Assembly (NCBI GenBank): GCA_003220315.1
Contig: QHSA01000154.1
Span: forward strand, 1 to 39,417
Origin: Candidatus Rokuibacteriota bacterium
Lineage (GTDB): Bacteria; Methylomirabilota; Methylomirabilia; Rokubacteriales; CSP1-6
Reading direction: 5' to 3'
Length of the DNA: 39,417 bases
Positions 1 to 39,417 of this stretch are shown in pieces. The notes beneath the pieces were generated by a model. That model ran no database searches. It saw only the letters and a program-made list of their open reading frames with translations, and was not told the origin of the DNA. The position numbers and the translations under genes were made by a program. Positions within the stretch are counted from its first letter, which is position 1. Each line of letters begins with the position of its first letter.

Positions 1-519
1 GACCCGATCGACGGGACGAAGAACTTCGTCCGGGGCATTCCCGTCTGGGCGACGCTGATCGCGCTGGAGGAGCGCGGCGAGGTCACGGTGGGCGTGATCC
101 ACAACCCGGTGACGGCCGAGCTCTACACCGCCCGTCGGGGCGCGGGGGCCTGCCTCAACGGCGCGCGCATCCGGGTCTCGGACGTGGGCGAGCTCCACCA
201 GAGCTCCTTCGTGCACGCGGGGCTGGGCATCGTCCGCAAGAGCGGCTACTGGGACGGTTTCGTGCGGCTCATCGACGCGACGGACCGCCAGCGCGGCTTC
301 GGCGACTACCTGGGCTACGGGCTCGTCGCCGAGGGCAAGGCCGAGATCTATGCGGAGCTCGACCTCAAGCCCTGGGACCTCGCAGCCCCGAAGATCGTCG
401 TCGAGGAGGCGGGCGGACGGTTCACCGACCTCCAGGGGCGGGCCACGATCTACTCGGGTACCGCGCTCGCGACGAACGGGCGGCTCCACGACGCCGCCCT
501 GGCGCTCCTCTCCCCCTGA
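1..519 (+). CDS. Inositol monophosphatase family phosphatase, 5'-truncated by window edge
   Basis: Frame 1 reads DPIDGTKNFVRGIPVWATLIAL...; the DPIDGT metal-binding motif and C-terminal LDLKPWDLAAPKIVVEEAGGRFTD are characteristic of IMPase/SuhB/HisN-like proteins. Confidence 0.9.
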   Translation, partial: DPIDGTKNFVRGIPVWATLIALEERGEVTVGVIHNPVTAELYTARRGAGACLNGARIRVSDVGELHQSSFVHAGLGIVRKSGYWDGFVRLIDATDRQRGFGDYLGYGLVAEGKAEIYAELDLKPWDLAAPKIVVEEAGGRFTDLQGRATIYSGTALATNGRLHDAALALLSP

Positions 520-1430
520 CGCTCGCTGTCCATCCGGGAGCGCTCGGCGACGTTCTGCTCGCCGTCCCGGCGCTCCGATTCTTGAAGCACAGGGACCCAC
601 TCGAGCCCCTGCTGCTTGCCGCCCAGCCCCGGATCGGCGAGCTTCTCGCGGCGCTCGGCGTCGTGGACCGGGCGATCGCGTTCGACGCGCTTGGCCTCGA
701 CCGCCTGTTCGGGCCCGAGCCGCGCGAGCCCGCGCCCTTGCTGCGTGACGCGACGCGTGTGGTGTCGTGGTTCGGCGCGCGCGACCCCGACTTCGTCCGT
801 CGTCTCACCGCGCTCGTCCCCGACACAGTCGTGGTCCGGTCGGTCGGCGAGGCGCGTCCGGTGTGGGAGCACCTGCTCGCGAGCGTGGGAGCGCCGATGG
901 CGGACGCGGCCCGCTGGCGCGAGCCCGTCGTGCCCGCGGCGACGCTGGTCGACGAGGGCCGGCGCGCGCTCCGGGACGTGGGGTGGGACGGCCGAACGCC
1001 GCTCGTCGTGGTCCACCCGGGAGCCGGGGGCGTCCTGAAGCGCTGGCCCGCGGAGGGATTCGCGGCCGTCCTCGAGCGGCTCCGCTCGGAGCGCGCGCTC
1101 GTGCTCGCCATTCACCAGGGGCCGGCCGACGCCGACGCCGTCGCGGCGCTTCGCGCGCGGCTCCCGGGCCCGGCCATCGGACTCGACGAGCCGTCGCTGC
1201 CGCGCCTCGCGGGGATCCTGGGGGGGGCGAGCGCCTACCTCGGCAATGACTCGGGCGTGAGCCACCTGGCGGCGGCGCTCGGCAGGCCCGCCGTGGTGCT
1301 CTTCGTCCGGGATGCGCTCGCGTGGCAGTCGTGGGAGCCGCGCGCTCAGCCGGTGGTCGTGTCAACCGCCTCGCTCGAGCGCGTCGAGGTCGACCGCGTG
1401 CTCGCGGCCGCGCGCCGGGCAGTCGGCTAG
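516..1430 (+). CDS. Glycosyltransferase family 9 (heptosyltransferase-like); probable non-ATG (CTG) start
   Basis: HPGALGDVLLAVPALRFLKH N-terminal motif lies upstream of the tracked TTG start at 582; later VHPGAGGVLKRWP...YLGNDSGVSHLAAALGRPAVVLF is typical GT9. Confidence 0.85.
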   Translation: MTLAVHPGALGDVLLAVPALRFLKHRDPLEPLLLAAQPRIGELLAALGVVDRAIAFDALGLDRLFGPEPREPAPLLRDATRVVSWFGARDPDFVRRLTALVPDTVVVRSVGEARPVWEHLLASVGAPMADAARWREPVVPAATLVDEGRRALRDVGWDGRTPLVVVHPGAGGVLKRWPAEGFAAVLERLRSERALVLAIHQGPADADAVAALRARLPGPAIGLDEPSLPRLAGILGGASAYLGNDSGVSHLAAALGRPAVVLFVRDALAWQSWEPRAQPVVVSTASLERVEVDRVLAAARRAVG

Positions 1431-1437
1431 AAGCGGC

Positions 1438-1584
1438 TCAAAAGAAATCGACGGCGACGGGCCCGCTCGGTGGAGCCTCGGGAGCCACCTGCTCCGCGTC
1501 CTCGGGCTCGCACGGGTCGATCACGTTCGCGTCTAGATCGGGCTGCTCTCGTATGGCCAGGTCGTACCAGAGGTCCATCGTCAT
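1438..1584 (-). CDS. Small ORF, 48 aa: MTMDLWYDLAIREQPDLDANVIDPCEPEDAEQVAPEAPPSGPVAVDFF
   Basis: Not in the supplied track (too short). Very strong Shine-Dalgarno GGAGGTGAT two nt upstream of the first ATG (eight nt upstream of the second); lies in an otherwise unexplained gap. Confidence 0.55.
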   Translation of the reverse strand: MTMDLWYDLAIREQPDLDANVIDPCEPEDAEQVAPEAPPSGPVAVDFF

Positions 1585-1644
1585 GTATCACCTCCAGGGC
1601 GCCTGCGGCCCTCTGCGGTCGCTTACGTCTGATGAACCTTGTAA

Positions 1645-1660
1645 GGCACGCGCCGTGCCA
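1645..1660 (-). promoter_or_regulatory. Sigma54-like -24/-12 element (TGGCACG-GCGC-GTGCC) and/or perfect 6-bp inverted repeat GGCACG-CGC-CGTGCC
   Basis: Matches TGGCACGNNNNTTGCA at 10 of 12 defined positions with correct GG-N10-GC spacing, ~60 nt upstream of the small ORF. Confidence 0.4.
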
Positions 1661-1775
1661 AGGGAGAGTTACCGGAAATTAGAGATTTACCCGACAGTCG
1701 CGCGGTGTGCCGGGGGAAGTTCGCCCGTTCCTCCCGGGCACACTGCCCTATCAGCGCCGGGCCGGACGCGGCATC

Positions 1776-2843
1776 TCAGCGCTCGGGCTTCGTCCAGATG
1801 CCCCGGTCGTGCATGAGCTTGATCTGCCGCTTGATGACCTTGTCGCGGTACTCGGCGTGCTTCATCGGCGCGCGCTTCAGGTAGAGGTTCTTCGGGTAGA
1901 TGGGCTGTTCGTAGAGCAGCTGGTAGAGCTCGGTCCGGACGTCCTTGAGCCAGTTGTCCCACTGGGCGCGCGCGCGATGGTCGCGCAGCGCCTCGATGTC
2001 GATGACGCCCGCGACGTACGTCGAGCCCGCGCCGTACTCCTGCTTGCCGACGATGCGCCCCTTGTAGTCGATGACGTACGAGCGGCCGCCGAAGGTGTCG
2101 ATGGGCGTCGTCTCCTCGGGGAAGAGGTAGTAGGTGCCCATGTTCGGGGCCACGATGTACAGGTTGTTGTCGAGTGCGCGCGCCCGGCTCTGGATCTCGA
2201 ACATCTCGTTCCCCGTCGCGGGGTGCGGGTAGGAGGCGCGGTAGACGACCTCCGCGCCGTTCAGCGCGAGCGCCCGCGCGTTCTCGGGGTAGGAGCCCTC
2301 GTTCGCCATCATGATGCCGAGCCGGCCGATCTCCGTGTCCACCACGGGCCAGAAGGCGTCCAGGGTGCGGCCGTACTTCGCGATCCACCAGTCGTAGACG
2401 TCGTGGGGGCAGACCGAGTGCTCGACGGGGAAGAGGGGCGAGACTTTGTAGTGCTTGAGGATGACCCGGCCGCGCGGGTTGATGACGAACCCGACGTTGA
2501 AGAACCGGTCTTTCAGGTCGGGGTGCCTGGCCTTCGCCTGCGCCATGACGAACGCGTCGTACTCCTTCGCGATCTTGCCGAGCGCCTCGGTCTCGTCGCC
2601 CGGGATGTCGATCGCGCACTCGCGCGCGAAGGTGGCGTGGTCGAGGTCGAGCACCTCGTCGTTGAACGCCTGCAGCGCGCCCTCGGGGAAGGCGATGAGG
2701 CGCACGGGCAGGTCGAGGCTCGACAGCCAGGAGGCGGCCTTCACGAGGTGCGAGAGATGGTCGAGGTTGATCTTGATGTCCTTGCGCTTGCGGATTCCGC
2801 GGACGGTGGGGACCAGACCGACGGCGGTATAGGGCTTGATCAT
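1776..2843 (-). CDS. Carbon-nitrogen hydrolase (nitrilase superfamily, aliphatic amidase-like) lacking the catalytic Cys
   Basis: FPEGALQ (Glu), LKHYKVSP (Lys), GIMMANEGSYPE aligned to the GxIICDDGNYPE region of AmiE/AmiF-like amidases; Cys position is Ala. Confidence 0.85.
   Translation of the reverse strand: MIKPYTAVGLVPTVRGIRKRKDIKINLDHLSHLVKAASWLSSLDLPVRLIAFPEGALQAFNDEVLDLDHATFARECAIDIPGDETEALGKIAKEYDAFVMAQAKARHPDLKDRFFNVGFVINPRGRVILKHYKVSPLFPVEHSVCPHDVYDWWIAKYGRTLDAFWPVVDTEIGRLGIMMANEGSYPENARALALNGAEVVYRASYPHPATGNEMFEIQSRARALDNNLYIVAPNMGTYYLFPEETTPIDTFGGRSYVIDYKGRIVGKQEYGAGSTYVAGVIDIEALRDHRARAQWDNWLKDVRTELYQLLYEQPIYPKNLYLKRAPMKHAEYRDKVIKRQIKLMHDRGIWTKPER
2691..2743. repeat. 53-bp direct repeat, copy 1 (inside nitrilase-family gene)
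   Basis: ggcgatgaggcgcacgggcaggtcgaggctcgacagccaggaggcggccttca; 52/53 identical to 3621-3673. Confidence 0.97.
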
Positions 2844-2866
2844 GGGCGGGCGTCCTCCGTCGAGGG

Positions 2867-3244
2867 TTATCCGGCCGCGAGCCGGAGCCCGGCAGACTCG
2901 AAGCGGCGAAAATCGATCGTGTTCACGGTGGCGAGCGTGGCGCCGGTCCGGATCGCCGCTGCGGCGATCATGCAGTCACCGAGGGAGCCCCGACGTCGAC
3001 CCCCGAGGTTGAACAGCCGCGCCGACAGCGGCCCGTCGTCGCCGAGGAACGGCAACGGCTCTCCGACAATCCTGATGGCGAGCTCGACGTCCCCGGCATG
3101 GGCCGGCCCACAGAGGAACTCGGCCCAGCTCACGGCGCTGATCCCGACGGGCTCCCCAGTGGCCAGCCATGACCGGAGACGGCGGTCCTCCGGAGATCCC
3201 CGAGACAAGCCACGGATCAGGAAGTCCGTGTCGAGGTGGATCAT
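2867..3244 (-). CDS. PIN-domain toxin, VapC-like
   Basis: MIHLDTDFLIRGL...ISAVSWAEFLCG...SLGDCMIAAAAIRTGATLATVNTIDFRRF; conserved PIN acidic residues; ATG overlaps antitoxin stop by 4 nt. Confidence 0.9.
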   Translation of the reverse strand: MIHLDTDFLIRGLSRGSPEDRRLRSWLATGEPVGISAVSWAEFLCGPAHAGDVELAIRIVGEPLPFLGDDGPLSARLFNLGGRRRGSLGDCMIAAAAIRTGATLATVNTIDFRRFESAGLRLAAG

Positions 3245-3522
3245 CCAGGCCGCGGCTCGCGGCGCGTCGACCACGCCCGGCGCTCCTGGCGCGTCGCGCG
3301 CGCCCAGGCGCGTGCCTTCGCCGGTGTAAGACGCAGAGATTTCTGGAGTTGATCGAGCGCGGCCAGCGCCTCGCGCTGGGGCGTCCTCTGGCCCGACGCG
3401 ACACGCACGGCGCGGCGCAGCGCCTCGGACTTGGAGACATTCCACCGGCGTGCGAGTCCTTCGAGGGCCCGGACAGTCGCCACGTCGAGCGCGTAGGTCG
3501 ACTTGATGGTCGTTATGGCCAT
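3241..3522 (-). CDS. VapB-like ribbon-helix-helix antitoxin
   Basis: MAITTIKSTYALDVATVRALEGLARRWNVSKSEALRRAVRVAS; RHH-like, immediately upstream of and overlapping the PIN toxin. The tracked M at 3576 is probably too far upstream. Confidence 0.8.
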   Translation of the reverse strand: MAITTIKSTYALDVATVRALEGLARRWNVSKSEALRRAVRVASGQRTPQREALAALDQLQKSLRLTPAKARAWARATRQERRAWSTRREPRPG

Positions 3523-3542
3523 ACGATGAGGATGGTATGGCC
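3517..3542. promoter_or_regulatory. Perfect 8-bp inverted repeat GGCCATAC-N10-GTATGGCC over the antitoxin start: candidate autoregulatory operator
   Basis: ggccatacgatgaggatggtatggcc read directly; typical place for a VapB(C) operator. Confidence 0.55.
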
Positions 3543-3620
3543 CTACCGAGCCGCTGTCAAGCGGGGGCCCCGGCAAGAACGAGAGACACGTGCGTCAGCC
3601 GGTGGGCGCCTCGGGCTGCT

Positions 3621-3673
3621 GGCGATGAGGCGCACGGGCAGGTCGAGGCTCGACAGCCTGGAGGCGGCCTTCA
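3621..3673. repeat. 53-bp direct repeat, copy 2 (orphan nitrilase-gene fragment)
   Basis: ggcgatgaggcgcacgggcaggtcgaggctcgacagcctggaggcggccttca; ends at the cyclase stop codon. Confidence 0.97.
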
Positions 3674-5335
3674 ACCACTCTCCAGGCGTCCGAGGTCGTC
3701 GATCACTCGCACCGCCAGCAGGCCGCCGCGGTTCCGGACCGTCAGCTCGTGGCGCGGAAACGCCGAGACGTCGAGGGCCGCGCGGGACGCGACCTGCTCG
3801 GAGAGGACGAGCGCGCAGCCATACTCCTTCGTGAGCTGCTCGAGGCGGCTCGCGACGTGGACCGTGTCGCCCACCGCCGTGAGATAGACGCCCTCGCCGT
3901 AGCCCATGCGTCCGACGATCGCCGGGCCCGCGTGGATGCCGATCCCGATGCGGAGCGGTACCTGAAGCTCCTCGCCGAGCTCGCGGTTGAGCGCCGCGAG
4001 GTGCCGGACGATCGCGCGGGCGGCGGCCACGGCCTGGCGGCAGCCGAGCTCGACCCCGGTCTCGACGCCGAAGAGCGCCATGACGCCGTCGCCCGTGAAC
4101 TGGTTCGGGATGCCCCCGGCCTCCTGGATGGCGCCACCGACGGCCTCGAAGTATCGGTTGAGGATGAACACGACGTCGTAGGGTAGCTTGTGCTCCGCGA
4201 CGCGCGTAAAGCCGCGCAGGTCGGCGAAGAGGACCGCGACCTCCTGCTCGCGGCCCTGGCGCACGTCCGAGCCGAAGGCGTCGGCGGCGGCGATCGACGG
4301 CGCCAGCAGCGGGAGGACGGCGACGTCGCGGACCGGGCGGACCTGGCAGGCCAGCCGCACGTCGGGAGCGGCGCCGACGCGCGCGAGCACCCGCTGCTCG
4401 GCTAGGCTCGCGAGCGGCAGGTCCGCGAGGCCGCGGACGACGCGAACGCGGCAGGTCGAGCAGCGGCCACGGCCACCGCAGACCGAGGCGTGGAGGATGC
4501 CGGCGAGGCGACTCGCCTCGAGCACGCTCACGCCGACCGGCACGGTCACGACACGGTCGGCGGGGTAGAGGATGCGAACCGAGCGTCGGCGCTGCCAGAG
4601 GGTGCGGACACCCCGCGCCGCGAGCACGGCCCCGAGCGCGACGAGGTAGGCGTCGAGGAAGCCGTTCCGCACGCGGCCGAGCACCGCGGTCTCGGCGGCA
4701 CCGGGCGGGTGGGTCGCGCGCATCAGCGCGTCGGTCCAGCCCGGCGTGCGTGCGAGGACGCTCACCTCGCGGCCGCCGGCGACGAAGCCCGCCAGGGCGA
4801 GCGTCGGCAGCAGGAGGGCGACGGTGAAAAGCCAGCCCACCGCGCGCGGGTACCACGGCCGGAAGCGAAGCCAGTAGTGCACGCCGATGCAGGCGTGCGT
4901 CCACGCGACCGCGAGCGCCACCGCCTGCCAGGCCCCGCGCTCGGGCGCCTGCACCCAGAAGTGGAAGAGCAAGCGCGCGTAGCGGTCGTCGGAGCCGGCC
5001 TGCCACCACGCGATTCGCGTCCCGACGACGTGGGAAGCGAGCAACGCCGGCAGCACGAGGCCGAGGGTGTACTGCGCGGCTTCCCATGCGGGCATGCGGA
5101 GCGTCCGACGCTGGTAGAGGAGCCAGAGCGCGAGCCCGCCGTGGACGACGATCGCCCCGTAGAGCGCGAGGGTTCCGAGCTGGCTGCGCCAGATCGCCAG
5201 GAACCAGCGGCGCCCGGTCTCCATGGCGTCGAGCGAGACCAACCCGAGGGCGTGGTTGCTGAAGTGCAGGATGAGATAGGTGAGCAGCACGAACGCCGCC
5301 CCCAGCCGCACGCGACGGACCTGAATGGCGCCCAT
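3671..5335 (-). CDS. Membrane-anchored adenylate/guanylate cyclase with plant-type 2Fe-2S ferredoxin domain
   Basis: N-terminal hydrophobic helices, CGGRGRCSTCRVRV...LACQ ferredoxin motif, then class III cyclase motifs VAVLFADLRGFTRVAE, FTGDGVMALFG, GIGIHAGPAIVGRMGYGE. Confidence 0.88.
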   Translation of the reverse strand: MGAIQVRRVRLGAAFVLLTYLILHFSNHALGLVSLDAMETGRRWFLAIWRSQLGTLALYGAIVVHGGLALWLLYQRRTLRMPAWEAAQYTLGLVLPALLASHVVGTRIAWWQAGSDDRYARLLFHFWVQAPERGAWQAVALAVAWTHACIGVHYWLRFRPWYPRAVGWLFTVALLLPTLALAGFVAGGREVSVLARTPGWTDALMRATHPPGAAETAVLGRVRNGFLDAYLVALGAVLAARGVRTLWQRRRSVRILYPADRVVTVPVGVSVLEASRLAGILHASVCGGRGRCSTCRVRVVRGLADLPLASLAEQRVLARVGAAPDVRLACQVRPVRDVAVLPLLAPSIAAADAFGSDVRQGREQEVAVLFADLRGFTRVAEHKLPYDVVFILNRYFEAVGGAIQEAGGIPNQFTGDGVMALFGVETGVELGCRQAVAAARAIVRHLAALNRELGEELQVPLRIGIGIHAGPAIVGRMGYGEGVYLTAVGDTVHVASRLEQLTKEYGCALVLSEQVASRAALDVSAFPRHELTVRNRGGLLAVRVIDDLGRLESG

Positions 5336-6084
5336 CAGCCGAGCGTCGCCCCTCCCTGCTGGCGTAGGACCTCCTCCATGATCATCGTGTTGAGGTCGTC
5401 GACGAGCCTGCCGCGCTCCACGCGCCCGTCGTTCCGAATCAGCTCGCGCACCCGCGACGGACGCGCCGACATCATGACGAGCGTCGTCCCGAGCGCGACC
5501 GCTTCCTCGATCGCGTGGGTCACGAAGAGGATCGTCCGTCCCGTCTCCTTCCAGATCCGCCGTACCTCGGCCTGCATGATCCGGCGGTTCTGGGCGTCGA
5601 GGGCGCCGAAGGGCTCGTCCATCAGGAGGACGTCCGGCTCGATCGCGAGCGCGCGCGCGATCGCGGCGCGCTGGCGCATGCCCCCCGACACGCGGCCCGG
5701 GTAGTACGCTTCGAAGCCGACGAGACCGACGAGCGCCAAGTAGCGGCGCGCCGCCGCGCGCCGCGCCGCGGAGGCGAGGCCGAGCGGCCTCAAGACGAGC
5801 GCGACGTTCGCCTCGAGCGTCATCCACGGGAGCAGCCGGTCTTCCTGGAAGACGACGCCGACTTTCCGGTCGTGAGCGTCCCCCGCGACGACCGGCGTGC
5901 CGTCCAGGAGCACCGCGCCGCGCGTCGCGGGCTCGAGGCCGCCGATGATCCTCAGCAGGGTCGTCTTGCCGCAGCCGTTCGGGCCGAGGACGCACACGAA
6001 CTCCCCGGCCTCGACGCGGAACGTGACGGTGTCGAGGACCGGGATCAGGTAGTCCTTGCCGACCCCGGTCACGTCCAGCTTCAT
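5335..6084 (-). CDS. ABC transporter ATP-binding protein (nitrate/sulfonate/taurine type, SsuB/TauB-like)
   Basis: GPNGCGKTTLLRIIGG Walker A, VSGGMRQRAAIARAL signature, LLMDEPFGALD Walker B. Confidence 0.95.
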   Translation of the reverse strand: MKLDVTGVGKDYLIPVLDTVTFRVEAGEFVCVLGPNGCGKTTLLRIIGGLEPATRGAVLLDGTPVVAGDAHDRKVGVVFQEDRLLPWMTLEANVALVLRPLGLASAARRAAARRYLALVGLVGFEAYYPGRVSGGMRQRAAIARALAIEPDVLLMDEPFGALDAQNRRIMQAEVRRIWKETGRTILFVTHAIEEAVALGTTLVMMSARPSRVRELIRNDGRVERGRLVDDLNTMIMEEVLRQQGGATLG

Positions 6085-6189
6085 TGGAGCGGGGCCCGCG
6101 AGGCCGGGCCCACTCGCTGGGTGGCCTGAAAGAGGTGCGCCCCGGCGCCGTTCCGCATGTCGCTTCTCATTCCACCGGCGTCCATGCCT

Positions 6190-6948
6190 TTACTTCCAGC
6201 GCGCCAGGCGGCGGGAGATCGAGCCGAAGACGAGCGTGTCGGTCGCCATCATCACGAGGATCATCACGAGCGCCCACACGAAGACCATCTGCGTCGCGAG
6301 GATCTCGCGGCTGTAGTTCATGATGTAGCCGATCCCCGAGGTGACGCCGAAGATCTCCGCCACGACCGAGACCTTGAGGGCCAAGCCGAAGCCGACCTTC
6401 ATCCCCGCCACGAGGTAGGGAAGCGTCGAGGGAATCACGATCGCCCGGAACTTCTCACCGCCCGAGAGGCGATAAACGTCGCCCATCTCGAGGAGCCGCC
6501 GGTCCACGTCCGCGACGCCCTCGACGAGGTTGGACGCGACGACGGGGAGCGTGATCATGAACGTCGTGAAGATCGGCGCCCAGTTCGAGAGACCGAACCA
6601 GATGATCGAGATCACGATCCACACGAAGACCGACGTGGCGTTCAGGATGGCGAGGGCGTCGTGGACCAGCCCGCGAGCCAGGCGCGAGACGAACGCGGCG
6701 AGCCCCATGACGATCGCCGCCGCCACGGCGCCGCCGAAGCCCACGAGGATGCGGGCGAGCGAGGCACCGGTGTGCCTCCAGACCTCGCCCGAGCCGACGA
6801 TCTCCGCGAAGCCGAGGACCACCGAGAGGGGCGACGGGAGGACGTAGGCGCCGTAGCGCCAGGAGAGGAGCGACCAGACGGCGACGATCAGCGCCGTCGC
6901 GCCGGCCGTGGGCAGGTGCAGTCTCGTGCTCCACTCGCGCTGGCTCAT
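6190..6948 (-). CDS. ABC transporter permease (SsuC/TauC-like)
   Basis: Multiple hydrophobic helices; EVWRHTGASLARILVGFGGAVAAAIVMG typical of this family; operon context. Confidence 0.92.
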   Translation of the reverse strand: MSQREWSTRLHLPTAGATALIVAVWSLLSWRYGAYVLPSPLSVVLGFAEIVGSGEVWRHTGASLARILVGFGGAVAAAIVMGLAAFVSRLARGLVHDALAILNATSVFVWIVISIIWFGLSNWAPIFTTFMITLPVVASNLVEGVADVDRRLLEMGDVYRLSGGEKFRAIVIPSTLPYLVAGMKVGFGLALKVSVVAEIFGVTSGIGYIMNYSREILATQMVFVWALVMILVMMATDTLVFGSISRRLARWK

Positions 6949-6960
6949 GGCCGCGTTCGA

Positions 6961-7020
6961 GCGCGGGCTTGCCCGCGCGCCGTCCCGAGGGGGAGGCTTC
7001 GGAAGAGGGCCGAGCCTCCC
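6961..7020. other. Two intercistronic hairpins between substrate-binding-protein and permease genes
   Basis: GCGCGGGC-TT-GCCCGCGC (6961-6978) and GGGAGGCT...AGCCTCCC (6991-7020). Confidence 0.55.
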
Positions 7021-7027
7021 TCCGAGG

Positions 7028-8026
7028 CTACGCCCGGTGGAAGAACTCGCGGCGGATCCGGTCCGGGGTGTCCCAGATGTCCGACTTGAGGAAGCCGAAC
7101 TCCTTGTTGATCTTGAGCTGGGCGATGAGCGTGTCCACCTGCTCGTCGGGCAGGCCGTAGAGCATCCTCACGGTCTCCCGGTGGGCGACCTGGACCACGT
7201 CCGCCGGTAGCTTCGTGACCTCCTGGACGATCTCCATCGCGCGCGCGGGCTTGTTGTACCAGACCTCCACCGCGTCCTTCTGGGCGTCGTTGAGGTCCCG
7301 CGCGATCGTCGGGTGCTTCTGGAGGAACTCGCCGTGCACGAGGTAGCAGACGTGCACCGGGAACCCCGTCGGGCGGCCGGTGGCCTTGCGCCAGAGGTCG
7401 ATCTGCTTGGCGAGGTACACGCCCTCCCCGCGGAAGACGACCGCGTCCGTGATGGGCTGCCACGCGATGATCGCGTCCACGTCCTTCTTCCCCAACAACG
7501 TCACCATGTCCGGCGGCGCGGTCGCCGTGACGATCTGCGTGTCCTTCTGGAGGTCGAGCCCATACCCCTTCAGCGTCAGCGCCCTGATATCGAAGAACGT
7601 CGACGTTCCGACGACCGCGGCGATCTTCCTCCCCCTGAGGTCCTCGACCCTGGCGAGGCCCGCGTCCTTGCGCGCGACGATGGCGCCGAGCACGGCCGTC
7701 GCGACGCCCGTCACCTTGAGCGGCACGCCGTCCTCGAACGCCTTGGCGGCGAGCGCGAAGGACATGTCGATCGCGTCGACGTTCTTCGAGGCGAGCTGGT
7801 TCAGCAACGGCCCGGGCGCGCCCGGCACGATGGAGTACTCGGCCTGCCAGCCGCGCTTGCCGAGCAGATCTTCCTTGTGGATGATCTCGGTCGCCGCCCA
7901 GCCGAGCTGGAGATAGGCGAGGCGGATGGGGCCCTTGCCCTGCGCGGAGAGGGGCGCGGGACCGAGCGCGGCCGCGGCCGCCGCGGCCGCGCCCGTCCGC
8001 AGAAAGGCGCGACGTCCCACAGCCAT
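7028..8026 (-). CDS. ABC transporter substrate-binding protein (SsuA/NMT1-like), Tat-type signal
   Basis: MAVGRRAFLRTGAAAAAAAALG twin-arginine-like signal, then IRLAYLQLGWAATEIIHKEDLLGKRGW... Confidence 0.9.
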   Translation of the reverse strand: MAVGRRAFLRTGAAAAAAAALGPAPLSAQGKGPIRLAYLQLGWAATEIIHKEDLLGKRGWQAEYSIVPGAPGPLLNQLASKNVDAIDMSFALAAKAFEDGVPLKVTGVATAVLGAIVARKDAGLARVEDLRGRKIAAVVGTSTFFDIRALTLKGYGLDLQKDTQIVTATAPPDMVTLLGKKDVDAIIAWQPITDAVVFRGEGVYLAKQIDLWRKATGRPTGFPVHVCYLVHGEFLQKHPTIARDLNDAQKDAVEVWYNKPARAMEIVQEVTKLPADVVQVAHRETVRMLYGLPDEQVDTLIAQLKINKEFGFLKSDIWDTPDRIRREFFHRA

Positions 8027-8038
8027 GCGCGGCTCTCC

Positions 8039-9418
8039 CTACGCCTTCACCTTCGGCAGGTGCTTGAGCGCCTCCTGGACCTTCTCGGCGGGGTACTCGT
8101 AGTCCTGGAGCTTGCCCGCGAGAAACGCCTCGTAGGCCGAGAGGTCGAGATGACCGTGGCCGCACAGGTTGAAGACGATCGTCTTCCGCTTGCCCTCGCT
8201 CTTGCACCGGAGCGCCTCGTCGATGGCCCCGCGCACGGCGTGGGCCGCCTCGGGTGCGGGCAGGAGGCCCTCCGCCCGCGCGAACTGCACGGCGGCGTGG
8301 AAGGTGGCGACCTGTGGCACGGCGATCGCCTCGATGACCTTCTCGTCGTAGAGCTTGCAGATCAAGGGCGCCATGCCGTGGTAGCGGAGACCGCCCGCGT
8401 GGAGCGACGGCGGAATGAAGGTGTGGCCGAGCGTGTACATCTTGACGAGCGGCGTGAGGCCGACCGTGTCGCCAAAGTCGTAGACGTACTTGCCCTTCGT
8501 GAGGCTCGGACAGGCGCTCGGCTCGACGGCGACGACGCGGAGCTTCTTCCTCTTGCCGGCGAGCTTGTCGGCGAGGAACGGGAAGGAGAAGCCCGCGAAG
8601 TTCGAGCCGCCGCCGATGCAGCCGACGAGGATGTCGGCCTCCGCGTCCGCTTTCTCGAGCTGCTTCTTCACCTCGAGGCCGACGACGGTCTGATGCATGA
8701 GGACGTGGTTGAGCACGCTCCCGAGCGAGTACTTCGTGTCCTCGCGCGCCGCCGCGTCCTCGACCGCCTCGCTGATCGCGATCCCGAGGCTGCCGGGCGA
8801 GTTCGGGTCCTGCTCGAGCACCTTCTTGCCCGACTGCGTGTCGGAGCTCGGGCTCGCGACGACCTGCGCGCCGTACGTCTCCATCAGCACGCGCCGGTAC
8901 GGCTTCTGCTGGTAGGAGACCTTGACCATGTACACCTTGCACTGCAGGCCGAAGAAGCTGCACGCGATGGCGAGCGCCGAGCCCCACTGGCCGGCGCCCG
9001 TCTCCGTCGTGAGCCGCGCGACCTTCTCCTTCTTGTTGTAGTACGCCTGGGCGACGGCCGTGTTCGGCTTGTGGCTGCCCGCCGGGCTCACGCCCTCGTA
9101 CTTGTAGTAGATGCGCGCGGGCGTATCGAGCGCCTTCTCGAGGCGTCGGGCGCGGTAGAGCGGCGTCGGTCGCCACAGCCGATAGATCTCCCGGATCTCC
9201 TCGGGGATCGCGATCCACCGCTCCTGGCTCACCTCCTGCTTGATGAGCTCCATCGGAAAGAGCGGCGCCAAATCTTGAGGCCCGATCGGCTGGCCGGTGC
9301 CGGGATGAAGCGGCGGGGGCAGCGGGGTCTTGAAGTCGGCCTGGATGTTGTACCACTTCGTCGGGATGTCCTTCTCGTCGAGGAGAAACTTGGTGTTGTC
9401 GCCGGCCTTAGTCGCCAT
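8039..9418 (-). CDS. Tryptophan synthase beta chain-like protein, TrpB2 type (PLP)
   Basis: [68 protein letters not shown]. Confidence 0.92.
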
Positions 9419-9470
9419 GCGCTGCCTCCTTCGGATCTTGTGGCGGCGGGACCCCGTGAAAAGTGCGCTA

Positions 9471-9500
9471 ACGATACGCAAGGGGGACCGCCCCTGTCAA
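9471..9500 (-). promoter_or_regulatory. Sigma70-like promoter for trpB2/ABC/cyclase operon: TTGACA-N18-TATCGT
   Basis: Perfect -35 at 9500-9495 (minus), -10-like TATCGT at 9476-9471. Confidence 0.45.
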
Positions 9501-9540
9501 TACAGGCGTCTGCTAGACTCCTGTCGCAGGAGGGGATGCC

Positions 9541-10707
9541 ATGGCCAGGACGCTGCGCCTGCCGCGCGCCGACGGGACCCTGACCGCGTACCGCCTGACC
9601 GGGGCGACGCCGGTGGCGCCGCCCGCGGGACCGATCAGGAGCCGCATCGCCTACGCCGCGGTGCACGTCGTCGCTGACCCGCTGGCCGCCATCAATCCCA
9701 CGCTCGAGGCCGCCCTCGACTGGGACGCGACACTCGCGTACCGACGCTACATCTGGTCGCTCGGCCTCGCCGTCGCCGAGGCGATGGACACCTCGCAGCG
9801 CGGGATGGGGTTCGACTGGTCCACCGCCAAGGAGCTGATCCGGCGCGCCGTGGCGGAGGCGCGGGGGATTCCAGGCGCCGTGATCGCGAGCGGAGCCGGG
9901 ACGGACCACCTCGAGCCCGGGCAGCGCGTGACGCTCGCGGACGTCGAGGCGGCGTACGAGGAGCAGTGCGCGTTCATCGAGTCGGTCGGCGGCCGGATCA
10001 TCCTCATGGCGAGCCGCGCGCTCGCGGCGTGCGCCAAGGGTGGAGACGACTACGCGAAGGTCTACGGGAAGCTTCTGGAGCAGGTGAGCGAGCCCGTGAT
10101 CATCCACTGGCTCGGCGAGATGTTCGATCCGGCGCTGGCCGGCTACTGGGGCTCGCCGGACCTGGACCGCGCGACCGAGACGCTGGTCGCCATCGTGGGC
10201 GAGCACGCGCCGAAGATCGACGGCGTCAAGATCTCGCTCCTCGACCAGGCGCGCGAGATCGCGATGCGGCGGCGCTTTCCGCGGGGCGTCCGGATGTACA
10301 CCGGCGACGACTTCGACTACCCGACGACGATCCGTGGCGACGGCGAGCGCTGGAGCGACGCGCTCCTCGGGATCTTCGATGTGATCGCCCCGGCCGCGTC
10401 CGCCGCGCTTCACGCCCTGGACGGCGGGGACCTCGCCCGCTACGGCGCGATCCTGGCGCCGACCCTTCCGCTCTCGCGCCACGTCTTCGGCGCGCCCACG
10501 CGCTTCTACAAGACCGGCGTCGTGTTCGCCGCGTACCTCAACGGCCACCAGTCAGGCTTCAAGATGGTGGGCGGGATGGAGAGCGCGCGCTCGGTCGTCC
10601 ACCTCGCCGAGCAGTTCGTCCTGATGGACGCGGCGGGACTCCTGCGAGACCCCGACCTCGCTGCCGATCGGATGCGCCGCGTCCTGGCGGTCGCGGGCGC
10701 CGACTAA
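9541..10707 (+). CDS. DUF993-type (DHDPS-like TIM-barrel) protein
   Basis: GMGFDWSTAKELIRRA...IILMASRALA...VIIHWLGEMFDPALAGYWG...FYKTGVVFAAYLNGHQSGFKMVGG; good SD aggagg upstream. Confidence 0.7.
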   Translation: MARTLRLPRADGTLTAYRLTGATPVAPPAGPIRSRIAYAAVHVVADPLAAINPTLEAALDWDATLAYRRYIWSLGLAVAEAMDTSQRGMGFDWSTAKELIRRAVAEARGIPGAVIASGAGTDHLEPGQRVTLADVEAAYEEQCAFIESVGGRIILMASRALAACAKGGDDYAKVYGKLLEQVSEPVIIHWLGEMFDPALAGYWGSPDLDRATETLVAIVGEHAPKIDGVKISLLDQAREIAMRRRFPRGVRMYTGDDFDYPTTIRGDGERWSDALLGIFDVIAPAASAALHALDGGDLARYGAILAPTLPLSRHVFGAPTRFYKTGVVFAAYLNGHQSGFKMVGGMESARSVVHLAEQFVLMDAAGLLRDPDLAADRMRRVLAVAGAD

Positions 10708-10718
10708 CCAACGTCGGG

Positions 10719-10736
10719 GGGAGCGGCGCCGCTCCC
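10719..10736. terminator. 18-nt perfect palindrome GGGAGCGGCGCCGCTCCC 12 nt after DUF993 stop; terminator-like without clear U tract
   Basis: Read directly. Confidence 0.35.
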
Positions 10737-10888
10737 GATGTCGAGTAGTCTCGCTGGCATTTGAGATCACCCCGTGGCACCGACGCCGGCCAGAAGCTGA
10801 TCAATCCGCCCGTCTGACGGCTCCCCAGCGCCGTCGAAAGCTCAACGATTCGAGTGGCTTGCGGGACGTTGGACCAGGTTTGCGCCTC

Positions 10889-10904
10889 TGGTTCGACTCT
10901 TGCA
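10889..10904 (+). promoter_or_regulatory. Sigma54 -24/-12 promoter: TGGTTCGACTCTTGCA
   Basis: 10 of 12 defined consensus positions (TGGCACGNNNNTTGCA), GG-N10-GC spacing exact, ~25 nt upstream of the first chemotaxis gene's start. Confidence 0.6.
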
Positions 10905-10928
10905 CCTTTCCGCGCTGGGGCGAACCCT

Positions 10929-11309
10929 GTGAAAATCCTCGTCATTGACGACTCGGCTACGATGCGGCGGATCATCAAGAGCCATCTGGCGACGATGGGA
11001 TTCGACGCCATCGTCGAGGCGCGCGACGGCGAGTCGGCGCTCGCCAAGCTCGCCAGCGAAGCCATCGATCTCGTCATTACAGATTGGGCGATGCCCACCA
11101 TGAGCGGGCCGGACCTCGTGCGGGCGATCCGATCGAGCCCGACCCACGGCAAGCTCCCCGTGCTCATGATCACGGGCATCGCCCAAAAGGAAGATATCGT
11201 CCAGGCGATCGAGGCGGGGGTCAACGGGTACATCGTCAAGCCGTTCACGCCCCAGACGCTCAAGGAGAAGATCCAAGAGCTCATGGGGGACGTGGTGACG
11301 AAGCCGTGA
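10929..11309 (+). CDS. cheY: CheY-like single-domain response regulator (GTG start)
   Basis: VKILVIDDSATMRRIIKSHL...DLVITDWAMPTMSG...VLMITG...YIVKPFTP. Confidence 0.9.
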   Translation: MKILVIDDSATMRRIIKSHLATMGFDAIVEARDGESALAKLASEAIDLVITDWAMPTMSGPDLVRAIRSSPTHGKLPVLMITGIAQKEDIVQAIEAGVNGYIVKPFTPQTLKEKIQELMGDVVTKP

Positions 11310-11968
11310 CGACCGCGCCGGAAGCCAACGCCGTCAAGCGCGTGCAGGACGCGATCGAGGCCGCCGAAGAGCTGATCGCAGCGGCCGGCCAGAACAGCGC
11401 CCCATTCGCGGCGCCCCTCGGGGAGCTGCTCGAGGTCATCAAGGTCGTCGTGCGGGCCACCGTCGTCTGCGTGCGGCCCGCCGCCAGCCACGCGCTGCCG
11501 TCGGTCGCCACGACGCTGACGGCGCTCGTGCAGGCGACGGAAACCGCGGCCCAGAAGGTGCTCGACGAGACGGACGCGCTGCACGCGACGCTGGACACGC
11601 TCCGCCAGGCCCTGGCACAGCTCGACTCGGCCACGCCCGGCTCCGGCCCGGCCGCGCGCGCCTGGCGCGAGGCGACGGAGTCGTGCGAGGCCCTGTCCGG
11701 GCACGTCGGCGCGATCGTGTCCGCGATGGAGTTCCAGGATCTGACGGCGCAGCACCTCACCGCCACGATCCACGCGGTCCAGGGGGCGCGCGAACAGCTG
11801 GAGCGGCTGCTCCGATTCATCGGCCTGCCCGCCGACTCGGAGGCGGCGCCCGTCAGGACCGCCGCGAAGGTCGGCGCCCCGTCGGTGCTCGCCCCGTGGC
11901 GACAGAAACTCGCCGACCGAATCGTGCAGGAGCACCAGGGTCAGCCCGACCCCTCCCTGGGCCTGTGA
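11306..11968 (+). CDS. cheZ: CheZ-like chemotaxis phosphatase
   Basis: Helical protein with AMEFQDLTAQHLTATI, matching the CheZ catalytic DLTxQ motif; GTGA overlaps with both neighbours. Confidence 0.75.
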   Translation: MTTAPEANAVKRVQDAIEAAEELIAAAGQNSAPFAAPLGELLEVIKVVVRATVVCVRPAASHALPSVATTLTALVQATETAAQKVLDETDALHATLDTLRQALAQLDSATPGSGPAARAWREATESCEALSGHVGAIVSAMEFQDLTAQHLTATIHAVQGAREQLERLLRFIGLPADSEAAPVRTAAKVGAPSVLAPWRQKLADRIVQEHQGQPDPSLGL

Positions 11969-12345
11969 AGTCGACCGTCTTCGTCGTCGAGGACTCGCGG
12001 ACGATGCGGGCCCTCGTCCGGAACGTGCTCGAGGGTGACGGCTATGAGGTCCGTGAGAGCGCCGATGGCCGCGCGGCGCTCGACCTCCTCCACTCGATGT
12101 CGCCGGACCTGGTGATCACCGACATCAATATGCCCGAGATGGACGGGATCACCCTGGTGCGCGAGCTCCGCAAGCTCCCGGCGCTCCACCGCACGCCGGT
12201 GCTGATCCTGACGACCGAGTCCGACGACACGGTGAAGGCCAGCGCGCGGGCCGCCGGCGCGACGGGCTGGATCGGCAAGCCCTTTCATCCGGACCAGCTG
12301 AGCCAGATCGTCGCACGCGTCCTCGGGAGGGAACGGCCGGGATGA
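11965..12345 (+). CDS. Second CheY-like response regulator (GTG start)
   Basis: VKSTVFVVEDSRTMRALVRNVLEGDGYEV...DLVITDINMPEMDG...VLILTT...WIGKPFHP. Confidence 0.9.
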   Translation: MKSTVFVVEDSRTMRALVRNVLEGDGYEVRESADGRAALDLLHSMSPDLVITDINMPEMDGITLVRELRKLPALHRTPVLILTTESDDTVKASARAAGATGWIGKPFHPDQLSQIVARVLGRERPG

Positions 12346-14102
12346 GCCAGGACGCGACCCTCCGCATGTTCTTCGAGGAGGCGACCGATCTTGTGGGCGA
12401 CTCGGAGGCGGCGCTCCTGCGCCTCGAGGCGGCGTCGGGCGAGCCGGATCCGGGCCTCGTCAATCGCATCTTCCGGAACGTCCATACGCTCAAGGGAACG
12501 AGCGCCATGCTGGGGCTCGACCGCCTCGCCGCGTTCGCCCACTCCCTCGAGGACGTCTTGGTGCGGATGCGGAAGGGCGCGCAAGCGATCACGCCGGGCC
12601 TCGTCGATACGCTGCTCGCGTCCGTCGACGTTCTTCGTCGGCTCCTCGAGCGGGCGCGGGAGGGGAGCGGCGGCGAGCCCGAAAACCTGGAATCCATGCT
12701 GGCGACGTTGCGCGCGCTCTCCGTCGGTCCCGCGGCGCGCGGGGGCGGGGATGGTTCCGGGACGATCCTGGCGGGCGGTGGCGCCGGGCTCTTCGGCCGG
12801 GCGTCGGACGACGGCGGTCACGACCCCGACCATGCGGTCGAAGCGGCGACGGTTCGCGTGCCGATCGAGAAAGTCGACAGCCTGGTCAACCTGGTCGGCG
12901 AGCTCGTCATCACCCAGTCCATGATCGCCCGGCTCGTGGCGCACCTCGGGCCGGACCGCGCCAGAGAACTCGAGGAAGCCGTCGCACAGATGGATCGCCA
13001 CGCCCGGGAGCTGCAGGAGCGCGTGATGGCCGTGCGCATGCTGCCGATCCGGACGGTGTTCGGCCGGTTCCCGCGCCTCGTCCGCGATCTGGCGCACGCC
13101 CAGGGCAAGCAGGTGGTGCTCGAAGCCTCGGGGGAAGACACGGAGCTGGACAAGAGCGTGATCGAGCAGATCACCGATCCGCTGACCCACCTGCTCCGCA
13201 ACGCGATCGATCACGGCATCGAGCCGCCCGAGGCGCGTCGCGCCGCGGGCAAGCCCGGCGTCGGGCATCTGCGCCTCCGGGCCTACCAGGAGGGCGGCAA
13301 CATCCATCTGGAGGTCGCCGACGACGGTCGCGGGCTCGACCGCGACCGGATCGCGCGGAAGGCCGAAGAGCTCGGGTTGCTGACCGCGGACGCTCGGCCG
13401 TCCGACGACGAGATCTTCGGGTTGATCTGGGAGCCCGGGTTCTCGACCGCCGACACGGTGAGTCAGGTCTCGGGCCGCGGGGTCGGGCTCGACGTCGTGC
13501 GCCGCAACGTCGAGACGCTCGGCGGCTCCATCACGGTCCACACGGAGCGCGGTCGCGGCACCACCTTCGATGTCCGGCTGCCCCTCACGCTGGTCATCCT
13601 CGACGGCCAGTCGCTCCGCGTGGGGTCGCACACCTACATCCTGCCCCTCGCCGCGATCGTCGAGTCGCTGCGGCCGCGGCCCGGGCAGGTGTCTCGCGTC
13701 TTCACCGACGCGGAGGTCGTGGTGGTCCGCGGAGAGGCGGTGCCCATGATCCGGCTGCACCGCGTGTTCGACATCGCGCCCGCGACCGAGGATCCCTCGC
13801 AGGGGATCGTGGTCATCGTCGAGCACGGGGGACGCGATGTCGCGCTGCTCGTCGACGAGCTCGGCGGCCAGCAGCAGGTCGTGATCAAGAGCCTCGAAGC
13901 CAACTTTCAGAAGGTCACCGGCGTCGCGGGAGCCACGATTCTGAGTGACGGGGGCGTCGCGCTGATCCTGGACGTGCCGGGGCTGGTCGCGTTGAGCCGC
14001 GCCCGGCCGGGCGGGGAGCCGCGGATCGTCACGTCCCAACCCGTGGTGTCCGTGGCGAGCTCGGCGGGCCATTCGCAGTCTGACGGAGGAGGACGACGAT
14101 GA
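12342..14102 (+). CDS. cheA: Chemotaxis histidine kinase CheA
   Basis: HPt NRIFRNVHTLKGTSAMLGL, dimerisation VDSLVNLVGELVITQSM, catalytic HLLRNAIDHGIE...VADDGRGLD...SGRGVGLDVVR, C-terminal CheW-like domain. Confidence 0.97.
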   Translation: MSQDATLRMFFEEATDLVGDSEAALLRLEAASGEPDPGLVNRIFRNVHTLKGTSAMLGLDRLAAFAHSLEDVLVRMRKGAQAITPGLVDTLLASVDVLRRLLERAREGSGGEPENLESMLATLRALSVGPAARGGGDGSGTILAGGGAGLFGRASDDGGHDPDHAVEAATVRVPIEKVDSLVNLVGELVITQSMIARLVAHLGPDRARELEEAVAQMDRHARELQERVMAVRMLPIRTVFGRFPRLVRDLAHAQGKQVVLEASGEDTELDKSVIEQITDPLTHLLRNAIDHGIEPPEARRAAGKPGVGHLRLRAYQEGGNIHLEVADDGRGLDRDRIARKAEELGLLTADARPSDDEIFGLIWEPGFSTADTVSQVSGRGVGLDVVRRNVETLGGSITVHTERGRGTTFDVRLPLTLVILDGQSLRVGSHTYILPLAAIVESLRPRPGQVSRVFTDAEVVVVRGEAVPMIRLHRVFDIAPATEDPSQGIVVIVEHGGRDVALLVDELGGQQQVVIKSLEANFQKVTGVAGATILSDGGVALILDVPGLVALSRARPGGEPRIVTSQPVVSVASSAGHSQSDGGGRR

Positions 14103-14677
14103 GAGTCGATCGGCGTACCGGCTTGTTCACAGCCGTCTCACTCCTGGTGGTGGCGGCCGCCGCGCACGCGGCGGTCGAGGTCACGCCAGGCATCCAGGCC
14201 GAGCTCGACCGGCAGAAGAAGATCGCCGCCGGCTGGGCGGCGGACCCCGTGATCGTCAAGGCCGTCGCGGAGCAGAATGCCAAGGGGCCGCTGGCCGGAA
14301 TGGACAACTCGAAGTGGAAGCTCGTCCGGCGCAGCGATCCGCTCGTGCGGGCGTTCCAGTCGAACCCGGCGGGCCAATTTCTACGCTCCAAGATGGAGGC
14401 CAGCGGGGGCCTGATCACCGAGGCGTTCGTGAGCGCCGCGCAGGGCGAAAAGGTCGCGTTCGCGGAGAAGACGACCTCGTACATCCACAAGGGGATGCCC
14501 AAGTTCGACGTCCCGTTCACGAGCCGCAGCGCGTGGCAGGGCCGTCCGGAGTTCGACGAGTCGGCGCAGACCTATCAGATCCAGATCTCGGTCCCGGTGC
14601 TGGTGGACGGTCAACCGGCCGGTGCGCTGGTGGTCGGGATCAGCCTGTCGCAGCTCGAGAGGCAGGCGAAGAAGTGA
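14099..14677 (+). CDS. Secreted single-Cache/PDC-like periplasmic sensor protein without signalling domain
   Basis: Signal peptide [28 protein letters not shown]; body ends [35 protein letters not shown], typical of Cache domain termini. Confidence 0.65.
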
Positions 14678-14702
14678 CGCACCGGCATGGCTGGAGGGGA
14701 TG

Positions 14703-16448
14703 ATGAACGAGCGGCATGCGCTCTCGATACGGGCCAAGGTGGTCGCGACGTGCGTCGGCCTGGCCCTGACCACGGGGTTCGCCGGCGGCCTCGGCATCTG
14801 GGCGTTCTCGCGCGTCAACGCCGCCTTTCAGGTGGTCGCCACGCAGAGCCTCCCCGCGGCGAACGATATCTTACAGACGGACCGTGACATGCAGCAGGCG
14901 CTCGTCGCCGAGCGCACGTTGATGTTCATGAGCATGGCGACGCCCGAGGCGAAGCAGCAGGTCAAGGTCCACGCGGCCGAGCTCACGCAGGTGCTCGAGC
15001 GCTGGCGCGAGTACACCGCGATCCCGGCCACCGAGGCGGAACGGCAGCTGTGGCCCGCCTTCAGCGCGGCGGTTCGCGAGTGGGAGCAGGCCTCTCGCGA
15101 CACGGTGCGGGTCCTGTCCGAAGATACCCCCTCGGCCCGCCGCGACGCCATCGATCTCTCGGTGGGCGAGGGCACCATCAAGTTCGAGAACGCGCGCAAG
15201 ATCCTGAGCGAGCTCACGGCGATGCGCATGGCTCAGGCGGAGAGGCACGCCAAGACGGAGGAGGCGCGCGCCGCCGCGATGCTGTGGTGGGTCGTGATCG
15301 CGGTGGCCGGCGCGATGGGGCTGGCGCTGGTCCTGAGCGTCGTCCTCGGCCGCTCGATCGCAAACCCCCTGGGCCAGACCGCGACGCTGCTCCGGGACAT
15401 CGCCGAGGGCGAGGGCGACCTGACGCGGCGGCTCCAGGTCCGGAGCCGGGACGAGCTCGGCGAGCTGGCGCGCTGGTTCAACACCTTCGTCGACAAGCTA
15501 CGCGTGATCATCGGTCAGACGCGGGAGTCGGCCGAGCGGGCGGCCCTCGCCGCCCAGCAGCTCTCCACCGGGACGGAGCAGATCTCCGGCGCCGCCCAGG
15601 AGCAGGCGTCCTCCCTGGAGGAGACGGCGGCGAGCATGGAGGAGTTGACCGGCACCGTCAAGCAGAACGCCGACAACGCGCGCCAGGCCAGTCAGCTCGC
15701 GGTGGAGTCGCGTGACACGGCCGAGCGGGGCGGCCAGGTCGTCGCCTCGGCGGTCGCCTCGATGGACGAGATCACCCGAGCGTCGGAGCGGATCTCGGAG
15801 ATCATCTCGGTCATCGACGAGATCGCGTTCCAGACCAACCTCCTGGCGCTCAACGCGGCCGTCGAGGCGGCCCGCGCCGGGGAGCAGGGCCGCGGGTTCG
15901 CCGTCGTCGCCGCGGAGGTTCGAAATCTGGCGCAGCGGTCGGCCGCGGCCGCCAAAGAGATCAAGGCGTTGATCCACGATTCGGTGCAGAAGGTGAGGAC
16001 CGGCGCGTCGCTCGTGAATCAGTCCGGCCAGACCTTCAAGGAGATCGTCGCCTCGGTGAAGCGCGTGACCGAGATCATCGCCGAGATCGCCGCCGCCAGT
16101 ACGGAGCAGTCGCAAGGGATCGAGCAGGTCAACAAGGCGATCGTCCAGATGGACCGACTGGTGCAGTCGAGCGCCGCGCAGACCGAGGAGCTCTCCTCCA
16201 CGGCGCTCGCCCTGGCCGTCCACGCCAAGCAGCTCCGCGCGCTGGTGTGGCGGTTCAAGCTGGCCGACGGCGCCCCGGAACGGCCGCCGGCCGAGACGGG
16301 ACCAGACGCGACGCTCGAGCCGGCGCCGTCGGTCGCGGCGCGGGCTTCCGCGACGCGCACGCGGACGCTCCCGACGCGGCTCCTGCGCACGTCGTCCGGC
16401 AACGGCTCCACGGCGCGGGACGACGCCGACGACTTCGAGGAGTTCTGA
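14703..16448 (+). CDS. Methyl-accepting chemotaxis protein (4HB-like sensor, HAMP, MCP signal domain)
   Basis: Two TM segments, HAMP around [29 protein letters not shown], tip [43 protein letters not shown]. Confidence 0.95.
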
Positions 16449-16450
16449 GC

Positions 16451-16927
16451 GTGGAGCGTCTCGGGGCGCTCTCGGGTCAGATCGGCGCCGCGGCGGGCGC
16501 GCAGTACCTGACCTTTCGCCTGGGCGACGAGGAGTACGGCCTGGACATCCTGAAGGTTCAGGAGATCCGAAGCTACGCGGCGATCACGCCGCTCCCGAAC
16601 GCGCCGCCCGCCGTCAAGGGCGTCATGAACCTCCGAGGACAGATCATCCCGGTCGTGGACCTCCGCGTGACGTTCGGCATGCGGCCGACCGAGTACACCC
16701 GGTTCGCGGTGGTCATCGTCGTCAGCATCGTCGGAAAGATCGTCGGGCTCCTGGCGGACGGCGTCTCCGACGTGCTCACGATGGCCCGGACGGACGTCCA
16801 GCCCGCGCCGGACTTCGGCGCGCCGGTCGAGGCTCGGCTGATCAGCGGGATGGCGAAGACCGGAGAGAAGCTGGTCATCTTGCTGGACGTCGAGCGTCTC
16901 CTCGATGGCGCCGACCACGACGCCTGA
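16451..16927 (+). CDS. cheW: Chemotaxis coupling protein CheW (GTG start)
   Basis: QYLTFRLGDEEYGLDILKVQEIRSYAAITPLPNAPPAVKGVMNLRGQIIPVVDLR. Confidence 0.95.
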   Translation: MERLGALSGQIGAAAGAQYLTFRLGDEEYGLDILKVQEIRSYAAITPLPNAPPAVKGVMNLRGQIIPVVDLRVTFGMRPTEYTRFAVVIVVSIVGKIVGLLADGVSDVLTMARTDVQPAPDFGAPVEARLISGMAKTGEKLVILLDVERLLDGADHDA

Positions 16928-17786
16928 CCCCTTCGCCGTCGCCGACGTGATCGTCACGGGCCGCGAGTTCCGCGAGTTCGCGGCGTTCGTCCACCGACAG
17001 ACCGGGATCGCCCTGAACGAGGCCAAGCGGCCGCTCGTCTGCGCCCGGCTGCGGAAGCGTCTGCGCCACTACGGCTACGCGCGGCTCCAGCAGTATTACG
17101 ACCACCTCATCGAGCGCGACCCCGAGGGCGAAGAACTGGTCCGGATGGTCAACGCCCTCACGACCAACAAGACCGAGTTCTTCCGCGAAGCGCATCACTT
17201 CGCCCTCCTGCGCACCGAGATCCTCGCACGCCGCACGGCGGGCCCCGGGCCCCGGCGGCTCCGGGTCTGGAGCGCGGGATGCTCGAGCGGCGAGGAGGCT
17301 TACAGCATCGCGTTCACGGTGCTCGAAAGCTTGCCGGGCGTCATTGACTGGGACGTGCGTGTCCTGGCGTCGGACATCGACACCGACGTGCTGGCCCGCG
17401 CGGAGCGGGGCGTCTATCTGGCGGAGCGGGCGGCCGGCGTCCCAACCGCGCTCCGGGAACGGTACTTCCTCCGGGGACGCGGCGCCAACGAGGGGCTCGT
17501 GCGCGTCCGACCCGAGGCGGCGCGCCTCGTGACCTTCCGGCGCATCAACCTCCGCGACGAGGCGTGGCCGATTCGGGCCGCGTTCGACGCCATCTTCTGC
17601 CGGAACGTCCTCATCTACTTCGACCGCGCGCTCCAGCAGGAGGTCATCCGACGGCTCGTCGAGCACCTCCAGCCCGGCGGCTACCTCTTCCTCGGCCACT
17701 CGGAGTCACTGCTCGGCATGGGCATGGGGCTCCGGCCGGTCGGCAAGACCGTCTACAAGAACGCCCCGCGCGGAGAGCGTCCGTGA
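16905..17786 (+). CDS. cheR: Chemotaxis methyltransferase CheR
   Basis: NKTEFFREAHHF, RRLRVWSAGCSSGEEAYSIA, IFCRNVLIYFDRALQQEVIRRL; starts 23 nt inside cheW. Confidence 0.96.
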   Translation: MAPTTTPDPFAVADVIVTGREFREFAAFVHRQTGIALNEAKRPLVCARLRKRLRHYGYARLQQYYDHLIERDPEGEELVRMVNALTTNKTEFFREAHHFALLRTEILARRTAGPGPRRLRVWSAGCSSGEEAYSIAFTVLESLPGVIDWDVRVLASDIDTDVLARAERGVYLAERAAGVPTALRERYFLRGRGANEGLVRVRPEAARLVTFRRINLRDEAWPIRAAFDAIFCRNVLIYFDRALQQEVIRRLVEHLQPGGYLFLGHSESLLGMGMGLRPVGKTVYKNAPRGERP

Positions 17787-18367
17787 GCGGTGAGCGGTCG
17801 GGCGGCGGCAAGGCGGAGGTCGCAATCCACGTCGGCGGGGTGTACGCGACGCGCGAGCCTACGATCATCCGGACGCTCCTCGGCTCGTGTGTCGCCGTCT
17901 GTCTCTTCGATCCGGTCACGCGCGTGGGCGGAATGAACCACTTCATGCTCCCGGCGCCGGGGCCGGGTCGAGAGGACCGGCTCGACTACACCCGATTCGG
18001 CGTGCACGCGATGGACTGTCTCATGGGGGCGCTGCAGAAGGCGGGCGGCGATCGCCGCCGCGCCAGGGCGAAGGTCTTCGGCGGCGGCAACGTCCTCGAG
18101 ATCGGTCGAAACGGCGACAGCGTCGCCCAGCGGAACGTCCGGTTCATCGACGAGTTCCTGCGATGCGAGGACATTCCCGTCGTCGGTCGCGACCTCGGTG
18201 GGGAGCTCGGCCGGCAACTCTACTTCCACACCGACACCGGCACGGTCTACGTGCGACGGCTCCGGGACGGGGGCCGCCGACGCCTCCGGACCGTGGAGCG
18301 GGCGCACGCGCAAGCACTCGCGCAGGCGCCGCCACGGTTCGGAGACGTCCAGCTCTTCGAGCCATGA
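17783..18367 (+). CDS. cheD: Chemoreceptor glutamine deamidase CheD (GTG start)
   Basis: TLLGSCVAVCLFDPVTRVGGMNHFMLP; KVFGGGNVLEIGRNGDSVAQRNVRF. Confidence 0.94.
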   Translation: MSGERSGGGKAEVAIHVGGVYATREPTIIRTLLGSCVAVCLFDPVTRVGGMNHFMLPAPGPGREDRLDYTRFGVHAMDCLMGALQKAGGDRRRARAKVFGGGNVLEIGRNGDSVAQRNVRFIDEFLRCEDIPVVGRDLGGELGRQLYFHTDTGTVYVRRLRDGGRRRLRTVERAHAQALAQAPPRFGDVQLFEP

Positions 18368-19386
18368 GGCGGAAGGTCCGCGTCCTCGTCGTCGAGGGGT
18401 CGGCGGTGACCCGACGCATTCTCACCGCGATCCTCGCGGCGGACCGCGAGATCGAGGTGGCGGGGGCCGTGGCGGGCGTCCAGGACGCGCACGAGGTGAC
18501 GGTGCGGCTCCGCCCCGACGTGCTCACGCTCGACGTCGCGCTCCTGTCCCGACGGGGCTTGCCGTCACTGGAGCGGCTGATGCGCGCCTCGCAGACGCCG
18601 GTCGTCCTCGTGTCCCCGCCCACGCGGAAGGGCCGCGAGATGACGCTGCTCGCCCTCGAGCTCGGCGCGGCGGGGGTCGTGCGGATGCCCTCGCGCGAGC
18701 TGGTGCGACGGATGCCGGACGTGGTCTCTGAGATGCTCGGCGCGGTGAAGGCCGCCGCCCGCGCGCGGACGGAGCCGGACGCGCCCACCGGCCGAGGGGC
18801 GCCGTCCGCCGCGTCCGTGATCGCGGTGGGGGCGTCAACCGGCGGGACCGACGCGATCCAGCGGTTCCTCATGGCGATGCGGCCCGACGCGCCGGGGCTC
18901 GTCATCGTCCAGCACATGCCCGAGCGGTTCACGCACGCCTTCGCCGAGCGCTGCAACGGGCTCTGCCCCGTCCGGGTCCGGGAGGCGACGGACGGCGACC
19001 TCGTGCGGCCCGGGCACGCCCTCATCGCGCCCGGCAATCTCCACATGCGCGTCCGTCGCGACGGCCAGGGCTATCGCGTCCTTCTGGAGCACGGTCCCCC
19101 CGTCAACGGCCACCGGCCGTCGATCGACGTGCTGTTCACCTCGACCGCGGCAGCCGTCGGAAGGAACGCCGTCGGCGTGATCCTGACGGGGATGGGCGCC
19201 GACGGCGCCCGGGGTCTCTCGGCAATGAAGCGCGCGGGCGCCCGGACGCTCGCGCAGGACGAGGCCTCCTGCGTCGTGTTCGGCATGCCGCGTGAGGCGA
19301 TCGCGCTCGGCGCCGTGGATCACGTGCTGCCCCTGTCCGAGCTCGGCCGCGTGGCGCTGGAGCTCTGCCGTGGGCGCCTCCGATGA
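18364..19386 (+). CDS. cheB: CheB-type protein-glutamate methylesterase with degenerate receiver domain
   Basis: C-terminal methylesterase: VIAVGASTGGTDAI, VIVQHMPERFT, GVILTGMGADGARGL; N-terminal receiver VRVLVVEGSAVTRRILT...DVLTLDVALLSRRGL. Confidence 0.93.
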   Translation: MRRKVRVLVVEGSAVTRRILTAILAADREIEVAGAVAGVQDAHEVTVRLRPDVLTLDVALLSRRGLPSLERLMRASQTPVVLVSPPTRKGREMTLLALELGAAGVVRMPSRELVRRMPDVVSEMLGAVKAAARARTEPDAPTGRGAPSAASVIAVGASTGGTDAIQRFLMAMRPDAPGLVIVQHMPERFTHAFAERCNGLCPVRVREATDGDLVRPGHALIAPGNLHMRVRRDGQGYRVLLEHGPPVNGHRPSIDVLFTSTAAAVGRNAVGVILTGMGADGARGLSAMKRAGARTLAQDEASCVVFGMPREAIALGAVDHVLPLSELGRVALELCRGRLR

Positions 19387-20078
19387 AGCCGGACCGGTCC
19401 AGCCGGCGCCGCCCGGAGCGCCAGCGCTTCGACCCGAACCTCGCCGGCATGTTCCGGGCGACCCGCGAGGGCAAGATCCTCGAGGCGAACGAATCGTTCG
19501 CGCGCACCCTTGGGCACGCCGCGCCCACCGAGCTGCGCGGGCGGCACCTCAGGGAGTTCTACGTCGAGCCGGCGCGGTGGGACCTTCTGCGCGCCGGGCT
19601 CCGCGTGGCGCGGAGCGTGGCCAACCTCGAGGTCCCGTTGCGTCGCGCCAACCGTAGCGTCGTGTGGGTGCTGATGAGCGTCGTGCGAGCCGGCGCGGAC
19701 GCCGCGAGCGGTCTCGAGGGCTCGATCGTCGACATCACCGCGCGTAAGCGCGCCGACGACCTGCTGCGGGAGACCGAGGCGCTCCGCTCGGTCGCGGCGC
19801 TCGCGACCGCCACGGCGCACGAGATCAACAATTCGCTGAACGTGCTGAAGGGACACTTGCAGTTGCTCTCGCCGCGCGTCGGCGGCGACCTCGCCGCCGC
19901 CCACCTCGCTCCGGCGCTCGCCGCCGCGAAGGCGATCGAGGAGATCGTCGGCCGGATGAACCAGATCATTCGGGTGGAGCTGGCGGAACCGTCCGGGAGA
20001 CTGCCGGAGATGCTCGACCTCAGAAAGTCCGCCTCGGTGCCCGACGCGCCCCGGACCGACGCGCCGCTCACCGCGTGA
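19383..20078 (+). CDS. PAS + HisKA-like (DHp) protein lacking a HATPase domain
   Basis: PAS-like MFRATREGKILEANESFARTLG...GSIVDITARKRADDLLRETEALRS followed by AHEINNSLNVLKGHLQLL; stops before any N/G-box. Confidence 0.75.
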   Translation: MKPDRSSRRRPERQRFDPNLAGMFRATREGKILEANESFARTLGHAAPTELRGRHLREFYVEPARWDLLRAGLRVARSVANLEVPLRRANRSVVWVLMSVVRAGADAASGLEGSIVDITARKRADDLLRETEALRSVAALATATAHEINNSLNVLKGHLQLLSPRVGGDLAAAHLAPALAAAKAIEEIVGRMNQIIRVELAEPSGRLPEMLDLRKSASVPDAPRTDAPLTA

Positions 20079-20085
20079 GCGGCGC

Positions 20086-20622
20086 CTAGAGCACGTGGAG
20101 CAGCGGGCGCGCCGCCAGCTCCCCCGACTTCCAGAACCCGCTCTCCGTGAACCAGCCGAGCGCTTCCGCCGCGTCCGGAGTCTTCACGAGCACGAGCGTC
20201 TGGCCGCCCTCGAAGAAGCCGCCGAAGGCCACGCGGCCGGCGCCGCGCATCTCGATGAGGGCGAGCTGCGCCATGTCGTGGTCGATCACGGGCCCCTCGA
20301 CGAGGGTGACCTTGCGCGAGCCGTCGAGGACCACGGGGACCATCTCCCACGGCTCGACGAACTGGGCGAAGCTCCGCGGCTCGTAGCGCGTCCAGACCCC
20401 ACCCGTCCAGTAGGGGTCCTCCTCGATGGCGTTCTTGAGCTGCGTCGGCTGCTGGAGGCGATAGAAGATGTCGGCGGTCTTCCCGTCCGGCGCGGGCCCG
20501 CCGCCGATCAGGATGCTCGCGGCGCGCAGCCCCTGCAGCCGCTCGATGTGGCCTCGCCGGTAGCCCTCGCGCCGGGTCAGGTAATCCTCGGCGGCCGTGA
20601 TGGCGACGTGGAAGACGATCAT
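20086..20622 (-). CDS. YCII-related protein, apparently two tandem YCII-like units
   Basis: MIVFHVAITAAEDYLTRREGYRRGHIERLQGLRAASILIGGGPAPDGKTADIFY...; second half GPVIDHDMAQLALIEMRGAGRVAFGGFFEGGQTLVLVKTPDAAEAL. Confidence 0.65.
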   Translation of the reverse strand: MIVFHVAITAAEDYLTRREGYRRGHIERLQGLRAASILIGGGPAPDGKTADIFYRLQQPTQLKNAIEEDPYWTGGVWTRYEPRSFAQFVEPWEMVPVVLDGSRKVTLVEGPVIDHDMAQLALIEMRGAGRVAFGGFFEGGQTLVLVKTPDAAEALGWFTESGFWKSGELAARPLLHVL

Positions 20623-20737
20623 GGCGCGTCCTGCCGAGTATAGCCCCGCGCGAGCCTCGAGCAGGGAGAAGAGCGGGCGGGAAGACCGTCGTGGCCATCG
20701 CGGGTCGAGCCGACCACCCGTGGTACTGTGTCGGGTG

Positions 20738-23347
20738 ATGGAGCTGCTCGAGCAGTTTCGCGCACGGTACCCGTTTTCCCTCGACGACTTCCAGCTCGAA
20801 GCGATCCGGGCGATCGAGGCCGGACAGTCCGTCATCGTGTCGGCGCCGACCGGGGCGGGGAAGACGCTCGTCGCCGAGTTCGCCATCCACATGGCGCTCG
20901 CCACCGGCAAGCGCATCGCCTACACGACGCCGCTCAAGGCGCTCTCGAACCAGAAGTTCAACGACTTCACCCGGGTCCTCGGCGCCGAGACGGTCGGTAT
21001 CCTGACGGGCGACGTGAAGGTGAACCCGCACGGCCGGGTGCTGGTCATGACGACGGAAATTCTCAGGAACGCGCTCTACGGCTCGGGGCTCGAGGACCTC
21101 GGCTACATCGTGCTGGACGAGTGCCACTACATGGGCGACGAGGGGCGCGGCACGGTCTGGGAGGAGATCATCGTCAACGCGCCGCAGGACGTCCTGCTCG
21201 TCGGCCTCTCGGCGACCGTGGCGAACGTCAAAGAGATCGCCGACTGGATCTCGATCGTGCACCGACCGATCGTGCCGATCTTCCACCCGCACCGCCCCGT
21301 GCCCCTCTCGTACGCGGTCGCGGACCTCGCGGGCGAGGTCCACGAGATCGCCGAGGTGCGGGCCGGGCGCGCCCGGCTGGTCGGCGACGAGTCGCGCGGG
21401 CCCGACGCGCGCGGCCGCTGGTACACGCGCCGGGTCGTTGATCCCGTCGTCCTGATCGCGGACCTGGAAGCGCGGGGCTGGCTGCCCGCGATCTACTTCA
21501 TCTTCAGCCGCGCCGGCTGCGAGCGCGCGATGGACGACGTCCTCGCCGAGGGCCGGGGCCTCCTCACCGCCGCGCAGCGGGACGACGTCGAGCGCGCGAT
21601 CAACGAGCTCGTCGAGGAGAGCCCGACCGTCGCCGAGTCCGCGCTGAACCAGACGGTGTTCCAGGCGCTCAGGCTCGGCGTCGGCCTCCATCACGCCGGG
21701 ATCCTGCCGAGCGTCAAGCGGCTCATCGAGCTCTCCTTCGAGCGTGGGCTCTGCAAGGTCGTCTTCGCGACCGAGACGATGTCGCTCGGAATCCACATGC
21801 CGGCGCGCAGCGTCGTGCTCCAGGGCGTCACCAAGCGAACCGACCGCGGCTTCCGTGCGCTGTCGCACAACGAGCTGACCCAGATGGCGGGGCGCGCAGG
21901 CCGCCGCGGGATCGACCCCGAGGGCAAGTGCGTGATCGCCCTCGACGCGCGCGACGGCGTCGAGGACCTCCTCCGCGTCGTGGACGGCTCGCCGGAGCCG
22001 ATCGAGAGCCAGTTCAAGCTCGGCTACGGCTCCGCCGCGCTTCTCCTCGCCACCGGCGCGCCGCCGGAGGCCCTCCGGCGGCGGATCGAGTCGTCGTTCG
22101 GCCAGTACCAGAACCTCAAGCGCATCCGTGAGATGGAGGGCGAGATCCGGTCCCTCGAGGCGGCCCTCGCGGAGGTCAAGCGCTACGCGGCGCCGTGCGG
22201 CGACTTCCCGCGCATCGGGCGCTACCGGCGCGCGCGTCAGGAGGCGGAGGCCCGGCGCCAGGCGCTCGGCCGGGGCGGGCGCCGGGGCGAACGGGGCGTC
22301 GCCGAGGCCGAGACCGGCAGGCTCGCCCTCGTCCGGCGCAAGGGGGGGCCCGGCCTGGCGCTGATCCTCGGCACGCACTCGATCCGTGGCCACCGGGTGC
22401 TCATCGACGCGCTCCTGCCCCACGGCGCCGTCGTGCGCGTGAAGAGCGGGGTCGTCAAGCGGATCTTCTGGGCCACACCGCCGCTCCACGTGCCGCGCGA
22501 CCTCGATCGTACCTCGCAGGGGCGGGGCCGCGACGGCCGCGGGCTCCGCCACCTGGCCGTCGAGCTCGGACGACTGTCGGTCGCCGAGTTGGTCGAGCGC
22601 GAGCGGCAGCAGGGGCCGGAGACCGCGCTCTCCGCGATCGAGTGCCACCGCTGTCCCTGGGGCGCCCAACCGCGGTGTGAGCGCGAGTGGCGCGAGCTCG
22701 AGACGCTGACCGAGCGTCTCGGCGTCCGGCAGCGCGCGCTCGAGCAGGTCAGGAGCGCGTACTGGCACGAGTTCCTCCGCGTGGTCGAGGTGCTCGAGCA
22801 GTTCGGCGCCGTCCGCGAGCGCCGGCTCGAGCCGCGCGGGCGGCTCATCGCCGGACTCCGGCACGACAACGAGCTGCTCGTCGCCGAATGCGTCTTCCGC
22901 GGCGTCTTCGCCGACCTCGCGGCGGCCGAGGCGGCGGCCGTGTGCTCGGCGCTGATCGAGGAGTCGCGCTCGGGCGACCCGGCGATCGCGCGGGACTTCC
23001 TCAAGAAGCGGCCCCGGCTCCGGCGTAAGCTCGACCAGCTCGCGAGCCTCGCGAACACGATCCACGAGGCTCAGCGGGCGCGCCACCTCCGGATGCCTCT
23101 GGCCGTCCACCCCGGGTTCATGCCGGCCGTCTACCGCTGGGCCGGCGGGGAGGACGACTGGGGGGCGATCGTCGAGGAGTCGTTCGGTGGCCACGAGGGC
23201 GACCTGATCCGCGCGATGCGCCGGCTCATCGACCTCCTGCGCCAGCTGGCCGAGGGCCCGGAGGTCCCGCCCGAGACGGCCCGGCTCCTCGCGCAGGCGG
23301 CGCGCGTCATCGATCGCGGGATCGTGCTCGAGTCGGCCCTGATATGA
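20738..23347 (+). CDS. Ski2/Mtr4-like DEAD/DEAH-box helicase
   Basis: VSAPTGAGKTLVAEFAIHMAL, VLDECHYMGD, LVGLSATVANVKEIADW, ATETMSLGIHMPARSV, QMAGRAGRRGID. Confidence 0.93.
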   Translation: MELLEQFRARYPFSLDDFQLEAIRAIEAGQSVIVSAPTGAGKTLVAEFAIHMALATGKRIAYTTPLKALSNQKFNDFTRVLGAETVGILTGDVKVNPHGRVLVMTTEILRNALYGSGLEDLGYIVLDECHYMGDEGRGTVWEEIIVNAPQDVLLVGLSATVANVKEIADWISIVHRPIVPIFHPHRPVPLSYAVADLAGEVHEIAEVRAGRARLVGDESRGPDARGRWYTRRVVDPVVLIADLEARGWLPAIYFIFSRAGCERAMDDVLAEGRGLLTAAQRDDVERAINELVEESPTVAESALNQTVFQALRLGVGLHHAGILPSVKRLIELSFERGLCKVVFATETMSLGIHMPARSVVLQGVTKRTDRGFRALSHNELTQMAGRAGRRGIDPEGKCVIALDARDGVEDLLRVVDGSPEPIESQFKLGYGSAALLLATGAPPEALRRRIESSFGQYQNLKRIREMEGEIRSLEAALAEVKRYAAPCGDFPRIGRYRRARQEAEARRQALGRGGRRGERGVAEAETGRLALVRRKGGPGLALILGTHSIRGHRVLIDALLPHGAVVRVKSGVVKRIFWATPPLHVPRDLDRTSQGRGRDGRGLRHLAVELGRLSVAELVERERQQGPETALSAIECHRCPWGAQPRCEREWRELETLTERLGVRQRALEQVRSAYWHEFLRVVEVLEQFGAVRERRLEPRGRLIAGLRHDNELLVAECVFRGVFADLAAAEAAAVCSALIEESRSGDPAIARDFLKKRPRLRRKLDQLASLANTIHEAQRARHLRMPLAVHPGFMPAVYRWAGGEDDWGAIVEESFGGHEGDLIRAMRRLIDLLRQLAEGPEVPPETARLLAQAARVIDRGIVLESALI

Positions 23348-23841
23348 TCCGAGGCGTGGGAGTCCGGGCCCTCGCGCTCGTCGCGCTCCTCCTCGCGCTC
23401 GCCGCCTGCGCGGCCACCGCGCGGGAGCAGCGGACGCTCCATGGCCCGACGGCGCTGGAGGTGTGGACCGCGAGCGTCATACTGCGGACGGGCCGGGAGC
23501 CGACCTTCGACGAGCGACACCAGTGGAACAGCCAGCTGGAGCGGCAGATCTCGAAATACCTCAGCGGGCATCCGGAGGTCGCGAACTCGCCCGAGGTGTC
23601 GAACTTCACCTTCCTCCGCCAGGTGGCGGTGGGCATGTCGAAGGAACAGGTCCTGCTCCTGCTGGGACCGCCGGCGGGCACGGCGACCGATCCCGCCGCG
23701 CTCGAGACGCTCGGGCGAGCCTACTGGCCGGCGATCAAGGCGGGCAACGCGACCGAGGCGTGGGTCTATCCCCTCGGCTGGCGGCTGTTCTTCGACGGGG
23801 TCCGCGTCGTCGACATCACGCAGTACCTGGAGACCCGCTGA
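23344..23841 (+). CDS. Putative lipoprotein of unknown function
   Basis: MIRGVGVRALALVALLLALAACAATAREQ lipobox-like LAAC; ATGA overlap with helicase stop. Confidence 0.7.
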   Translation: MIRGVGVRALALVALLLALAACAATAREQRTLHGPTALEVWTASVILRTGREPTFDERHQWNSQLERQISKYLSGHPEVANSPEVSNFTFLRQVAVGMSKEQVLLLLGPPAGTATDPAALETLGRAYWPAIKAGNATEAWVYPLGWRLFFDGVRVVDITQYLETR

Positions 23842-23858
23842 CGGAGTCCCGCCGTACC

Positions 23859-25586
23859 ATGATCCAGTCCGAGCTCGTCGTGACCAAGCAGACGCCGCTC
23901 GCCCCGCGGGGCCTCGTGGTCGCCGAGCATCCCCTCGGCGCCCGCGTGGGCGCCACGATCCTCGAGGACGGCGGCAACGCCGTGGACGCGGCCGTGGCGA
24001 CCGCATTCGCGATGACCGTCGTCGAGCCCTTCATGTCCACGCTCGCCGGCTCGGGCACGATGCTCGTCCATCTCGCGAAGCGCGGCGAGACCGTGGCGAT
24101 CGACTTCAACGGCCAGGCGCCGGCGCGCGCCGACGCGACCATGTTCCGGCTGATCGACGGGATCTCGGACGGGCTCTTCGCGTGGCCGCGCGTCGAGCAC
24201 GCGGCGAACGAGTACGGCCATCGGTCGGTGGCCGTGCCCGGGTCGGTCGCCGGGCTCGCCCTGGCGCTCGAGCGGTACGGCACGCTGGAGCTCGCCGACG
24301 TGCTGACGCCGGCGATCGCGCTCGCGCGCGACGGCTTCGTCCCCGACTGGTACCAGGCGCTGACGACCGCGCGCTCCCTCGAGGAGCTGGGCGCCTTTCC
24401 CGAGACGGCGCGCGTCTATCTGAGGAACGGCCGCGCGATCCACCGGCCGCCCTCGCTCGAGCCGGGCGAGCGCGTGACGTACCCGGACCTGGCGCGGAGC
24501 CTCGCCCTGATCGCGCGCGAGGGACCGGACGCCTTCTATCGGGGCGCGATCGCCCAGGCGATCCACGACGAGATGACCGCGGGCGGCGGCCTCCTGACGA
24601 AGGACGACCTCGCCGGGTACGAGGCGCGCGTGAGCCCGCCACTCACCGGACGTTACCGCGACCTCGATCTCGCCCTGGCCCCGGGCGCGACGGGCGGGAT
24701 TACCGCGCTCGAGATCCTCAACATCCTCGACGACTTCGCCCCGCACGCCGTCGGGTGGCAGACGACGGGCGGCCTGCACGTTCGCGCCGAAGCGAGCCGG
24801 CGGGCCTTTCGCGACCGCTTCGCGCACCTGGGCGATCCGGCTGTCGTCAAAGCGCCTTGGGGGGAGCTCGCGTCGAAAGCCTACGCGCAGGCCGTCGCCG
24901 CCGACCTCCGCAAGCGCGGGGCGGGGGGCGGGGGCACGCCTGCCGTCAGCCCGCAGCGGAAGAAGCCCAGCGGAGGGCGGGTGGAACGAGGACGGACGGC
25001 GGGCATGCCGCAGAGAGGACCCGCCGCTCCAGACTGCACGACGCACATCGGCGTCGTCGACCGGGGCCGCAACATGGTCTCGCTGACTCACACGGCCGTG
25101 TCGCTCTTTGGTTCGCGGGTGGTCGTCACGGGCACCGGGATCCTGCTCAACAACGGCATGATCTGGTTCGACCCCGAGCCGGGCAAGCCGAACTCGATCG
25201 CGCCCGGCAAGCGCGCGCTCGTCAACATGGTGCCCGTGCTGGCCTTCAAGCGCGGCGAGCCGTACCTCACGCTCGGCGCGCCCGGCGGTCGCCGGATCGT
25301 CTCGGCGATCCCGCAGGTGATCGCGACCCTCGTCGACGCGCGCGGCTCGCTCCAGGCGGCGATCGAGGCGCCGCGCCTGCACACCGAAGGGGGCGAGCTC
25401 TTCGTGGACACGCGCGTCGGCGACAAGGCGCTCGAGGGGCTCCGACGCCTCGGGCACACGGTCGTTCCGCGGGAGGAGACCTACGCGACGCTGAACTTCG
25501 CCAAGCCCGTCGGGATCCGGGTCGGGAAGAAGGGGCTCGAGGCGGGCCTGGACCACCTGCGGCCGGCGGCGGCCGCCGGGTACTAG
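23859..25586 (+). CDS. Gamma-glutamyltransferase family protein
   Basis: GGNAVDAAVATAFAMTVVEPFMSTLAGSG; CTTHIGVVDRGRNMVSLTHTAVSLFGSRVVVTGTGILLNNGM; TLGAPGGRRIVSAIPQVI. Confidence 0.93.
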   Translation: MIQSELVVTKQTPLAPRGLVVAEHPLGARVGATILEDGGNAVDAAVATAFAMTVVEPFMSTLAGSGTMLVHLAKRGETVAIDFNGQAPARADATMFRLIDGISDGLFAWPRVEHAANEYGHRSVAVPGSVAGLALALERYGTLELADVLTPAIALARDGFVPDWYQALTTARSLEELGAFPETARVYLRNGRAIHRPPSLEPGERVTYPDLARSLALIAREGPDAFYRGAIAQAIHDEMTAGGGLLTKDDLAGYEARVSPPLTGRYRDLDLALAPGATGGITALEILNILDDFAPHAVGWQTTGGLHVRAEASRRAFRDRFAHLGDPAVVKAPWGELASKAYAQAVAADLRKRGAGGGGTPAVSPQRKKPSGGRVERGRTAGMPQRGPAAPDCTTHIGVVDRGRNMVSLTHTAVSLFGSRVVVTGTGILLNNGMIWFDPEPGKPNSIAPGKRALVNMVPVLAFKRGEPYLTLGAPGGRRIVSAIPQVIATLVDARGSLQAAIEAPRLHTEGGELFVDTRVGDKALEGLRRLGHTVVPREETYATLNFAKPVGIRVGKKGLEAGLDHLRPAAAAGY

Positions 25587-25612
25587 CACCCACGCCCCAG
25601 GAGGGGATGACG

Positions 25613-25873
25613 ATGGCGACGCTCGAAGAAAAGGTCATCGCAAGCTGGAAGTACACGAAGGGGGCGCTCGACCCCAAGACCGCGTACCTCTGCTACCTCG
25701 CGGCGAACCTCGCCGTGGGCAACACCCACTGAGCGAAGCGCGACCTGGCAGGTGCCAGGGCATCGGGCGCCAGCGAGGACGAAGTGCGCGAGGCGATCAG
25801 CTTCGCCATTCGCGCGAACGCGGCGAAGGCGCACGCGGACATCCTGAAGGTGTGGACCGATGGCGGAGGTTAG
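25613..25873 (+). CDS. Predicted AhpD/carboxymuconolactone-decarboxylase-like selenoprotein (Sec at residue 40, TGA 25730-25732)
   Basis: MATLEEKVIASWKYTKGALDPKTAYLCYLAANLAVGNTH-U-AKRDLAGARASGASEDEVREAISFAIRANAAKAHADILKVWTDGGG; homology-like pattern runs through the TGA; SD AGGAGG 8 nt upstream of the ATG; hairpin after TGA. Confidence 0.8.
25744..25759 (+). promoter_or_regulatory. Candidate bacterial SECIS element: CCUGGC-AGGU-GCCAGG
   Basis: Perfect 6-bp stem beginning 11 nt after the TGA, apical loop AGGU with G at second position, 17 nt between TGA and loop. Confidence 0.7.
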
Positions 25874-26171
25874 CCTGACGGCGGCGTTCTCCACGGTGCC
25901 GACGGCGGAGGCCGAGGAGATCAAGCGTGTCATCGTCGAGACCGTGCAGCAGATCGCCCAGGACGACGGCACGTTCAAGCGGGCGAAGCTCGTCTTCACC
26001 GAATCGGACGAGCGGTGCGGGTTGACGGCGGAGCTCGACGGGGTGAAGAAGGAGGGCGTGCCGCTCCAGCTCGACCTCGAGCAGCTCGAGGACGCGAAGA
26101 CGGGTGCCGGCGCGCGCGCTCAGCTCAAGGAAGCCCTTCGCCTCTACTTCCGGAAGGTTCTTGGAAGGTAA
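25860..26171 (+). CDS. Conserved-looking protein of unknown function, 103 aa
   Basis: MAEVSLTAAFSTVPTAEAEEIKRVIVETVQQIAQDDG...; ATG overlaps the readthrough selenoprotein ORF by 14 nt. Confidence 0.6.
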   Translation: MAEVSLTAAFSTVPTAEAEEIKRVIVETVQQIAQDDGTFKRAKLVFTESDERCGLTAELDGVKKEGVPLQLDLEQLEDAKTGAGARAQLKEALRLYFRKVLGR

Positions 26172-26874
26172 CGACGCGGGGCTGCTCCTCTTCACCTGGC
26201 GCGGCTCCGTGTTCCGGGTCGCGGGCGGAGTCCAGCCGCCGAAGGCGGGGTCGTTGTTCTTCTGCCGGCACCTCGCCGTTCGTTCCGGTGAGCGCGTGCT
26301 CGAGATCGGGAGCGGGCTCGGGCTCGCGGCGGTCCTGGCGGCCAGGGCCGGCGCCCGCGTGGTGGCCACCGACATCGTCCCCCAGGCCGTCGAGCTGATC
26401 CGGGCGAACGCCCTGGTGAACGGCGTGCGCGTGGACGCGCGGCTCGGCGACTGCTACGCGCCCGTCGAGGGTGAGCGGTTCGACCTGATCTGCACGAACC
26501 CGCCGCAGATGCCCACGCCGCCCGGCCGCGCGCGAGACGATCCCGTGGCCGCCGCCGACAACGGCGGCGTCGACGGCTGGGAGATCCTCGACCGCGTGAT
26601 CCACGGTGCGTCCGCCCATCTCACGGCCGGCGGCCGGCTCGTCTTCACGATCTTCGCCTTCCTCGGCAGGAAGACCGCGTTCGCCAAGCTCGAGGCGGCC
26701 GGCCTCGCGCCGTCCATCGTCGCGAGCGAGACGCAGGAGTTCCCACGGATCGGCTACGAGCGTCTCGACCACATCCGCGCCCTCGACGTCGAGGCGACCC
26801 TGGGGCCGAGCGTGCCGACGACGGTCGAGCGGTTCGTGGTCCAGGGTGCCTGCGGGGGCTCGGCGGACCGATGA
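26161..26874 (+). CDS. Class I SAM-dependent methyltransferase (HemK/RsmC-like N-methylase motif); TTG start provisional
   Basis: VLEIGSGLGLAAVLAARAGARVVATDIVPQAVELIRAN...FDLICTNPPQMP. Confidence 0.8.
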   Translation: MEGNDAGLLLFTWRGSVFRVAGGVQPPKAGSLFFCRHLAVRSGERVLEIGSGLGLAAVLAARAGARVVATDIVPQAVELIRANALVNGVRVDARLGDCYAPVEGERFDLICTNPPQMPTPPGRARDDPVAAADNGGVDGWEILDRVIHGASAHLTAGGRLVFTIFAFLGRKTAFAKLEAAGLAPSIVASETQEFPRIGYERLDHIRALDVEATLGPSVPTTVERFVVQGACGGSADR

Positions 26875-27614
26875 CGCGCCGGCTGATCGTGAACGCCGAC
26901 GACTTCGGTCTCACGCGAGGCGTGTCCGCCGGCATCCTCGCCGCGCACCGCCACGGGATCGTCACGAGCACGACCGTGCTCGTGACGGCGGACGTGGACA
27001 AGGAGACCCTCGCCGCGGCGCGCGCCGCGGGACTCGGGCTGGGCCTCCACGTCAATCTGACGCTCGGCCGTCCGCTCACGGGCGCGCGCTCCCTGGTCGA
27101 TGCGACCGGCCGACTCATCCGTGACGCGCGCCGCGCGGCGCAGCGCGCGGCGGTCAAGGACGTCGAGCGCGAGGTGGGGGCGCAGATCGAGAAGTTCCTG
27201 GCGCTCGTGAAACGCGCACCGACCCACCTCGACACGCACCACCACGTGGGCCTCTACGCGCCGGTGAGCGGCGTCGTCCTCGCCGCGGCGAAGCGGCTCG
27301 GCGTCCCGGTACGGAGCCAGAATGTGGGCGCGCGGGCTCGCGCGCGCGCGGCCGGCCTCAGGACGCCCGACCACTTCTTCGGCGAATCGGGCCCCGGCGC
27401 GTACTGGACTCTCGCGACGACCCTGGCGCGGCTGCGCGACCTCCCGCCCGGCGTCTCGGAGTTCATGGCGCACCCCGGCGTGTTCGACGACGCGCTCGCG
27501 CAGAGCCGGTACGCGCGCCAGCGCGAGACCGAGCTCGTCGGCGTCGGCACGGCGGCGGCGCGCTCCGCCGCCATGGCGCTCGGGATCACGCTCTGCGACT
27601 TCGGTCGTCTCTGA
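26871..27614 (+). CDS. YdjC/ChbG/HpnK-type carbohydrate deacetylase
   Basis: RRLIVNADDFGLTRGVSAGILAAHRHGIVTSTTVLV; LGLGLHVNLTLGRPL; THLDTHHHVG. Confidence 0.92.
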   Translation: MTRRLIVNADDFGLTRGVSAGILAAHRHGIVTSTTVLVTADVDKETLAAARAAGLGLGLHVNLTLGRPLTGARSLVDATGRLIRDARRAAQRAAVKDVEREVGAQIEKFLALVKRAPTHLDTHHHVGLYAPVSGVVLAAAKRLGVPVRSQNVGARARARAAGLRTPDHFFGESGPGAYWTLATTLARLRDLPPGVSEFMAHPGVFDDALAQSRYARQRETELVGVGTAAARSAAMALGITLCDFGRL

Positions 27615-27620
27615 CCGCCC

Positions 27621-28613
27621 ATGACGCGCGACGCGCTCCTGCTCGGCGTGGACGTCGGCGGCACGACGACGGCCGCGGGCGCCGTCACGCGGGAGGGCGC
27701 GGTGCTCGTCGAGCAGCGCGTGCTGACCCACCGTGACGGCAAGGGGCGCGCGCCGGAGACGATCATCGAGCTGCTCGGCTCCGTCCGTGAGCAGGCGGAG
27801 CGCCGGGGGCACGCGGTCGAGGCCATCGGCGTCGGCGTGCCCGGGCCGGTCGACCCGACCGTCGGCCGGATCGGCGAGCACGTGCCCCACGTGCCGGAGC
27901 TCGCCGGCCGCGCGCTCGCCGCCGAGCTCGCCGAGCGGTTCGGTCGGCCGGCGTTCGTGGACAACGACGTCAACGCGCTCGCGCTCGGCGAATGGATGTT
28001 CGGCGCGGGCCGGGGCGCCCACTCGCTGGTGGTGCTGGCGCCCGGGACCGGCTTCGGCGCCGGGATCGTGCTCGAGAGCCGCCTCGTGCGCGGCGCGGCG
28101 GGGTTCGGCGGGGAGCTGGGCCACACGCCCGTGAAGTTCGACGGCCCGCCGTGCTGGTGCGGCGGGCGTGGCTGCCTCGCCCTTTACGCGAGCGGCCGGG
28201 GAATCGCCGAGGCGGCGCGGGCGCGCGTCGCCGGGCTGCCGGACGCGCCGTTGCTCACGGCGGCGGGCGGCGACCCGCGCGCGATCACGGCGCCGCTCGT
28301 CTTCCGGGCGGCGCGGGAGGGCGACGCGGTGGCGTCCGCGGTCGTCGACGAGGCGTGCCGCGCCCTCGGCGCGATGCTCGGCGCGGTCGTGAACGGCCTG
28401 AACCCGGAGCTCATCGTCCTGACCGGCGGCGTCGCGGAGTCGCTCGTGCCCCTCGAAGCGCAGATCCTCCAGCGGGCCGCCGAGTACGCGTTCCGCGCGG
28501 CGCTCGCCAGAACGCGGGTGACGATCGTGCCGGGCGACAAGCGAACGAGCATGCGCGGCGCCGCGGCGCTCGCGATCTACGAGATCGCCCGCGCCGGCGG
28601 GGGAACGCCATGA
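27621..28613 (+). CDS. ROK family sugar kinase (glucokinase-like)
   Basis: LLGVDVGGTTTAAGAV; VDNDVNALALGEWMFGAGRG; GGELGHTPVKFDGPPCWCGGRGCLALYASG. Confidence 0.94.
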   Translation: MTRDALLLGVDVGGTTTAAGAVTREGAVLVEQRVLTHRDGKGRAPETIIELLGSVREQAERRGHAVEAIGVGVPGPVDPTVGRIGEHVPHVPELAGRALAAELAERFGRPAFVDNDVNALALGEWMFGAGRGAHSLVVLAPGTGFGAGIVLESRLVRGAAGFGGELGHTPVKFDGPPCWCGGRGCLALYASGRGIAEAARARVAGLPDAPLLTAAGGDPRAITAPLVFRAAREGDAVASAVVDEACRALGAMLGAVVNGLNPELIVLTGGVAESLVPLEAQILQRAAEYAFRAALARTRVTIVPGDKRTSMRGAAALAIYEIARAGGGTP

Positions 28614-29120
28614 TCACGGTGACGCGCCGGCCACGGAGGGTGTTCCGACGAGGCTGTCGAGGAGACGGGGCAGGCGTCTCACGACGGACTCGCCGTGGAG
28701 CTGCGCGGCCATCTCGCCTCGGCGGTCGACGACAACGGTGTAGGGTGTCCCCTTGAAGCCGAAGCGGTTCGCGAGCGTGAGCCGCGGGTCGAGCGCGACG
28801 GGGTAGGCGACCTTCTGCTCGAGAACGAAGCGCTGCGCGTCCACGGCGGTGTCCTGGACGTGGATCGCCAGGATCTCGACGCCGCGCGCGCGGTAGCGCG
28901 CCGCGACACGCGCCAGCGCCGCCGACTCTTTCACGCACGGCTTGCACCACGACGCCTGGAAGCGGAGGACCAGGACCTTCTTTCCGATCAGATCGCGCGA
29001 GTCGAGCACCCGCTGGCTGCCGAGGAGGCGCACCGTGAAGCCCGGTGCCGCGGGCGCGGCGGCGAGAGGCGCGACGACGCACAGCAGGAGCAGGAGGGCC
29101 GGCAGGACGCGCGCAACCAC
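28614..29120 (-). CDS. Secreted TlpA/thioredoxin-like protein (GTG start)
   Basis: Signal peptide VVARVLPALLLLLCVVAPLAAA; VLVLRFQASWCKPCVKESAALARVAARY; GTPYTVVVDRRG. Confidence 0.9.
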   Translation of the reverse strand: MVARVLPALLLLLCVVAPLAAAPAAPGFTVRLLGSQRVLDSRDLIGKKVLVLRFQASWCKPCVKESAALARVAARYRARGVEILAIHVQDTAVDAQRFVLEQKVAYPVALDPRLTLANRFGFKGTPYTVVVDRRGEMAAQLHGESVVRRLPRLLDSLVGTPSVAGASP

Positions 29121-29125
29121 GAGGG

Positions 29126-29132
29126 TATAATA
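29126..29132. promoter_or_regulatory. Shared bidirectional -10 (TATAATA): TATAAT on plus, TATTAT on minus
   Basis: Sits in an 18-bp gap (29121-29138) between divergent GTG codons at 29120 and 29139; implies leaderless mRNAs both ways. Confidence 0.5.
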
Positions 29133-29138
29133 GCCCGC

Positions 29139-32069
29139 GTGAACGACCTCGAGCACGAACTTCGCAAGGTCGTCGCCGGCGACGTGCGGTTCGATCCGGT
29201 CTCCCGCCTGCTGTACTCCACCGACGCGTCCATGTATCAGGTCGAGCCGATCGGCGTCGTGATGCCGCGCGACGCCGACGACGTCCAGGCGGCCGTGGAG
29301 GTGGCGCGGAGGCACGAGGTGGCGCTCCTCCCGCGTGGCGGCGGGACCTCGCTCACGGGCCAGACCGTCAACCGCGCGCTCGTCCTCGACTTCTCCCGCC
29401 ACATGAACCGCGTGCTCGAGGTCGACACCGAGGCGCAGTGGGCGAGGGTCGAGCCCGGGCTCGTCCAGGACGAGCTGAATCACCACGTGCGGCCGATGGG
29501 GTTGCTGTTCGGCCCGGACACGTCGACCTCGAATCGCGCGACGCTCGGCGGAATGCTCGGCAACAACTCGGGGGGCTCGCACTCGATCGCCTACGGGCTG
29601 ACGGTCGACCACGTCGTCGAGGTCACGGCGCTCCTGGCCGACGGGACGCGCGTCGTCTTCGGCGACGTCACGCCCGAGGAGCTCGCGCGGCGGGGCCGGC
29701 TGCCCGGCCTCGAGGGGCAGATCTACCGCGAGGTCGGGCGGATCCGCGACGCGTACGCCGACGAGATCCGCGCGCGCTACCCGCATCACTGGCGACGGGT
29801 GGCCGGCTACAACCTGAACGAGCTCGTGGGCGTCGGGGTCAAGCCGGGGTCCCTGGCGGGCGGCGGCGGAGTCGCCTCCGACCCGAGAGGATCCGCGCGC
29901 GGCCTCAGCATGGCGCGCCTGATCGTCGGCTCCGAGGGCACGCTCCTGACGCTCGTCGAGGCGAAGGTGCGCCTGGTGCGACGGCCCAGGACGACCGCGC
30001 TCGACGTCATCCACTATCGCGACCTCCAGGAGGCGCTCGAGTCCTCGCAGTCCATCCTCGAGACGGGCCCGTACGCGGTCGAGCTCACCGACAAGCTGAT
30101 CCTCGATCTCGCGCGTGACAACATCGAGCAGGCCCAGCGGATGGGCTTCGTCCAGGGCGATCCCGCCGCGATCCTCATCGTGGAGTACGCCGGGGACAGC
30201 GACGCGGAGGTCCGCGCCAAAGTCGCCGAGCTCGAGGCGCGGCGTGCGCGCGAGCGCTTCGGCTACGCCGCGACGCTCGCCTTCGATCCCGCCGAGCAGC
30301 AGTCGATCTGGAAGCTCCGCAAGGCGGGGCTCGGGCTCCTGCTCGGGATGAAGGGCGACAAGAAGCCCATCGCCTTCGTCGAGGACACGGCGGTCCACCC
30401 CAAGCACCTGGCGGAGTTCGTGCCGCGCTTCCGCGAGATCTTCGCCAAGCACGACGTCGTGGGCGCCTACTACGGCCACTGCTCGGTCGGGTGCCTGCAC
30501 ATCCGGCCGGTGATCGACCTCAAGACCCCGCGCGGGCTCGAGCAGGTGCGCGCGATCGCGGACGAGATCACGAGCCTCGTGCTCGAGTTCGGCGGGACGA
30601 TCTCGAGCGAGCACGGCGACGGCCGGGCCCGGAGCCCGTTCCTCGCGCGCATGTACGGGCCACGGCTGATGCGCGCGTTCCGTGAGCTCAAGCGCGCGTT
30701 CGACCCCGAGAACCGCCTGAACCCGGGCAACATCGTCGACGCGCCCGGGATCCTCGAGAACCTCCGCTACGGCGTCGGCGAGCGGGCCTGGGAGCCGACC
30801 ACCCTCCTCGACTTCTCCGGCCAGGGCGGCTTCGCCGCGGCGGTGGAGCTCTGCAACGGCGTCGGCGTCTGCCGCAAGAAGCTCGAGGGCACGATGTGCC
30901 CGTCGTACATGGCGACGAAGGACGAAGAGCACTCGACGCGCGGGCGCGCGAACGCGCTCCGGGCCGTGCTCTCCGGGCGGCTCCCGCCGTCGGAGTTCAC
31001 CGGGCACCGCCTCTACGAAGTCATGGACCTCTGCCTCGAGTGCAAGGGGTGCAAGGCCGAGTGCCCGGCGAACGTGGACATGGCGAAGCTCAAGTACGAG
31101 TTCCTGCACCACTACTACGCCGCGAACGGGCTCCCCCTGCGCAACCGCCTCTTCGGGCGGATCGAGCGGCTGCACCGACTGGGCGCGCACCTGCCGGCCC
31201 TCGTCAACTGGGCCTCGGCCCTCGCGCCGAGCCGCTGGCTGCTCGAGAAGCTCGTCGGCATCGACCGCCGCCGGCCGCTCCCGACGCTCGCCGCGAAACC
31301 GTTCACCGCCTGGTTCGCGCGCCACGCGCCGCCGGTCGCGAGCCCGCGCGGCGAGGTCGTGCTCTTCCACGACACGTTCGTGACCTACAACACGCCCGAG
31401 ATCGGTCGCGCCGCGGTGGAGCTGCTCGAGACCGCCGGGTACCGTGTGGTGCTCGTGGACAAGAAGTGCTGCGGCCGGCCGCTCATCTCGAAGGGCATGC
31501 TCACCGAGGCGCGCGCGCACGCGGCGTGGAACGTGGACCGGCTCGCCCCCCACGCGCGACGGGGCGTGCCGATCGTGGGGCTCGAGCCCTCGTGCCTCCT
31601 GACGTTGCGCGACGAGTCGGTGGATCTCCTCCGCACCGACGACGCACGGACCGTGGCGCGGCACGCCGTCCTGCTCGAAGAGTTCCTCACGCGCGAGCGC
31701 GGGCGCGGCCTCGAGCTCCGGTTCACCGGCGACGGCCGGACGGCGCTCCTGCACGGGCACTGCCACCAGAAAGCGCTCGTCGGCACGGCCCCGACGGTCG
31801 CGGCCCTCCGGTGGGCCGGCTTCCGGGTGGAAGAGGTCGATTCCGGGTGCTGCGGGATGGCGGGCGCGTTCGGCTTCGAGCGCGAGCACTACGACATCTC
31901 TGTCGCGCTCGGCAATCGCCGCCTGGTGCCCGCCGTGAAGGCGGCGCCCGCGGACACCGTGATCGTGGCGCCCGGCGTCTCGTGCCGCCAGCAGATCGCG
32001 CACCTCGCCGGGCGCCGCGCGTTCCACCCCGCCGAAGTCCTCCGGGCCGCGCTATCGCCCTCCTCCTAG
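29139..32069 (+). CDS. FAD-binding oxidase fused to Fe-S/CCG-domain oxidoreductase (GlcD/YdiJ-like)
   Basis: VVMPRDADDVQAAVEVARRHEVALLPRGGGTSLTGQTVN; CLECKGCKAECPANVDMAKLKYEFL; CCGRPLISKGM and CCGMAGAFGFE. Confidence 0.94.
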   Translation: MNDLEHELRKVVAGDVRFDPVSRLLYSTDASMYQVEPIGVVMPRDADDVQAAVEVARRHEVALLPRGGGTSLTGQTVNRALVLDFSRHMNRVLEVDTEAQWARVEPGLVQDELNHHVRPMGLLFGPDTSTSNRATLGGMLGNNSGGSHSIAYGLTVDHVVEVTALLADGTRVVFGDVTPEELARRGRLPGLEGQIYREVGRIRDAYADEIRARYPHHWRRVAGYNLNELVGVGVKPGSLAGGGGVASDPRGSARGLSMARLIVGSEGTLLTLVEAKVRLVRRPRTTALDVIHYRDLQEALESSQSILETGPYAVELTDKLILDLARDNIEQAQRMGFVQGDPAAILIVEYAGDSDAEVRAKVAELEARRARERFGYAATLAFDPAEQQSIWKLRKAGLGLLLGMKGDKKPIAFVEDTAVHPKHLAEFVPRFREIFAKHDVVGAYYGHCSVGCLHIRPVIDLKTPRGLEQVRAIADEITSLVLEFGGTISSEHGDGRARSPFLARMYGPRLMRAFRELKRAFDPENRLNPGNIVDAPGILENLRYGVGERAWEPTTLLDFSGQGGFAAAVELCNGVGVCRKKLEGTMCPSYMATKDEEHSTRGRANALRAVLSGRLPPSEFTGHRLYEVMDLCLECKGCKAECPANVDMAKLKYEFLHHYYAANGLPLRNRLFGRIERLHRLGAHLPALVNWASALAPSRWLLEKLVGIDRRRPLPTLAAKPFTAWFARHAPPVASPRGEVVLFHDTFVTYNTPEIGRAAVELLETAGYRVVLVDKKCCGRPLISKGMLTEARAHAAWNVDRLAPHARRGVPIVGLEPSCLLTLRDESVDLLRTDDARTVARHAVLLEEFLTRERGRGLELRFTGDGRTALLHGHCHQKALVGTAPTVAALRWAGFRVEEVDSGCCGMAGAFGFEREHYDISVALGNRRLVPAVKAAPADTVIVAPGVSCRQQIAHLAGRRAFHPAEVLRAALSPSS

Positions 32070-32788
32070 GCTCCGCCCTCGCCGTTCTCGTCGCCGCGTT
32101 CGTGAAGGGGGCCATCGGCTTCGGCTTTCCCACGCTCGGCACGCCGCTCCTGGCGCTCTTCCTCGATGTGAAGACGGCGGTCGCGGTCCTGGTCGTCCCG
32201 AACCTCGTGATGGACGGGATCCAGGCGCGTCGGCGGGGCGGGCTCGCGGCGACGGTCCGGCGCCTGCGGCCGTTGCTCCTCTCCGGCGCCGCCGGGACCG
32301 TCCTCGGCACGGCGGCGCTGGCGGAGCTCGGTGCGCAGACCGTGACGCTCGCGCTCGGCGGCTTCGTGGTGCTGTTCGTGATCCTGAACGCGATGCGCGT
32401 GTCGCCGCGGGTGGCGCCGTCGTGGGAGCGATGGCTGTCGGCGCCCGTCGGGCTCGTCGCGGGCGTCGTGGGCGGCGTCACGAACGTCCCGAGCCTGCCG
32501 CTGATCCTCTACTTCTACGCGCTCGGCATGGAGAAGGACGAGTTCGTCCGCTCGATCGCCGTGACGTTCCTCGCCTACAAGCTCGTCCAGCTCGTCTCGC
32601 TCGTGACGGTCGGCCTCCTCGACGGGCGGCTCTTCGGCGCCTCGCTCGCGCTCACGGCGGTGGCCGTGGGCGCGTTTGCGCTCGGGCTCCGGGTGCAGGA
32701 CCGGCTCGACGCGCGCGCGTTCAACCGTGCCGTGCTCGTGTTCCTGAGCGCGATCGGCGTGTGGCTGGTGGTCCGCGCGCTGCGCTGA
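32054..32788 (+). CDS. TSUP/TauE-SafE family membrane permease; start uncertain (no ATG/GTG/TTG before first TM helix)
   Basis: LLLGSALAVLVAAFVKGAIGFGFPTLGTPLLALFLDVKTAVAVLVVPNLVMD... Confidence 0.8.
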   Translation: MALLLGSALAVLVAAFVKGAIGFGFPTLGTPLLALFLDVKTAVAVLVVPNLVMDGIQARRRGGLAATVRRLRPLLLSGAAGTVLGTAALAELGAQTVTLALGGFVVLFVILNAMRVSPRVAPSWERWLSAPVGLVAGVVGGVTNVPSLPLILYFYALGMEKDEFVRSIAVTFLAYKLVQLVSLVTVGLLDGRLFGASLALTAVAVGAFALGLRVQDRLDARAFNRAVLVFLSAIGVWLVVRALR

Positions 32789-32824
32789 CCCGCGTGACGC
32801 CCGGGCGCGCTGCGCCGGCGCGCG

Positions 32825-33319
32825 CTATACCGTCGCGCCGGAGAGGAGGGTGAAGATGCGCCGGATCAGCTGCTCGTGATCCTCGATGTTGTGGCGGAAG
32901 ATCCGAAGCTCCTTGAGCTCGGCGATGTCCACCGTGCGGATGGGCTCGCCGGTGCGGAGGGCCGCGAGGGAGAGGGCCTGGAAGCACGAGCGGCCCGTCT
33001 CCGGGCGCTCGGTGACGAGCACGAAGTAGAGCGTGGGCCAGTGGCGTCGGGCCATGAAGAACGCCGACCGCTCGCCCCGCTGATTCTCGACGGAGACGAA
33101 CTGCTCGATGGATGGCCGGTACTTCACCTCGACGAGGAACTCGCCGTCGGAGGCGCGCCCCGGCGCCGGCGACACGAGGAAGTCGGGCGAGAAGTCCTCA
33201 CGGCCGAAGCGGAGCGGCAGCGCCTCCTGGCGGTACGGGCGCACCTCGTAGCGCGCGCGGCGGAAAATGGACTCGACGAGGGCCTCGGCAATCCGGCTCT
33301 TCGCCTCGAGCAGATCCAC
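32825..33319 (-). CDS. PD-(D/E)XK nuclease-like protein (GTG start)
   Basis: RFGREDFSPDFLVSPAPGRASDGEFLVEVKYRPSIEQFVSVENQ: PD...(D/E)xK arrangement SPDFLV-x(n)-FLVEVKYR. Confidence 0.6.
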   Translation of the reverse strand: MDLLEAKSRIAEALVESIFRRARYEVRPYRQEALPLRFGREDFSPDFLVSPAPGRASDGEFLVEVKYRPSIEQFVSVENQRGERSAFFMARRHWPTLYFVLVTERPETGRSCFQALSLAALRTGEPIRTVDIAELKELRIFRHNIEDHEQLIRRIFTLLSGATV

Positions 33320-33368
33320 TGTTTTGCCTCCGGGACACGCGACCTCACGTCGATGCGACGCACGCCCA

Positions 33369-34034
33369 TCATACTATAGCGAGGAACCGGGCCGGCGCGC
33401 CCTCCGTGCCCGCGATCTTGTAGAAGGGGGCCGCGAACTCGACCCGTCGGCGCGGGAGCGCGCCGAGGTTCGTCAAGCCCTCCAGGATGACCACCCCCGC
33501 GCCGAGGATCACGCGGTGCATCGGGAAGTCCTCGGAGGTGAAGTCGGGCAGACGCGCGCAGTACTCCTCGAAGAAGTCGAAGCCGATGGTCTTCGCCCCC
33601 CTGGCGACGAGCCACTCCGCCGACTCCGGCGGGAACCAGGGTGACTGGACGAAGTAGTCGGGCCACCTGCCGTACATCCGGTCGGTCCAGTCGGTGCGGA
33701 GCAGGACGATGTCGCCCCGCCGTACGTCGTCGGCGCCGCCGCGCCGGAGATCGTCGATCGTGATCGCGTGGTTCGGGCCGACGAAGGAGAGGTCGACGAC
33801 GATCGCCTCGCCCATCACCTGGTCGAGGGAGATCTCCGCCGTGGTGATCCCATCCTTGAAGACGTGCAGGGGCGAGTCGATGTGGGCGCCCGTGTGCAGG
33901 CTCTGCCGCACGCTCGAGACCTGCCAGAAGCCGGGGCCGCGGCGGTGGGGCGTGATCTCGAGCCGCAGGTTGGTGGACGGCGGGCTGAGCGTCCGATCGT
34001 CCACGGTCACGGAGAGGTCGATGTAGCGCTTCAT
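33369..34034 (-). CDS. Cyclase family (kynurenine formamidase-like) metal-dependent hydrolase
   Basis: IDLSVTVDD...SLHTGAHIDSPLHVFKDG, the HTGTHxDAP-type motif. Confidence 0.88.
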   Translation of the reverse strand: MKRYIDLSVTVDDRTLSPPSTNLRLEITPHRRGPGFWQVSSVRQSLHTGAHIDSPLHVFKDGITTAEISLDQVMGEAIVVDLSFVGPNHAITIDDLRRGGADDVRRGDIVLLRTDWTDRMYGRWPDYFVQSPWFPPESAEWLVARGAKTIGFDFFEEYCARLPDFTSEDFPMHRVILGAGVVILEGLTNLGALPRRRVEFAAPFYKIAGTEGAPARFLAIV

Positions 34035-34211
34035 GGGCGCGGGTCCTCCTGGCGGCCCAGCCGCCGTGCGTGCATGCGCGCTCGGCTCGAAGGCCCTAGG
34101 CTAGCATTGGCCGGAGCACCTGTGCTATGTCTCTCGCGTCCGCGCTCCGTCGCGCAAGCGAACCTTCCCCAGGCCACCGGCGCCTGAGCCCTGGGAGACG
34201 AGGAGATCACG

Positions 34212-35456
34212 ATGCGAATGAGACCCGGGATGGTGGTCGTCGCGCTGGCCGCTCAGGCGCTGCTCCTCGCTGGCGAGCGCCCGACGTGGGCGCAGCGGGG
34301 CCCCATCAAGGTCGCGCTCCTGGTGCCCACGACCGGGCCGCTCTCCGCCAACGGCAAGGATATGGTCAACGGCCTCGAGCTCTTCTTCGAGGAGCAGAAG
34401 TACCGGCTGGCCGGACGGGAGATCAAGCTCATCGTCGAGGACGACGAGGGCAAGCCCGCCACTGGCCTCACCAAGGCGCGCGGCCTCGTCGAGGGGCAGG
34501 CCGTGCACTTGCTCATGGGCCCGCTGAGCGCCGCCGTCGGCTACGCCATCGCGCCCTACCTGGACGGCAAGAAGGTCCCGACGATCTTTCCGATCGTCTC
34601 GTCAGAAGACATCACCCAGCGAAAGCGTAGCCCCTACATCGTGCGCACCGGCTGGACGAGCGCCCAGCCGATGCACCCGTTCGGCACGTGGGTCTACGAG
34701 AACCTCAAGTACCGGAAGATCGCGATGATCGGCTACGACTTCGCCTTCGGCTGGGAGGTCGCGGCGGGCTTCCACCGGACCTTCGAGGACGCGGGCGGCC
34801 AGATCGTCCAGAAGCTCTGGCCACCGCTCAACACGCCCGACTTCGCCCCGTACATCGCCCAGCTCCGCCGCGACGTGGACGCCGTGTGGTGCGTGTTCTC
34901 CGGCGCCGACGCCCTGCGCTTCAGCAAGCAGTACGCCGAGGCCGGCCTCAGGGAGCGGCTGCCGCTCATCGGCAACGGAACGTTCACCGACGAGCACGTG
35001 CTCCGAACGATGGGCGACGAGGTGCTTGGCGTGATCACCGCCCATCAGTACTCGGCGGCGCTCCAGACCCCGGCCAACAGGAAATTCGTCGCCGCCTACG
35101 AGGCCAAGTTCAGGCAGGTGCCCTCGTACTACTCGGAGGGCACGTACGTGGCGGGCATCGCGCTGAAGGCGGCGCTGGAGGCCACCGGAGGCGACATCGA
35201 GAACGTCGACAAGTTCCTCGGGGCGCTTCGCCGCGCGGATCTCTCCGACGCCCCGCGCGGCGCCGTCCGGTTCGACGACTTCGGCAACCCGATTCAGAAC
35301 ATCTACGTGCGCAGGGTCGAGAAGGCGGGCGGCCGCCTCCAGAACACGGTGATCCACACCTTCCCGAGCGTCTCCCAGTTCTGGACGTACAAGCCCGAGG
35401 AGTACCTGAAAAATCCCGTGTACTCGCGCGACTACCCGCCGTGCAGGCACTGCTGA
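34212..35456 (+). CDS. Branched-chain amino acid-type ABC transporter substrate-binding protein (LivK-like)
   Basis: Signal peptide; IKVALLVPTTGPLSANGKDMVNGLELFFEEQKYRLAGREIKLIVEDDEGKPATGLTKARGLVE. Confidence 0.92.
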   Translation: MRMRPGMVVVALAAQALLLAGERPTWAQRGPIKVALLVPTTGPLSANGKDMVNGLELFFEEQKYRLAGREIKLIVEDDEGKPATGLTKARGLVEGQAVHLLMGPLSAAVGYAIAPYLDGKKVPTIFPIVSSEDITQRKRSPYIVRTGWTSAQPMHPFGTWVYENLKYRKIAMIGYDFAFGWEVAAGFHRTFEDAGGQIVQKLWPPLNTPDFAPYIAQLRRDVDAVWCVFSGADALRFSKQYAEAGLRERLPLIGNGTFTDEHVLRTMGDEVLGVITAHQYSAALQTPANRKFVAAYEAKFRQVPSYYSEGTYVAGIALKAALEATGGDIENVDKFLGALRRADLSDAPRGAVRFDDFGNPIQNIYVRRVEKAGGRLQNTVIHTFPSVSQFWTYKPEEYLKNPVYSRDYPPCRHC

Positions 35457-35549
35457 TGGTCGTGCGAGCCGAGCGGCGGCCGCGGAGGCTCGGCGACGCG
35501 CGCCGCGAGGCGAGTCGGTGAACCTGTCCGCGCGGGAGGGAGCGCAGGG

Positions 35550-36425
35550 ATGACGACGGTCGGCGTCGTCGGGCTGGGCCTGCTCGGCTCGGCGGTGGCG
35601 GCGCGCCTGCGCGCCGGCGGCCACGTCGTCGTCGGCTACGACGTCGTCGCCGAGAAGGTGCAGGCGCTCGTGGCGGTGGGCGGGCGCGCCGCGCCGACCG
35701 CCGAAGCGGTCGCGGAGGCGGCGGAGGCGGTGTGCGTCGTCCTGCCGTCCCTCGCGTCGGTCGACGAGGTCGTGCTCGGGTCGCGCGGCCTCGCGGCGTC
35801 GGGCCCGCCCGGGCGGACCATCATCCAGATGAGCACCATCTCGCCCGCGCTCACCGAACGCCTGGCGCGCGAGGTCACGGCGAAGGGGCTCGCGTTCCTG
35901 GACGCTCCGATCAGCGGGACGAGCGCGATGGTGGCGCGCGGCGAGGGGATCGTGTTGGTCGGCGGCGAGCGCGGCGTGTTCGACCGCTGGCGCCCCCTGC
36001 TCGAGACCATCCTGCCGTCCGCCGTCTTCATCGGTCGCGCGGGGCAGGCGATGCTCCTCAAGCTCGTGGCGAACCTCCTGGTCGCGCTCCACAGCGCGGC
36101 CGCGGCCGAGGCGCTCCTGATGGCTCGGGCGGCCGGGCTCGACCTCGGGCTCGTGCTCGACGTGCTCTGCCGGAGCGCCGCGAGCTCGCGCATGCTCGAG
36201 GTGCGCGGCCCGCTGATCGCGCGGGCGGAGTTCCCGCCCCAGATGAAGCTCGACCTCTTCATGAAGGACCTGCACCTCATCCAGGAGGCCGCCCGGCGTG
36301 TCGGCGCCCCGCTCCCGCTGACCGACGTCGCCGAGCGCCTCTATGCCGTCGCGATGGAGGCGGGACACGGCGGCGCGGATCTCAGCGTGGTCGTCAAGGC
36401 CTTCGAGGGGCTCAGGCGGATCTGA
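35550..36425 (+). CDS. NAD(P)-dependent oxidoreductase, 3-hydroxyisobutyrate dehydrogenase family
   Basis: TTVGVVGLGLLGSAVAARLRAGGHVVVGYD; FLDAPISGTSAMVARGEGIVLVGG; LLKLVANLLVALHSAAAAEAL. Confidence 0.92.
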   Translation: MTTVGVVGLGLLGSAVAARLRAGGHVVVGYDVVAEKVQALVAVGGRAAPTAEAVAEAAEAVCVVLPSLASVDEVVLGSRGLAASGPPGRTIIQMSTISPALTERLAREVTAKGLAFLDAPISGTSAMVARGEGIVLVGGERGVFDRWRPLLETILPSAVFIGRAGQAMLLKLVANLLVALHSAAAAEALLMARAAGLDLGLVLDVLCRSAASSRMLEVRGPLIARAEFPPQMKLDLFMKDLHLIQEAARRVGAPLPLTDVAERLYAVAMEAGHGGADLSVVVKAFEGLRRI

Positions 36426-36900
36426 CCGCGAGGTCGCGCGTCAGCCGGAGCTCGCCCAGATGGAGGGCGGCGTGCCGGATGCTCTCCACCAGGGCGTCAC
36501 GGCGGGAGATCTCGTGCGGCGGGCCCGTGCCCCAGAGCGCTTGCGGCGGCACGAACCGCCGGTCGAGCTCCGAGGGTCCGAGCGTGGCAAGCGCCGCGCT
36601 GATCTCACGCGAGAGCTGCTGTACGGCGGCGATGAGGGCGACGGCGTCGGCGCCGGAGACGGCAAACTCCGCCGCCCGGTCGCGCTCGACCTCTCGGCCG
36701 CACCCGAACCCGAGCGCGTACACGCGCGTGCTCCCTAGCACGTGGCCGGCGACGGCGGCGAGGCTGTTCGACGCCTCCGTCGCGGGACGCCACGTGAGCT
36801 GCGCCGCGGTCAGGCCGTCGAGGGCGGCGCAGACCTGGTCGAGGACCCAGCCGAGCTCGCGCGCGTAGGTCTCGATCTCCGCGTGCACGCGTGCGGTCAC
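36412..36900 (-). CDS. DinB family protein (GTG start)
   Basis: LDGLTAAQLTWRPATEASNSLAAVAGHVLGSTRVYALGFGCGREVERD...ALVESIRHAALHLGELRLTRDL; overlaps the 3' end of the convergent dehydrogenase and the start region of DctM stop. Confidence 0.8.
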   Translation of the reverse strand: MTARVHAEIETYARELGWVLDQVCAALDGLTAAQLTWRPATEASNSLAAVAGHVLGSTRVYALGFGCGREVERDRAAEFAVSGADAVALIAAVQQLSREISAALATLGPSELDRRFVPPQALWGTGPPHEISRRDALVESIRHAALHLGELRLTRDLAVRSA

Positions 36901-38180
36901 CGGATGAGGCCGGCGCGCCGGGGCAGCACGAGCGTGATCTCCGGGAACACGATGAGGAGGAGCAGGCCGGCGAACAGCGCGATGAGGTAGGGCCAGTAGG
37001 CCCCGAAGTGCCGGCCGACGGAGACCCGCGCGAAGCGGATCGCCATCAGGAGCCCCACGCCCATCGGGGGCAAGAAGAGGCCGATCCCCACGGCGGCGGT
37101 CAGCACGATGTCGAAGTGGATCGGATGGATGCCGATCCGCTTGGCCGTCGGGAAGACGACCGGGATCAGCACGACGGCGGCCGGCAGGCCCTCCATCACC
37201 ATGCCGAACCCCATCACGAGCAGCGCGATGGCGACGAGGAAGAGCCCCGGGGTGCCCTCGAGCGGCTGGAGGATCTCGCCGAGCATCGCGGGCACGCCGA
37301 GCATCCCCAGGAGGAACTGGTACACGCTCGCCACCGCGAGGAGGAACATCACGGCGGCGGTCAGGAGCGCGCTCTCGTAGACGAGCCCCAGCATCTCGCG
37401 AAGCGTGACGTTGCGGTAGTAGAAGAGGGCGGCGACGATCGCGTAAAAGGCGACGAGCGCGCCGGCTTCGGTGGCGGTGAAGACGCCGAAGTAGAAGCCC
37501 GCCACGATGACGACGGGCACCACCATGGGGACCAGCGACTCGCGGAACGCCGCCCAGAACGCGCGCCAGCTCGGACGCCCGTCCTTCGGCCAACCGAGCC
37601 GGTGCGCCTGGACGATGATCACGACGAAGAGGCAGAGGGCGGTGACGGCCGCCGGAATGAAGCCGGCGAGGAAGATGCCCACGACCGACGTGTCGGTGAT
37701 CTGCCCGAGGACGATCATGAAGATCGCCGGTGGGACGAGGATGCCCATCGCGGTCGCGGAGGCGACGAGCGAGGCGGCCTGCTCGGGCTTGTAGCCGGCG
37801 CGCAGCATGGGTGGCGTGAGCATCGCGCCGATCGCCGACACGTCGGCGATCGTCGAGCCCGAGATGCCCGAGAAGAAGTACTCGGCGACGACGACCGACA
37901 CGCCGAGCCCGCCGCGGAGCCAGCCGACCAGCACGCGCGCCAGGTTCACGAGCGCGTAGGACATCCCGCAGCGCTCCATGAGGCTGCCGGCGAAGACGAA
38001 CGTCGGGATCGCGAGGAGGACCCAGCTCTGCGAGCCCGCGACGAGGCTCGACGGCAGCTTCTGGAGGGAGAAGTTGCCGAGGACGAGCCCGAGGAAGCCG
38101 GAGACGCCGAGGGCGAAGACGATCGGCATCGAGAGCGCCACGAGCACGGCGAAGAGGATCGCGACGGCGGCGAAGAACAC
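36897..38180 (-). CDS. TRAP transporter large permease (DctM-like)
   Basis: SMPIVFALGVSGFLGLVLG; FFSGISGSTIADVSAIGAMLTPPMLRAGYKPEQAASLVASATAMGILVPPAI. Confidence 0.96.
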   Translation of the reverse strand: MFFAAVAILFAVLVALSMPIVFALGVSGFLGLVLGNFSLQKLPSSLVAGSQSWVLLAIPTFVFAGSLMERCGMSYALVNLARVLVGWLRGGLGVSVVVAEYFFSGISGSTIADVSAIGAMLTPPMLRAGYKPEQAASLVASATAMGILVPPAIFMIVLGQITDTSVVGIFLAGFIPAAVTALCLFVVIIVQAHRLGWPKDGRPSWRAFWAAFRESLVPMVVPVVIVAGFYFGVFTATEAGALVAFYAIVAALFYYRNVTLREMLGLVYESALLTAAVMFLLAVASVYQFLLGMLGVPAMLGEILQPLEGTPGLFLVAIALLVMGFGMVMEGLPAAVVLIPVVFPTAKRIGIHPIHFDIVLTAAVGIGLFLPPMGVGLLMAIRFARVSVGRHFGAYWPYLIALFAGLLLLIVFPEITLVLPRRAGLIR

Positions 38181-38183
38181 GGC

Positions 38184-38705
38184 TCAGACGTCCTCGGCCA
38201 CGCCGAGCCCTGGCGCGCGGCCCCGCCAGGCGTTCCGCAGCGCGACGAGGCTGTAGACGCTCATGAGCGCACCGCCCACGACCGCCGACAGGTAGATCCA
38301 GCGGAGGTTCAGGCCGAGGGCCGGGGAGGCGGACTGGCTGTTCAGCTCCGCGACCTGCCAGCCGAACACCGCGACGACCAGGCCGAACGCCGCGATCGTC
38401 GCGTAGTGGGCCGCGAAGACCCACCGGCGCACGCCCGGCGGGAACCGCTCGATCAGCAGGTGGACCGCGAAGTGCGTGCCGCGCGGGATCCCGAGCGCGG
38501 CACCGATGAAGGTCATCCAGCTGAGCGCGTACTCGCCGACTTCCTCCACCCAGAAGAAATCGACGCGGGGCAGGTCGAAGCGCGCGGTCAGCTGCGTCAT
38601 CACGTAGCGCAGGAAGACGCCCGCCAGCATGTCGATCATCGCGACGAGCATGAGGACGGTGACGACGAGCTCGGGGACCCTGGCGATCCAGCGGAGACGC
38701 GTCAA
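38184..38705 (-). CDS. TRAP transporter small permease (DctQ-like), TTG start
   Basis: Four hydrophobic helices with FFWVEEVGEYALSWMTFIGAALGIPRGTHFAVHLL; adjacent to DctM. Confidence 0.9.
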   Translation of the reverse strand: MTRLRWIARVPELVVTVLMLVAMIDMLAGVFLRYVMTQLTARFDLPRVDFFWVEEVGEYALSWMTFIGAALGIPRGTHFAVHLLIERFPPGVRRWVFAAHYATIAAFGLVVAVFGWQVAELNSQSASPALGLNLRWIYLSAVVGGALMSVYSLVALRNAWRGRAPGLGVAEDV

Positions 38706-38736
38706 CGCGCGGATCGTACGGGCGCGCGCCGCGCGT

Positions 38737-38763
38737 TGTCAAGCGGCCGCGCGCCGCTTGACA
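38737..38763. promoter_or_regulatory. Perfect 11-bp inverted repeat TGTCAAGCGGC-CGCGC-GCCGCTTGACA between divergent TRAP genes
   Basis: Each arm carries an outward-facing TTGACA -35-like hexamer. Confidence 0.55.
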
Positions 38764-38823
38764 TCGTGCGCCAAAAGGCGCGGGATAGACGCCGCTGGCG
38801 CGCGCCAGGCGAGAGGAGGGGCT

Positions 38824-39417
38824 ATGGTCCGAGTCGTCCCTGTGGGCGTGGCACTCGTGGTGAGCCTGCTCGCCGCCGGCAGCGGGACTCCGGTCCTCGC
38901 CCAGGCGAAGCCCCAGAAGCTCGATTTCGCCTACATTCTCGCGCCGCCCGAGTCCGGCGCGGTCGCGTTCAAGTGGATGGCCGAGGAGGTCACGCGGCGC
39001 TCGCACGCCACGCTGACCGTGGTGTTCCACGGCGGTACGCTCCTCAACAAGGAGCTCGAGATCATGGACGCGGTGAAGTCGGGAAACGTCGCGATCGGCA
39101 GCCCCTCGGGCGCGGCGTCCACCGTCTTCCCCGAGCTGGGCGTGTTCCTCGTGCCGTACCTCGTCCGCGACTACGCGCACGCCTACAAGATGTTCAACGG
39201 TGAGATCGGCAAGAGCCTCGACGAGCAGTTCCAGCGGAAGTACCGGCTCAAGATCCTCCTCTTCTTCGACTACGGCTTCCGTCACTTCTGGAACAACAAG
39301 CGGCCCATCGCGAGGCCCGACGACCTCAAGGGCCTGAAGCTGCGCGTGCAGCAGGGCAAGGTCTTCGCCGACACCGTGAACGGCCTCGGCGCCAACGCGG
39401 TGCCCATGTCCTGGTCC
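38824..39417 (+). CDS. TRAP transporter substrate-binding protein (DctP-like), 3'-truncated by window edge
   Basis: MVRVVPVGVALVVSLLAAGSGTPVLAQAKPQKLDFAYILAPPESGAVAFKWMAEEVTRRS...; SD gaggagggg; absent from the track because no stop in window. Confidence 0.92.
   Translation, partial: MVRVVPVGVALVVSLLAAGSGTPVLAQAKPQKLDFAYILAPPESGAVAFKWMAEEVTRRSHATLTVVFHGGTLLNKELEIMDAVKSGNVAIGSPSGAASTVFPELGVFLVPYLVRDYAHAYKMFNGEIGKSLDEQFQRKYRLKILLFFDYGFRHFWNNKRPIARPDDLKGLKLRVQQGKVFADTVNGLGANAVPMSWS

Follow-up and report, generated by a model that had tools for sequence, protein, structure and literature searches.

Symmetrical -10 elements that initiate transcription in both directions have been described by Warman, Grainger and co-workers, with the opposite-strand starts at a shared -10 lying mostly 18 bp apart (PMC12825309, PMC10268837). 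Within these bidirectional promoters the -11A and -7T of the two strands are reciprocally paired, the -10 is largely indispensable and the -35 may be missing (PMC12825309, PMC10268837); a T at position -18 is frequent, though not obligatory, in those of Escherichia coli and Salmonella (PMC10268837). Leaderless genes carry a TANNNT motif about 12 bp ahead of the start codon (Zheng 2011, PMC3160421), a -10-motif that has been tested in Deinococcus (PMC12340547). The locus analysed here, an 18-bp gap between two divergent genes in a rokubacterial window of 39,417 nucleotides (the whole stretch of DNA under study), very probably combines the two, such that one symmetrical signal would launch both genes in opposite directions with neither message carrying an untranslated leader.

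A probable symmetrical -10 between two divergent genes

The features of the locus are as follows.

28614-29120, minus strand: TlpA/ResA-like secreted thiol-disulfide oxidoreductase, 168 aa (Pfam PF00578/PF08534), predicted leaderless GTG
29120, minus strand: predicted transcription start of the TlpA-like gene, on the first G of its GTG (-7T at 29127 plus 7 nt)
29121-29138, no strand: intergenic spacer, 18 bp, holding one symmetrical -10 plus two discriminators and essentially nothing more
29126-29131, plus strand: predicted -10 of the FAD/Fe-S oxidoreductase gene, TATAAT, the sole TATAAT in the window, conserved in orthologs
29127-29132, minus strand: predicted -10 of the TlpA-like gene, TATTAT on the minus strand, kept as TANNNT in TlpA orthologs
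29138-29139, plus strand: predicted transcription start of the FAD/Fe-S gene (-7T at 29131 plus 7 nt)
29139-32069, plus strand: FAD-binding/4Fe-4S/CCG-domain oxidoreductase, 976 aa (Pfam PF01565, PF02913, PF13183/PF13534, PF02754), predicted leaderless GTG

By its sequence the FAD/Fe-S protein is placed in the YdiJ-like D-2-hydroxyglutarate dehydrogenase superfamily; its best NCBIfam match is YdiJ, with a score under that family's cut-off. Both reading frames stay open upstream, through the opposite gene, and the starts are therefore fixed by homology rather than by ORF structure. Within the order, alignments of FAD orthologs begin at residue 1, on the codon corresponding to GTG 29139, and the sequence upstream of their starts is dissimilar apart from the hexamer. 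On the minus strand, the signal-peptide-like N-terminal stretch of the TlpA-like protein begins right at GTG 29120. The sequence-only reading had held that neither gene has another plausible start nearby. Those of its named contrary findings that could be checked did not turn up, and the orthologs begin at the same codon rather than carrying conserved N-terminal extensions. Elsewhere in the window, a 164-aa ORF on the minus strand (32825-33319) has no Pfam match.

Read directly, positions 29118-29141 are CAC GAGGG TATAATA GCCCGC GTG, so that the element can be taken as TATAAT on the plus strand and TATTAT on the minus strand, two hexamers that overlap by 5 bp, leaving 7 nt to GTG 29139 and 6 nt to GTG 29120, respectively. 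The distance from the first T of TANNNT to the start codon is 13 bp for the FAD gene and 12 bp for the TlpA-like gene. Within this window of roughly 71% GC, TATAATA occurs once against 0.01 expected from shuffles, and TATAAT once against 0.14 expected. The gap, the heptamer and both distances had all been reported previously and proved exact on re-reading. Applying sigma-70 geometry, with -7T as the last hexamer base, places the minus-strand start at 29120 and the plus-strand start at 29138, one base 5' of the GTG and 18 bp away, in agreement with the earlier proposal that the starts fall on or next to the start codons. With this placement the -11A and -7T of opposite strands are reciprocally paired (A:T at 29127 and T:A at 29131). 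The T at -18 is absent from the window element, where -18 of the plus start is the C at 29120, because both genes start with GTG and that codon fixes what lies opposite the minus start. Neither GTG is preceded by a Shine-Dalgarno sequence in its adjoining 6-7 nt (agcccgcGTG and accctcGTG).

Conservation of the -10 at shared and split loci

We found TANNNT 5-9 nt before the start codon in 43 of 49 FAD orthologs, leaving six in which it is missing, and in 41 of 43 TlpA orthologs, as compared with a background of 0.20-0.26 per spacing elsewhere. Of the upstream features in both sets, the -10 shows the strongest conservation; its usual distance to the start is 6-8 nt among FAD orthologs and 6-7 nt among TlpA orthologs. 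When searching for a -35 hexamer at 15-19 bp in 35 FAD and 30 TlpA upstream regions, we observed no signal (mean best matches of 2.66 and 2.67 versus 2.52 and 2.55 in shuffles), and no other conserved element was detected in the upstream regions of these orthologs. Both ortholog sets often have G at -13 and -15 ahead of the -10 (0.67-0.80), possibly a lineage-specific extended -10.

The pattern TATAAT N4-9 RTG is found 23 times in the 4.26-Mb genome of the window versus twice for the reversed pattern. Spacing profiles were sampled from the same genome (about 0.64 Mb) and from a congener (0.80 Mb). Ahead of long ORFs, TANNNT peaks in each profile at 6-7 nt from the start codon, with counts per spacing of 28 and 30 versus about 12 in the window's genome, and of 34 and 35 versus about 17 in the congener. 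On sequence grounds, this peak is the leaderless signature as defined in PMC3160421.

In 11 genomes spread over several genera, 18-19 bp separate the TlpA and FAD starts; conservation of the 18-bp spacer, proposed earlier as a check, thus extends well past the window. At loci without the shared element, 30 of 32 TlpA genes and 32 of 38 FAD genes keep a -10 of their own. L026, from the same genus as the window, has the genes 1 kb apart with separate elements, TATTATagctttcGTG and TATAATggctcgtGTG, and its TlpA gene retains TATTAT 7 nt before the GTG. Shorter separations are seen in genus g8, with the genes about 54 bp apart and served by TACTAT and TATAAT, and in a third group, where about 46 bp separate the genes and the elements are TATACT and TATAAT. 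In genera g2 and g16 another gene intervenes, and the TlpA start and this new neighbour share a symmetrical TATAGTA, the FAD gene being preceded by a separate TATAAT; the intervening gene (L033, L035, L036) encodes a secreted-looking protein of about 100 aa (..ATICSTDWGWCPV..SPYLNPHT..). Four further genomes carry TAGTATAAT, which has a different overlap with TATACT for the minus strand and stands 6 nt from the TlpA GTG in L049 and L143 and 10 nt from ATG in L050 and L145. Conservation of either gene's -10 thus does not depend on its partner.

Closer comparison of the element itself points to its seventh base, position 29132 in the window, which supplies the -12T of the putative TlpA promoter and is needed only in the TlpA direction. 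This base is A at 11 of 11 shared loci, but at one of the 30 loci where the element is not shared and the FAD -10 is intact (Fisher p 3.8e-9, with no kinship correction). The shared state changes five times on a phylogeny of the FAD proteins, and the independent contrasts that agree with the base number three on well-supported branches (five on all) in nearly all pairings; the sign test has a median p of 0.25, these independent gains and losses being too few for significance. Because relatives include loci where the pair is naturally split, with one half at each gene, and loci where the symmetrical base has been lost, two single-base changes would suffice to test directly whether the -10 symmetry is selected or incidental.

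Collectively, the ortholog -10s, the split loci and the association of A at 29132 with sharing support the original proposal of a symmetrical bidirectional promoter for two leaderless genes, and we assign a probability of roughly 0.8 to the reading of the 18-bp gap as a -10-only promoter used by the housekeeping sigma factor in both directions, with both mRNAs leaderless. It is unlikely that TATAATA drives the FAD gene alone, with TATTAT an accident and the TlpA-like gene merely abutting and expressed weakly or by other means. The FAD-side hexamer is indeed a perfect consensus and is conserved at the FAD gene even without a neighbouring TlpA gene, as this account would have it, yet separated TlpA orthologs have their own TANNNT at 6-7 nt (30 of 32 within 5-9 nt), TATTAT alone is kept in L026, and, with a single exception, A at the seventh base is confined to loci where a TlpA gene abuts.

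The open upstream frames, together with the possibility of further upstream promoters, would also accommodate two real -10s with leadered or mixed messages, in which the main starts lie inside the opposite gene and TATAATA acts as a minor or internal promoter. Such an arrangement appears very unlikely given the lack of a -35 signal or other conserved upstream element in the ortholog upstream regions, the absence of a Shine-Dalgarno sequence from the short stretch (6-7 nt) ahead of each GTG, and the tight -10 spacing in most orthologs of both genes. That TATAATA is no promoter at all but an operator or other AT-rich protein site is scarcely credible; its near-palindromic form is often seen in operators, but the same hexamer class stands at the same distance ahead of many unrelated genes, and at split loci each half accompanies the gene it belongs to.

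Recurrence at other gene pairs and a proposed mechanism

We observed the strict pattern CAY-N5-TATNATA-N6-RTG at 36 sites in 30 of the 60 genomes of the order, as opposed to none for the reversed controls. Symmetrical-pattern sites also occur at other gaps (10 at 19 bp, 4 at 17 bp and 4 at 24 bp), and a spacing control with 6 and 7 nt on the two sides (gap 20) yielded a single site in the 60 genomes. Among the other 35 genomes of the class the strict pattern gave 7 sites versus 6 in controls and hence no enrichment, so that the enrichment belongs to the order. The degenerate TANNNTA also gave many matches for the reversed pattern, an unmatched control, and only conserved families were used from it. 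A divergent-pair rate computed from raw ORFs was abandoned, as spurious antisense ORFs dominate the count.

Several gene pairs share the arrangement. A MoeA/RDD pair with an 18-bp gap is present in 23 genomes, a MetH/CaiB-type CoA transferase pair in 18 genomes by pattern (11 read through, the window's genome included), an FGGY kinase/72-aa protein pair in about 10 genomes, and an AIRS-domain protein/formiminotransferase pair of the same architecture in two genera. No pathway common to these pairs is obvious, and the recurrence therefore looks like an architecture rather than a pathway switch. MoeA loci without an abutting RDD gene keep the seventh-base A in three of five cases, that of the window's genome included, so the base is not diagnostic of sharing there and its use as a general mark of sharing is weakened.

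Individual loci add further detail. The moeA of the window's genome (L281/L356; G000:C156, around 5949-5963) retains a symmetrical TATAATA, with the RDD gene not found beside it, and the congeners G002 and G003 still have the MoeA/RDD pair. The MetH/CaiB pair gives the window's genome a second predicted zero-leader divergent pair (CATAGAGGTATAGTAACGCACATG; L345 1527-1550, G000:C248:24426-24449). The 72-aa protein (MAESWEVLTLRGLASTDERAQ..; L321, L346-L354) has no Pfam match and is conserved across genera in divergent orientation to the FGGY kinase. In genus g19 a further pair, with reading frames of 68 aa and more than 500 aa, has a symmetrical spacer of 19 bp (L311, L312 at 1501).

These features suggest a mechanism in which RNA polymerase with, presumably, the housekeeping sigma factor would bind TATAATA in either orientation, the TATAAT orientation leading to the FAD/Fe-S start at 29138/29139 and the TATTAT orientation to the TlpA start at 29120. 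Starting on the GTG, or one base before it, would leave both mRNAs leaderless, and their translation would begin by leaderless initiation, in which no Shine-Dalgarno site takes part. We infer both the transcription and the leaderlessness at 29121-29138 from comparative sequence evidence. Two polymerases at one element would exclude each other, a competition at TATAATA that we propose by analogy with work in E. coli, and read-through or distant leadered promoters may serve as additional transcript sources. The arrangement may have arisen repeatedly because the 18 bp dictated by the symmetry is also the distance left by two leaderless genes. More tentatively, and at somewhat less than even odds, Rokubacteria may use a recurrent class of zero-leader divergon, comprising an 18-bp region with one symmetrical -10, two leaderless mRNAs and initiation that is mutually exclusive because the element fits only one polymerase, which would be gained and lost with its neighbours and may couple and de-noise unrelated housekeeping pairs.

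Comparison with described systems

Bidirectional 18-bp -10 elements and leaderless TANNNT genes are each already known, and it is their recurring, naturally split fusion that appears to be new. We found no description of a bidirectional -10 fused with leaderless genes in the searchable literature, which leaves most subscription journals outside; the words 'divergent' and 'bidirectional' are absent from PMC3160421, as they are, along with 'Rokubacteria', from PMC12340547. The spacer resembles the leaderless genes of Zheng 2011 and Deinococcus in its TANNNT 6-7 nt before ATG or GTG, its high-GC genome and its lack of both a Shine-Dalgarno sequence and a -35, the last of which also sets it apart from a classical -35/-10 sigma-70 promoter, as no -35 hexamer was found at 15-19 bp in the ortholog upstream regions. 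Whereas those studies (PMC3160421, PMC12340547) treat one gene per motif, here one motif would serve two genes.

With the promoters of Warman, Grainger and co-workers the window spacer shares a predicted 18-bp start spacing with -11A/-7T pairing, which is their commonest configuration. It differs from those of E. coli and Salmonella in the absent T at -18, and from the described promoters in general in that both products are coding and predicted to be leaderless, the intergenic region is the element alone, and the rokubacterial arrangement persists at particular gene pairs from genus to genus. Collectively, these comparisons indicate that two known phenomena are probably joined in a divergent layout close to the tightest that they permit, seen at several unrelated gene pairs of an uncultured order of soil bacteria, the Rokubacteria.
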